A DNA stretch of 64,000 bases from Eublepharis macularius (taxonomy: Eukaryota; Chordata; Lepidosauria; Squamata; Eublepharidae): NCBI RefSeq assembly GCF_028583425.1, contig NC_072802.1:15819926-15883925 (forward strand), in the 5' to 3' direction. A program made the position numbers and the translations under genes. The notes beneath the pieces were generated by a model. That model was given only the letters and a program-made list of their open reading frames with translations, did no database searches and was not told where the DNA came from. This document shows, piece after piece, positions 1 through 64,000 of this stretch. The stretch's first letter is position 1, and every line of letters begins with the position of its first letter.

Positions 1-1885
1 GTTATTTTACCTTACAATTCTTTGTGTTAATTGCATCGCATCAGCAACCTTATGAAGGACTGAGTGCAATTACACCATTTGATGTAATTTCAGTAATTGT
101 ACAAACCCATCCAAAACAAGCTTAAAAGACACAAACAAAATTACTCAGATTCAACACATGTAAAATATGCTAATAGTAATTAATTAAATGAAGAAATGCA
201 AGCAAAGGGGGATGGATTACCCTTACCAGTGGAATTATACATTTCCTAATTGCAACCGCGTATTTTTAGTGGCAAGCTATCTCTTTGGAATCTTTGGAGG
301 CTGCTAAAAGAAACAGCTTGAAGGTCAAAGCAACAATCAAACTGCAGATGCTACTTTTCTGTTTTCCAAGAAAAAAAAAGTTAAGTGCGATGGCTTGGAT
401 TCAAGGAAGAAATATGTGTGAAGGAGAGAGAACCATACATAGGCAGAGCTTTGTAGGGTAAACTTTGTGGTAAAGGATTGTGTAAATGGAAGAGTGTTGC
501 CTACGCAAGGTGGAATAAAAATAACATTCTGGGAAAATCCCAAATGAATTACTCTTGCATGTGGGAGTTGAATGAAATATAATTGGGGAAATTTGTGCTC
601 CGGATGTGCCACTTAAAACAAAGGTAAAAGGACTGGGGGTGGGAGGCATTTTAGACGTGTCTTACAGTACAATACGGCACCAAAGGTCATTTAATCAATG
701 CAAACTGAGTTCTTTCTCTTCCTACCCAAAGGAGCTGCTGTTTGGCCAATGAAGGAAAACATGGGAGCCATCGCTCCACAAGGGGGAGATAATAATTTTA
801 AATGTTCATTGCAAAAGTCACATGGGAAGAAAAGGCTAAATGCCTCTCTCCAACACCACAAACCCAGTCCTAAGTCTCTTCACTCATCCAGCACCTGATA
901 CTTGTTCCTTTTTATTAAAAGATCCTGTCCATGAACCACCTCTCATTTCCCCCTTGAAATTTGCAAATAATGTTACCTGCTTTGGTGATTCGAGTGGTAA
1001 CATCGTATGAGACTAGAAAGCTGGCATTTAGCTGTCTGATTTTGTTTGAGGTTTGATGTTGTGGTTCAGGTATGATGATGTGAGATTTCTGTACGGAACA
1101 AAGAAGTAAGACGTTAGTTCTGAGACTTTTGTCAGGGTTGGAGCTTGCCTGGAGTAAGAAGGAGACTTCACAATTAACAAAGACTGGAAACAATTCACTT
1201 TGCAGAACCTGGGGACAGTTTTCAATTTCTCCTGAGCGCTTATAATCAGAATTCCATTCATCCATGTGTGAAAATGGCACTTGTGTCACAGCAATGGAAT
1301 GAGGCATCAGATCATAACTGTGTAATGACAGGAGGCCTCCATGTTTAGTGATTTGCAGAGAGAGGTGAGCATCTCCCATTTCAATTCAGAGGAGTCCCAG
1401 CAATTACAGACTGCAGTACTCTGCCCACATGAAAATCAGTTCAGAATTTATCCTTACATCCATAAGCTGTGGAGTTTATAGAATATTGGGAAACTTCCAG
1501 GTAGCACAGTACAAAGGGCAGTATAGCTGCATTTGAAGATGCGGCCAGTTGGGTATAGGACCTTGTGCCGCTCTGGAACAGCTTAAAGATGCAGGACATA
1601 GAGATGGGCTTTGATTCAATCTTAAGCAGATTTCCCCTAATGTCAGGGGATTTTCTGCTTGCTTTTACCTCCTCTACTCTCATGAGCTTTGCCAATAGCT
1701 GCTTGTCAGTGCTGGGTATCCTCCAGAACAGATAAATCAGACTAAGTATATTCTTTCCACATTTTCATCAATGAAAATAAGGTAATGTACCCATAAATCC
1801 ATTCAAGAGTCATCTCCGAGCCCCTTCTCCCTCTCTGTGACTCTGACATTTGTCCAAAGGAGAATTTTGGAATTCATATTGGAAG
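1..1885. other. Unassigned non-coding DNA
   Basis: I see no gene or recognisable repeat. Open frames here are short, lack domain-like composition and are not flanked by convincing splice signals. It is probably intronic or intergenic unique sequence. Confidence 0.5.
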
Positions 1886-2040
1886 AGGGGGCACGGCTTA
1901 GAGACAGAGCACAAGCTTTGTAAACAGAAGGTCTAGTTCCAGTTCTTGACATCTTCTGTTCTCAAGTAGCAATGCTGGGAAGGAACTTTCTTGGCTAGGG
2001 AACTGTTAACATGCAGGACAAAGAATAATGAGCTAGAGAA
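1886..2040 (+). repeat. Degraded tRNA-derived SINE
   Basis: The stretch resembles the common reptilian tRNA-headed SINE. A decayed A-box region (about 1890-1915) and a B-box-like 'ggtctagttccagttc' are followed by a body matching in reverse the SINE seen on the minus strand near 20.7 kb. Heavy divergence makes it an old copy. Confidence 0.4.
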
Positions 2041-2164
2041 ACCAATAGTCCCAAATAGCTGCTACTTTACACAATGTGGAACTCACTGTCACATGATATG
2101 ATGATGGCCACAAATGTTTTTAGAAAGGAGATTCAATTAATTCATGGATGAAAGATATATCAAT

Positions 2165-3017
2165 GTGTTATGTGCCATCAAGTCACCTCTGACTTATGGA
2201 GACCCTATGAATGAAAGACCTCCAAAATGTCCTATCATTAGCAGACTTGCTCGGACCCTGCAAACTGGAGGATGTGGCTTCTTTTATTGAGTCAAGCCAT
2301 CTCATTTTAGGTCTTCCTCTTTTCCTACTGCCTTCCACTTTTCCTAGCATTATTGACTTTTCCAGAGAGTCTTGTCTTCTCATGATGTGACCAAAGTGTG
2401 AGAGCCTCTGTTTTGTCATCGTAGCTTCTAGGGAGAACTCAGGCTTGATTTGATCTAGTACACACTAATTTGTCTTTTTGGCTGTCCATAGTATCGCAAA
2501 ACTCTCCTCCAGCACCACATTTCAAATTAATTAATTTTCTTCCTGTCAGCTTTCTTCATCACTCAACTTTCACATCCATATGTAGTAATGGGGAATACCA
2601 TAGTATGAATTATATTGATCTTGGTTCCCAGAAAGATATCTTTATCTTTAAGGATCTTATCGAGCTCCCCCACAGCTGCTCTTCCAAGTCTCAATCTTCT
2701 TCTGATTTCTTCATTGCAGTCTCCCTTTCCGTTGATAATTGAGCCAAGGAATAGAAAATGTTGAACAATTTCAGTTTCCTCATTGTCAACTTTAAAACTG
2801 TGTAATTCCTCAGTAGTCATTACTTTTGTCTTCTTGATGTTCAGCTGTAATCCTGTTTTGGCACTTTCTCTTCATTAGTAGTAATTTCAAGTCTTCACTC
2901 TTTTCTGCCAGTAACATAGTATCCTCTGCATATCTCAAATTGTGAATGTTCCTTCCACCAATTTTCACTCCACCTTCTTCTAATCCAGTTTTCCTTATGA
3001 TATACTCTGCACAGAGC
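2165..3017 (-). mobile_element. BovB/RTE LINE 3' fragment
   Basis: Minus-strand frames give the C-terminal end of an RTE-BovB ORF2: 'FLGSIINGKGDCNEEIRRR' (within 2563-2820) and 'GHIMRRQDSLEKSIMLGK' with 'RKRGRPKMRWLD' (within 2183-2419). These are characteristic BovB reverse-transcriptase tail motifs. The frames are broken by shifts and stops. The 3' end contains the tail that squamate 5S SINEs share. A 9-bp duplication 'tatatcaat' (2156-2164, 3018-3026) flanks it, so this is a 5'-truncated insertion of about 853 bp. BovB is known for horizontal spread among vertebrates; this copy says nothing about its own route. Confidence 0.8.
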
Positions 3018-3084
3018 TATATCAATAGCTTTTAGCTATAATCGATAAATGGGGCCTCCAAAGGCCATGTACCTCTGAGTGCGA

Positions 3085-3232
3085 GTGATTCCACACACGT
3101 TGGATAATGCACTTCCAATCCTCTTTGTAGATCATTTGGAACAGATTTTTTTGTGTGCGGAACAAAAAATCCACCTCAAACGATTGATAAAGTGCATTGA
3201 AAGTGCATTATCCAACGTGTGTGGAATCAGCC
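3085..3232. mobile_element. Palindromic MITE, Harbinger-like family A
   Basis: A 28-bp perfect inverted repeat (3087-3114 against 3201-3228) opens with GATTCCACACACG, and the interior is palindromic throughout. A sibling at 9206-9355 has the same interior. The terminus resembles GGYCGATTCCACAC, shared with the Harbinger at 54.5-63.3 kb. Its own target duplication is not clear. It codes for nothing. Confidence 0.65.
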
Positions 3233-3410
3233 CACCATTGATAGGGTAGTAAGAAGAGGTAACAAGAAGGTTTGGGCACTGCAGCCTGGGGCATCTAGTT
3301 GGTCACTGTGTGAAACAGGATGCAGGACTCACTGGACTACTGGACTCATCCAGTAGGAATCTGATATGTTTTGATGGTCTGACTTAGTATAAGACAACTT
3401 CAGCTGTTCG

Positions 3411-4577
3411 AATGTTTGAAAAGGGGTTCTTCATTTTACCTGCCCTCATAAGCCTGATGAAGGCAGATGGAGTTCATTGTTGCTGCCTGGAATGGCATCT
3501 GCATTCATGAACTAGTACTACTATATTTAGCAAACAATTACATTTCCCCCCCTGCACAAGCAATGTGAAACTGAGACCGCTTTCTCAATGGACATAATGA
3601 TGTTCATTTCTATCGGCTGGGTTACTGAGCCATTAAAACTGTATACGATCAGTTGGTTCCTTCAAAACGAGAGAAATAATTAGCAAGATGTCTATGAAAC
3701 CTTAGCGTTGGCTGTTAAACTTAACTCAGACCTTCAACTCCAGATATTTTCTTAATGAGTTTGGAATTAAAAGTAATGAACCCATCTAAAAGATTCACCT
3801 CTAGTAGCAACTGCTTTTCAGTTCTTTAAATGGCTTGATTGTCAGATTTTGTACGTTCATTTTTTTCCAGTATACTCCCACCTGCTTCTCAAATTTTTCA
3901 TGCAAGGAAGGGATTGATTGTATGGAAATCTTAAGATGAAAAAGGGGGTTATTAATCTAAATGTCAGATTTTACAAGTTAAAGAGCAGGTTTGACCTGTG
4001 CATTATTATTACAGTTGTATGACATTTACCCTAAGCCAGGACAAAAGCTGAACTTCTCCTCTGTAAAGCTTAGGCAAATAAATCTTAGGCATCTTCGTTA
4101 GAAAAATGAGGAGAAATCCAATTAATCTTTAAGTATAGGGAATTATAGACTAATATTGAGGGAACAGAGTGAATGTGTTATTTCTGCCAGTCTGAGATCA
4201 TTTAAGAGAGAAGGTCCTTGTTCTTCCATAAGTAACATATATTATAACAACAAGACACATACCTCCTGGACATTCACTACACATAAATAAGGTCACAAAA
4301 GGGGAGGAATGGAGGGGGGGGGATCCGTGGGAGAGGGGACTGGCAAGGGACGGCTGGTGTGCTGCTATAAATTCAGTGTTTCCTTTACTGAAGAAGAGGA
4401 AAAGGAGGTGTGCCGTCAGATCCTTGGAGGAAAGCTGCAAAGAAAGGTGAGGAATGAAAAGGGGGGGGATATGGTTGGTGCCCTCAGAGAGAGCTGAAGA
4501 GCAGTTTGTTTAATCTATCAGCAAGTTATGCGATTTGCTTTTGTATGGTCTGAGAATAATGTCAAGAGGAAACTTCT
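3411..4577. other. Unassigned non-coding DNA
   Basis: AT-rich unique-looking sequence with no supported gene. Around 4300-4490 there are short G-rich runs and open frames without recognisable domains. Confidence 0.5.
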
Positions 4578-4580
4578 GAG

Positions 4581-4688
4581 GGTCAATCCACATGAGAGAA
4601 AATACACTTGAATTATAGACGAATTATACTCAAATACACTCGAATTACCCGTGTCATTCGAGTGTATTTTGTCTCGTGTGGTGAGACC
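4581..4688. mobile_element. Short palindromic MITE
   Basis: About 108 bp. GGTCAATCCACATGAG at the left pairs with the right end (GGTCTCACCACACGAG when complemented), and 'aatacactcgaat'-type arms pair in the middle. The flanking triplets are GAG and CAG, so a 3-bp duplication is possible but imperfect. The termini recall the Harbinger termini at 54532. Confidence 0.45.
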
Positions 4689-4743
4689 CAGAGCCAACCC
4701 AGGCTCTCGGCAATCTTGAGTAAACTTTGACAGGGGTCTGGAG

Positions 4744-5416
4744 TAGAGGTGGGCACGATCCCAAAAAAATTAACGATCCAGCTGATCGTGGATCAGCGCC
4801 AGCGACGATCCCGAATTAACGATCCACACCGATCATCTCCCGTGCCTGATCCGTGGATCGTGGAGGCCAAAGCAGGGCGTGCTGCTATTCCCAGCTATGC
4901 GGGAAGGTGGGTGGTGGCAGCAGCCGCCAGGCATGGCAGGCATGGGGAAACGGCGACAAGCCGCCTCGCCTCAGGGGGCGGGGGGGTCTGGCCGCTCGTC
5001 TGTGTTTGGCCATCAGAGCTGCCCATCAGGGTTTGCAGGGATGAGATTGGAGTGCCCATGGCTACACAACACCCCCTTCCCCCTCCCTCCCCTGGGTGTC
5101 TTCTTCCAACTGGTGACTGCTTTGCTGCTCCATGGTTGGAAGGAAGCCCTGCTGATCAAGGAAAGCTTGGCTTCCATTCGGGTTTCCAGGGCGACAGAAG
5201 GAGGGCAAACACAGCTCAGGCATTCCCCTGGCTCCATTGCCAGAGGAATAGATTGCTGGTGCCTGAGTGTCTGGCTTCCCGATCCAAGCCCGATCACCCC
5301 GATCCGGGCCCCTCCCAATCGCTGGCTGTGGATGATCATGATCCGCCGGTTCACGATCGCGCGATCACCATTATCGTGGGTTTTTTCGATTGTAATGTGG
5401 ATCGTGCCCATCTCTA
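4744..5416. mobile_element. Non-autonomous hAT-like element, GATC-array ends
   Basis: The element is 673 bp, starts TAGAGGTGGGCACGATC and ends with the complement (GATCGTGCCCATCTCTA). An exact 8-bp duplication GTCTGGAG lies at 4736-4743 and 5417-5424, the length expected of the hAT superfamily. About nine GATC words occur within some 125 bp of each end. Open frames inside have no domain and run through the repeats on both strands, so I treat them as chance. A relative lies at 33757-34428. Confidence 0.8.
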
Positions 5417-6076
5417 GTCTGGAGTGGTCATAGTTTTGAACATTCCGTTATATGTCACCATGATCATTCCTTCCCTTTCTTGTCCCATAGATTAGGTTCA
5501 TGCTGCCCTTAATTCCTCTTCTCCTGAATGTTTTAGGAATGTAGTAGTATTTCTAAAACTCTTAGCATCCTAAATGTCACCTCTTCATCCATCTGACCAA
5601 AATGCATGGAGAAAGCAGATACTCAATATCAAAACTTCCTAGCATACAAGTAGCTACACTGCTGAGACGTGTTGGAGGCAGTGGCTGGCTGGGCTTTGGA
5701 GTACCTTCAGCTCCTGGTTCTGGGGGACTTCCATGTCCATGTTGATGATGATGCCTCCTTACAGGTTGTGGTCTTAGTGTCATCCATGGTGGCACCGGGA
5801 CTCTCTTAATTTGTGTCAGCTCCCACACATCAAGCAGGCCACACCCTAGATTTGATCTTTGGGAAGGGGATAAATGTGAACCTGGATGTGATTGAGGCTG
5901 TGCCATGGTCAGACCTCTTCATCCTGAAGGCTTCTTTAGGTATCCCACCCACCCTCTGCATAGGAAGCAAATATATTTATGCTTGCCTGCAGAGACTAAT
6001 CCAATTGGTTTCCAGAAGGCTCTGCAGGATCCAATGCCCCCAGTTGTTCAACATGCTGGTAAAGGACTGGTACACC

Positions 6077-6395
6077 CAGGGCTTTTTTTCAGCGGGAACA
6101 CAATGGAACAAAGTTCCGGCACCTGTTAAAAATGGTCACATGGCTGGTGGCCCCGCCCCCTGATCTCCAGACAGAGGGGAGTTGAGATTGCCCTCCGTGC
6201 TGCCAAGCAGTGCGGAGGGCAATCTCAACTCCCCTCTGTCTGGAGATCAGGGGGCGGGGCCACCAGCCATGTGACCATTTTCGGCTAGGGCAATTTAAAC
6301 TTTAAAAAAACTCCCCCTTTGTTCCAGCAGACCTAAAGTGATGTCATTGTGTGGTCTTGAGTTCCACCACCTCTTTTCCCAGAAAAAAAGCCCTG
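6077..6395. mobile_element. hAT MITE, CAGGGCT family, full copy
   Basis: The 319-bp element starts CAGGGCTTTTTTTCAGC and ends with CAGAAAAAAAGCCCTG. The 8-bp flanks GGTACACC (6069-6076) and GGTATACC (6396-6403) differ at one base. The centre is a long near-perfect palindrome around 'agattgccctccg'. Relatives: 15105-15269, 20336-20648, 30498-30633 and 63684-63960. It has no coding capacity. Confidence 0.85.
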
Positions 6396-7027
6396 GGTAT
6401 ACCCGTCTCTCTGAGGCCATTGACAAAATGGCTCTCTGTCCCCCTCTTCACCCCCATGCCCGGTTAGGTCCTTGGTATACTGAGGAACTGTGAGGGATAA
6501 AATGGGAGCAGAGATGGCGAGAGTGAATGTGGAATCAGGTTTGCCACAAAGTGACATGAACGTCTTATAGGATGTTTATGAAGGCCTATGAGGTGGCAGT
6601 GAAGACCACTAAAACGAGTTCTACTTGGTTTCCATTGCATCTGCAAGCTCTCACCTGGCTCAGTTGTTTAGAATAATTAGATCATTAACATCCCTTTCAC
6701 AGGGAACTCAGAAACATATTAACTTGATGATTAGCTGTGTGGCTTTTGGTAGCTATTTCGCAAACAAAGTCCTGTCTCTCTGCTGTGAACTGCTGGACAC
6801 AATTGTTACAGTATGTGAACTGGAAGCCCCTTGGCTGTCTTCAGGTCCAGTATTGGACCAGTTCAATCAACCCTCCTGGGATGAGGTGGACAAGATCCTG
6901 TGCGCTGTGAAGCCCACCACTTGCCCTTGGACTTGTGCCCATCATTGCTGGTGAAAACTGGTGGAGACAGTATACAGGTTCCCCTGGCTGATATCATCAA
7001 CTTGTCCCTGTGTTCTGGGACCTTCTC

Positions 7028-8212
7028 TTTTTTTAAAAAAAAAAAGTTTTTTATTAAGTGAGTACATATTACAAATAACATTTTTATTTAATACCTAAAT
7101 ATCAATTTTCCTCACCCTTTCCCTTCCCCCCATTTTTCTCGGACTTCCAACAGCTTTCCAACCCTTATCTTATTATATTCCTTACTTATCTGTTCCATTT
7201 ATATATTATTGTCCCATATTTCCCTAGTAAACTAAATTATATCTATTAAATTTATATCTATTCAAAACTTATGCTTAACAATGATTAAAACTTCGCTTTA
7301 AATGGTAAAAAAATCCCTATCTCCAATATTTCCCCCCATTAGTAACTATCAAATTGCCATAATTTCCCCTTCGCATCCCATTTTTTCTACAAATACTCCT
7401 TCAGTCTCCCCCAGTCCTTAAAAAATTCTTCAGAGTTCTGGTCTCTCAGCCTTCTTGTCATCTTGTCCATTTCTGCCATGTACAGCAACTTTTGTATCCA
7501 GTCTTCGATAGATGGTATTTCTTGCACTTTCCATTTCTGCGCATATAGTATTCTTGCCGCTGTTGTCATATAAAATAGCAATGTCCTGTATTGCATAGGA
7601 ACATCTTCCATATTTAAGTTCAGTAGTAGGAGTTCTGGGTTCTTTATTACTGAAATCTGTAAAATCTCATTTATCATTTCTAAAATATCTCCCCAGTACT
7701 TCCTAGCTACCTCACAAGTCCACCACATATGATACAATGATCCTTCATGCCTTTTACATTTCCAACATTTATCAGACATTTTAGCATTTCCATAAGCTAT
7801 TTTTTTTGGCGCCAAATACCATCTATACATCATCTTAAACACATTTTCTTTAATACTGGTACAAGTTGAAATCTTCATTGTATTTTTCCACAGGTACTCC
7901 CATGACTCCATGGTTATATCTCTTTGACAGTTTATAGCCCACTTCATCATCTGGACTTTGACAGTTTCATCCTCTGTATGCCACTTCAAAAGAATTTTAT
8001 AAATTTTTGAAATTTTCTTCTTACTTTCTTGCAATATAGCTTCTTCCAGTTCCGAATCCTTCCATTTAATTCCCCCTTTTGAGCGATCCGAGTTATATAA
8101 GTCCTTTATTTGCCTATATTGAAACCATCCATAACATGAATCTAACTCTTCTTCTGTTTTAATTCTTATCATATTTTGTTCCTGAATGAGAATCTTTTTA
8201 TAGGACAGACAT
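7028..8212 (-). mobile_element. 5'-truncated L1 insertion
   Basis: A minus-strand L1 3' end inserted in the L2 LINE. The 19-bp duplication TGTGTTCTGGGACCTTCTC occurs at 7009-7027 and 8213-8231. The 3' end faces left with a T/A-rich run at 7028-7045. It contains only the end of ORF2 and the 3' UTR, about 1.18 kb of an L1 that is near 5.9 kb in the copy at 24.4-30.3 kb. Confidence 0.9.
7387..8172 (-). pseudogene. L1 ORF2 C-terminal remnant
   Basis: This 261-codon minus-strand frame is the C-terminal end of an L1 ORF2 protein. It aligns residue for residue with the end of the L1 at 29.1-30.0 kb ('GWFQYRQIKDLY', 'KCWKCKRHEGSLYHMWWTC', 'SIEDWIQKLLYMAEMDKM'). The KCWKC...H...WWTC cluster is the cysteine-rich region typical of L1 ORF2 C-termini. 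The frame stays open to the truncation point, so the insertion is fairly young, but without endonuclease and reverse transcriptase it is non-functional. Confidence 0.85.
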
Positions 8213-8236
8213 TGTGTTCTGGGACCTTCTCAAGAG

Positions 8237-8640
8237 TGATGTATTGTCGAAGGCTTTGTCGGGTGTGGGTGTTTTGTTAGCCTGGTGTTTTTCAGAACTG
8301 GAAACCATGCTCTGTTCATTCTTAATGACAATAGCCCTGCAGAGAAGATTAGCACATCAAGCACCAATCCATATGCAAAAGAACCTCCTCAGGATACAGT
8401 GAAGCCTCCCGCCATTAGCATTCCACACCCTGAGAAACTCTTACAGGATGACTCAGCTCAACCCCACCCCTCCTGAGTAGATATAAATGACCTGCCACAT
8501 CTTTTCCACACTGTGACACTGAGAGATCTCTATCTTTTGGTGCTACACCTCTGAAGATGCCAGCCACAGCTGCTGGCGAAACATCAGGAACTACAATGCC
8601 AAGACCACGGCAATACAGCCCGGAAAACCCACAACAACCT
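8237..8640 (+). mobile_element. Penelope-like (hammerhead-bearing) repeat, copy 1
   Basis: A 404-bp insertion in the L2 LINE flanked by 'ttctcaagagt' (8226-8236 and 8641-8651). It ends in ACAGCCCGGAAAACCCACA followed by 'acaacc', and contains a hammerhead-like core. The same sequence occurs inverted at 9081-9660. Repeats of this type with hammerhead motifs are known from Penelope-like retroelements; assignment here is by recognition, and no reverse transcriptase is present. Confidence 0.6.
8548..8588 (+). ncRNA. Hammerhead ribozyme-like motif, type 1
   Basis: In order: CCT, CTGAAGA (the CUGANGA box, 8551-8557), stem II strands GCCAGC (8559-8564) and GCTGGC, GAAA (8578-8581), CATC, then AGG pairing with the first CCT as stem I. 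One extra base sits between the CUGANGA box and stem II. Stem III would be the minimal two-base type used by dimerising hammerheads, with a C-A mismatch here, so this copy may be weak or dead. Confidence 0.5.
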
Positions 8641-9134
8641 TCTCAAGAGTTTTGAAAGAGGCAGTGTGAATCCTGTCTTGAAGAGACCATCTTTGGATCC
8701 TGCCGATTATGCTAATTACTTTGGATCATACTGACCATGCTTCCGCCCTGGCCATGGAAGAGAGTCGGCATTAGTCACCCTTACAGATGACCTCCATCGG
8801 CATCTAGATTGGGGTGGGTTGGCGCTGCTGTTGCTATTAGATTTATCGGCAGTGTCTGACATGGTCGATCATGATCATGATCTTCTGACTCACTGATGTG
8901 AGGATATGTGGGATAGCCTCCCCATATGTACCCAGAGGATGCTTCATTCAACGAATAAACAAGTGTTAGTGGTCCCTGGCCCAAGGGAGGCCCGCCTGGC
9001 CTCGACCAGAGCCAGGGCCTTTTTGGTCCTGGCACCAACCTCGACCTGGTGGAACTCTCTGTCTGAGGAAACCAGGACCCGATGGTTGTTGTGGGTTTTC
9101 CGGGCTGTATCGCCATGGTCTTGGCATTGTAGTT

Positions 9135-9175
9135 CCTGACATTTCGGCAGCAGCTGTGGCTGGCATCTTCAGAGG
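9135..9175 (-). ncRNA. Hammerhead ribozyme-like motif, type 1
   Basis: On the minus strand: CCT, CTGAAGA (9172-9166), a stem II of GCCAGC against GCTGCC with one mismatch, GAAA (9145-9142), TGTC, AGG. Stem I (CCU with AGG) is intact. The extra base before stem II seen in the first copy is present here too. Confidence 0.5.
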
Positions 9176-9205
9176 TGTAGCACCAAAAGACAGAGATCTC
9201 TCAGT

Positions 9206-9355
9206 GGCTGATTCTACACACATTGGATAATGCACTTTCAATGCACTTTATCAATCGTTTGAGGTGGATTTTTTGTTCTGCACACAAAAAAATCCATTCC
9301 AAATGATCTATAAAGAGGATTGGAAGTGTATTATCCAACATGTGCAGAATCACTA
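9206..9355. mobile_element. Palindromic MITE, Harbinger-like family A, with empty site
   Basis: A 150-bp sibling of the MITE at 3085-3232. It begins GGCTGATTCTACACACATTG and ends with a matching inverted arm. Inside the Penelope-like repeat, the undisturbed sequence in copy 1 (complement of 8505-8530) reads 'ctctcagtgtcacag', which defines the empty site and gives a 3-bp duplication AGT (9203-9205, 9356-9358). Three bases fit the PIF/Harbinger superfamily. Confidence 0.7.
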
Positions 9356-9999
9356 AGTGTCACAGTGTGGAGAAGATGTTGGCAGGTAATTTATATCTGC
9401 TCAGGAAAGTGGGTTTGGGCTGAGTCATCCTGTAGGAGTTTCCCAGGGTGTGGAATGCTAATGGAGGGAGGTGTCACTGTATCCTGAGGAGGTTCTTTTG
9501 CATATGGATTGGTGCTTGATATGCTAATCTTCTCTGCAGGGCTATTGTGGGATGTGGAGTATTTTGTTAGCTTGGTGTTTTGCAGGGCTGGAAGCCATGC
9601 TCTATTCATTCTTAAAGTCTCTTCTTTCCTATTTAAATTGTGTTTATGCTTATGAATTTCAAACCAGGACCCAGAGGGATTTATTATCTTTCTGCCAGGC
9701 CTGTAAGACAGAGATGTTCTGCCAGGTATATGGTGGAGGCTAGGTTGGGCCCCCACTGGCCACACTAAAGATCTGTCCACCACCCGACATGTGAGCCAGG
9801 GCTTGAGAAGCAGTATTTTATTGTCGCCATCTGAAGAGAAGCTGTATTATATAAAGTTGTTTTAATGTTATTTGTATACTGTTTTATCTGTTTTTAACTG
9901 TATTTATTTAAATTGAAAAGTTGTACTCTGCCATGAGCATGCCTGGCGGGGAGTTCGGACTAAAAATCTAATCTAATAAATAAATAAATAGCCTTGCAG

Positions 10000-10800
10000 T
10001 GGCTAGTTTTGTTTCTCCACAGATTGGGGAGCAGATATCACTGGCGACTGGGAAGTAGATGTCACTGTGTTACCCTCTGGTATGCGGCATCCCTCAGGGG
10101 GCGATTCTTTCCCCAATGTTGTTTAACATCTACATGTGCCCCTTCGCTTAAGTTATCTGGAGTTGTGGGTTGGGTTGTCACCAATATGCTGATGACACCC
10201 AGCTATATCTGTTGATGGACAGCTGACCGGACATTGCGCCAGAGGCCCTGGCCAAGGGTTTGGATGCCATGGCTGCATGGTTGAAACAGAGTCGACTGAA
10301 ATTAAATCCTGCGAACACAGAGGTCCTGTACCTCAGTCAAGGGATGAGGGGGTGGGGATCCAGCCCCCACTCCTTGAGGCAGTACTATCAAGAACTTCGC
10401 CAATGGTGAGGAGCTTAGACGTGATCCTGGATGCCACACTTTCCATGGAGGCCCACATCTCATCTCTTTCAGGCCAGGCAGCTTGCACCCTACCTCTCCT
10501 CCCATGATCTAGCTACAGTGTTCCATGCAATAGTCACCTCTGGGCTGGATTACTGTAACTCACTCTATGCAGGGCTGCCCTTGGACCTGACCCAGAGATT
10601 GCAACTGGTCCAGAATGCAGCAGCAAGTGTCTTTATAGGGACACCGCTTTGAACACATATCCACCCAGTGCTGTATCAGCAGCACTGGCTTCCAGTTGAG
10701 TTCTGGGTCACTTCAAGGTATTGGTCTTGACCTTCAAAGCCCTTAATGGACTGGGACCAACATACCCACTGCGGGACTGGGATTCCTACCCCAGGCCCTG
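10000..10800 (+). pseudogene. L2-clade reverse transcriptase fragment
   Basis: Plus-strand frames show an L2-type palm domain: 'GIPQGAILSPMLFNIYM' near 10085-10135, the catalytic 'YADDTQLYL' near 10186-10212, then 'LDAMAAWLKQSRLKLNP' and 'LDYCNSLYAGLPLDLTQRLQ' near 10550-10605 with 'LVQNAAASVF'. Several shifts and stops break it. It follows directly on the A-rich tail of the L2 copy at 5.7-10.0 kb, so it is a separate, 5'-truncated insertion. The YADD centre is intact, but the protein cannot be made. Confidence 0.8.
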
Positions 10801-10904
10801 GTGCTCCTGCCGCTGCTCAATAGAGTAGCTGGAGCAAAACGGAGGGGTATGTGTGTTGGATTTGCATCAATGGCACAATGTCACTTCTGGCACAAACTCA
10901 GGAG

Positions 10905-13900
10905 TAGGGATGTGCGTTTCGGCATTCAGAATGCCGAAAGAATGCCGAAACAAAAGTGTTTCAGCTTCTTTCGGGGAATGCCGAAACGTTTCGGGGAATG
11001 CCGAAACGTTTCGGGTAGCCGAAAGAAAAAAGCCGAAACGTTTCGGGATTCTTTCGGCTTTCCAATGGGAAAATGCCTCCGTCTTCCCGGACGTCTGGGG
11101 GAGGCATTTTCCCACCGAATAAGCCCGAAATTGGTGGGGACCTTCCTCTAACCCTTCTCTAACAACCACCCAAGTTTCAGACAGATGGGACTTTGGAGGG
11201 CCATGTTATGGCCCCCCAAAGCAGGTCCCCCCATCCTCCCATAAGAAAGCGAAGGAGCAGCATATTGTTAGCATGCTGCTACTCATCTTCTTCATTATTT
11301 CCTATGGGGAAAAAATGAAGAGGCGGGCTTCCTTTGCCAGGGGTGGCATTTTGCATGCAAAATGCCCCCTCACCCTCAGGGGCCCTTCTCCCACCCCTCC
11401 TCCCACCCCCCACCAAGGCTCAGCCTGCTCCCACTTGGGGGGGCCATTTCATGGCCTCCCCAAGTAGGTGCTCTTTTCTCTACCACTGACAGCTGGGGAA
11501 GGCTTGTCTTGCCAGGGGTGGCATTTTGCATGCAAAATGCCCCCCAGCCCTCTGGGGCCCTTCTCCCACCCTTCCTCCCACCCCCCACCAAGGCTCAGCC
11601 TGCTCCCACTTGGGGGGGCATTTCATGGCCTCCCCAAGTAGGTCCACTAAGCCCCTAAAGTCCACCCCTTACAGCCCCACACAAACCCAATTCCCTCCCA
11701 GCTGCCACACACGGACCCAAATCCCCACATTAGCCCCTCACAGACCCAAATCCACCCCCACCTGCCCCACACCCATAACCCCAGGAACAGGCTGGCAAAG
11801 GCCAGCCCTCTCCCTTTGTTCCCTATGCTGGGAACTTCTAAACTCTCTTTCCCTGGGCAATTCTGCACAGCCCAGGGGTGCCACAATGGTGGGCACACTT
11901 CTGAGTGCCAGCTGGTCCCTGTGAAAGAGCACCTGAACCACAGACACCCTCCCTCAAATTCCCCCACCACCTACAGAGATGGCTGGCCAGCCAGCCCCAT
12001 TGTTCCCTATGATGGGAACCAACTGCACAACAAAGAATAAAACAAGAACAACACAAAATAAAGTTTTAATTTTTTTTCTCCCTTCCAAAGTACAAGTAGG
12101 CAAAGCATTATGACACATTACACCAGCAGTCCCCCACACAGAAAAATAACACAACTCACTTAACATCAGAGAATCACAAAGCATGATTCCTGTCAAAAAC
12201 ACTTTATTTCTTGAACAGCTTTAGGTTACACAGTAGGAGGGCACAACAGGGCATGATAGCAATGTTCTACAAAAAATAATACAACCCACTTCACCGTTTT
12301 TGACAGCAATTGTGTTTGTGTGATTCTCTGATGTTAAGTGAGTTGTGTTATTTTTGTGTAGTACACTGCTTTCCTGCTCTGTGGTGCCTTCCTACTGTGT
12401 AACCTAAAGCAGTTACAGAAATAAAGTGCTTTTGACAGCAATTTTTTGGGGTGATTCTTTAATGTGAAGTGAGTTGTGTTATTTTTGTGTAAGATACTGC
12501 TTCCATGCCCTTTGGTGCCCCCCCCTGCTGTGTAGCCTAAAGCTGTTCAAGAAATAAAGTGTTTTTGACAGGAATTGTGCTTTTGTGATTCTCTGATGTT
12601 AAGTGAGTTGTGTTATTTTTGTGTAAGATAGTGCTGCCATGCCCTTTGGTGTTCCCCCCTGCTGTGTAACCTAAAGCTGTTCAAGAAATAAAGTGTTTTT
12701 GACAGGAATCGTGTTTTGTGATTCTCTGATGTTAAGTGAGTTTTGTTTTAATTTTTCTGTGTGGGGGACTGCTGGTGTAATGTGTCATAATGCTTTGCCT
12801 ACTTGTACTTTGGAAGGGAGAAAAAAATTAAAACTTTATTTTGTGTTGTTCTTGTTTTATTCTTTGTTGTGCAGTTGGTTCCCATCATAGGGAACAATGG
12901 GGCTGGCTGGCCAGCCATCTCTGTAGGTGGTGGGGGAATTTGAGGGAGGGTGTCTGTGGTTCAGGTGCTCTTTCACAGGGACCAGCTGGCACTCAGAAGT
13001 GTGCCCACCATTGTGGCACCCCTGGGCTGTGCAGAATTGCCCAGGGAAAGAGAGTTTAGAAGTTCCCAGCATAGGGAACAAAGGGAGAGGGCTGGCCTTT
13101 GCCAGCCTGTTCCTGGGGTTATGGGTGTGGGGCAGGTGGGGGTGGATTTGGGTCTGTGAGGGGCTAATGTGGGGATTTGGGTCTGTGTGTGGCAGCTGGG
13201 GGGGAATTGGGTTTGTGTGGGGCTGTAAGGGGTGGACTTTAGGGGATGAGAGGACCTACTTGGGGAGGCCATGAAATGCCCCCCCCAAGTGGGAGCAGGC
13301 TGAGCCTTGGTGGGGGGTGGGGGGAAGGGTGGGAGAAGGGCCCCAGAGGGCTGGGGGGCATTTTGCATGCAAAATGCCACCCCTGGCAACACAAGCCTCC
13401 CCCAGCTGTCAGTGGTAGAGATTAGAGCACCTACTTGGGGAGGCCATGAAATGCCCCCCCCAAGTGGGAGCAGGCTGAGCCTTGGTGGGGGGTGGGAGGA
13501 GGGGTGGGAGAAGGGCCCCTGAGGGTGAGGGGGCATTTTGCATGCAAAATGCCACCCCTGGCAAAGGAAGCCTGCCTCTTCATTTTTTCCCCATAGGAAA
13601 TAATGAAGAAAGATGAGCAGCAGCATGCTAACAATATGCTGCTCCTTCGTTTTCTTATGGGAGGATGGGGGGACCTGCTTTGGGGGGCCATAACATGGCC
13701 CCCCAAAGTTCAATCTGTCTGAAACTTGGGTGGTTGTTAGAGAAGGGTTAGAGGAAGGTTCTCACCAATTTTGGGCTTGTTCGGTGGGAAAATGCCTCCT
13801 CCAGGCGTCCTGGAAGACGGAGGCATTTTCCCATAGAAAAAAGCCGAAAGAATGCCGAAATAATGCCGAAAGAATCCCGAAAGCCGAAAGCCGAAAGAGA

Positions 13901-13994
13901 TTCTTGTTTCAGCTTTCGGCTTTAACGATAGAGAATCTTCTTTCGGCTTTCTACTTTCGGCTATAGCCGAAAATTTTTGGCTTGCACACCCCTA
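10905..13994. mobile_element. 3.1-kb foldback hAT-like element, CCGAAA-array ends
   Basis: Begins TAGGGATGTGCGTTTCGG and ends with the complement of TAGGGGTGTGCAAGCC. The exact 8-bp duplication CTCAGGAG lies at 10897-10904 and 13995-14002. The left arm (to about 12245) and right arm (from about 12660) are inverted copies of about 1.33 kb. The outer 150 bp of each end is packed with CCGAAA/TTTCGG words. Each arm holds two direct copies of a 175-bp GC-rich unit (11336 and 11511 in the left arm). I see no transposase; the long frames in the arms are low-complexity and mirrored. Confidence 0.8.
12299..12715. repeat. Tandem repeat of about 133 bp at the foldback centre
   Basis: About three units in direct orientation begin near 12299, 12431, 12565 and 12700. 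Each contains 'gtgattctctgatgttaag', a 'gtgttatttttgtgta' stretch and 'gttcaagaaataaagtg'. The left arm carries one inverted unit (about 12180-12245), so the array marks the apex of the palindrome. Confidence 0.75.
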
Positions 13995-14002
13995 CTCAGG
14001 AG

Positions 14003-15104
14003 CAACATCACCATGTGGGGAGAATTATTAGTTTTGAGTGAATCCTAGAGCGTCATCTCTCACTTCCTGGTGTGCATCAGAACTGACACAGCAGCATCAG
14101 CACAATGCTGCTTATCAGGACCCTCCCCACCCCCATTCCTGCATCTTCCAGGGGTGACCAAAACTGAGCCAGCAATGGCATCTGGAGATAGAGACTTTTC
14201 TGTGATGGGCCCCAGATATGAATTTCCCTATTCAGAAATATCAGTTTAGCACTGACCTTGTTATTAGTTTGGGACCATGTGAAAACAAAATGATCCCCCC
14301 TGGCATTTAACAATGGCTTTTGTTCTTTAATCTCTTGTTACATTTTAGCTGGAATTTTACTTTTGAGAGATGGAGTGGATTTGATTATTCCTTTGTATTT
14401 GATTATTTAATTTGAAGTTACACACATTTTTTTAAAAAAATATGTCTAGGCTTCTCTTTCCTGGCCCTATAAACACAGGTTTAATTCAGCATGCAAAAGG
14501 TTAATTCCTTCGTTAGCAAATACAGCACTCCCCAAAATAGAGAGTTAATTTACCAGCTGAACTTATACTTCAGGGCAACTGACTTGGTAGGAAAGCCTCT
14601 AAACGAATCAACTTTTAACTTAAAAGCCAGACTATCAGGCGCTTGCTTTTGGAAGGAACTTTTAGGATATAATCAATGGAGAGACCCCGAGGCTTGTTTT
14701 GTTTCAGAAAGTCTCCTTTCTGCCTCTGTAAAATTCCTTCTCTTAAAAAGGAAGTTACCTGGAAGAAAGACTTATGGTATCAAAAGTATTAAGATTTTTA
14801 CAAGTAACTTAGTACTGCTGATGATTTTTTTTTCTTGCTCTGTAGGCTTGTTACAAAATATTTTTTATTTTTCTATTAATTGTATGGTTGATTTTTTGCT
14901 GAAAGATGAGTGTATTTACTGCAATGAATTAGGGCCTTATTTGCATTTTATCAGCTGTCCAGTGCGTTTGTCACAGGGTGACCACTTTTTCTGCTCCATA
15001 CTTGTTTTGCAAATTTCCTGCGCTAAATTCCAGCTTCTGCTAATGATCTACTGGCAGATTTCTAGGAATTTCATTTGTCTGAATGTGCAGATGATAGACC
15101 TTAC
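14003..15104. other. Unassigned non-coding DNA
   Basis: No gene supported. A 229-codon plus-strand frame at 14491-15180 is AT-driven, has no recognisable domain and runs into a MITE, so I regard it as chance. Confidence 0.5.
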
Positions 15105-15269
15105 CAGGGCTTTTTTTCAGGGGGAACACAGGCGAATGGCGTTCCGGCACCTCTTGAAAATACTCAGGAATAGCACTTGAAAATAATATGATTTCAAAGA
15201 ATCCCATGTGTTTCTTCCTCATTTTCCTCTTGAGAGTTCCGCCACCACTTTTCCAAGAAAAAAACCCTG
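15105..15269. mobile_element. hAT MITE, CAGGGCT family, internally deleted
   Basis: Both ends of the family are present (CAGGGCTTTTTTTCAG at left, AAGAAAAAAACCCTG at right), but the central palindrome is missing, leaving 165 bp. The 8-bp flanks GACCTTAC and TACATTAC agree at six positions. Confidence 0.65.
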
Positions 15270-15378
15270 TACATTACACACTTAGTAATCTGGACTTCCA
15301 TAACAATACTGAGCAAACAGATGCACAGCTGATGCAACCTGTCAGTCTATGGATGACAGGCTATGGCAGATGGACCCC

Positions 15379-15895
15379 TGTACCCTCACAGCAAGAAATC
15401 CAGGATCTTGGTTGAAAGGCTTTATTCAGGAATCACATTAAATCCACAGATATGTCCATTGGATTGCTCAGAAGAAAAGCAAGCAGACAAGCAAGTTGAC
15501 AGGAATACCTAAATGTGTGAAAATCATTCCTCTTATAGAGCACAATTACTCGTCCCCCATCCCAACAGTAAAACATAACTTTAGGCATGAAGCAATCTTG
15601 AGTACTCCTCGCATAGTTTACATATCAGGTCTAAACACTAGGAAGGCATAAGATTAAAGCTGAAACACAGTGATTCATGAGAATGAACAGTTTACAAGGT
15701 CAGAAGCCCCGGGAGCTTCAAAGCAGTTAGATAAGGCACCTGCAGCTTCAGTAAGCCTGTGTAAGGAAGACACATTATGGCACTAGCAATATGACATCAA
15801 GATGCAGCATTTATGGTGGTTCGCAGTAAGAGCAATGGCTCATTGTAATAGCTCAGCTTAAAATAATGGCATGGATGAGGTGCAGACATGACACA
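15379..15895 (-). mobile_element. Possible solo LTR
   Basis: On the minus strand the block starts TGTGTCATGTCTGC, carries AATAAA at 15426-15421 and ends GAGGGTACA, giving TG...CA ends over 517 bp. The flanks (ACCCC and ACCCA) form an imperfect 4-5 bp duplication. No internal retroviral or Gypsy coding sequence is adjacent. A solo LTR is plausible but not proven. Confidence 0.3.
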
Positions 15896-17574
15896 ACCCA
15901 CCCTTTAAATATCCAGGACACATCACTGGAAAATAAGTGGAAACCGTGGAACTGAGAACTTCTAAAGGAACATGATTGACATTTGACCATGCCATGGTGG
16001 AACTGTTTGTTTGTATGTGAGTCAAACCTCTCACCAGATTGAATTAGGTGGGTTCAGTTTCAGATCAAACATCATGTCAAACGGTTTTACAGTGTGCCAT
16101 GCAGCCCTGAGATACCTCTTTTATTTGTGGAACAAACATTGGTAGACTGGCCAGGGGGCTACAGTATTCATGGGCGGTGTGAGAATTTGCATGCATTAGG
16201 GGACTAATCAAAACTAAAATATTGGTCACAAATATGGGGGTCAAGTTGCCCACTATAATGGACACCTTTAGCGTGGAGTCCTCATTCCCTTCTGCCACTC
16301 AACAAAACAGTGGGGCGGGGGATTCAGTGTTGCACTGACATGCAATGTCACTTCAAGCATGAAACTGGAAGTGATGTCATTGTACCAGGGTGATGCTCTA
16401 GGATTTACCCCAAACTCTATGGTTAAAGCAATAGCTCCTCCCTCCTCCCAATCGCTTACTAGGGCTGGTAACCCTAGGCACTATAGCTGCACCACTGATC
16501 CTCCCGCAGTATCATTTGAAGCTGCAAATATTACAGCAAGGGTGCCCCCAGGCTCTCCCACATTCCTGCCCTGCCCTATTACTGACTTAACTTTTTTTGT
16601 TTGTTTCAAAGTGGGTTTTATGCTTCTGCCTTCTAAAATATTAGCAGCAATCCCACGCCTGACAGCTCTGAACCTTTGAAAAGTCCGTTCTCTACTGGAG
16701 CTATAAACTGCGTCAAATCTTGCATCGAGTTTTGCTTTTGAGAAGGCCTAGACTTTTCATCCTGAAGAGCCAGTCGGTACAAGTATGCGGGGGAATTACA
16801 CGCCAAGAGAGCTCTTTAATTCATGCATAGAAAACAACAATTGAGTATGCCACAGTCCTCAGCTGCTGTCCCTGCTTTGGCTCTGACTCTTGAAACTGAT
16901 GTTGACTTGTTTTCCTAACTCCCGTCCACTTTTTTTTCCTCCAAAAACCCCCCAAAGATTGACATGACAGAATTATAGGACTTGTGAAGCTTTAGGCCTT
17001 ATTATTAAAGAGAAACAATGCAAATGAAAATGAAAGCATATGGTGGCGTTTGCTTCCCAAGCCAGCTGACGAGCAATACATTTTACATGATGATCCACTT
17101 TGGAGGTTTTAGACCATTAAAATCTAGATGCTCTTGTTCTGCATGCTTGGGAATTTCCAGTTCAGCCAAGTGGAGTTAGTTAATTGAGCTGATTGTCTGG
17201 CTGCCATTTTGGCTGGCTTGAGCTGGCTCAGAGTTTTTGATACTGGTGAATTGGACACAAATGTTCTCTGACAACAGATTGCATTAACTTAGTGCCACAG
17301 CCTGAAAAACTCTGTGCGTGTGTGACAGTATTTATTAAAATAAGATATGCAAGGTGGGATAATTAATAGTGTTGCTCCAGTCTAAAAGCACTGATTTCAT
17401 AGGACTCCTTAGCAGTTCTCCCACATGGAACAGAGCTCAGAATAGAGACAGTGTATTCTCTCACCTTAAGATTCTTTGTTCTCTTGCTATTCCTCAGCAT
17501 GACTCAAAAGCAGTGGAATATGATGGGCTATACCACTTCACAGCCATGCCCCCCCCCATTCTTTCTGCCTAGCT
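15896..17574. other. Mostly unassigned; possible conserved non-coding stretch
   Basis: No gene or clear transposon. 16680-17310 looks like unique sequence with dense AT-rich and homeobox/octamer-like words ('atgcaaat', 'ttaattga') and no repeat similarity elsewhere in the window. That is suggestive of a conserved element, but cannot be judged without alignment. Confidence 0.3.
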
Positions 17575-18112
17575 AACGGATTGGGACCAGCATACCTGAG
17601 GGACCGTCTGTCCCCGTATGTGCCCCGGAGAGCGCTTCATTCAGCAGGTAAGAACTTACTGGTGAACCCTAGCCCTAGGGAGGCTCATTTGGCCTCGTCC
17701 AGGGCCAGGGCCTTTTCGGTCCTGGCCCCAACCTGGTGTAACTCTCTGTCTGAAGACACTCGAGCCTGCCAGGATCTTGTATCATTTCAGCGGGCCTGCA
17801 AGACAGAGATGTTCCACCAGGCTTATGGTTGAGGTCAGCGTCAGGACCATCATCGAGCCTCCCACCGGTCTCCCGTATTTGAGTACAGCCCGTCTGTCTG
17901 TCTGTCTGTCTGTCTCCTCTTTGTATGCTGGGGGCAGGAATGTGTAGCCAACCATCGGAGGTTTTTGTATATATATGATTTTAATTGCTGGATTTTATTG
18001 TAAAATCTGTTATGCAATTGTATTTTATGACTGTTGTACCTCGTCCTGAGCCCACTTGTGGGGAGGGTGGGTTAAACACCGAATAAATTAAACTAAAACT
18101 AAACTAAACAGC
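17575..18112 (+). mobile_element. L2-clade LINE 3' end
   Basis: The plus-strand frame at 17581-17832 matches the L2 ORF2 C-terminus ('GPAYLRDRLSPYVPRRALH', 'RARAFSVLAP', 'SFQRACKTEMFHQAYG' and a stop). It is followed by a 3' UTR with 'gggagggtgggttaaacacc' and a tail of AAACT/AATAAA repeats. It is better preserved than the copy at 5.7-10.0 kb and strongly 5'-truncated. Confidence 0.75.
17892..17916. repeat. (GTCT)n microsatellite
   Basis: Six or so GTCT/TCTG units inside the 3' UTR of the L2 fragment. Confidence 0.9.
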
Positions 18113-19620
18113 TGGAAGCAAGATACCTGTTGGGGAGAAAGGAAGCAGGAGTTGAAGAAACTCATCTGGTCTCCCAATGCATGGTGAAAATGGTCTTTTG
18201 TCTAAAGCAAATGCCCCCTGAGATCATCGGTAGATGCCCCCTTCTAGAGTAGCTACCTTGGCTTGGGGAATTTCTGCTGATTTAGGAGTGGTGCTTGGAG
18301 AGGGCCAAGTGTGCGGAAAGGAGGGAGGTCAATGGTAGGGAACCAATCTCTGTAGCCTTTAAATCAGTAGTAATTCCAGGAGATCACTAGGCCCCACCTG
18401 GAGGTTGGCAGCCCTACTGAGCGGGTTCATGTCGGCATTAACTTCCCTCTCTGAAAACTTTTCCTCCAGGAGAAATGATCTTTGTCGTTTGGAGATCAGC
18501 TGAATTTTGGTAGCCTGCTCCGAGTCCCCCCACCATGAGAAATGAAGGGATGACCGCATGAGACAGGGCATTCTCAGTGGTGGCTCCAGGATTATGGACC
18601 TTCCTTCCCAGGGAGGTCAACTCTATGGGTGTGCACCGAGAAAGTTTCCATTTTGGTTTTGGCTATGGGAGTTCCGAGCTCATCCCATTTCATTACTAGT
18701 TTGTTTAGATTCAGCAGGTCATGGCTCGAAACTGATCCATTTAGGTTTTTTTAGTTCTGGTCCATAGCATATGCAAATACATACTGTTCTTTTCAGTGGG
18801 GGTGGGGAAACTTGGTGCTGTTTTCACACTTAACCAAAAATAACATTAACCATTAGTCCCCCTCCTAGTCTAAGCCATTGATCTACTGAGTTTTTCCTCA
18901 AGCACAATAATACACACACGCAACAACAACAGATCCGTAGAAGGTGAGTGTCCGCTGGTGAAGCAAGGGGGCGTTCCCAGTAGGCGAATGCTGCAACAAG
19001 TGCAAAAAACAAGCCCACTTCATGTTCGCCGGCCGGCCACAAGCACCGCAAACCCTTGCGCCGCCCCTGCCTGTATACTATCAATGCGCTATTTGTTTTG
19101 TCAATTTTTATCAACCTAAGATACGTTTGGGGAGGGGGGGGACTCTTCTTGTGTGGATTTACTGATCCTGTCCATAACTAAGTTTTTAACTACACACTGG
19201 TTGCTTTGTAAGTCAAAAGAATCTTTGTTCATTGCTGTGTTTTTGCTTTTATTGATTTTTTTCAAAATAACTTATCACTCAAAAGCAAAAATCAACTCTC
19301 CAGGGGTGGTGTTAATGTGATTCCGGTTATGTCTTTCCTTTGCATGTAATTTTTTTTTGACAGATCCACTAAAACAAACTTTGCATAGTATATTTGTCCA
19401 TTTTTTCCCTATACTGTGCAAACTGAAAAAAGGGCAATATCTTTCCATGATGCTTTTTATTATAAGGTTGCACTGATTTCTACCAATTACGTCCTCAGGA
19501 TTTGTGAAAGCACCCCCCCCAAAGGTGCTGATACCCAGTATCCACCAATCTCCCCTCTGTCTGGAGATCAGGGGGCGGGATACTGGGTATTACTGATACC
19601 CAGTATCCACCAGTGAGTGT
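18113..19620. other. Mostly unassigned, with small repeat scraps
   Basis: 18360-18420 is a partial inverted piece of the 'gggttgccaacct' repeat. 18540-18640 may be a scrap of an L2 C-terminus. 19540-19585 is a scrap of the CAGGGCT hAT family ('ctctgtctggagatcagggg'), flanked by duplicated 'gatacccagtatccacc'. I see no gene. Confidence 0.45.
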
Positions 19621-19631
19621 GGATGGTGGGA

Positions 19632-19838
19632 AGTATTGTCAAATCATAACAGATTTATGGCGACCCCTGGTGGGGTTTTCAAGGCAAGAGACTAACAGAG
19701 GTGGCTCGACATTACTCGCCTCTGCACAGAGGCTCTTGTCTTCTTCAGAGGTCTCCCATCCAATTACTAACCAAGGTTGACCTTGCTTAGCTTCTGAGAT
19801 CTGATCAGATTGGGCATGCCTAGGCTATCCAGGTCACC
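19632..19838 (-). repeat. 5S rRNA-derived SINE
   Basis: On the minus strand the head matches 5S rRNA ('gatctcagaagctaagcaag', 'ggttagtaattggatggga'). It is followed by the body ending 'aaccccaccaggggtcgcca' and a BovB-like tail. The head is mutated and not a functional 5S gene. SINEs of this kind are a squamate hallmark and depend on BovB/RTE machinery for retroposition. Confidence 0.75.
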
Positions 19839-20335
19839 ACCCAAATTCCTTGCCCATCTACGACATGGCAATCATATTTCAACTCTGGGATAAGGTTAAT
19901 TATTTGGTCCTCCTCACACACATGCTCATCCACCCTTTGTGTACCTATAGAATGAATTTATTTACTTATTTATTACATTTACTCCTCCATGGGATCAAGG
20001 TCTCCCTCTCTCCTTCCTTTCTGGTAGGCGTGGCAGCTGACCTTGCCCCAACCTCATGAAAGAGGCACTCCCCTTGTGGCAAGCATGGCAGCCTGCCTGG
20101 CTTAAAATCCTTTGCCCCACTTCATGAGGAAAGGAGGGAGAGCAGGTGGCTGCTTGTTCTATTTTAGCAGGATCCACTCCACTCCTGCAGCAGGTGGAAG
20201 CACACCCAGCCAGGTGCACAAAGGTGTGTGGCACTGGGCAATCAGCAGGCCTAGGCATCAAAAACCCTTGGGCCAGCCCTGCTGATAAGAACTATCCTTC
20301 CATTTCTGGTTGAGTACAGGAAGGAATAGTATGCC

Positions 20336-20648
20336 CAGGGCTTTTTTTCAGCCGGAACGCTTTGAACGGTGTTCCGGCACCTCTTGAAAATGGTCACATG
20401 GCCAGTGGCCCTGCCCCCTGATCTCCAGACAGAGAAGAGATTAGATTACCCTCTGTGCCGTGGCACGGAGGGCAATCTAAACTCTCCTCTGTCTGGATTT
20501 CAGGGGGTGGGGGCCACTGGCCATGTGACCATTTTCGCCAAGGGCGATTTAAACTTTAAAAAACTCCCCTCTTGTTCCAGCTGACCCAAAGTGACAGCAT
20601 TGTGCAGTCCTAAGTTCCATCACCTCTTTTCCCAGAACAAAAGCCCTG
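20336..20648. mobile_element. hAT MITE, CAGGGCT family, full copy
   Basis: 313 bp with CAGGGCTTTTTTTCAGC and AAAAGCCCTG ends. The exact 8-bp duplication AGTATGCC lies at 20328-20335 and 20649-20656. The central palindrome surrounds 'gtgccgtggcacgg'. Confidence 0.85.
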
Positions 20649-20664
20649 AGTATGCCCTAGCATG

Positions 20665-20870
20665 GGAACACATGAAGCTGCCTAATGCCGAGTCACCCCA
20701 TTAATCTAGCAAGAGCAGTATTGACTCTGGCTGGTAGGGACTCTCCAGGGTCTCAGACAGAAGTCTTTCATGTCATATGCTACCTGATCCTTTTTTGAAA
20801 CTGGGGAAGATGGGGGTTGAACCTGGGCCTTCTGAATGCAAACCAGTGGTCCATGCAGCCCAGGACAGGA
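20665..20870 (-). repeat. tRNA-derived SINE
   Basis: The minus-strand copy begins in the tRNA-like head near 20865. Its B-box is the complement of 'ggttgaacctgg'. It ends at 'catgaagctgcctaatgcc'. The same family occurs at 1886-2040 and split across 37694-39565. Confidence 0.6.
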
Positions 20871-23370
20871 ACGCCATCTGACATTGAGTATCCTTCCATC
20901 TTCAAACTTCCTGCCTCATCAGGTTTGTATATCTTGCCTCTTCACAAGCTAATTTTTGAGTTGAAATAAGCAATGCATCACATTGGCCCCTTCTCTGACT
21001 CTGTCAAGCCATTTTTCTGGCTTCTGTCTCTTTGGCTTCTTCTCCATTTCTTTGTGTTTGTTTTGTAGCACCTAATACCATTGGCTCTGTTTTCATGTAT
21101 TTATTTTATTTTAAGTGTTTACACTGTACTTTTCTCTTGGAGGACCCAAAATAACTTTCAAAAGAATATACAGCGTATAAGTAAACACTGGCTGGCACAT
21201 TTGAAGACATGTCTCCAAGCCATGGGCTAAGAACCCTGTGGTTCTAGCACCTTGACTTGCATCCAAGGGCTTGTGATTCTGGCCCTGCCCAAGCATTTTA
21301 GAATAACTGAAACAAGATGGGGAAAGCCAGTCCTCAGAATTGGTATGAAACAAATGGTAAGATATTCTACCTACTCCTTCCCTTCCTCCAAACAAGCTTA
21401 TAAATAGGATTGTTATAAAGGTCCCATGCCCCTCATTCTATCACCTGCCATCATGTAGAGTAGCAGTGGGAGAATTTTTTAAACAGTCTACAGCACTACA
21501 TGCAGTACAACATCAATTCCACTAAAAAAAATGGAAGCGATAGCATATAGCTCTAGGAATTACTGGAAACGCTATGGTTTTTCCATAAATTTTGCAGTGA
21601 TTCCTAGAACTACTCATGTCAATTCCAGTTTTGTTACTGAAAGTGACATAATACAGCAGCTGGTGTTGCACCCCCCCCCCCATATCCCTGCCCACACCAC
21701 AGCCTGTCCACAGCCCTTCCATTGGTTGCCAGTGACAATATCATTGCAACTTATTTCAACTTCTATTGGTTGCCTGGCAACATCATGTTGATATAGGGTT
21801 GTTATGGGGTAGGGGGGGGTAGAATGACTTTTTCTGAAATTTTCTTTTTTAGATGTAGCAATTGGTCCCTCTTATTCTCTCTTTCTCTTTCAAAAGAGAA
21901 TTCTCTTTGACTTCTCATTAATTTACCTTTGAGGTTTTTTTAACCTGCAGATATCTCCCTGTTGTTGCCCCACTGTAATATGAGACAAAAGGTAAAAAGT
22001 AGTCTAATGCAGCAATTATATGTTCATACAAATCCTGGCTTATGTTTAATTGTTTCCTGTTCTTATTCTTAATTTTTCAGCTATGTTCATGGCTAGATAG
22101 GATGGATGGATAGGATGGATTGGATGGATTGGATGGATGGATAACTTCTTAGAGATATAAATCAAATCTTTAGGAAAATGAATTGATTGGAAACTGACTC
22201 AAGTTCCTAAAAAGAGGAATAGAAACATATTTCTGGATTTCAGGGAGAAATTTGGCAAAGAAGAATGAAGAGAATTCCAATTAATGGCCCTAGTTTGTTC
22301 AGCAAAATTCTCCTAATTCCTCTTCCTAATAGCTCTCTGAAATCTAACAATCCATTTCTTTTCCTCTTTTTCAGAAATTTGAAGTCTGTTTGTAATCAAT
22401 CCCATTTTGATGAAAGAGAAATTCAAAGAGAGGACGGGCAGGAAGGGGGCTATGCAAAATTTCAGGCTTTCACTCTTTAGATGCTCAGAGGCAGACAATG
22501 TCTTCCCAAACCTTCCTATAATTTTGCTAGAGCAACACCCCGGGTTGGATAACATGAAACAACTGCAAGGGCTGAAGGCTGCACTGATCGTTCTCCAAAG
22601 AGAAATGAAACAGAAACACTTCTTCTAAAAGAGAAAAAAGATGAATCAGTGGCTACATCTAAAAAAAGAAATCCCCCTTCCCATGATAGCACTATTTAAA
22701 TAGTCGCAGTCAGTTAGACAGCCCCGGCCCCTTTCTGACCACTACCTTTGATGTGGGGTGGGAGTGGGTAGCAGAAAATAAGACTTAACAAAAGCAACAG
22801 ATTTGTTTCACAAGTCCTGAATGTTGTGCAGGAGAACACAGACGGCCTTTCTTTGACTGATTTTTGAATGAAATGTCTAAATAAAAACTCAGTTATCGAT
22901 TGCTGTATTTCCATTTGCCTCCGGGCATTTATACTGACACTCCAAACATACTGGCAGAGTTCCTGTTGCAACATGTCTTTCAGTTCAGAGTAGAGAGTGC
23001 ATAAGCCAAGAGTAGATTATATTATGCCTCTCTAAGTTCCAATATAGGAAGCTGAACAAGAGGAAAATTTTGTTGAACTGTCATGCCATTTGCCATTGAT
23101 AACCCCAATGAAATTTTATTCTGAGTACCAGTCTGGTGGGTGCCTCTTGAAATGACTGGTTTCAAGAAAGGCTGTAAAAGCAGAGGCAAATCAAAACAAG
23201 AAAAATAATGGCCATCCAAACTGGAAATTTACAATGCTCTACTGAATTGATAACTATATACTATTGTTCTACATAACTCAGAATTGTCTACTATGACTAA
23301 CTTTAGGTGTCCAGGTTCTGAGTCTGACACAAAGAATGGTATTTCTTATCATCTGTTCTTGAGATCCTTT
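20871..23370. other. Unassigned non-coding DNA
   Basis: No gene supported over 2.5 kb. A (GGAT)n-type microsatellite lies at about 22099-22142. Homopolymer runs (C at 21670, T and A tracts) are scattered. The remainder looks like unique intronic or intergenic DNA. Confidence 0.5.
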
Positions 23371-23373
23371 ATT

Positions 23374-24137
23374 ATAACAACAACAACAATAATAATAAAC
23401 ATTCAATTTTTATACTTCCCTTCAGGACAACTTAACATCCACTCAGAGCGGTTTACAAAGTATGTTATTATTATTCTCACGACAATCACCCTGTGAGGTG
23501 AGTGGGGCTGAGAGAGCTTTGGAAGAGCTGTGACTGACCCAAGGTCACCCAGCTGGCTTCAAGCGGAGGAGTGGGGAATCAAACCCGGTTCTCCAGAGAA
23601 GAGTGACAGGACTCTAATCTGGAGAACTGGGTTTGATTCCCTACTCCTCCACTACATCAAACTAGACAGATTAGTTCCTGCTCAGAATGGTGAACATAGT
23701 CAATATTATTATCCTCACAATCCAGCTGGGACTGAGAGGAGTGGCTTATGCAATGCCAGTTTGGTGAGCTCATGGCAGTAGTGGGATTTGAACCATCAGA
23801 GTGCTGTATTGCAGCTCAGTTACTTGACTGCTATGCTACACCTGCTTTAACCACTGTGGCACAAGTGGCATGAGAGTAACACCTTCTGCATGTGAAGCAG
23901 ACACTCTGTCTCTAAGCCACATCAATGTTAGCCATCCTCCAGGATTTAAAAGCAACAACAGCAAAGCTATCAGCTTTTCAAATACAGCCTGCTCTTGTCA
24001 GATCTCAGAAGCTAAGCAGAGTTGGCCTTGGTTAGTAATTGGATAGGAGAACTCCAAAGAAGATCATGGTTGTAGAGGCAGGAAATGGTTTTTCAAATGC
24101 TTTGTTCCATGCAAATGTGTACAGTGAAGCTACAGTG
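23374..24137. repeat. Composite SINE block, copy 1
   Basis: Two minus-strand tRNA-type SINEs (about 23385-23640 and 23650-23870), a SINE remnant (about 23876-23930) and a plus-strand 5S-derived SINE head (about 23955-24130, 'agatctcagaagctaagc', 'ttggttagtaattgga') lie in this order. The same units, order and junctions recur at 35391-36100, so the block was copied as a unit. Confidence 0.7.
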
Positions 24138-24434
24138 CCATTTCTAATCCAGAACAGAATCTTTTAGTGAAAAATTTAGAGAAGAATAGCAGCGGGGGTA
24201 GGGGGTGGGTGCTTAACCCTTTCCTGCCTGCCATTTCTCTGCTCTTCACTTGACTTCCCAGCAGCATCCTTTTCAATAAGATTCCAATGCATATCAGGGC
24301 TCCGTTACACGTACGTGATGCACAGCTAGCTTGTCAGAAGGGGAAGATAGTCTACAGATATTGAGATACACTGAGGTTAAGGTATGGAAGATACTTTCTA
24401 CAAGCGTAGGGCCATGTGTACAAAAAAACAAGCC
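24138..24434. other. Short unassigned interval
   Basis: Unique-looking sequence without a gene. It ends in the A-rich 'aaaaaaacaagcc' (24422-24434) that appears duplicated at the far end of the L1. Confidence 0.4.
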
Positions 24435-25389
24435 GACTTCTGGCTTGGGATTATGGAGGTCTGAAGTGATCCAGGGAGCTGGACCATCCGAGGTGCTGTT
24501 TTTTGGCTGGTGCGGTGACTTGACCACCTGCAGCCCCCTGATTTCAGGCAGAAATTGGGCAGAAACGCTTGGTAGCCCCAAGAGTGAGTGATCTCGGCAG
24601 AGGGGGGGTTCTGAATTAAGGATTCCCTTTCTGCCTTGAGGTCCCCTCGTAGAAGGGCAGCTATTATCTCTGTGGCAGCTTTTGGAGTCATTTAATTGGC
24701 ACAGGACCTTCGTACCCAAGCTTCAGAAATGGATTTAAAGTAGAATTGACCAAAAGAAACAGTGAGTACAACCCAAGAAGAATAAAAGAAGTAAAGATTG
24801 CTATCTCCCCTAACGGACTAAATAATTAAACAAAGACCAAAGTATATTGAATTAAAGAGACAGATACCTAAAGCGGAGGAAGTAAGAAAGTGATTGGGAG
24901 TGGAAATTGTGACTTTTTGAATATAAGAGAGCTAAAAACAGTGAAAAAGACATTTTATTTTGCATACCTGTGGTTTGAGAGATAACAACGCGGGGAAGGA
25001 GTGTGGGAAGTGGCTGGAAGATCACGAGAAGTGGAGTACTTGTTAAAAGCAGCGAGCCACGGCTAGAAGGGCAGCAAGTGTGTTGGGGGAGCAATGGAAG
25101 GAGAACAACGTGGGACAGAGGACCTGAGAAGAAGCGGAAGTTCGCCATCTGGAGTGTGGGAAAGGCTGGAGACTTCACCATAGACTATATTATAGAGAAA
25201 AAATGCCTGACATTTTGAAGAAGAAGGGAAATTCACCATTTTGAGTAAGGGAAGGTTGTGAATTTTACCATAGACTGTACCATAGAGAAAAGACGCCCGG
25301 CATTTTGAAAGATATAAAAATTGGAATATTAATTTAAGATTTAATACGGGAGTTTAAAGTGACAGGTGAGAAAACAGAGCTGAGAAAGA

Positions 25390-26304
25390 GTGGATTCATG
25401 GGGTGCCAAGGCAAGTCCAGCGATGGCAAAAAAAGATAAAGATAGAGACTGGCAGATAGTGATTGAAAGCTTGGACAAAAAAGTGACAGAGGGCAATAAA
25501 GAAATAAATGAAATTACACAAAAGACACAAGAAATGGTACAGGAATCGCAAAAGCAGATACAGGAGTCACAGCAAAATTTATTGAAGGATATTAAAGAGG
25601 CTATAAAATCTGAAGTGGCAGAGTTGGCGAAAAATATTGATGAGATAAAAAAAGAGCTGCAAATAACACAGCAGAAGGTACAGGAGGTGGAACTCAGAAC
25701 GGATGGTATAAAAGCAGAAACATCAGCATTAAGTGACAGGATGGTGGTGATGGAATGCAAAGCAACGGAAAAACAACTTTGTTTTAGAGCCATTCCAGAG
25801 ACAATGGCAGGATCAACCTTGAAGCAAATCACTGAAATAATAGCAGAATTTTTAAATAAGGAAAAAGAAGAGGTGGCGGCCAGTCTGGATATAGCCTACA
25901 GAGTGAATTCAAGATATGCAGAGCAAAAGAATCTACCAAGAGATGTTATTGTCCAGCTAACTACAAAGAGAATGAAGGAAGAAATTATTAGAAAGCATTC
26001 TGAATCCCCGTTGGTACTTGAGGGGACAAGGGTCAGAATTATGAAGGAGTTACCGAGGAGAGTGTTGCAGGAGAGAAAGAAATACAGAGATTTGACACAG
26101 AAACTGAAATCTATGAGTATAAGATATAGATGGGAAATACCTGAAGGTTTGAGTTTTGACTTCCAATCTGCGAGACAAGTGATTAAATCAAAACATGCAA
26201 TGAAAGTGTTCCTGTTGGAGAACGAAAAGAACTTACCTAAAACAAGTAGACTTCAAAACGCAAGGCAATATTTCACTGGCTTATCAAACAAAGATGTAAT
26301 TTAA
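25390..26304 (+). CDS. L1 ORF1 protein (RNA-binding chaperone), C-terminus altered
   Basis: The frame has 304 codons; the likelier start is the second methionine at 25423 ('MAKKDKDRDW'). Residues about 25-125 are a lysine/glutamine/glutamate-rich coiled coil ('KTQEMVQESQKQIQESQQN'), which trimerises in known L1 ORF1p. The RRM-like domain follows ('LCFRAIPE', about residue 137), then the C-terminal domain ('LPRDVIVQLTTKRMKEEII', about 180-200). The last 25 or so codons ('RLQNARQYFTGLSNKDVI') read ORF2 sequence out of frame, suggesting a small deletion removed the true stop. The protein normally coats L1 RNA in cytoplasmic particles. Confidence 0.8.
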   Translation: MDSWGAKASPAMAKKDKDRDWQIVIESLDKKVTEGNKEINEITQKTQEMVQESQKQIQESQQNLLKDIKEAIKSEVAELAKNIDEIKKELQITQQKVQEVELRTDGIKAETSALSDRMVVMECKATEKQLCFRAIPETMAGSTLKQITEIIAEFLNKEKEEVAASLDIAYRVNSRYAEQKNLPRDVIVQLTTKRMKEEIIRKHSESPLVLEGTRVRIMKELPRRVLQERKKYRDLTQKLKSMSIRYRWEIPEGLSFDFQSARQVIKSKHAMKVFLLENEKNLPKTSRLQNARQYFTGLSNKDVI

Positions 26305-29300
26305 TTTGTTTACAAGAAACCCATATAAGAGACCAAGATAATAAGTACTTACAAAATAAGAAATTGGGAAAAGAATTTGTAGTGGCAACAAAGCAAAAGA
26401 AAATAGGAATTGTAATTTATATAAAAGAAGAATTGCAACCAAAGTTGATTGTTGGTGATAGAGATGGTAGATATCTGGAGGTGGAATTTGAGTGCAATGG
26501 GAAAAAAACATTGATTTGGGGAATATATGCGCCTAATGGAGCAAAAGAACATTTTTTTAATGAAATAATGACTCGATTTTTTAAATGAAATAATGGATCA
26601 AATGACATATGATCAAGTGATTGTGGCAGGGGATTTTAATGGTGTTGTGGACTTACAATTAGACAAAAAAACAAGTATGAGTAAGAATAAGATGGGAAAA
26701 TTGCCAAAGTCATTTTCTGAGCTTCAAAAACAAGAAAGCTTAGAAGATATTTGGAGAAAGCATAACCCAAAGACTAAGCAATATACTTTTTTTTCAGCAA
26801 GTCATCAATCACTGTCAAGAATAGATATGATTTGGGCATCTAAAGAATTAGCAGTGTGGACTAAGGAAATGGATATTTTGCCAAAAATTAGCTCAGATCA
26901 TAACCCTATGTTGTGGAGATTTGGAATGAGAAGGAAAAAACTGAGATGGAGATTAAATGAAGATCTCCTGCTTAGCCAAGTAAATTTGGATGTGCTCAAA
27001 AAAGAGACTAAATACTTTATTTAATGCAATGTAGATCAAGGTGTACCAATTCATAAAGTATGGGATACCTATAAGGCTGTTGTTCGAGGAGTACTGATAG
27101 ATTTAAATGCCAGAGATAAGAAGAATAAAGAATTGAAATTGAAGGAAATTCAAGAAAAGATAACACAAAAGGAGCAACAATTAAAGAAAAGACCAGGTAA
27201 AAAGAAATTGCAACATGAGATTAGAATGTTACAGGAACAAATAAAAGTGATGGAAAACAAGGAGGCGGAATGGGAACTGAAAAGACTGAAACAAAAATCT
27301 TTTGAAGGAGCCAACAAACCTGGGAAATATCTAGTATGGCAGTTGAAGAAAAAGAGAGAGAAGAAAATAATAAGCAAAATTATAGAAGATGGAAAAGAGT
27401 TATTTGATCAAAATGCAATTGGGAGAGCATTTTATAAATATTATGCGAAATTATATCAGAAAAAACCTATTGACAAAAGGTTAATGGAGGAATTTTTTCT
27501 TAAAATGAAATTGCCAGAGGTGCCTAAGAAATTGAAAGGCAAGTTGAATGCTAAAATTACAGTAACAGAAATTATGGAGGCGATACAAGCAACGAAAGTG
27601 GGAACGGTGCCAGGACCAGATGGAAATACGGCTAAATTTTACAAAGTATTGGCGGATGAATTGGTACAATTGATGCAAAAAGTAATGAACGCAATATTAG
27701 AAGGACAGGAAATACCGTAAACATGAAATGAAGCTAACATCTCACTGATACCGAAAGAAGCACAGGATTTAACTAATGTTAAAAATTATAGACCGATATC
27801 TCTGACTAATAATTAATGACTATAAGATTTTTGCAAAAATATTGGCTGAAAGACTTAAAACATGGTTGGTGGAGTTTATAGCAGAGGAACAAGCAGGCTT
27901 TTTGCCAGATAGACAAATAAAAGACAATTTAAGAGTAGTATTGAATGCTATAGAGTACTATGATAAGAATCCAGGAAAAAAGGTCGTTTTTTTCTTTGTG
28001 GATGCAGAAAAAGCTTTTGACAATTTAAATTGGGACTTTATGTTTGCCACAATGGAAAAGATGCAAATGGGCAAGATGTTTATTCAAGCAGTGAAGGCAA
28101 TATATAAAGATCAATCTGCAGCTATAATTGTAAACTCTGATATAACAAAAAAGTTGGAAATAAGTAAAGGAACAAGACAAGGATGTCCACTCTCCCCATT
28201 GTTGTTTATGATGGTATTGGAAATTTTACTGAGGCAGATACGTGAAGATGATATGATAAGAGGCTTGAAAATTAAAGGATTTTCATATAAAGTGAGAGCT
28301 TTTGCCAATGACATCATGGTGATGGTGGAAGATCCAATCCAAAATATGCCAAGATTGATGGAGAAAATAAAAGAATTTGGGGATATAGCAGGATTCTACG
28401 TAAATAAGAACAAATCAAAAATAATTTGTAAAAATATGTCTAAAGCAAAAACAACAAGATTTAATGGAGATAACGAATTGTGAGGTAGTCTATAAAATAA
28501 AATATTTAGGTATTGAGTTGACTGCGAAAAATATTGATCTTTTTAAAAACAACTATGACAAATTATGGCAGCACATAGATATGGACATGTTGAAATGGAA
28601 TAAAATGAATTTATCATGGTTGGGTCGCATTGCTGTAATTAAGATGAATGTACTTCCGAGGATAATGTTTTTAATGCAAACAATACCAATTGCGAAAGAT
28701 AATAAGCAATTTGAAAAATGGCAAAGGAAGATTATGAACTTTGTATGGGCAGGGAAGAAGCTTAGAGTTAAGATGAAGGTACTATATGATGCCAAGGAGA
28801 GAGGCGGACTACAATTACCGAATCTGCAATTGTATCATGAAGCTATATGTTTGGTCTGGTTGAAAGAGTGGATGTTATTGAAAAACCATAAACTATTGAC
28901 ATTGGAAGGATACAACAAACTTTTTGGATGGCATGCGTATCTGTGGTATGAGAAGATAAAAGCTGATGCTATGTTTTTACATCATTTTGTGAGACGGAGT
29001 TTATTTGCGGTTTGGAAAAAATATAAGAGATATTTAGATGAAGAGACTCCAATGTGGATTATACCAGCAGACGTTGTAAACCCAAAGGTGGAATATGATG
29101 GAGAGGAGTGGAGGACATATAAAGAAATTTTAAGAGTAGATTGTGATAAATATATACCTAAAACCAATGAAGAACTGCCGTTTCAGTATGGTTGGTTTCA
29201 ATATAGACAAATAAAAGACTTATATGATACAGATCATAGAAAGGTAGGATTTAGGGCTAAGAACTTGGAATTAGAAGAATGTTTACTTCAAGAGGGGGGA

Positions 29301-29982
29301 AAGATGATATCTAAAGTATATAAAATTTTGTTAAAATGGTTTACAGAAGATGAGATAGTTAAAGTACAGATGGTGAAATGGGCAATAAATTGTAATAAAG
29401 ATATACCGATGGAAGCTTGGGAAAGACTGGAAAAATACTATAAAAATTTCAACATGTATCACTATAAGAGAAAATGTGTATAAAATGATGTATAGATGGT
29501 ATTTAATGCCAAAAAAGTTAGCAAATGGTAATAGTCAAATGTCAGATAAATGTTGGAAGTGTAAGAAACATGAAAGTTCTTTTTATCATATGTGGTGGAC
29601 TTGTGAAAAAGCTAAACAATTCTGGGGGGAAATTGTAGAGGTTATGTCAGATATCTTACAGAAAAATGTGATTAAGAACCCAGAATTGTTGTTATTAAGT
29701 ATGAACCTAGAAGAATTTGATAGAATGGATAGAACAATGGCGTTCTATATGATTACTGCGGCTAGGATGTCCTATGCACAGTTGTGGAAGACTCAAGAGA
29801 TACCATCAGTGGAAGATTGGATTTTGAAGCTACTAAATATGGCAGAAATGGACAAGCTAACAAGGAAGTTGAAAGAACAAGATACCATGGAATATGCTAT
29901 GAGTTGGGAGAAACTTAAGAATTATGTGGAAAAAAAGTGGGACATGAAAAGCAAAATGTGGTCTTTGGATAGTTGTTAAGAG
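26253..29982 (+). pseudogene. L1 ORF2 (endonuclease/reverse transcriptase), broken
   Basis: The endonuclease starts mid-domain ('IKQRCNLICLQETHI', 26283 on) and continues through 'IWGIYAPNGAKE' and 'AGDFNGVVD', with 'SRIDMIWAS' and 'SDHNP' following. The reverse transcriptase has 'NYRPISLTN', 'AEKAFDNLNWDF' and 'GTRQGCPLSPLLF'. The catalytic box reads FAND rather than F/YADD near 28303-28314, so a metal-binding aspartate is changed. Frames shift near 26590, 27820, 28470 and 29480, with in-frame stops at 27022 and 27718. The C-terminal 'KCWKCKKHESSFYHMWWTC' is intact. The N-terminal residues of the endonuclease are missing. Confidence 0.85.
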
Positions 29983-30497
29983 GGGAGAAGAGATCTTTAC
30001 TTTATATTGGTTAGAGGTGAAAATATGAATAGTATATAAGTAAGAATGATATAGTATATTTTATATTATAATCTTGAAAGTAATATTAGAGACTTATTAT
30101 AAACACGGTAGATATAGATATGTTATACTATATATTATAATTAATTAGAAATTAATATTATAGGAGATAGTGATGTAATGTAGATGAAGGGAATGGAAAA
30201 CTGTTGGAAGTCAACTGAAAAGGGGGGGAATGGGTGGGAGTGATATAATGTGATGGATATGGATATTGAATATTATGATTTGTGTATACTGACCCATCCA
30301 ATAAAAATTTTGATATACAAAAAAAAAAACAAGCCATAAAAACAAGCAAGGGGCATATCACAGCAGAAAAAAGCATTCAGAAGCCTGAAATGGTTTCTGG
30401 AAAACAGTCCTCAGGCTCGAACCAGGTGCGGACCCTCCCCCAGTTAATAAAAAGAAATGTTTTGGCCTGGCACCTAAAGAAGAGTAAGGTAAACACA

Positions 30498-30633
30498 GTT
30501 GAGATTGCCCTCAGAGGGCAATCTAAATTCCCCTCTGTCTGGAGATCAGGGGGCGGGGCCTACCGGCCATGTGACCATTTTCAACAGATTCCGGAACTCC
30601 GTTCCACTGCATTCCAGCTGAAAAAAAGCCCTG
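30498..30633 (-). mobile_element. hAT MITE, CAGGGCT family, half copy
   Basis: One end of the family in inverted orientation, ending AAAAAAAGCCCTG at 30633. The other half is missing beyond the central 'gattgccctcagagggcaat'. Confidence 0.65.
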
Positions 30634-31517
30634 CATGCATGACATTGCTACTGCTGAATCTAGGTTTTCCAGTTTACTTTTATTGCTGTCATCGTCAAAG
30701 CAAAATTGTAAGGGAACAAATATGCTCACACAGGAACATGGATCTTAAACCTTGCTTTAGCTGCACTCTTTCCTGTGGTGGAGTTAATTCTTCACGGAAC
30801 GCACTGGGTAAACATAAGATGAGCATTAAGGGGGAGAGAATTCAGGAGATGAGGTGCCGGCACTGGCTTTGCCAAGCCCTTCCTCTACTTCCACTTGATC
30901 AAGTGGAGCACAAGTGAATGCAAGGGAACAGGGAGGAATACACGTGAGTCTGTTCACTTGCCATACAAGTGTAATTCATCACTCCTAGCTTGGCCCTCAG
31001 AGAGTGGCACCAGTTTCTCAGTTCTCCTGTTTTGAGGTCTTGCCTTTTTTCTCCAGAGAGAACAGTCAGAAACTTTAAATGTGCCAGCTCATAAATCCAG
31101 CTATGTGAAACCAGACCTTAATGAGGCTGCACAGAAGTCCCTTCAGTGGCCACGTGTGGTTTTTTTAAAAGGCCTGCATTATTCATTCTCTTGCTATCAC
31201 GGTTCTTTGTTGATGCACTGCATACTTTTCTCCTTTGACTTCAAAGAGCAAAGTAACCTGTGTGACTGTTCAAAGGCTTCCGTGTCTAGTGTGCACTGCT
31301 CAGTGTGCCGTGGATGTCTCCCACCTCAAAGGGTGTTTTACTCTAGTTCAACACAAAAACAGTGATGAAGACAAAGCTTATTTACATTAATGTCTAACAG
31401 TGCCAGCTTAAGTAGTGTTCCACCCTTCTAAGGAGAAACTTAGAAGGGTTTAATTCTGCTTGGAATGGCATTAGCAACCTCCTGGACAGTTCTGCCCAGA
31501 AGTGTTGTGTGGCTAGA
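30634..31517. other. Unassigned, with a MITE half-copy
   Basis: 30884-30999 is half of the 'ctacaagtgacgaatgacac' MITE family ('gggaacagggaggaatacac', 'agcttggccctcag'). The remainder has no gene or recognised repeat. Confidence 0.45.
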
Positions 31518-31680
31518 AAAATAACAAAGAGTCCAGAAGCACCTATAAGACTAACCAACCTTATTGTAGCATAAGCTTTTGAGAGCCACAGCTCTCTTTG
31601 TCAGGTGCTACTGGACTCTTTGTTATTTTTGCTATTTTGCTACTGCAGATTAACACGGCTAACTCCTCTGGATCTAGGGC
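31518..31680. repeat. Hammerhead-type inverted repeat (family 2), decayed
   Basis: Begins 'aagagtccagaagcacctat' and ends 'cagattaacacggctaactc'. The minus strand at 31607-31570 retains stem II GAGAGC/GCTCTC, but the core boxes read CTGACAA and CAAAA, so ribozyme activity is not expected. Relatives lie at 35177, 45728, 47757, 51108, 56127 and 60060. Confidence 0.6.
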
Positions 31681-31789
31681 TAGAAAAGTATATGTATCTG
31701 CTGGTGTATGCCTAATTCTTTTACAGACTGTTTAGAGGTTGAATCGAGATAGCATTTCTGTTCATGAAAAAGGGTGAAGGGAACACTGG

Positions 31790-32030
31790 GGGCAGTGTTG
31801 TGTAGTGGTTAGAGTGCTGGACCAGGGTTTGGGATTCCCAGGTTCAAATCCCTGCTCTGTCATGCAAGCTTGCTGGGTGGCCTTGGGTCACTCTCTCTGT
31901 CAGTCTAACCTCACAAGGTTGTTGTGAAGATAAAATGAAGGAGAGGAGAGTGGTTTAAGTCATCTTGAGTCTGCATTGGGGAGAAAGTTGGGGTATAAAT
32001 TAAGTAAACAAACAAATAAATAAAACACCT
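31790..32030 (+). repeat. tRNA-derived SINE
   Basis: The A-box region 'tgtagtggttagagtgctgg' and B-box 'gttcaaatccc' are spaced as in a tRNA. A body with 'tgggtggccttgggtcactc' and a LINE-like tail 'gggtataaattaagtaaac' with AAATA repeats follow. The tail resembles the L2/CR1 3' ends here, which suggests a LINE partner. Confidence 0.7.
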
Positions 32031-32149
32031 CCCCCCTAAAAAAGGCTATGTTGGCGAGCATGGGAAATGCCTAGTCAAAAACCATACGGTAAGGAGAAGA
32101 GTTGAGTAGCAAGGAGGGCAAGTTTGAGCCAAAAAGCTGGCCGGATCCA

Positions 32150-32370
32150 GCCCAATATACACACAAGTGGTTCGACTGTGAATCAGCACTCTGCTGGTTT
32201 GTATCCCACTCCTGCAATGAGCTCAGCAGGTGGCCTTGGGTAAGCCACTCCTCTCAGCCCCAGCTCCGCAGCTGTATTGTGGGGATAATAATAACACTAA
32301 CTTCTTCACCGCTCTGGGTAGGGCACTAATCTGTCTAGAAGACTGGTATATAAGTGCATATAAAACTCAG
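32150..32370 (+). repeat. tRNA-type SINE, second subfamily
   Basis: The body 'tgagctcagcaggtggcctt' and 'attgtggggataataataac', with the end 'ctgtctagaagactggtata', match in reverse the middle SINE of the composite blocks at 23.7 and 35.7 kb. The tRNA-like head is poorly preserved. Confidence 0.55.
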
Positions 32371-32439
32371 GGCAGCAGTTGCTGTAGCTTAGAGCAAGAA
32401 GATCTGCACAGGAAAGGTGGGGCTTGCAAGTGAAGGGAT

Positions 32440-33488
32440 GGGTAAGCTAGAACAGTGGTACAGCGAGGCAGTTAGACTCTGCATTTACTAGTCTTGTGGG
32501 GCCTCCTTTGGGTGGTCACGTATGCTTCGTCCTGCTTTGGGAGCCTGCCAGCCGAGCTTGTGATCCAGGGACCTCCACTCTTGCTCCTGACAACTCTGAA
32601 AATCACATTAGGGCACTCACTCAGCACCCTTCTACGTAGAACTGGTGAGCAGAATTTAGAATTCCCTGCTCTTGCCTGGGCAACCTGCTTCCCCTCCTGA
32701 AAATCTTGTAGGGGGAAAAGGTATTTCACCCCACCCCCGAGTTGGAATAAAAAGGCAGAAACAAGGCTTGGGTATTAAAATGGGGCCAATTTATTAATTA
32801 CAACGTAAACTGGCAATATGGTAAGGGCCTAATTAGTGGTACAGATCAAGCCCTGGGGTCATATCGGACCTCCACCTTGACCTGTCTGGGTGATCCCCCA
32901 CTGCCCCAGGTACAAGCCATCCAAGCGCCTGGCTGAGGTGTGGCCAGCAAGGCCAATGGTTCCCCAACCCCTCCAACCCCTCACAGCCATGGAGCCTGGG
33001 GAGGACTTGTCCAGGGGCCCCACCAAGCAGTCTGCCCTCATAACAAGCAGCCATGAAGCTTACCAGCCACTCCTGACAGACCCCAACCCCCCACAAATGG
33101 GGATGTGCGAAGGGGGTCACCAGCCCGCTCATTTTCCCATCCTATCCTGCCAGTTGCCAAATTATTTACAGCTCTACCATAAATTACCATAATCTCCTCA
33201 CACAGTGCAAGGTAGGTGAAAAACACCTCTCCCTGTTCTCCAATTGGGAAAAGGAGAAAAAAATCCTACCTGGCCCTGGTAAACAGCAGCTGGCTAATCC
33301 TGCACTGCTATGGGGAGGGTGCGTGGGCCAAGCACGAGTAGCTGACTGCTGGGTAGGAATGCAGAGCCAGTTTGTAAAACCTTCAGCTCCTCCCTCACCA
33401 GCTAGTACCTGGATGTCCGGGAAAAGGCTCCACGCCTTCTTCCCCTTCTGGGGAGGCAAATGCAGCCCCTGGCCCCAGCAGCCTCAGA
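32440..33488. other. Unclassified GC-rich segment
   Basis: Frames of up to 100 codons occur on both strands, but none has a domain or splice context. 32760-33180 contains many C-rich tracts. It could be the remains of an LTR element or a 3' UTR; I cannot tell which. Confidence 0.3.
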
Positions 33489-33672
33489 GCCGGGCTACAA
33501 GTGATGAATGACACTTGCTTGGCAAGTGAACAGACTCACGTGTATTCCTCCCTGTTCACTCGCCATTCACTTGTGCTGGAGCGCAAATGAATGGCAAGTG
33601 AACAGGGAGGAATGCACGTGAGTCTGTTCACTAGCCAAGCAAGTGTCATTCATCACTTGTAGCTTGGCTCTG
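33489..33672. mobile_element. Palindromic MITE, ACAAGTGACGAATGACAC family
   Basis: Left 'ctacaagtgatgaatgacac' pairs with right 'gtgtcattcatcacttgtag'. The centre folds around 'ttgtgctggagcgcaa'. Homology between the two sides extends into the flanks ('cagcctcagag', 'ctctgaggctg'), so the boundaries are uncertain. Relatives lie at 30884, 48617 and 53428. Confidence 0.65.
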
Positions 33673-33756
33673 AGGCTGCCTGCTGGGAGGGGCTGCAAAA
33701 TCCTTGACCTCATGGCTAAGCCATCTCTGCCAAGTTGGGTATGCCTGTGTCAAGGC

Positions 33757-34428
33757 TAGAGATGGGCACGATCCGCATTACGGTTGGAAAAAACCCACGA
33801 TAACGGTGATCACGCAATCGTGACCTGGCGGATCGTTATCATCCACTGCCAATGATCCAGTGATCAGAAGGGGCCTGGATCAGGGCAATCGGGCTCGGAT
33901 CAGGGATCCAGACACTCAGGCACCAGCAATATATTCCCCTGGCAATGGAGCCAGGGGAATGCCTGAGCTCTGTTTGCCCTCCTTCTGCCTGAGCTCTGTT
34001 TGCCATCCTTCTGTCCCCCTGGAAACCCCAATGGAAGCCAAGCTTTCCTTGATCAGCAGGGCTTCCTTCCAACCACGGAGCAGCAAAGCAGTCACCAGAT
34101 GGGAGAAGACACCCAGGGGAGGGAGGGGGAAGGGGGTGTTCTGTAGCCATGGGCACTGCAATCTCATCCCTGCAAACCCTGATAGGAAGCTCTGACAGCC
34201 AAACACAGATGGCCAAACACAAACACAGATGCCGCTGGCATCATCCACCGTTCCTGTATCGCTGGGAACAGCGGGGCGCCCTCCGCTTTTGCCTCCACTA
34301 TCCACGATCCACAATCCATGGATCGGGAACGGGAGATGCTCTGTGCGGGTTGTTAAATTGGGATCATCGCCGGCACCAATCCACGATCAGCTTAATCGTT
34401 AATTTTTTTGGGATCGTGCCCATCTCTA
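33757..34428. mobile_element. Non-autonomous hAT-like element, GATC-array ends, copy 2
   Basis: 672 bp in inverted orientation relative to the copy at 4744. It starts TAGAGATGGGCACGATCC and ends GGATCGTGCCCATCTCTA. The 8-bp flanks GTCAAGGC (33749-33756) and GCCAAGGC (34429-34436) differ once. Ends carry multiple GATC words. The interior (about 33920-34110) is homologous to 41170-41300 in the GAAC-type element. Confidence 0.8.
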
Positions 34429-34436
34429 GCCAAGGC

Positions 34437-35176
34437 ATGCAGTGAGGAGAGAGCCATCCAGGCCTGGCTGCATTCTTTCCGACTCAGTTTCAGAGTCAAG
34501 CACTTCAATGCATGTTGCATTCCTACTCATGAAAGCAGCCTTCAGATCTATTTATCTCGGTGAACTCTTGTGCAAATGAACACTGCCTGATGGAGTTTAA
34601 ACACACAAACAGTTATGCCTCGGGCATGGGAAAGCCACGTGAAATGATTTCGCTATCGCTTGGCTCAGTAAATGCAAATGCGTCCCTGGAATTTCTTTTT
34701 CAATTAAAAAGCTTTGTTTCATTTCCTCTGAGGAGGCCTTATCTTCCATTTCACAAAAAGGAGGAGAAACAACCCCGGCCCCATTTCTATAACCTCTTTC
34801 TCAGTCTTGGTGTTTATTCAAATGTCACAGGTGCCTCTGTCAAGATTCAGAAACCGAGCTTTAACAGTTGACATTTGTTTCCAAAAGCAAATTTTATTTG
34901 TTTCTGTGAATGACAGAGATACCGACGCAGCCTTGGGCAGTAAGCTATAAACAGTTGGGTAAAACCATTTCTGAAAATGTTGTGATGTCCTGCCTGATAG
35001 TAATTCTTTCCAGAATAAACTGCTCCACTTCAAGATACCCATGTTGTGCAAGAGAACTGGAGGCATATTCTTTTGCTGGTTGATGGGTTCTGAATCGGGA
35101 GGCTGCCACTGGACAAGCATTTGAAATATGTATTGCCTTTATAGCAATATGAGCCACAAGACATATTTTAAGATTC
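34437..35176. other. Unassigned; possible conserved non-coding stretch
   Basis: No gene. 34620-34800 looks like unique sequence with an octamer-like word ('atgcaaatgc') and no repeat similarity in the window. Confidence 0.3.
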
Positions 35177-35325
35177 AAGTTCAGAAGTACCTTAAAGACT
35201 AACAAGATTTTAAAACTTTCAAGAATCAAAGCTCCTGTCATTGGATATGTCTGATAAGGTGCTACTGGATTAAAATCTTGCTGTTGTACTGCAGATCAAC
35301 ATGGCTACCTGCTTGAAATTAAGAC
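35177..35325. repeat. Hammerhead-type inverted repeat (family 2), decayed
   Basis: Bounded by 'ttcagaagtaccttaaagac' and 'actgcagatcaacatggcta'. The ribozyme core has decayed beyond recognition. Confidence 0.5.
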
Positions 35326-35390
35326 ATATTAAATACATATAAAAACAATGGCCACATGCATATAAAATACTGAATCCATATAAATAACAA

Positions 35391-36100
35391 TTAACAACAA
35401 CAACAACATTTTATTTATATACCACCTTTCAGGACAACTTAACACCCCATTCAGAGCAGTTTACAAAGTATGTCATTATTATCCCCACAACAGCAAACAA
35501 CCTGTGAGGTGGGTGGGGCTGAGAGAGCTCTGAGAGAGCTGTGACTGACCCAAGGTCACCCAGCTGGCTTCAAGTGGGGAATCAAACCCAGTTCTCCAGA
35601 TTAGGGTCCTGCCAGTCTTAACTACTACACCAAACTGGACAGATTAGTGCCTGCTCATAGTGGTGGACAAAATCAGTATTATTATCCTCACAATCCAGCT
35701 GGGGCTGAGAGGAGCGGCTTACTCAAGGCCAGTTTGCTGAGCTCATGGCGGTAGTGGGATTTGAACCAGCAGAGTGCTGCATCAGAGCTCAATTACGCTA
35801 CACCTGCTTTAACCAGAGATACTGTGGCATGAGCAGCATGAGTGTAACACCTTCTGTGTGAAAAGCAGACACTCTGTCTCTAAACTAGATTAATTTTAGC
35901 CATTCTCTAGGTTTTAAAAACAGTAACAAGATTATCAGCTTTTCAAATGCAGCCTGATTTTGTCAGGTCTCAGAAGCTAAGCAGAGTCGGCCTTGGTTAG
36001 TAATTGGATGGGAGACCTCCAAAGAAGATCAGGGTTGTAGAGGCAGGCAACGGCTTTTCAAATGCTTTGTTCCATGCAAATGCGTACAATGAAGCCACTG
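35391..36100. repeat. Composite SINE block, copy 2
   Basis: Same order of units as 23374-24137: a tRNA-type SINE (about 35400-35610), a second tRNA-type SINE (about 35630-35810), a remnant (about 35840-35895) and a 5S head (about 35930-36060). Shared flanks include 'tttcaaatgctttgttccat' after the 5S head. Divergence is moderate. Confidence 0.7.
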
Positions 36101-36272
36101 GCTTAACTTCTACAACAAACTGGCTCAAGTTGCAGCGAGTCATCAGAAAGTTATGGAATGTAGCACTTGAGGCAGAAGAATTCTAGAGGGCTCTTTACAT
36201 GTGTACCAAACTTGGAGTTTTATTGAGGAAAAGCCTAACTCAACTTGTATTTAATGAGTGACCCAATGTGTG

Positions 36273-36690
36273 TGTTATATGTGCCGTAAAGTTGCCTTTG
36301 GCCTAGAGAGACCCCATGAATGAAAGACCTCCAAAATGTCCTGTCATTAAAAGACTTGCTCAGAACTTGCAAACTGGAGGATGTGGCTTCTTTTATTGAG
36401 TCAAGCTATCTCATTTTAGGTCTTCCTCTTTTCCTACTACCTTCCGCTTTTCCTAGCGTTGTTGACTTTTCCAGAGAATCTTGCCTTCTCCTGATGTGAC
36501 CAAAGTACAACAGTTTTGTCATTTTAGCTTCTAGGGAGGATTCAGGCTTGATTTGATCTAGCACCCACTTACTTATCTTTTTGGCCATCTGCAAAACTCC
36601 CCTCCAGCACCGCATTTCAAATGAATCATTTTTCTTCCTGTCAGCTTTCTATATTGTCCAACTTTCACATCCAGAGTGCTTACTTTTAAA
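36273..36690 (-). mobile_element. BovB/RTE LINE 3' fragment, copy 2
   Basis: Minus-strand frame with 'FGHIRRRQDSLEKSTTLGK' and 'RKRGRPKMR', the same BovB C-terminal region as at 2165-3017. It is shorter at the 5' side and broken by stops. The tail at 36273-36330 is diverged. Confidence 0.75.
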
Positions 36691-37690
36691 GCAGGGTGAG
36701 GGTCAAGTCGGCTCCTGCGCATGCACAGAGGCAGGAAGAGTGCCTTCATTCACTCCTTTGTACAACATGCACTTTAAACAGCAGAGAAGTGCCACGGGAG
36801 AAGGGCTATTTGTGTTAGTGGTAGTTCCGTACGTCTGCCCAGGTTTTGCCCATAGTCTCTTGTCATGCCGGGGCAGATACATGGAACTAGCTGTAATATG
36901 AACAGTCCCTTTCCCATGGTCCATCTCTGTTAGCTGAAGTGCCCAGAGTGCAAAGGAGGGAATAAAGAGAGAATGTATGAGAGCTGATTTGCATCCCCTC
37001 AACTGTGTTAAAGGTAAGCTTTGGATCACTTATTAGGGTTAGTTGAGTTGGCGAGGTTTCTCCCAATGAAACTCAAGTTTGGCACACGTATAAAGAGTCC
37101 CTAGGACAGGTATGAAATGGAATTGATGCCATTTGTTCAGCTCTAGCTATGTTCCTTGCAAGCCCAGACACCTTGCCTGTCTTCTGATAGCTTACCTTTC
37201 CAACCGAACTGTTTCATTGAAAAGGCGATGAAGTGTGCCTTTCATTTCTGAAGTTTCCTCAATTCGTAGCTGTCAGTTTTAAGCTCCATACAAGAGGTTG
37301 GCCTGCTTCCAAGGTAACTGAGAAAAGCTAACCTTTGATAAAGGTCAGTTTCAGATCAGTCAGGATAAGAATTTAAAGAACAAAAAAAGCCACACTTGGT
37401 TGCCTAGCAACCTCTTTCAGGACCAGGTTACGGCTGAGGAGGGAGGGAGAGGAAGATGGCCTCCCTCATGGTTTCATTTCTAGAGTGTCTTAAGAATCCC
37501 ATCTTGAAGGGTATGTAGGCATTCGGCTCTTGTTACCGATTCCCAGGTCGCTTTTAGTATTTTTGCTAAATGTTAAGCTTTTATCAGGTTTTTTTTTTGT
37601 TAATAAGTACCAATTCTAACAATACAATGAAGCAGAACTGCAGAGTATCACAGAGTTTGGAGGAAATGAAATAGGGAATTATTAATGACA
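36691..37690. other. Unassigned non-coding DNA
   Basis: No gene or clear repeat. 36703-36901 contains frames on both strands without recognisable domains. Confidence 0.45.
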
Positions 37691-38121
37691 GACCAGGCTT
37701 GAACAGCCATGCGAAGCTGCCTTATACTGAGTCCCCCTACTACCTTCTGCTTTGCATGGTCTCAGGCAAAAGGGACAAATGCTGACCCGATGAGTTTTAC
37801 TTTAATGTGACTAATGCCTGACAACCTTTGGGTCTGATAGTTCTCACTGTGTAAAGAACATACAGACTTGTTAGCAACTTTTCTTTCATTCCTTGATGTC
37901 TTCCCAAATACTTTCTGCCTGAATTTTTTTTAAAAATGGGAGATATATGGGATTGTCCTTCACCTGGATGGCCCATTCTAGCCTGATCTTGTCAGATCTG
38001 GGAAGCTAAGCAGGGTCAGCCCTGATTAGTAATTGGATGGGAGGCCACCAAGGGCATCCAGAGCTGCTACGCAGAGGCCAGCAGTGTCACACCAACCCTA
38101 TTCATCTCTTGCCTTAAAAAC

Positions 38122-39431
38122 TGTAGGATGGCTATTAATGCAGCCAAAGTTAATGCTGCAGCAATATCTTGCTTTTATTTTTCTGATCGAGGTAACCAAT
38201 ATGTGCCTGCTGCTCTTAAAGCCTTCAACGCTAAAATTGGAGCTCAGTTATTGTACGGGGCCCCACTCTGGATTGATGCTAGTGACAATCCAGTTGAACG
38301 TGTTCAATCTTAACTTTAACTTTAATTGAATTTTTATACCGCCCATCTCCCGAAGGACTCAGGGCGGTGTACAGCAAAAATAAAACATACAAATATAAAA
38401 CAATAAGAATATAAAATATAAACATATTAAATAATTTAACTCAGAACAGGACAACTCAATTAAAACACATTTAGGCCAGCCCCGCTTGTTGGAATAATAA
38501 CGTCTTAAGGGCACGGCGAAAGGTGTGTAGGTCAGGGACCATACGTATCTCCGGGGGCAATTCTAACTTTCTGAGTAAGATCATGGGGGTTCCTATGTGT
38601 GTTCCATATGCTGCCTTATGCTTAAAGTGCGGTCAGAATCTGTTGGCCACCAAGGCATGGCTTCACACTATCAAATATTGGTTGAAACTCCATTTTAATT
38701 CTGATCTCCCCAGTTATATGTACCATTTATTATCTGAATTTGCCAACTCTAGTTGGTCAGCCTGTATTGAAGCTAAAATAAGTTCCTTGAACTTATCTAT
38801 AGAATCTTTATCCCTGCTATCTGAGTCTGAGGCCTTCTCAAAAATAAAATCCAGTCTTTTGGGATTAGAGTTACAAATTCTCTATAGTTCTGCTAATAGA
38901 ACTTGTTCTCCCCTAAACTTGGGGATTTTCCCTAATGTAAGTTTCCCAGCAGTATATCTTTACCAACTCCTGGCTCCCAATCTACATAGAACCTTTTCTC
39001 TGGCCAGATTTAATGTTCTTCCTTCAGCCATTTTATCTGGTAGATTTCATGGGATTCCTTCTTATAGCAGGTGTTGTCCTTGTTTGATGGACTGCGTTGA
39101 AACTGTCTCCCATGTTCTTCTCCAGTGCTCTTTTTATCTGGTGCCATGCCGGGATCTTCTACATCCTATATTACCCCAACTTTCAGAGTTTTCTGATGAT
39201 GTTAAGGTTCAGTTTTTGCTTGACAACCCAGATGGGGAAATAACTGAAATAGTAGCAAAGTTTCTCTACAGTGCCATGGCTATACGCCCTGACAAGTAAT
39301 ATTCTGTACTGATTTTGCTACACAGTTGCCCTGTTCCTATCTGTAATTCTAATCTCATTCTGTATGGACTCATTTCTGTATTTAATATCTTATATTTTAT
39401 ATATGCCAATAAAGGCTTGCTTGCTTGCTTG
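38122..39431 (+). mobile_element. R4/Dong-like LINE, 5'-truncated, ORF C-terminus
   Basis: The 11-bp duplication GCCTTAAAAAC (38111-38121, 39432-39442) flanks the insertion, and its 3' end is a short GCTT repeat. The frame runs from 'YVPAALKAFNAKIGAQLLYG' (about 38205) through the interruption at 38320-38560 to a long open part ending at 39299. That part holds a C-x3-C-x5-H-x4-C pattern in 'CLMDCVETVSHVLLQC' near 39090-39135, the zinc-knuckle type seen near the endonuclease of R2/R4 LINEs. Clade assignment is by recognition. Confidence 0.55.
38320..38560 (-). mobile_element. L2-clade LINE 3' fragment nested in the R4-like LINE
   Basis: The minus strand reads 'VPDLHTFRRALKTLLFQQAG', an L2 C-terminus, then a stop and a 3' UTR ending near 38320 ('ccgccctgagtccttcggga'). 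It breaks the R4 frame between 'VERVQS' and 'NFLSKIMGVP'. 'tcttaacttt' at left and 'ttctaacttt' at right look like the duplication. Confidence 0.65.
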
Positions 39432-39565
39432 GCCTTAAAAACCCTATGGGGTCATCATAAACTGGCTGTGACTTGACAGCACTTTACACACATACATGTG
39501 GGATTCAACTTGGGAACTTCTGCATACCAACCAGGTGCTCTACCACTGAGCCATAGCCCCTTCCC

Positions 39566-40765
39566 AAATTGTAATTTGTTCTTCACTATTACTGTGGTTA
39601 GACAGAAATTGCACTTCCCATTTTTGGAGACTGGTTCAGTTATTGCTTTTTGTTGGAAACAGAATAGAATCTAATCTCTTGGCAAGGCAGGCTACATTTT
39701 CAAATCGGGGCATGACTATGACTTGAGCTATTCTGTCTTTCCGTAATTGTGATAAGAAAGGCCCAGCTAACAAAATATTATTGAAATGCTAATTAACTGG
39801 TTCCGTCGTGAATATTTATAGAAGTGAAACAAATTGAATTACTCCTGAGATTTCTGTGACATCAACTGAGGTCGTTCTTGCAAATGGACATAAGAACAGT
39901 TATTACCGATCTATCTTTTTAAAAACAAGAATCTGCCAGTGAGCTTTTTGCATTCATAGAGCTGGCTCTAGAAATGTGGATGTGGAATCCAGTGCATGTG
40001 ATCTGGGGAGTGCATCCTCAGGATGTACAAATGTGTCATTTATCTGGCTTCCTTATTCATTTAATAAAATGTCGACACCTCCATTTCTTTCCCTGTTAGA
40101 TTACAATATGGTCAATATTTTGTTTCCTTTTTGAAATTCATATGCTTACAACATTCTATATGTATTCTATAAATCAGCTAATCATATTTTGGACATGTGT
40201 ATCCCTACAGTAAGAAATCGTACAACACACATTTTTAAAAAATGCCTATTTTCCTGATGGAAAATATTTGAAACAAGTGAACACCAAGTGGAGACATAAA
40301 AGCATTGATTGTGTCGTTTCTGCACTGGTGCAATACAGGAATGAAAACATGGTATTTAATATATCATATAACAAACAAAAAGAAATTCAGAAGTATCCCT
40401 AGTGCATGTTTTGCTGTTCTGCAAACTGACTCTATAATACTTGACTATTGTAGTGTTATAAAATGATACCACAGGAGATGGATGTGTGGAACAAACAACA
40501 CTTTTTTCATAATGTTCAGTATGCAACTCTAACACCAACAGATCTCAAAATGGCTGCTCCCCCAACATTCAGTTGTTTGCTGTTGTTCTTCAAAACAGCT
40601 TACCTCCATGCATTCAGTCACAAAATATGTGTCTTGCCTTCAACAGACGTGGTGCATTCCCCCTCCCCACAGCTTCTGGATAAAGGCATGAGAACTCAAA
40701 TGTGGGTCAAACCAGGTCTGATCTGCAAGGTAGTTAACAGCTCTCCCTGGTTTTTGTATTAACGT
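39566..40765. other. Unassigned AT-rich DNA
   Basis: No gene or repeat recognised over 1.2 kb. Confidence 0.45.
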
Positions 40766-40769
40766 TAGT

Positions 40770-40985
40770 TTTTTTAAAAACATACTTCATTTATACTCTG
40801 CTTTTCTCCTCAGTGGGGACCTAAAGTGGCTTACATAGTCTCCTCTCCACAATTTTATCTTCACAACAACCCTGTGAAGTAGGCTAAGCTGAGAGAGTGA
40901 GACTGGCCCAAGGTCATCCAAATGAGCTTCCATGTCAGAGTGGAGAATTGAACCTGGGCTTCCCACATCCAGATCTGGCACTCTT
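40770..40985 (-). repeat. tRNA-derived SINE
   Basis: Minus-strand copy. The tRNA-like head is near 40975 and the B-box is the complement of 'attgaacctgggc'. The tail at 40780 resembles LINE 3' ends. Confidence 0.6.
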
Positions 40986-41005
40986 GAAATATTGTGGGTT
41001 ATGAT

Positions 41006-41964
41006 TAGAGATGGGCATGAACAGCAATATGAACAAAAAAACTCCATGAACAGCCCAATCTGCAGTTTGTGAACAAGCTGTTCGTGAGGCCCCATTCTAA
41101 ATGAACAGGTGGTCGTTACAAACCTTGTCCATTGCTGTTCGTTGCTGTTCATCAAGCCAGACAGTCTGGCACCTGCAGTCAATTCCCTTGGCAACTTAGG
41201 CAGGGACTGCCTGAACTCTGTCTGAACTCCTGCTGTTGCCCTGGAACCCCCAATCTAAGCCCAATTTAGCTTGATAGGCAGGTCTTCCTTTCAAGTGTGG
41301 AGCTCCAAATTTGTTACAACAAGGGAGCAAAGAGCAGGGGGAGGGGGGCTCCCAGCTCTGACTTTGCGAACAGTGGAGAGGGAGAGAGGCAGTTGCTGTT
41401 GGCAATTTTGATAGAGAGAGCGCATTGGAGCTTGAATTTTCTTTGTGTGTGGTGGGATAGGGATCTACCCCTTCAAGTTCCAGAGCTGCTGCCAGGCTCT
41501 GTGCCAAGCTATTATTTATTACTGGTACCTTTCCTAGGGCCTGCTCAGGGCCGATTCCAGACGGCCCTCTGCAATCCAAAACGTTGCGTGTTGTCACACG
41601 TCATCGCGCGGAAAACGCGAAATATCGCGTTTTCTCGCGCGAGTTTTGCGCGAGGTCACGCAAAACTCACGCAAGAAAACGCGATATTTCGCGTTTTCCG
41701 CGCGATGACGTGCGACAACGCGCAACGTTTTGGATTGCAAAGGGCCGTCTGGAATCGGCCCAGGTCAGGTTTCTGGGAGTGGTGCAGTAGGGATCTTGAC
41801 TTAGATGATGGCTGGAGGAGAGTCTGCTGGGCCCCCACAAACAGCCAACCACAAACATGTTTGTGAATAGGGCCATGTTCACGGTTGTTCATGAGTCCCT
41901 GTTTGTGGATGGCAACGAACAACGAACATCATGTTCACTTTTGTTCTGTTCATGCCCTTCTCTA
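41006..41964. mobile_element. Non-autonomous hAT-like element, GAAC-array ends
   Basis: 959 bp. It starts TAGAGATGGGCATGAACAGC and ends GTTCATGCCCTTCTCTA. The exact 8-bp duplication GTTATGAT lies at 40998-41005 and 41965-41972. About seven or eight GAAC/GTTC words lie in each end, replacing the GATC words of the copies at 4744 and 33757. The interior (41170-41300) is homologous to those copies. It contains a later Harbinger-type MITE at 41549-41760. Confidence 0.8.
41549..41760. mobile_element. CpG-dense palindromic Harbinger-type MITE
   Basis: 212-bp near-perfect palindrome starting GGCCGATTCCAGACGGCCC, with a 3-bp duplication CAG (41546-41548, 41761-41763). The arms are full of CG ('tcgcgcggaaaacgcg'). 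Such CpG density is normally lost by deamination, so the copy looks young. No coding capacity. Confidence 0.8.
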
Positions 41965-41972
41965 GTTATGAT

Positions 41973-42244
41973 GACTTAATGGGCAGCCTCTGGTAACTTC
42001 CAGCCATTAAAGAACTCTGTCCCAGTCCCAAACTCAGCTCGCATTCTTAATCCTACCCTACATAAAAACTTGTGCAGAGAGTTGCTGAGGATCTTCCTCC
42101 TCCCTCCCTCCATCATATAACAATCAGAGTTCCCCTGATGATGCTCAGAACCAAGGGAGTTCCATGGCTTGGATAAACAGGTAGCTGCGGTGACCAGGGG
42201 CACCTTTCATCAGCTCTGGCTGGCGAGCCAGCTGCGGCCTTTCT
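41973..42244. other. Short unassigned interval
   Basis: Partly continues the tRNA-SINE head region interrupted by the hAT element ('gttatgatgacttaatgggc'). No gene. Confidence 0.4.
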
Positions 42245-42895
42245 TGGGCAAAAAAGAACTTCAGAACAACGTTTATTGCATGCAGCCAAAGGTCATCACA
42301 ACCAAGCAAATGAAACATGTAAGTAAAACATGAACAATAAACAATAAAACTATAATGTTAAAAAGACTTACAAATATATTAAAACACATTAGCACCTTCG
42401 TTATATACAGGTGAAGGAGTCAACTCGTGCAACCATTAAGCGCAGCTCGAGCCCTGATTTTCTTAGCTGCCAGGGCAAACTGTGCAACTCTGTAAGAGAC
42501 AGGTGGATCCAAATTGGAAAGAAGGAGGGTTCGTTCTTCAACCACAGGGGAAAAATCAATGTCTCTTAAGATTTCCCCAAGAAATTTATTTCTAGCCTCT
42601 GTAAACAAAAGGCAGAACAAAATATAGTGGGGAAGGTCTTCAGAGACTGAAGCTCCACAAATACAAAAACAGCCATCAATCAGTATTTGTGTATAATGAC
42701 TATCTAGAATGGTTAAGGGCATGTTTTGAAACCTCAGAGAAGTTAAAGCCATTCTAAGACTGGGAAAGGTGATTTTGGTCAAATAAGAGGCTCTGGCATG
42801 GTCCCTCTTAAACAACTTGAACCAGGGAGAAAATTTGGAGCAGAGAGTTGTACTTCTGTCCGAGAAAGATCTTGCTACTGTGGTGTATGCCATGG
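42245..42895 (-). mobile_element. R4/Dong-like LINE 3' fragment
   Basis: The 157-codon minus frame at 42420-42893 ends an R4-like ORF: 'RMALTSLRFQNMPLT', then a cysteine/histidine cluster 'CFCICGASVSEDLPHYILFC' and 'EARNKFLGEILRD'. It corresponds to the same C-terminal region as the element at 38.1-39.4 kb. The 3' UTR runs to about 42250. Confidence 0.55.
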
Positions 42896-43430
42896 TAACA
42901 TCGAGATTAGATTAGTGCAATGCAGTCTACATGAGGCTGCTCTTGAAGACTATCCCAAAGCTGCAATTGGTACAAAATGCAATGTTGCCTAGAGTGGATT
43001 GAAGGGACCATATCGTGCCAGCCTTGTTCCGTTTATACTGGCTTCCAATTTGCTTCCAGGCCCAATTCAAGGTGCTGGTATTGACCTTTTAGGCTGTATA
43101 ATGGCTTGGGTCCACCATACCTTAAAGACCACCTTCTCCCATATGAACTGACTGTCCATTCCAGCCATCTTTGGAGGCCTTGTTTCAGGTGTCCCCGCTG
43201 TCTGAGCTTAGATGGGTGCAACCCAAGAAAGGGCTTTCTTGATTGTGGCAATGAAACTTTGGAACTCCCTCACCAGGGAGATTCACCTGCCTCCCTCTGC
43301 CATTGTCCTCCAGCAGCAGCAGAAGACTTTTATATTTCATATTGCGAAAACTTATTTCCCCTCCTCCCTGGTTGTGTTTTTGTATGTCTGTATGTCTTTA
43401 CTGTATTGTCAAATATATATACACTAGCAA
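42896..43430 (+). mobile_element. L2-clade LINE fragment
   Basis: Translated pieces match the L2 ORF2 C-terminal half: 'VTSRLD' with 'CNAVYMRLLLKTIPKLQLVQ' (42897-42975) and 'LWNSLTREIHLPP' near 43255-43295. Frames are broken. Confidence 0.6.
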
Positions 43431-43534
43431 CAAAGCCCGTTGCATGAAAAAATGCAATGGGCTCTAGCTAACGGTTGGGAGGGATGCGCTGAGCCGGACC
43501 TCCCTGCTGCCTTCACAGCAATATTGTAATACTT

Positions 43535-43680
43535 TTCTATGGCATTATAGTGCAGCATCATTTGGACTACTGTGTCCAATTCTAGTTGATATATCTCAGA
43601 AAAGTGGTAGTAGTGCTGGAAAGGGTGCCAAAAATCATCCAAAATTATCAAGAGATTGGAGCACTTTTCCCAAGAGTGAA
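43535..43680 (+). mobile_element. CR1 LINE ORF2 fragment
   Basis: 'ggactactgtgtccaattct' and 'gatcaa/gattggagcac'-type sequence matches the conserved end of CR1 ORF2 (LEYCVQF-like, then KMI-GLEH-like). It is a short relic. Confidence 0.5.
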
Positions 43681-43689
43681 GGCTAAGGA

Positions 43690-43790
43690 GATTAGCAGTG
43701 CGCTCCTAAACACACCCTTTAAGTCCACTGAAGTCTATGGGCTTAGAAAGGTGTGACTCTCTTTAGGATGGTAGTATAGTTTTGCTAGGC
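43690..43790. mobile_element. Small palindromic MITE
   Basis: 'agtgcgctcctaaacacacc' at left pairs with 'gtgtgactctctttaggatg' at right around 'gtctatgggctt'. It resembles a widespread reptile palindromic element; the superfamily is unassigned. Confidence 0.5.
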
Positions 43791-44324
43791 TGAGTAGGCC
43801 CATTGCACCAATTGATCAGCTGCTCCATTCATATTCAGGTCCAATTCAAGTTCTTTACAGGTAAGAAGAAGTCCTTCATAGCCTGGGACTCAGACTTCTC
43901 CCAATGTATTTGCTGCAGCAGTTTCACTCATCTGAGCAAAGCCTTCTGCAACTGCGAGACCCTTTAGAGCACTGAGCCTTCATGCAGAAATAAAGGCTGC
44001 GGTGTGCAGGGGGGCTTACTCCTAAGTGCATTCCCACGTGCACACTCGAGGCCCCGGTGAACTTGGGAATCTAGCTGAGCCCTAAAGAGCAATAGCGGTG
44101 ACTGCACCACTTCTATCCAGGCACTTTGTGAACACATTTATCTCAGAACAAGAAGGGTGCGTACAGGCAAGAAGGGCACCTGATCTGCAAATGTAAACAG
44201 CCTCTGCTTGCTGGCCTGAGTGGACTTTCCTGCATGAGGCAGCGACCCCTTTTGCCCCTGACCAAGTAGGAGAGGCTTGCTGCCGCAAATTCTCTTCTCC
44301 ACCTGACTTGCTTGGCCTCAGATG
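43791..44324. other. Unassigned non-coding DNA
   Basis: No gene or repeat recognised. Confidence 0.4.
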
Positions 44325-44800
44325 CAGGTTGTCAGCCTCCAGGTGGTGATGGAGGTCTGGAATGACAACGGGTCTTCAGGCCACCCAGATCAGTTCCCCT
44401 GAAGGAAATGGCCGCTTAGGAGAGGGGACTCTACAGCATTATATCCAGCTGGGGTCCCTTCCCTCCCTCAAAGCGTCCTGAAGCTGACAACCCTACTTCC
44501 CAGCCTCCAGGTGGTGGCTGGAGATCTCCTGGAGTTACAACTGATCTCCAGCTGAGAGAGATCCCTTCCACTGGAGGAGAGGGCTGCTTAGGAAAGGGGA
44601 CTCTGCGGCATTATATCCCATCCCTCCCCAAACTCCACCTTCTCCAGGAATTTTCCAACCTGAACCTGCCAACCCTACTTCCTAACTTCTCCAGCTGACA
44701 GAGATCACTTCCACTGGAGGAGAGGGCTGCTATGGCCACCCTCTCCAGGCTCCACCTCCCATCCCCCCTGAATTTCCCCACCTGGAGCTGGCAACCCAAA
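44325..44800 (+). repeat. Three tandem copies of a 'cctccaggtggtggctggag' repeat
   Basis: Three successive, progressively shortened copies (about 44330-44490, 44493-44672 and 44673-44795) share 'cctccaggtggtg', 'ctccagctga.agagatc', 'cactggaggagagggctgct' and 'tgacaaccctac' or 'tggcaaccc' ends. A fourth copy lies at 49886-50095. Inverted 'gttgccaac'-like ends suggest a DNA transposon, but this is unproven. Confidence 0.6.
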
Positions 44801-44820
44801 AGCTTGCCTCCTGCCACCTT

Positions 44821-45500
44821 TCAAACCCCAGCCAGGCGGGTGTGGTGAGGGAGTGCAGCCTCACAGACCACCCGGCTGGGCTCTCCTTCACCACAACTTG
44901 GTTGTCTGGCCCCCTGGTATAGGAGGAGCCCCAGTGCTGAGAGGGTTAAAGGTGGAGCAGCCCCTGCCCACCTGGCGGTGTCCTTTGACAGGCCGGGCTC
45001 CGTGTGCTCCAAGGGGCTTTGTGGGGGGGGGGAGCCAGAGTCACTGCCACGAGAACCCCGGCGGCTGGGCGCACGTGCTGAGTGGGGCATGCAGTGCCTG
45101 GCTGCCTTCAGCAGCCAGGAGGCAGTGGAGTGAGCTGGGCGCCTGCTTGCCTGCCTATCTGCCTGGCTGGCTGTTGGGACACAGTGGCGCGGCTTCTCCC
45201 GTGCCCACCTTCAGGCCGCCTCACAGAGCTTCTTGTGAGCTCATGCGCCCGGCAGCTATCCATTTCAGCTCTGTGTGCGCTGGTTCGGCCGCGGAAGGTG
45301 GTTAGTGCTGCCGGGAGCAACTCCCCTTTATCCCCGCTAGGGGCGCACTAACATGCCTGTGCTCTGGGAAAAGAGGGGAGTCGTCAGAAACCTGCTTACT
45401 GAATTATGTAGTAAGATTTTAAATGTTTTTAATGGTTTTAATGCCTCGATGTTCACTGCCTTTGCTGGAAAAGTGGCATAATGTTTTAAATAAATAAATA
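44821..45500. other. GC-rich segment ending in a LINE-like tail
   Basis: 44821-45350 is GC-rich with open frames on both strands (up to 150 codons) but no domain. It ends near 45500 in 'taaataaataaataat', as L2 3' ends do, so part may be an unusual LINE 3' region. Confidence 0.3.
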
Positions 45501-45727
45501 ATACCTGGCTTGAGTAAACTTCCTTTTATCATAAGATTCATGAGGGTGCTCACCAAGTATGCATATCTTTACAAGAGCAAACCACACCATTAGTACTTCC
45601 TCTAGTTACAATCTAAACCGTTATTCTGCAGTCTTCTTTAGTTAAAAAAAAACCTGCAGAAACCTGTGAAGCCAACGAGAAAAGGCCCTCTTCCAAACCA
45701 ACCTGAAGAGAGTCTCCAACATTCCTA

Positions 45728-45910
45728 AAAACAAAACAGACATCCAGTGGCACTTTAAAGACGGTCATGATTTATTCCAGCATAACCTTTCATTAATCAC
45801 AGATTGTCAGAACCAATGATGTGAATTCTGATTCATGAAATGTGATGCTAGAATAAATTTGGTTACTTTTTTGAAGTGCCACTGGGTGCCCTATTTCATA
45901 TTGCTGCTAC
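45728..45910. repeat. Hammerhead-type inverted repeat (family 2), decayed
   Basis: 'ccagtggcactttaaagacg' at left pairs with 'ttttttgaagtgccactggg' at right; the core is decayed. Confidence 0.5.
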
Positions 45911-45921
45911 TCATGGCTCCC

Positions 45922-46352
45922 AATCCGGAATGATTTTCTAAAAATTCTGTGACTGAGAGGTATTACCAGTGGAACAGGCTTCCTCAGGATGTGGTGGGCT
46001 CTCCTTCTTTGGAGGTTTTTAAGCAGAGGCTAGATGGCCATCTGACAGCAATGCTGATTCTGGGAAAATCATGAGAGGGAGAGCAGGAAGGGTTACATCA
46101 GGACTTAGTTCTTGTGGCCCTTTCTTACATGCCCAGGATAATGCCAATCACCACTTGGGGTTAGGTAGTAATTTTCCCCAGGCCACTTCAGCTAGGGATC
46201 CTGACAGTGTTTTGCCATCTTCTGCACATGGAGCAAGGGTCACTGGGTGTGTGTGGGAGGAAGTGGTTGTTGTGAATTTCCTGCATTGTGCAGGGGTTGG
46301 ACTAGATGTCCCTGGAGGTTCCTTCCAACCCAATGATTCTATGATTCTACCC
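45922..46352 (+). mobile_element. CR1 LINE 3' end
   Basis: 'ggatgtggtgggctctcctt', 'gccatctgacagcaatgctg', 'tgcattgtgcaggggttgga' and the terminal 'atgattctatgattct' repeats are the typical CR1 3' region and end. Strongly 5'-truncated. Confidence 0.8.
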
Positions 46353-46489
46353 CATCCTACTACATACAAGGTTAACCGTGTTCCAGACAACTCAATTTGT
46401 ACCCTGGTACACCACCAGAGGGTTTTGCCATGAAGGTAAGCCCAGAAGAAGCTGCTCATCCCTCATCCCTGGATGCTGTGGCAGGAAGC

Positions 46490-47400
46490 CCAGGCCTGGA
46501 TCAGGTGTAGAGCAGGCAGCAATGCATGCCCCCCTGGCATCATCCAGCTGGGATCAGGAGCGGAGCAGGTGGCAATGCTCACCCCCACGTTCACACAGCT
46601 GGGATCAGGAGCGGAGCAGGTGGCAATGCCCACCCCCCTTCAATCAATTGGGATCAGGAGCAGAGCAGGTGGAAATGCCCACCCCTGCCTTCAACCAGCT
46701 GGGATAAGGCACAGAGCAGGTTGCAATGTCCACCCTTGCCTTCATGCTGCTTGGATCAGGAACAGAGCAGGTAGCAATATCCGTCACCCCGCCATCACCT
46801 GGTCAGGATCAGAAGCAGAGCAGGTGGCAATACTTGTCTCCCATTCACATGGCTGGAATCAGGAGCAGAGCAGGTGGCAATGCCTTCCATATGCCATCAC
46901 CCAGCTGGGATCAGGTGTGGAGAAGGTGGCAATGTCCTCCCCCCCCTTCACACAGCCTGGGTCATGAGTGGAGCAGGTGGCAATGCCCGCTCCCCCTTCA
47001 ACCCTCTAGAATCATGTGTGTAGTAGGCAGCAATGCCCGCCCCCTCTTCACCCCATCGGGATCAGACATGGAGCAGACAGTAATGCCCACCCCCCTTCAC
47101 TCGGACAGAATCAGGCACAGATCAGGAGACAGTCCCCACCCCCCTTCACCCAGCCAGGATCAGGTGTGGAGCAGGTGGTGACGCCCGCCCCCCTTCACCC
47201 TGCTGGAATCAAGTGTGGAGCAGGTGGCAGTGCCTACTCCCCCTCACCCGGCTGGAATCAGGCATGGAGCAGGAGGCAATGCCCACTCTCCTTCACCCAG
47301 CTGGGATCAGTAGTGGAGCAAGTGGCAATGTCTCCCCCCCTTCACCCTGCCGGAATCAGTCACAGAGGAGGAGGCAATGCCTGCCTGCCCGTCCTCCCCT
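46490..47400. repeat. Minisatellite, about 18 units of 47-53 bp
   Basis: Successive units start 'gatcagg' or 'aatcagg', continue 'gagcaggtggcaatgccc' and end in a C-rich tract with 'ttcacccagctgg'. Starts fall near 46499, 46552, 46603, 46652 and so on to 47353. Units are diverged. All three plus frames stay open over long parts only because the unit lacks stops. Confidence 0.9.
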
Positions 47401-47756
47401 TTCTAGAGCCCATTCCCCCTCACCCCCACAACCAGCTTTGTTACTAGTTGCCAATATTACAGCAGGCCCATAGCTGCAACTGGGAGGCAGAGCTCCCTAT
47501 ATAGCTCTTCCCATGCAGCCTCTCATGAACTAGGTTCCATGAGGCACATTGCCAAGACTGGTGGGTGGGGGTAGAAACACTCCTCTGTGCCATTATAGGT
47601 GTGTATCACCAAACATACTCCTCACCCATCTCCCATCTCTGTCTTTGAACCATAGCCTCCAAGTTCTCTTCGGGAGACTGTCTGATATGGAATGAAGTTG
47701 TTTTGGGCCAGCACACAGAAAAGAATAAGTCCATGTAAATCACCTCTTTTGCAATA

Positions 47757-47935
47757 CTACAGCAGGATTGGGTGCAGTGGCACCTTTGAGACCAACAAGA
47801 TTTTCAAGATATACGCTTTCGAGAGTGAGAGCTCCTTTCTTCAGAAAGCTCAGACCCTGGAAATCTCATTGGTCTCTAAGGTTCCATTGGACTCCTGTTC
47901 TACTGAAGACCAACAAAGCTGTCTTCCTGAAACTT
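47757..47935. repeat. Hammerhead-type inverted repeat (family 2), decayed
   Basis: 'gcagtggcacctttgagacc' at left and 'attggtctctaaggttccat' at right, with 'acgctttcgagagtgagagc' between. One half-site keeps a CTTTCGAGAG core on one strand. Confidence 0.5.
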
Positions 47936-48192
47936 TAGCGATATTAGATATTCTTTTAATTGAATTGTTAAGAAATATGCGTAGTGGCAGATTTATACGG
48001 AAGTATTTTGATGCACTTAGAGCCTACTAGTGTATACGGAGCTCTTGGCAGCCCTGTGCAAAAAGACATCGAAAGATGAATTCTTGTGTGAGGAATGAGC
48101 CTGAACAATTAATGACTTTGAAACTATATCAGCACACTGCATCTGAGGCTTGTTTTGGTCTTCCGACATTTTTTTTCTCCCTTTCTTAACAG

Positions 48193-48287
48193 AGAGCAAA
48201 ACGTTTCTGCAGGCGTCGCACGCACAGTTTGCCAGAGCCCATCTATATGATAAGCTAAAAAGAACTCCTACTGCAAGCAACACAACA
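48193..48287 (+). other. Candidate host exon, 95 bp
   Basis: A strong acceptor ('ttttttttctccctttctta' then ACAG) precedes the block, and a donor GTATGT follows at 48288. One frame is open: two leading bases, then 31 codons beginning 'SKTFLQASHAQFARAH', with non-repetitive composition and several CpGs. It ends in phase 0. I do not recognise the protein. No adjacent exon is certain, so a chance match to splice consensus remains possible. Confidence 0.35.
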
Positions 48288-48616
48288 GTATGTTAACTTT
48301 CTTCTGCAATTAAAATCAAAGGCGTTGTTTTTTTTCTAAGTGCATTGTGTAGAAGGAAATCCAATGTCGGAGTTAGTCATCTGTCTTTTTCACTGTTGAT
48401 TAATGCCTTTATTGTGCAAGGAACAGCAACAAGGATTTGGACCAGGGACGCTGCCGTTCCATTCCGCTAACAGTGGCATTTCTCCCACCACAAGGCACCT
48501 TCTCCGATGATGCAAGAAGTGGAATGAATATGCAACATCCAACCCCATGCGTTGCCCCATAACTGGAGCGCTGGACCGTGGGCGGGAAGTTCCTTCTTTT
48601 TGGACGAAGTGTTCTA

Positions 48617-48883
48617 GGGCCAAGCTAGAAGTGGTGAATTACACTTGAATGGCAAGTGCACAGACTCACGTGTATTTCTCCCTGTTCACTTGCCCTCCAC
48701 TCAATCCACTTGCCATTCAAGTGGCATTCGTCACTTGTAGCTTGGCCCTACGTGATCGAGCTACAAGTGACGAATGACACTTGAACAGCAAGTGGATCGA
48801 GTGGAGGACAAGTGGAGGGCAAGTGAACAGGGAGGAATACACTTGCCATTCAAGTGTCATTCGTCACTTGTAGCTGGGCCCTC
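48617..48883. mobile_element. Two adjacent ACAAGTGACGAATGACAC-family MITEs
   Basis: The first copy runs 48617-48748 ('gggccaagctag' to 'cacttgtagcttggccc') and the second about 48757-48883 ('gagctacaagtgacgaatga' to 'tagctgggccc'). Each is palindromic. Eight bases separate them. Confidence 0.65.
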
Positions 48884-49885
48884 AGCTTCTAGTGTCCTAG
48901 TGCTAGAAATCAGGGTTGGTGTTTATCATCCAAAAGGTGTCGTGGAGCTATTTCTCTAACTTTTGTTATTTAATGTGGTGTTTGTGGCTAGATATACAAT
49001 CCAGCAGTTGCTGTAACGAAGCTTGCTGAACTAGGGCTCAAGGAGCTATCTTGCCCATCTGATTCTATGCTTCTGGATTTTATAGGTGTATGATTCCCTG
49101 CGATACTAAAATATCGCCTCTTTAAAAATGAGTATGTGCAATCTATCCGTGTTGTTTTGGTGAATTACAAGACATTTGCAGGCTTCTCTGGCATTTTCGT
49201 GCTCTTTTTGTGCATTTTAATGGTGAAGTGAAATGGAAATTGATGGAAAGGGACCTTCCTAGAGTTTTGGTGGAGGCCGCATTGGCATGTGCTACTTAAT
49301 GTGCTTTCCAGCCCTTCTCCGGTTGTTGATGTGGACGTGTGAAAAGCAGACAGTTTAGATGCAGCTATCTGGTCTCTGAGGTGACACCCAAAAGGCAATC
49401 ACGAACGTACTTGTACCAGATATCTGACTTTGGAATTAATTGAGGACCACAAAGCATGATTGATTGACGAGCATCACCTCTCAGCCTTCCTTACACTGTG
49501 CAGATTGAGGTCCATGGACTGAGTCAAGCCTCGTTGCAAGGCCAGAGGCTGTTCATCCCATCATTTTGCTGTGATTCCCAGCAAAAGGATCATTTTGTAG
49601 ACAGTGTGTTTGATATCTCGTTGGTGCTTTTTATGTTGTTTCCTCTGAGCTTGAAAGCTGAACAGCAGTCCTTCCTGCTAAAATGTTTGAACTGTCACAC
49701 TATCACTTCCAGGGTGTGGCCACCTCGAAGTTTGGATAGGAACATATCTGGAAGTGCCACTTGTATGAGCCACTGTCTCCATGCGGATAGTGTACGTGTG
49801 GCCAACATTTATTTCTAGTAGCTGCTATCAGAAACAGAAGAGCAAGACAGATCAACACAGCTACCTACCTGAAACTGTTAGAAAT
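48884..49885. other. Unassigned non-coding DNA
   Basis: No gene or clear repeat, apart from a short 'acacagctacctacctgaaa' repeat scrap near 49857. Confidence 0.4.
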
Positions 49886-50095
49886 AGGGTTGCCAACCTG
49901 CCAGGTGGAGTCTGGAGTCTTCCAAGAATTACAACTGATCTCAAGACTACAGGGGTGAGTTCCCCTGGAGAAAATGAATACACTGGAGAGTTAAGCTGAT
50001 GACTTCATGTCCTACTGAGGTCCTTCCCCTCCCCAAACCCTTGTTCCATCCCTAAATCTCCAGGAATTCTCCAACCTGGAGTTGCAACTATAGTC
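49886..50095 (+). repeat. 'gggttgccaacct' repeat
   Basis: Starts 'agggttgccaacctgccagg' and ends 'ccaacctggagttgcaact', with 'agttcccctggagaaaatga' inside. Fuller relative of the cluster at 44325-44800. Confidence 0.6.
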
Positions 50096-50144
50096 AGAAA
50101 AGTGTCACTGCTATTGCCAGAGCCTTCGAGAATGGAGAAACCAG

Positions 50145-50346
50145 GGCCAATTCCACATGGCTTACCTGAAGCCGGGACGTTGCAGAACATTGTGGGACAT
50201 GCCAGAAAAAACATGGAAGGTTGCGTTTTATCATGCATGTTTTGCGCAACATCGCACAAAACTCTCGCGAGAAAACGAGATCTTCTGCATTTTTTCCGGC
50301 ATGTTCCATAACATCCCAGCTTCAGGTAAGCCGTGTGGAATCGGCC
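50145..50346. mobile_element. Palindromic Harbinger-type MITE
   Basis: 202 bp starting GGCCAATTCCACATGGC and ending GCCGTGTGGAATCGGCC. The 3-bp duplication CAG lies at 50142-50144 and 50347-50349. Its outline is the same as the MITE at 41549-41760, with more decayed CpGs. Confidence 0.75.
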
Positions 50347-50349
50347 CAG

Positions 50350-51499
50350 GAGTTACAAAAGTTACAGGTTGTCAGTTGCCCTGGAGGTTCAAGAAGTCCA
50401 ACAGTCTGCCTGCTTCATCTTGTTCTCAAGCAAGAGTCAGCAAACAGCTAGTAAGATACCTTTTGGTCCTAGCTTCATGCTTAAAGCTTGGCAACGTTAG
50501 ATAAGCCAACCATAGAATTGGAATATGGTAGAGGATATTTATTGAAATCTGCTAGAGGCACTAGTTAATAAGATTGGTAGCATTTCAGACGGAAGGTTGT
50601 TTATAAATTTTAAATATTTTTTTAAAAGATCTTTGAGAGCCAGCCCGGCATTTGTTCTGACAGCATGGATTTGCTGTAGACCTGTCAAACTTGTCAGATG
50701 GAGGGCCCTCCAACTCCCGCAAGCACATGCCAAACACACAAAACAACGGCACGCCCCTGCAACAGGAAGACAGCATCCCGATAAAAGTGTAGCAGCAAAG
50801 ATTTAGAGGTGTGCAAGAATTTCTTGGCACAGTTCCAGCCTCCACACATTTTTTGACAGATAGAGAAATAACACATAAAATCACCAAAGAAAAATAATTT
50901 GTTTACAGAGATGTTTCTTAGATCAACTTGGCTAGATGTTAAGAACTGGGATTATTGCATATATATAAATTGCAAAGCAATTTTAAGTTCATTAGCACTA
51001 ACTAGACAATTAGCCCTGTACTCTCCTTTTTCATGAGTATTTTTTTTCCTAAGGAGTATGGATGAATTTCTCCTTACACACAGAGAGACTGAGTCTGCTT
51101 ATTCTTCTAGCTTCAGGTGGGTAAGTGTGTTGGTCTGTTATAGAAGAGCAAGATTCGGGTTCAGTAACACCTTAGAGTCCAAATGGAAATCTAGTTGGTC
51201 TCTAAGGTGCTAATGGACCTAAATCTTGCTTATCTTTAAGATGCCCTGTAAAGTAATGCTCTGGTTTAAGTGGCTTTCAATAAAGGAAGAGTGATCTTCC
51301 AAAATACAGTGGTAAAATGAAAGGTAGCAGAAATAAGAGGATTTATATCACACCGTGTATTTACTTAACAGAAAGACAACCCTGAATATAGGATGTTTCC
51401 TCTTTTTTTAAAAAAAGATTATTTTTAATTACTGAATGTAACTACAAATGTAAGACCTTCCCCCCTTTTTCTTGATGGCCCATTTTGGGGGTGGGGACC
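50350..51499. other. Unassigned, with one decayed repeat
   Basis: 51108-51240 is a decayed family 2 hammerhead-type repeat ('ttcagtaacaccttagagtc', 'ggtctctaaggtgctaatgg'). The rest is unassigned. Confidence 0.4.
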
Positions 51500-52583
51500 T
51501 GGGGTGGAAATACACATTACCTAGGGATGCTCAGGTGTCCCCCCTCCAGCTTTCCGTGCTCCTGCTCGCACTGTCACCTTTCAATTTGCTCCAAATGAAT
51601 ACATTCATGTGTTCAATATCAGTTCCTCCTCAACTGCTAAAAGTATCTTGAAATGCAGATAATGGCTGTTTCCACATGCTGTTAAAGCGACGGGCTACTT
51701 ACTGAATGCTGCCGTTTTTTTTCACAGATTCCAGATGCCTCCAATTTCAAAGCGGAAGCAGGCAGTTTGCCTTCCATGTGTTCAGCATCCTTTACCCGGC
51801 ACAGGAAAGAGTGGGAAATCCTGTTCTCACAAAAGACGCTGAACAAACAAAAGGAAATTGTTAGGAAAGGAAACCAATGCATGTTGGGAATGGTGCTTGA
51901 TAAATGAGCAGTAATAAGAATTTGCTTGATGAAGCAATGCGAAACAGGATGAATTGAAAGCTGGCTCACCCGTTGCCAACTTCCCAGGAGCATCTCTCCC
52001 CGCTGCTATCACCTCGGAGATTCTTTCCGCTGTTGATTCTGCATAACGGATTTCTGCCTGTGGAAAGATCAAATGTGAATACAAGTGACTGCTTTCTTAA
52101 GGGAAATTGTTGAACGGACACTGAAATTGATTATTCATTGAGAAGCATTGGTTCTGAATATATGAAATCTTAGTGGCATTGACCAATTTATGAGTATTTA
52201 GGGGTATTTGTAAGCAATAGTAACAGGATTAAGAACTTTGTTTGGACACTTTGCACTTGCACTTTTTAGAAATATTAAAAAAAATTCAAAATATTGGAAA
52301 TATCTCTAAGGGTTACAAAGAATTTTTTCTTTACTTGGGTCTCTCAGGACATATGTCCTTTTTGTTAAGTCACAGGAACCTACAGTACTTGTTCTTGCAG
52401 TGAAAATAGAGCTGAATTACCACTTTGCCCTCCGGAATCACTTCCAGTCACATAAAGGGAGCTCCTGTGAAAGTGGCATTCACATGCGCCAAGCAAAAAC
52501 CGCTTGTATGTGAATTGAAGACTACACATACAATCCTGCACTTGAGCATCCCTAGGAACTTATTAACGTGTATTTCCACCCGT
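51500..52583. repeat. Inverted repeats enclosing exon-like sequence
   Basis: 'gggtggaaatacacatta' and 'cctagggatgctcaggtg' (51501-51536) recur in inverse at 52541-52582, with a 7-base indel between the two parts. Nothing else in the interior is palindromic. They may be one element of 1.08 kb or two separate inverted repeat copies. Confidence 0.45.
51703..52057 (-). other. Candidate pair of host exons (minus strand)
   Basis: Exon a, 52057-51970, has acceptor 'tgatctttccacag' and donor GTGAGC. Exon b, 51838-51703, has acceptor 'ttttgtttgttcag' and donor GTAAGT. The 131-bp gap would be an intron. In exon a the frame 'AEIRYAESTAERISEVIAAG' looks protein-like; spliced on, it stops 15 codons into exon b, so either exon b is terminal or the frame is wrong. 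A plus-strand frame at 51728 ('IPDASNFKAEAGSLPSM') preceded by a good acceptor competes. I do not recognise the product. Confidence 0.3.
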
Positions 52584-53176
52584 AGTCTTTTTGCATGAAC
52601 AGGGTATTGTTATGGTTAGAGCCTGGTTACCACCACTTTTGTTGTATTTTGTGACTTCACAGCTTGGGCTGTCATTGATTATATTTGTGACGCAGTCCAG
52701 ATATGATGGGGGAAGAAGGAGGGAGAGCTGAGGGGGAGACATCAGAGGAAAAAGGCTCTCTGGACTAAACACTGTGCTATCACCCCCCTATTCTGAACTT
52801 CCCTTTCCTTCTGTTTAAACCCAAGCCACCACACTATTAATAAAAGGGCAGGCGGACACAAACTTTTATTAACTGGATGGTTTAGTGTAGCTTTGTGTTC
52901 CCTAAAAGGGTTTTATTTGTGACAGTAATTATGTGGTATTTGAGAGTGAGATGATTAGAAACCCCTTTCCCACAGCTATTTTTGACTTGACTGATAGCAC
53001 AGAATAAATACCAAAGACTTAGTTACATAAAATAAGTTGTGGAAACAGTTAAAGGGTTTTTTTTTGTTTTCTTTTGTGAAATAAATATTAAGAACAAAAG
53101 TACAAATGGCTTGCAACAACACTCCCCAGAGATCATGCTTTTTCATCACTGGGAACTAACTTGTTGAACTTGAGTC
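52584..53176. other. Unassigned non-coding DNA
   Basis: No gene or repeat recognised. Confidence 0.4.
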
Positions 53177-53179
53177 TAA

Positions 53180-53413
53180 GAGCGGGACCACAAGTGACAC
53201 CTGACACAGGTTGGACACTTGCCAGCTTCCCTCAAGTTTTGATGGGAAATGTAGGCAGCTTGGTGGAATGTTGGACAAGTGACAGTTGAAAAGTCCATTG
53301 GACAGCAGTCAGAGAGTCAAGCTGCAAGACCAGGATGCCTACATTTCCCATCAAAACTTGAGGGAAGCTGACTAGTGTCCAACCTGTGTCAGGCGTCACT
53401 TATGGTCCCGCTC
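53180..53413. mobile_element. Palindromic MITE with TAA duplication
   Basis: 234 bp from GAGCGGGACCACAAGTGACA to the matching inverse ending GGTCCCGCTC. Arms also pair through 'cctcaagttttgatgggaaa'. The triplet TAA flanks it (53177-53179, 53414-53416), as in classical PIF/Harbinger insertions. The centre is not palindromic. Confidence 0.75.
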
Positions 53414-53427
53414 TAAATTGATAACAT

Positions 53428-53546
53428 GGGGCCGAGCTACAAGTGACGAATGACACTTGAACAGCAAGTGGATTGAGTGGAGCGCAAGTGAACAGGGAGA
53501 AATACACTTGCCGTTCAAGTGTCATTCGTCACTTGTAGCTTGGCCC
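53428..53546. mobile_element. ACAAGTGACGAATGACAC-family MITE, short copy
   Basis: 'gggccgagctacaagtgacg' at left and 'cgtcacttgtagcttggccc' at right enclose a palindrome of 119 bp. No convincing duplication is visible. Confidence 0.7.
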
Positions 53547-54379
53547 ACAGAGGCTGGGTGTGGGTGAGGGTGTATTATTGCCTTTTCCTTAGGGCTCCTT
53601 CACATTCAAAGTTCAGTTGCAACCTCTTTAACACAGATGACAGACTTCTGCTCATGTCCTAGGCTACTCTTTTAAACTTTCAGAGAACCTGACTTCAGAA
53701 CAGGTAACAGAAAATTTAGATTGGAGCAGGCCCTTCACAGGGGGTTTAATTCCTTACAAAAAGTTTCTACCTACATGACCCCCAAATCCTAACTACAAAG
53801 CCCAAAATAAAAAGCCTGACTACAGCTAATGCACTTATCCAGAGCTACAATCTCCCTGTCCGAAGGGAAAATGTATCTCTTCTCCCTGTTTAAGCTGAGG
53901 TGGCTCACTTGCCTCCTATCCAGTGAAGTTCCAGGGGCTCTGATTGGATAGCCAATCTCTGGGGCTGACTCAAGGACAAAATCCCAAGGATTGATTCAGA
54001 GCCCTGGAGAATAGGACAAACTTTGAGGTTCATTGCCACAGTCCTAATTTAGGCTGCGTCCACACAGCATTAAATATTATACTTTCATTGCCATTTGCAA
54101 CTGGATTTCCCTCTATGAACCCACACCATCTGGTACTGAAAGACAGCTATGATGCTGTGGCAGGACAACATTCAACAATGCAGCCTTAAGGTAGAGAAAG
54201 AGAAAAGCAATTTCTCATTCTTTCTGTGATATGAGATGAATTCCTGAAAAAGTAACAGGTTACTCTAATTGATACTTGCATGGAGGAGAAGGCTGACGGA
54301 ATATGAAACTCGAAAACTGAAACTTTCTGGCTACTTCATTGCTGAAGAGGAGAAACCCCCTTTGAAGGCCTGTCTATTT
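53547..54379. other. Unassigned non-coding DNA
   Basis: No gene or clear repeat before the R4-like LINE sequence begins. Confidence 0.4.
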
Positions 54380-54531
54380 TCATTATGTTTATTGAGGCTG
54401 CTGCCATAGGCCAAAAATCGGCACAAGTTATATTAAGATTTTTTCATACCATTTTTTCATTATAATGCCAGCGGCTCTTAAATTATATCAGGCCAAATTT
54501 GTATCTCATTTTCTATATGGGATGATATTAG

Positions 54532-54551
54532 GGTCGATTCCACACTACCTT
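54532..54551 (+). repeat. Harbinger left terminal inverted repeat
   Basis: GGTCGATTCCACACTACCTT, an exact complement of the right end; preceded by the duplicated target TAG. Confidence 0.95.
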
Positions 54552-54783
54552 GTTTTAGCGCTAGTTTTTCGCTGCCGCCGCGCTACTCATTCCTCTGTTC
54601 ACACGTTTTTTAAAAAAAATCGTTATGGTGTCGCTACGGCGTCGCAGCAGACCACCGCGATTTCATCGCGCTATGAGCTCATTAAATCTCCCACCCCCCA
54701 AAGCATCACCCAATCAGTACGCACCCCTCATCTCCGCGGCCCCGCCCACGCACTCAAAGGGGGAAAAAAAGAAGGGCAATTCA

Positions 54784-54795
54784 TCGGTATGCCGA
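54784..54795. promoter_or_regulatory. Subterminal palindrome, left copy
   Basis: TCGGTATGCCGA, 252 bp inside the left end. The same core recurs at 59852-59865 and 63096-63109. Its placement near both ends and near a gene start suggests a binding site for the transposase or a Myb-like protein; this is inference. Confidence 0.5.
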
Positions 54796-55379
54796 CACCT
54801 TGACTCAGTCAACCTCCATGCACCTACCCGGAATTAGAACGGATCGCTTAGGGACATTTTTCGGTGCAAGCTGTCATGTCAGCTTTCGGCTTGACTGCCC
54901 CGTCATGTTGCAAGAGTGGATCCCCAGATGAAAGCCGGGGAGAATGATGCATGGGATGGACAAGGATGTTGACTGCCCCTCACGGAACCAGTTTCATGTA
55001 GTGTGGAAACAGGTGTCCGCTGTGGGTGACGCCTCCCCCATCACAGGCGATCATCCACCTTAATCAGAAGATATATTTCTTGGTCATTGCATTCTGGAAT
55101 CTGACGTTCCCAATGTCATTATCAATATGCCAACAAGCCGTTCTAGCGAACACATAAAAAGGCTCTAAAGGAAGATATAAAAACATCTTTCTAGCGCATG
55201 CCCCGACCACTTTCAGATCCGTTAATTCCCGCGTAAATTTCACCATCATCTCCCGTGATCCAATGCACGATGCAGGAACTCAGACTTTGAGCCTGGAGCG
55301 CGCATGCTCTGCTATCAGAGAATTACAATCAAGCGGGAAAACGCCAAGAATCAGAAGCTTCTGGTGATCAACAGTTCAA

Positions 55380-57659
55380 ATGACTGAGCTCCGGCCACAG
55401 GTTTCAAGAGGGGTGGCATGGAGGGAGAGGGAAATCCTGGACCTTCTCTCGTTCTGGGGAGAGGAGAAAATACAGGATGCACTGAAGAAAAGTCATAGAA
55501 ATATAGACTACTTTGAGCGCATCGCCGTTCAGATGGCCTCCCGGGGACATAAGAGGTCGGCGACAGAATGCAGATCCAAGACGAAAACAATGAGGCTAGA
55601 ATATAAGAAGGTGGTGGCACATAACGGTATCTCAGGAAATGCTCCCATAACCTGCCCATATTACAGGGAGCTGAACAGCATTCTGCGGGGGGATGCAAGC
55701 GTCAAACCGAGGCGTGTTGCAAGGAGCCTCTGTGTCGAGTCTGTGGCACAGCATGTTCTCCCCACGGTGCCCTGCTATGACGGGTCAGAGGAGCTTTTCT
55801 CGCACGATCTGATAACCATTGATCGTGAGCAGGTTAGAAGTTCCACCCCCTCCCCCAGAGGTGAGTAAGGCTGAAAAAAGCATTTTTATTGGGGGGGAAA
55901 CAGCAGGATCTCACTACTGAGGATATTTGTCCCTTGTTTCAACTTTCCTCAGATGGCGGTGTGGGGTTGGCACAGGCGGCACCAGAGAATGACCTAGATG
56001 TCACAGTGGATGGCCTTGCTGACTGTGGTGAGTACCAAAATTTGGAACCTGTCACCAACTCAGATGCAGGAAGAAGTCTTTGATGAAACTGGACAAGGGG
56101 TTCCAATATAACTTTCTTTATAATTCCAGAGGAGTCAGCCGTGTTACTCCGTAGTTGCAAAATCAAAAAGAGTCCAGCAGCACCTTTAAGACAAACCAAC
56201 TTTACTGTAGCATGAGCTTTCGAAAATCACAGTGCTCTTCGTCAGATGCATGTTTCTGCAACATGCCTCTGACGAGGAGAACTGGATTCTCGAGAGCTTA
56301 TGCCACTTTAATTTTGTTTTGTCTTAAAGGTGCTGCTGGACTCTTTGATTTTCCTTATAATTATCACCACCCCATGGCCACCCAAGACCCATGTGTTCAG
56401 TTGGGTGGTTTGATTAAACGGAACACTGGATCTCCCAGCAAGCCAAACACTTTCTAATCAGTGTGCCCAGACAGTTGTCTTATTTGAAGCAATATTCACA
56501 TGTTGCTAATTGTCGGCCCTGGAAAACATCAATGGTTAAATGTTGCAGACCATTAAGATCCATGAGCAACATAGGTTTACACATGTCTCTCTAACATCGC
56601 TCATGTTCAATCATGTTGCTATGCACTCTCTTCAGAGGCGGAGGAACCGTGTCCTGATGCTCAGGAGGAACCACAGAGTGACGGCGACTCAAGCTCATTG
56701 CAGCAAGGTGGCGGAAAGGGTGAGTTCGGACACATGGAAGCTTGTGACATCTCAGTGACGAAAGTCACATTCATAAATCTGTTGTTTTATTAATCCTCAT
56801 TTTACAGAAGGATAGAATGATGCTCGGTATTGTCTTTTTCAAATTTTTATAACGGAATAAGTGATTTTCTGAAAACAGGCAACAAAGGAGAATTTCATAT
56901 TCACATGGTGCTTACTCTGCTCGTTATCGGAAAACAGAGCACGCGTGTGGTGGGTTATGAGTGTTTTGTTCAGGGAATGAGTGTCATGACTGAAGTGCAA
57001 CATTCTCCCACTGTGGGTTTTTCTTCCTGTGCTGAGATTTTAACATATGAGATTATTTTGCCACTGTTTGCTTCTAGAATCAATTTGTGCTCGATGGTTC
57101 TTGTTTCCCTACCACTTTGCCGAACAACAGTGGTCCAGACCCTTGGTCCATGGTGATGCGCTGTTCTGAGCTGACAATGACTGTTTTCTTTGTGTCTCCT
57201 TCAGATTCCACATCAACATCCATGGCTGAGGCTTCCCCAGGGTCACGCCTTGAACGTATAAAGAGCAGAAGACGGAGAAATGCGGGATTGTTTGCAGTCG
57301 CTGATAAGATGATCAGTCAGTCAGGGGAGGAGCATAAGGCCCAAATTGCTGAATGGCGCATTGACAGGGAGGAAAGCGTAAGGTGGCATGATGAGGGAAA
57401 AAAAATTCAAAATGATTTTATTGAGGCAACACGTCAGGAGAGCATATACTTTAGGCGGGCGTGGGATGATAACCTTCAGGTCATGCAGTCTGCTGTCCTG
57501 ACACTGCAAACTCTTGGTGAAATTCTGGTCAATCAACAGAGGGCGAAATCTCCAAAGGCAAAGGCCTTGCAGGATACTGCCACAGAGAACATTGCACCGC
57601 GTTTGGGTGTAGCCAAACGTGCCTGTGTTGGCCGTGCCAGAGCTAGACTGACTCTCTAG
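55380..57659 (+). CDS. Harbinger Myb/SANT-like DNA-binding protein 1 (four exons)
   Basis: Exons 55380-55860, 55953-56027, 56636-56719 and 57205-57659 join in one frame of 364 codons. All three introns are phase 1, with GTGAGT donors and pyrimidine-AG acceptors. Residues about 14-110 form a trihelix-type Myb/SANT domain ('WREREILDLLSFWGEEKI', 'RSATECRSKTKTMRLEYKKV', 'YYRELNSILRGD'). An acidic, serine-rich middle follows, then a basic/helical C-terminal part ('RLERIKSRRRRNAGLFAV', 'WRIDREESVRWHDEGKK') resembling the C-terminal helix of Harbinger Myb partners. AATAAA follows at 57851. In known Harbingers such a protein binds the transposase and transposon ends; that role here is inferred. Intron 2 holds a hammerhead-type repeat. 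Confidence 0.8.
56127..56350. repeat. Hammerhead-type inverted repeat (family 2) in an intron
   Basis: 'ttccagaggagtcagccgtg' to 'ttaaaggtgctgctggactc', 224 bp, nearly palindromic. It is the best preserved of seven relatives in the window and lies within intron 2 of the plus-strand Myb gene. Confidence 0.7.
56210..56249 (-). ncRNA. Hammerhead ribozyme-like motif, type 2
   Basis: On the minus strand: GCAT, CTGACGA, a weak stem II (with G-U pairs), CGAAA, GCTC, ATGC. GCAT and ATGC form stem I; A-GC-U forms a two-base self-complementary stem III. One extra base precedes stem II. A second half-site on the plus strand starts at CTGACGA 56269-56275, but its last box is GAGA instead of GAAA. Confidence 0.5.
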
Positions 57660-57850
57660 TGTTTCATTGACATGTCAGAACAGCACGCTATCTTTGGCCT
57701 TCTGTCATATGTGTTGCATGCTCCAATCATTTGGTGGCTGATCGTTTTGTGTTTGTGGTGGGAAACAAATTTATCTTATTACTGAAAAGTTAACTGGAAA
57801 TTAAAATTAAAAATGCATCACAGCACCTTGTCTTGACCAACAATGAACAC

Positions 57851-57893
57851 AATAAACTTTACTGTTAAACCACATAAACCTGTTTTTTTTATT
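57851..57893. promoter_or_regulatory. Facing polyadenylation signals of the convergent Myb genes
   Basis: AATAAA on the plus strand (57851-57856) and on the minus strand (57893-57888) lie 31 bp apart between the two stop codons (57659 and 57908). Transcripts of the two genes would converge or overlap at their 3' ends. Confidence 0.6.
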
Positions 57894-57907
57894 AAATGAG
57901 AGAAACT

Positions 57908-59840
57908 TTATATTTCAGGAAGAGGGTCTGGAAGCCTGGCAGGCACTCGTGTCTCCTCTACTTCTCGGAGGCGCCTCTCCACATTGTCCAAACGCCTGCC
58001 AAAACGCATCATGCGTCCCTCGTTGGTGGACATTCTTCTCTGGATGCTGTTCACTGAACAGTAAAAAAAGGAACCTCATGACTATGAGGATTTTTATTTC
58101 TTACAGGTGGGAGGGCGGGAATCCAAACTAATCCACTTACGTGTGGCAGAGAGGCGCCGGTCCATACTGTCCAGATTCCTAAGGACATCATCAATAGTGT
58201 GCGTTGACACTGGCTGCTCTGCGGTTTGCTGTGTGTCACTAGAGGGGCCGGGTTGCGGTGAGGGTCGTGTCTCGTGCACATCCTCAGTCTCCCCTGTGAG
58301 GGCCACAGGAAAAGAAATGTCACATTGAGGTCACGCAAAACTCGATTTTACCAAATAGCATCGTGATTCTTCAATGCACTGTTATCAAGTTCAAAGAACA
58401 TGCCCAGTACCAACAGCAAAAGTGCCAATTCAAGGTTTCATGACGATATTGGTTGTTGATCACTGAGTGGAAGAAATAAATATTCTTTCGAGTGATGCAA
58501 AAGACGACACCCCATTTGGTTAACTTGTGCAGAGTTATGGGGGGGTGTAGCTTGGCAAATTGAACATGATCTTTGTGCATACATAGAGGTGGGTCCATAA
58601 TTGAGAGATAATCACTTTTCATGCTCTCAATCACAGCAACTCTGATAAAGACTGGGTTTCAAATGCTTCAAGGGAGGAATATATATTGCATGTCTTCAGA
58701 ATGCTGAGAAATAGTGTCAAGATAACAATTATATCAATTGATACATGGGTGCTGTTATGCCAACAAACCAAACAAACTATGCATGCAAATTTTTAAGAAT
58801 TAGTTGTGGGTTTTCCAAACAATGACAGATGCATGAAATCTGATTGATTATGTCTGCTCACCTGCATGGGCGTCCTCTGGCTCCACAGCAGCGCTCCCTG
58901 GAGAGGCCTCCTCCTCAGTTGGGTGCTCTGTCGCCTCCTCTGTCTCCTCCTGCGACTCAGCCTCCACCTGAGGCTCGTCTTGGCGGCGAAGAAGAGCTGT
59001 AAACCAGGCAAAACAGAACAGTGAATCACCACCACCGCATTTTTGGAGAAGGGCAGAACATTACATCCTGTCGTTTGAGGGGCATCAAGATTGTTCCCAA
59101 TAAAGGTCCCCCATCGCATGATGCTGACTAATTCCCTGGGCATTTTGAGCACACGGTTTATTTTTGGCTAGGATCATGCCAATCATTTGCTGTCTGCCCC
59201 TCTTTCTCCAAATTTGCACCTTGACGGTAAGCACAAAAATGTCTAAAGCATAGCACTGGTTGGATAAGCATGTATGAAGGGAATTTGGAGGGTTCTATTT
59301 GCTGAGGGTGGCATTCAAAAGTCGTGTCATAATATGGGTGCTATTCAGTCTTATGAATCGAGAGTCTATCAAAACCAGAGATGTGCTAACATTAACACAG
59401 CAGGTGCAATAGTACTGGTTGTTCAAAGGAGTTTTGAATAAACTCGGGATTGGATTGAACCCGCCACCCTCGTAAAAATTGTCTCCACAGCACTCACCAG
59501 CATGATGGCATTTGCTCCAGCTGGGTTTTCCTGCCGCTTCCCAAAGCCTCATCATCTGCGCGAAGTGGGGTGGCCTCGCTCTCTGCCTGGGGATACCTTG
59601 CCATGCCTCCAAGGAGTCAAAGAAGGCTGCCTTTACTCTTTTGAATTTCGAGCGGCATTGCTCCGTGGATCGCTGAAACCCCATCTCTCGCATACGGGAA
59701 GATACGCGGCCAAAAAGATGACGGTTAGGGAGGTGGGTGCTCTTCATCACCTGTCCCGCTTTTCCTGATCGTTGAATGATCTTCAGGAGCGTGTCCACCT
59801 CCGAATCCGTCCAGAAAACACCCTTTCCACTAGAAGCCAT
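57908..59840 (-). CDS. Harbinger Myb/SANT-like DNA-binding protein 2 (four exons)
   Basis: Minus-strand exons 59840-59498, 58996-58862, 58293-58141 and 58053-57908 join in one frame of 258 codons. All introns are phase 1 (donors GTGAGT, GTGAGC and GTAAGT). The start 'MASSGKGVFWTDSEVDTLL' begins the trihelix Myb/SANT domain ('LFGRVSSRMREMGFQRSTEQ', 'CRSKFKRVKAAFFDSLEAW', 'HFAQMMRLWEAAGKPS'). A long acidic stretch ('VEAESQEETEEATEHPTEEE') and a basic C-terminal helix with 'MMRFGRRLDNVERRLREVEE' follow. A palindrome lies 12-25 bp upstream of the ATG. AATAAA at 57893-57888 overlaps the 3' zone of the convergent first Myb gene. It clearly differs in sequence from that protein. Confidence 0.8.
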
Positions 59841-59851
59841 TATCACAGCAG

Positions 59852-59865
59852 GTCGGTATGCCGAC
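59852..59865. promoter_or_regulatory. Palindromic site at the start of Myb-like gene 2
   Basis: GTCGGTATGCCGAC, 12 bp upstream of the ATG at 59840 (minus strand). It shares its core with the two subterminal sites. Its position suits a repressor-type operator or transposase-binding decoy; this is inference. Confidence 0.5.
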
Positions 59866-60059
59866 TGTGTTGTAACACGACTGGGCGCGCGCAGGCGATT
59901 TTGATACTTTCGAAAATCGGCCGGTTTTTTGGGCGGGAGAATCAAGACTACGGATACTCGGATGCACATTTTCGCTGAATAAAATACACCCTTCTTTTTT
60001 TTGGACCCTTGCTCAGCCACCTAAAAATTGAAGTGCACTTTTCCTGCAAGTGATCGCAA

Positions 60060-60290
60060 AACTTTGACAGATTTTTGAAAATCATGATGAGTCCTGTGGC
60101 TCCTTTCAGAAAAACTACTTTTATTGTGGAACAGGCTTCAGAGAATCGATTGCTATTCCTCAGGAGCACGGTATTCGAGAACTTGATTCTCGAAAGCTTA
60201 TTCTACGATTGAAATGGTTAGTCTGAAAGATGCCAAAGGAGTCTTTTTAAGTTCTCCACCACAGACTAACACGGCCAACTCCTCCTCAAC
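60060..60290. repeat. Hammerhead-type inverted repeat (family 2), partly decayed
   Basis: Ends 'cagactaacacggccaactc'. One half keeps stem II GAGAA/TTCTC followed by CGAAAGCTT, but the CUGANGA box is lost. It lies between Myb-like gene 2 and the transposase gene. Confidence 0.55.
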
Positions 60291-61071
60291 TAAGCAAATC
60301 ATGGACACTGTCAATGTGGGCTGTTCCAGAGAACAGCACAGTTCTATTCTCAGCCAGGGGCAAAAACTTTATTATTTTGTTCTTACTTTGCAGTTGGAAA
60401 AATATAGTCTTCCAACAATTGAATAATAGTCCTTGAGAAACATTGACTTTTGGGGACCGGCAGAATAATAAATTTGTTATCAGAGCACCCTTGTTAATTG
60501 ATTAAAAGAAAGGAAAACTTCTTTGTGAATCGCAGCCATTCCCAGTCCCCATGTCCGTGACAATTCAGTGTCCACTAGCCAAAAACACATATTGCAATCT
60601 CATGGAAACAGTATTAATGAAGAAGCGCCTCCACCCGCCAACCAGCCCTGCTAGGCGGAGAAGACACCAGCACATTTAACTCCAAAAGAACGATGTGGCT
60701 GTGTGGTCGATTCCACTTTAGGGGGAGCATTCAACCTGCTGAAGTGTGCATAGTGTACAACATCCTGCAGTCCTGGGGTTGTTGCAACAGCGAGTACCCC
60801 TCACCCTGTTTTCACTCATTTTTCGATACTCCCACATCCATCTTCACAGCAAAGGGCGGCCATCTCTTGAGTCGCATGAGGTGTCTCTGTTCTGACTTAG
60901 AAAATCCTTTCTTTGGCACCAAAAAGCACACGGACAAGCATCAGATTTTTTAAACAAATAACAAGCTTTATGGTTAAGTTTTGCTACAGAAGAGACAAAC
61001 AGCTAAAGAGAGGCATTGTTAAAACACAGGTGAGCATTATTTTTTACCAAGATACCCATATCCAAAGAGAA

Positions 61072-62905
61072 CTACAGTGGTGTGCGGCCAGAAGCCATGT
61101 GCCGAGCCAGGGCTTCACGCACCCGCTTCCCTGCCTCAAGTTGCCCAGCATTAGAGGCAATGTCCTCCTCCTCGTCACACTCAATCCTGACTTCGGCTGG
61201 TGACTGTATTGAAGACAGGACAGGATGTCCCTTCTCTTCGCAGATGTTGTGTAGCACAACGCAAGCTGTCACTACAGAAACCACGTTCTGCTCTCTCACT
61301 TGCAGACGTCTGGAAAGACACCGCCATCTTGATTTCAGACGACCGAAACATCTCTCAACCGTGTTCCTAGCCCGACATAATCGCCGATCAAAATTTCGAT
61401 GATGTTCTGCAACCGCTGACCTCCCGTATGGCTTCATAAGCCAAGGTCGCATGGGGTACGCACCGTCAGCAATAACGAGTGGTGGGACCAAGACACCTTC
61501 CAAGTTGAGGCACGGATTTCCTGGGACAAGTGACCCGGCGTCCATGGCCAGACAAAAGGCAGAATGAGAGAAGACAAAGGCGTCATGATTTTTGCCGCTC
61601 CAGCCCACCTCTGCATCAATGAAACGTCCACTGGCATCTACAGTTCCCTGAAGAAGGATAGATGAAAAGTTTTTGCGGTTTCCATATTGGTCAGGACGAC
61701 CTCCTGGAGCGCATATCGGGATGTGGGATCCATCGATGGCACCAATGCAGTGCGGAAAACCCAAATTCCGAAATCCTTCCATTACCTGTTAAAAGAACAG
61801 AAAGAAAACACAGAGGTAAGCAAATGACAGTGCTTCACATTGATTCCATCCTCGCAGCGACCTTGAGGAACATGGACTCCGTAAAATTTTTAAACGGTTA
61901 TTTTTGGTGAAATGCCAATTGCTATGAGCCCGTGGGGCCACGGGTGAATGTGTGGTCTGAAATTGAGAATGTAAGTTAGAAATTTGGTTTCTGACAGGCG
62001 GGGGCAAAGAAAAGGAAACAGTCAAATCCCAGTACTGCCTTCATTGTGCGCCGAAAGATTCTCTGGCAAGCATGTTCCTTTTTAAAAGAATGCCAACATC
62101 GGAAAGACAGCCAGCCAAAACACACTTCAGAGAAAAAACTGATGGCCGTGGACTCGCACAGCTTGCGTCAACCACCCTTTTATTTGTGGCCTGCATATCT
62201 CGCCCATCATAAGGAACAGCAAGCTTAGAAGGGGCAAGTGTTGGCCGAAACGATTCGGTGGACGGTATAGCGGCAGCACAGCACAGTGGAAAAATAAAAA
62301 TTCTAAGCACTCACCAACCCAATGTCGGGACCGAGACAGACGATTTTGGAAAACAGCTCTACCTCCACGGCAAAACAGAATTCCATCAAGGAGGCTGCCA
62401 CTGTGGAGCGTCCTATCCCAAACAGGTCACTGGCCACTTGAAAGCTGCAGCCATTGGCAAGACACCAAACCGCTACTGCAACTCTTCTTTCTACCGAGAG
62501 AGGAGCGCGCATGGTGGTGGTCTGGCGCTGGAGACGAGGGCGAAGAACCTCCACCAGTTCAAGAAAGGTCGCCTTTGTCATCCTGAATCGCATCATCCAA
62601 GCATGGTCATCCCACTGTTCCGACACTATTCTGTCCCACCAATGGAGGCTCCTTGGGCATACCCAATGCTCCCTTGGCTCCTCCAGCTCCGCCAAAACAT
62701 ACCAGTGTCGTATCTTGTTCCTAGGAGGAGCACGGGCCAGGCGACGGAATGTAGAACGTCGGTGGCGAAAGAAAAGAAGCATTGCTGCCGCACGTCTACG
62801 ACGGGACATGTGCCACCTGTGAAATAGCATCATGGATGTGGTGCATCGCAGCATCATCAAAACTACCTGTGCCATAAGGAACAGGATGGTTTCACGAGGA
62901 GCCAT
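61072..62905 (-). CDS. PIF/Harbinger DDE transposase (two exons)
   Basis: Minus-strand exons 62905-62315 (197 codons) and 61785-61072 (237 codons plus stop) join in phase 0 (donor GTGAGT, acceptor 'gttcttttaacag'), giving 434 codons. The start is the ATG before 'APRETILFLMAQ'; an upstream in-frame ATG at 62938 is the alternative. The N-terminal third is basic ('HMSRRRRAAAMLLFFRHRR'). A helix-turn-helix lies near residues 145-180 ('LANGCSFQVASDLFGIGRST'). The catalytic triad is D215 ('GAIDGSHI'), D304 ('VIADGAYP') and E341 ('NTVERCFGRLK'), the DDE_4/HARBI1 type. The enzyme should cut at the ends and insert at 3-bp targets. All catalytic residues are present. Confidence 0.88.
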
Positions 62906-63095
62906 GATGTGCAATCCGAAAACCCACCTACTACCCACAGAGATGAAAACTCCACGGACCCAATATCAAAAGACATTTCAAAATTGCCCGCCCAAACAGG
63001 GGACCAATCACTGCAGACTATCGATGGCGGGAGGAGAAAGAGCCAATCAGCGCCAAGTACTGGGGTGCGGTTTCGACAGGATATGATAGTATCGT

Positions 63096-63109
63096 GTCGG
63101 TATACCGAC
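63096..63109. promoter_or_regulatory. Subterminal palindrome, right copy
   Basis: GTCGGTATACCGAC, 224 bp inside the right end and about 190 bp upstream of the transposase start. It mirrors the left copy at 54784-54795. Confidence 0.5.
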
Positions 63110-63313
63110 TGCCTAACAAAATTTAAAAAAAAAAAAAAAACCCCGACTTTTCAGAGCAGAACCACGCCCCCAACCGTTCATTGCGGGTTTTATTGAGGGG
63201 ATGTGAACAAGGTGTTGCGCGAAAAAAACGGAAGTCGGAAGGTGATGTGAACACGCGCGTGATTGTTGCGACCTCAGACATGGTGCAATGATATCGGAAA
63301 ACAAGCGGGAGGT

Positions 63314-63333
63314 AAGGTAGTGTGGAATCGACC
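63314..63333 (-). repeat. Harbinger right terminal inverted repeat
   Basis: Exact complement of the left terminus; followed by the duplicated target TAG at 63334-63336. Confidence 0.95.
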
Positions 63334-63683
63334 TAGGTTCTCCATCTTACTCTTATGCCCCATTAGAAAAAGCACAATCCAAATTTTTAAGAGCAGCATT
63401 TGACTTGCCCTGATGTGTCCCAAATGCAAGTCTGCGCCTTGAGTTCGGTATGATTAAAATGTAGGCCAGGATAAGCCTTGCCTCCATTAATTTCTGGTTT
63501 AAGATAAATTATTCGCCTCAAGGTTTAACACCATTCATTCTTTGAGACTGTTTTCCCTGGCTAAAGGCAGTCTTCTATAAGATAATCACCCTAGGCTTCT
63601 CCTTGGAGGCTCTGTTAACAATGGGATTTGACCAGGCAAAGGCCTCCATCAAGCAGCTGGTGCTAGACATCGAATGACAGGAG

Positions 63684-63960
63684 CAGGGCTTTTTTTCAGC
63701 AGGAACGTGGTGGGATGGAATTCCAGCACCTCTTGAAAATGGTCACATGGCCGGTGGCCCCGCCCCTTGATCTCCAGACAGAGGGGAGTTTAGATTGCCC
63801 TCCATGCCACAGCACAGAGGGCAATCTAAACTCTGCTCTGTCTGGAGACCAGGGGGCGGGACCACTGGCCATGTGACCATTTTCACCAAGAGAGATTTAA
63901 ACTTTAAAAAATTCCCCCCTTGTTCCAGATGACCCAAAGTGACATCATTGTGCAGGCCTG
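63684..63960. mobile_element. hAT MITE, CAGGGCT family, 3'-truncated
   Basis: Starts CAGGGCTTTTTTTCAGCAGG and keeps the whole central palindrome, but the right end ('ccacctcttttcccag', then AAAAGCCCTG) is absent. Sequence diverges after 'tgacatcattgtgcagg'. Confidence 0.7.
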
Positions 63961-64000
63961 GGAGTGTGCATGCACTTTGTGTGTGCACATGTGGTACCAG

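What the first reader, a model, noticed from the sequence alone, without database searches (positions are those of the whole stretch)
54532..63333. A Harbinger transposon with two different Myb-like partners and an intact transposase
Seen: exact 20-bp termini, TAG duplication, and three spliced genes that all read through with no visible defect. Known: animal PIF/Harbinger elements typically carry one transposase gene and one Myb/SANT-like gene, whose product imports the transposase and binds the ends. Inference: a second, distinct Myb-like protein may divide these jobs (end recognition, nuclear import, repression), making this a three-component system that could still be active.
Basis: partly seen in the sequence, partly recalled or inferred. 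Interest (0 to 1): 0.9.

Follow-up and report, generated by a model that had tools for sequence, protein, structure and literature searches.

The report
Gecko Harbinger transposon with two Mybs
This is a complete, recently mobile gecko DNA transposon that carries two related DNA-binding (Myb-like) genes beside its transposase; the related elements examined in the same genome keep the same three genes, whereas most described animal Harbinger transposons carry only one such Myb gene.

Summary
Confirmed and extended. 54532-63333 is a full-length Harbinger-type element, inferred host Eublepharis macularius. It has exact 20-bp TIRs, a 3-bp TSD and three spliced, open genes: MybA, MybB and a DDE transposase (MybB's last exon corrected here). 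Copies up to 99.8% identical sit elsewhere; 24 of 24 insertions with both ends found have matching TSDs; one insertion has a paralogous empty site. MybB is no recent intruder: seven other elements read all keep MybA and MybB, in two gene orders. MybA, MybB and Tnp trees give the same main groups, MybA and MybB are separate clades, and older copies show dN/dS of 0.11-0.32 for all three genes. So a second Myb as an inherited, selected component is well supported. What it does is inferred: the palindrome TCGGTATRCCGA lies near both ends and 12 bp before MybB, and recurs there in 5 of 7 relatives; GATGTGAACA is a second subterminal repeat. I propose one motif per Myb. Targets fit A-C|NWN|G-T, not the published group rules. 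New variant of a known kind; function untested.

The parts
54529..54531 (.). left TSD, TAG
54532..54551 (+). left terminal inverted repeat, 20 bp exact
   Evidence: I3
54596..54603 (-). left subterminal TGTTCACA (TGTGAACA inverted)
54784..54795 (.). palindrome TCGGTATGCCGA, left subterminal, 585 bp before the MybA ATG
   Evidence: exact in 5 of 6 derivatives
55380..55860 (+). MybA exon 1 (Myb_DNA-bind_4)
55953..56027 (+). MybA exon 2
56636..56719 (+). MybA exon 3
57205..57659 (+). MybA exon 4, with KSRRRR and a predicted long C-terminal helix
   Evidence: model of P0005, 99% identical
57908..58053 (-). MybB exon 4 (corrected), predicted long C-terminal helix by relation to P0001
58141..58293 (-). 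MybB exon 3
58862..58996 (-). MybB exon 2
59498..59840 (-). MybB exon 1 (Myb_DNA-bind_4)
59853..59864 (.). palindrome TCGGTATGCCGA, 12 bp before the MybB ATG
   Evidence: place recurs in 5 of 7 relatives
61072..61785 (-). Tnp exon 2, DDE_Tnp_4 domain with D, D, E
62315..62905 (-). Tnp exon 1, basic N-terminal region, weak HTH match
63097..63108 (.). palindrome TCGGTATACCGA, right subterminal, about 190 bp before the Tnp ATG
   Evidence: exact in 5 of 6 derivatives
63200..63209 (+). right subterminal GATGTGAACA, copy 1
   Evidence: (D18)
63244..63253 (+). right subterminal GATGTGAACA, copy 2, 44 bp on
   Evidence: (D18)
63314..63333 (-). right terminal inverted repeat
   Evidence: I3
63334..63336 (.). 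right TSD, TAG

Best explanation
A complete cut-and-paste Harbinger-type transposon whose mobile kit has three proteins. Shown by sequence: a DDE transposase and two paralogous trihelix-Myb proteins, MybA and MybB, were together before the relatives examined here split, have stayed together through a change of gene order, and are each kept by purifying selection within the family; copies of this family inserted recently, with 3-bp duplications, at A-C|NWN|G-T targets. Inferred: both Mybs bind the element, probably at different subterminal motifs. MybA, the form with annotated relatives in other lizards, most likely does the classical job of holding the transposase at the ends. MybB, whose relative has a predicted 60-residue C-terminal helix that could pair, most likely binds the palindrome TCGGTATRCCGA found near both ends and right before its own start codon, so it would help build the end complex and also tune its own promoter, perhaps all three. 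Likelihood: the three-gene unit as an inherited, selected system about 0.85; the specific motif-to-protein pairing about 0.35.
For: Co-retention: MybA, MybB and Tnp lie together in L029-L034 (6 of 6); L041, fetched from beside a listed Tnp hit, holds MybA and MybB. By their proteins these are at least six groups, L031 and L034 being close. 117 of the 150 scored Tnp hits have a listed MybB hit within 9.5 kb, 116 on the same strand, in two distance classes: 47 under 2.5 kb and 68 at 4-7 kb. Orders: A> <B <T (window, L029, L030, L041) and <B A> <T (L031-L034). MybA and MybB are two clades (100/100), and MybA, MybB and Tnp trees of 9 rows each give the same main groups. dN/dS against the window for L020-L028: 0.12-0.29 MybA, 0.11-0.32 MybB (exon 1 only), 0.17-0.30 Tnp. 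Mobility: nine copies at 97.7-99.8% identity, 24 of 24 matched TSDs, an empty site. Motif: three sites in 64 kb; shuffle mean 0.09 strand matches against 6 seen, at up to 1 mismatch; within 2 mismatches, starting 24-28 bp before the MybB ATG, in 5 of 7 relatives, while 0 of 5000 shuffles and 0 of 5000 sets of random windows reached 3.
Against: No binding, expression or excision data. Every element read comes from one genome; MybB matches in the protein search were 4, all E. macularius (words-based search), so the kit may be local. 33 of 150 Tnp hits have no listed MybB, and one of the 117 pairings (distance -7003) wrongly joins L041's Tnp to the neighbouring L011 element. The palindrome was chosen after seeing it; L031 and L034 are close, so 5 of 7 is at most about 4 of 6 independent; L033 has 3 mismatches and L032 5. 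Within the family the sites are not significantly slower than other noncoding DNA: 17 of 696 cells differ (2.4% against 5.4%), and 226 of 2000 random triples were as low. Exact GATGTGAACA was found in one (L031) of the four order-II elements, at a place not tied to an end. Either Myb could bind the palindrome: both have a predicted long C-terminal helix, and pairing was not modelled. Ten of 21 copies, no more, have all three genes open.
Confidence: 0.75

Rival explanations
1. MybB is chiefly a regulator (a self-limiting repressor, or an activator) of the element's promoters and is not part of the transposition machinery; MybA plus Tnp suffice, as in two-gene Harbingers.
For: The palindrome sits 12 bp before the MybB ATG, and its place there recurs in 5 of 7 relatives; one copy lies upstream of each gene.
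Against: The palindrome is also near both ends and present in gene-less derivatives, 10 of 12 sites exact; weak, because those derivatives are close to each other.
Confidence: 0.3
2. MybB is a recent passenger: a host Myb gene or another element caught inside this one.
For: MybA and MybB are far apart in sequence (32-37% over short stretches); the protein search found MybB kin in one species only.
Against: Present in the seven other elements read, with a tree in step with Tnp and MybA, in two gene orders, and with low dN/dS.
Confidence: 0.04
3. Ordinary two-protein Harbinger biology with redundancy: the two Mybs are interchangeable duplicates.
For: Same domain family and same overall build, trihelix plus long C-terminal helix.
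Against: In 7 of 7 elements displayed the two keep different clade-specific residues in the presumed recognition helix (ECRxKTKxMRLxYK against EQCRSKFKRVKxxF) although synonymous sites are saturated between most of them.
Confidence: 0.12

Closest known systems
Harbinger3_DR (zebrafish; reconstructed element)
   Same: DDE transposase plus a Myb-like protein that partners the transposase and binds a 9-bp subterminal motif (PMC9710019, passages).
   Different: One Myb-like gene there, two paralogous ones here; no sequence comparison was made here.
NuwaI and NuwaII groups of the PHIS superfamily (PMC4482050, passages)
   Same: Transposase plus Myb/SANT protein, short TIRs, 3-bp TSDs (NuwaII most likely 3 bp).
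   Different: TSDs here are NWN between A-C and G-T, not CWG or C|TNA|G; three genes.
Harbinger-Snek of sea kraits (PMC8437027, passages)
   Same: A Harbinger expansion in a squamate.
   Different: Two proteins, marine horizontal origin; here the transposase has gecko relatives at about 50%.
Rice Ping/Pong with mPing (PMC2836001, passages)
   Same: Separate transposase and Myb-like ORF1; gene-less derivatives mobilised in trans; extended target preference.
   Different: Two genes; TSD usually TAA or TTA.
TET-bearing Harbinger families (PHISTA) of rust fungi; HarbingerS with a SET gene (PMC12730594, passages)
   Same: Harbinger-type elements that gained extra genes, three proteins in PHISTA.
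   Different: Their extra proteins are a dioxygenase, a third protein without a Myb/SANT domain, or a methyltransferase; here the extra gene is a second Myb.

Membership tests
PHIS superfamily (PIF/Harbinger-like), broad sense | DDE transposase of the DDE_Tnp_4 type | tested here: met
   PF13359 5.7e-32; D, D, E present in 25, 26 and 26 of 26 rows
PHIS superfamily (PIF/Harbinger-like), broad sense | TIRs and 3-bp target duplication (most groups) | tested here: met
   24 of 24 insertions with both ends found; empty site
PIF/Harbinger group, narrow sense (PMC4482050) | TWA target duplication | tested here: not met
   1 of 24 tabulated TSDs, a table that counts L021/L022 once and adds L029
PIF/Harbinger group, narrow sense (PMC4482050) | transposase with HTH motif | tested here: inconclusive
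   HTH_23 at E 0.015, below Pfam's cut-off
two-gene Harbinger or Nuwa elements | one Myb/SANT partner gene | tested here: not met
   two Myb_DNA-bind_4 genes in the window; the same domain in 4 MybB and 2 MybA first exons of relatives
NuwaI | CWG target duplication | tested here: not met
   3 of 24
NuwaII | C|TNA|G target | tested here: not met
   1 of 24 is TNA
Pangu | ANT target duplication | tested here: not met
   2 of 24
NuwaI / NuwaII | transposase falls in the Nuwa clade | not tested
   no set of named transposases of these groups was at hand
Harbinger3_DR-like mechanism | Myb protein binds the transposase and a subterminal motif | not testable with these tools
   needs biochemistry

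The most novel reading that the evidence does not exclude
A lineage of Harbinger transposons has evolved an obligate three-protein machine with two specialised Myb paralogs, each reading its own subterminal code, one of them also reading an operator at its own promoter, so that end recognition and copy-number control are coupled; this lineage has radiated into several co-existing families in one gecko genome.
Probability: 0.3. Interest if true: 0.82.

Novelty: new variant of a known kind. Interest (0 to 1): 0.62.

Why it matters
A 2022 paper says that all PIF elements known in plants and animals have two genes (PMC9710019, abstract passage); fungal Harbinger-type elements with extra genes of other kinds are in print (PMC12730594, passages). 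A second, conserved Myb in an animal lineage offers a natural two-paralog test of which Myb job is which (end recognition, partner binding, control), in a genome with recent copies whose three genes are open. It also matters for annotation: NCBI names for such proteins in this species include myb/SANT-like domain-containing protein 7, zinc finger and SCAN domain-containing protein 29-like and putative nuclease HARBI1.

Tried and rejected
Rejected: MybB as a recent nested element. Rejected: my first MybB last exon (still used in the search; corrected); the MybB dN/dS uses exon 1 only and is not affected. Rejected: TAG as a fixed target. Little gain: PDB sequence search (both Mybs nearest to plant GT-1; none for Tnp) and Foldseek for the MybB relative (no match at E 0.001 or better; best 0.048, Sap1, then GT-1). 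Motif constraint within the family is not significant by itself. Papers: in the listings of searches (titles and starts of abstracts) I saw none that names a Harbinger with two Myb genes; six papers were read in passages, none in full. That is open-licence PMC only, not Repbase Reports. Dropped from counts: L019, L020 and L026 (an end not found in the fetched piece) have no TSD score; L021 and L022 share flanks; the target counts use 24 rows with both of these and without L029, the TSD table 24 entries with them as one and with L029; 75 of 150 MybA hits were typed into.

Full report
The element. The stretch 54532-63333 has 20-bp inverted ends, identical in complement, flanked by TAG on both sides. 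Three genes read through when spliced at GT..AG: MybA on the + strand (364 aa), MybB on the - strand (258 aa) and a transposase, Tnp, on the - strand (434 aa). MybB's last exon in my first model was wrong; annotated relatives led to the acceptor that gives exon 58053-57908. Pfam places Myb_DNA-bind_4 in the first exon of both Mybs and DDE_Tnp_4 in Tnp exon 2. The host is inferred to be Eublepharis macularius: the best protein matches bear that name and lie on contigs whose lengths nearly equal those of G000. Proteins so named are 99% identical to MybA over 364 aa and 98% identical to Tnp over 434 aa, which supports those two gene models.

Copies and mobility. Besides the window's own copy, 22 left ends match over nearly the whole query at 81-100% identity, and 17 shorter ones follow, among 40 scored of 210 candidates. 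The right-end search gives 22 full matches, the window's included, among 40 scored of 342. Twenty copies were fetched; identity to the window runs from 99.8% down to 79-87% by block in L028. Both ends were found in 17 of the 20, all with matching 3-bp TSDs; with the window and six gene-less derivatives of 975-978 bp that is 24 of 24. L012 lies in a repeat: of 40 scored matches to its joined flanks, 2 are its own flanks and 38 run across the junction; one of these, read directly (L042), has a single CAA where L012 has CAA on each side of the element. The three genes are open in 10 of 21 copies (window, L010-L014, L016, L017, L020, L023); L016 and L023 have in-frame deletions, and L020's right end was not found whole. 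Nothing here shows present activity.

Targets. Over 24 rows (L021 and L022 share flanks and are one event) the sites read A at -2 in 21, C or T at -1 in 23, A or T in the middle of the TSD in 22, G or A after it in 21 and T next in 16: A-C|NWN|G-T, a palindrome. PMC4482050 (passages) gives the groups TWA, CWG, C|TNA|G and ANT; in the table of 24 TSDs these are 1, 3, 1 (as TNA) and 2. From memory, not from a call, the zebrafish Harbinger3_DR target centres on ACCWGGT, which would fit the same frame.

Two Mybs, inherited together. Genome searches gave 1442, 1528 and 1204 first-look candidates for MybA, Tnp and MybB, of which 150 each were scored. Six other elements were read, and all hold MybA, MybB and Tnp. 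A seventh, L041, chosen because its MybB was not in the list, holds MybA and MybB beside its listed Tnp, so absence from a list is not absence. By their proteins the seven make at least six groups; L031 and L034 are close. Gene order is A> <B <T in the window, L029, L030 and L041, and <B A> <T in L031-L034. Of 150 Tnp hits, own-family copies included, 117 have a listed MybB hit within 9.5 kb, 47 under 2.5 kb, 68 at 4-7 kb and two others; one of the two, at -7003, is a false pairing of L041's Tnp with its neighbour L011. MybA and MybB form two clades with full support, and trees of MybA, MybB and Tnp (9 rows each, several inner forks weak) give the same main groups. L041's place is unsettled, so which order came first is open.

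Selection. Against the window, L020-L028 give dN/dS 0.12-0.29 for MybA (exons 1 and 4), 0.11-0.32 for MybB (exon 1) and 0.17-0.30 for Tnp. Younger copies have too few changes to judge (MybA of L017 gives 1.49 on six changes; several have no synonymous change). Between families dS is saturated except MybB of L030 (2.8).

Motifs. TCGGTATRCCGA occurs three times in the 64-kb window: 252 bp in from the left end (upstream of MybA), 225 bp in from the right end (upstream of Tnp) and 12 bp before the MybB ATG. In 5 of 7 relatives a match within 2 mismatches starts 24-28 bp before the MybB ATG; L033 has 3 mismatches, L032 has 5. No shuffle (mononucleotide) and no set of random windows out of 5000 each reached three. 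The motif was picked after it was seen, and the relatives are not fully independent. The subterminal copies align with related sequence in L029, and 10 of 12 sites are exact in the six derivatives. Within the family the sites are not significantly slower than other noncoding DNA. A second repeat, GATGTGAACA, occurs twice in the right subterminal region, 44 bp apart, and as one exact plus one 1-mismatch copy at 44 and 42 bp in L029 and L030; a related inverted copy lies near the left end. Among the four order-II elements only L031 has an exact copy, not tied to an end. PMC9710019 (passage) reports that the Harbinger3_DR Myb-like protein binds a 9-bp subterminal motif, so two subterminal motifs beside two Mybs invite a one-to-one pairing; that is inference.

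Proteins. AlphaFold models, of modest mean confidence (66.4 and 71.1), give both Mybs a trihelix domain and a long C-terminal helix with high local confidence: residues 225-327 of P0005 (99% identical to MybA) and 194-253 of P0001 (a MybB relative from another family). The presumed recognition helix differs in a clade-specific way in 7 of 7 elements displayed, and nine transposases displayed share a basic N-terminal stretch, so import by a Myb may not be needed; both points are untested.

Verdict. In detail: the element is an inherited three-gene variant of Harbinger-type transposons. How the two Mybs share the work is not shown.

Noticed in passing
proteins P0022-P0030 and P0061-P0103: Other squamates have annotated MybA-like proteins (521-544 aa in several geckos; RING-Myb fusions in Elgaria and Varanus) and proteins with KRAB plus DDE_Tnp_4 domains. 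In Paroedura, Heteronotia, Sphaerodactylus and Elgaria a protein of each kind is listed with the same longest-contig length, which hints at linked, co-domesticated Harbinger-derived host genes.
   Followed up: partly
L021 and L022 (C9, near 103.78 and 103.44 Mb), L020 nearby: L021 and L022 have the same flanks and TSD, so they look like a segmental duplication, not separate insertions; L020 may belong to it.
   Followed up: partly
C17, C16, C6, C14 and C2 places: Seven matches cover only the last 362 bases of the right end at 95-96%, perhaps a second group of deletion derivatives, closer to the window's family than the 976-bp ones.
   Followed up: no
L011 and L041 (C4, near 158.155 and 158.167 Mb): A copy of this family and an element of another three-gene group lie within about 10 kb of each other.
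   Followed up: partly
56129-56346 and 60177-60284: Related inverted and direct repeats, probably an old interspersed repeat, in MybA intron 2 and between MybB and Tnp.
   Followed up: no
More than a thousand first-look candidates for each gene, with runs of identical scores, suggest that several Harbinger families have expanded in this genome.
   Followed up: partly
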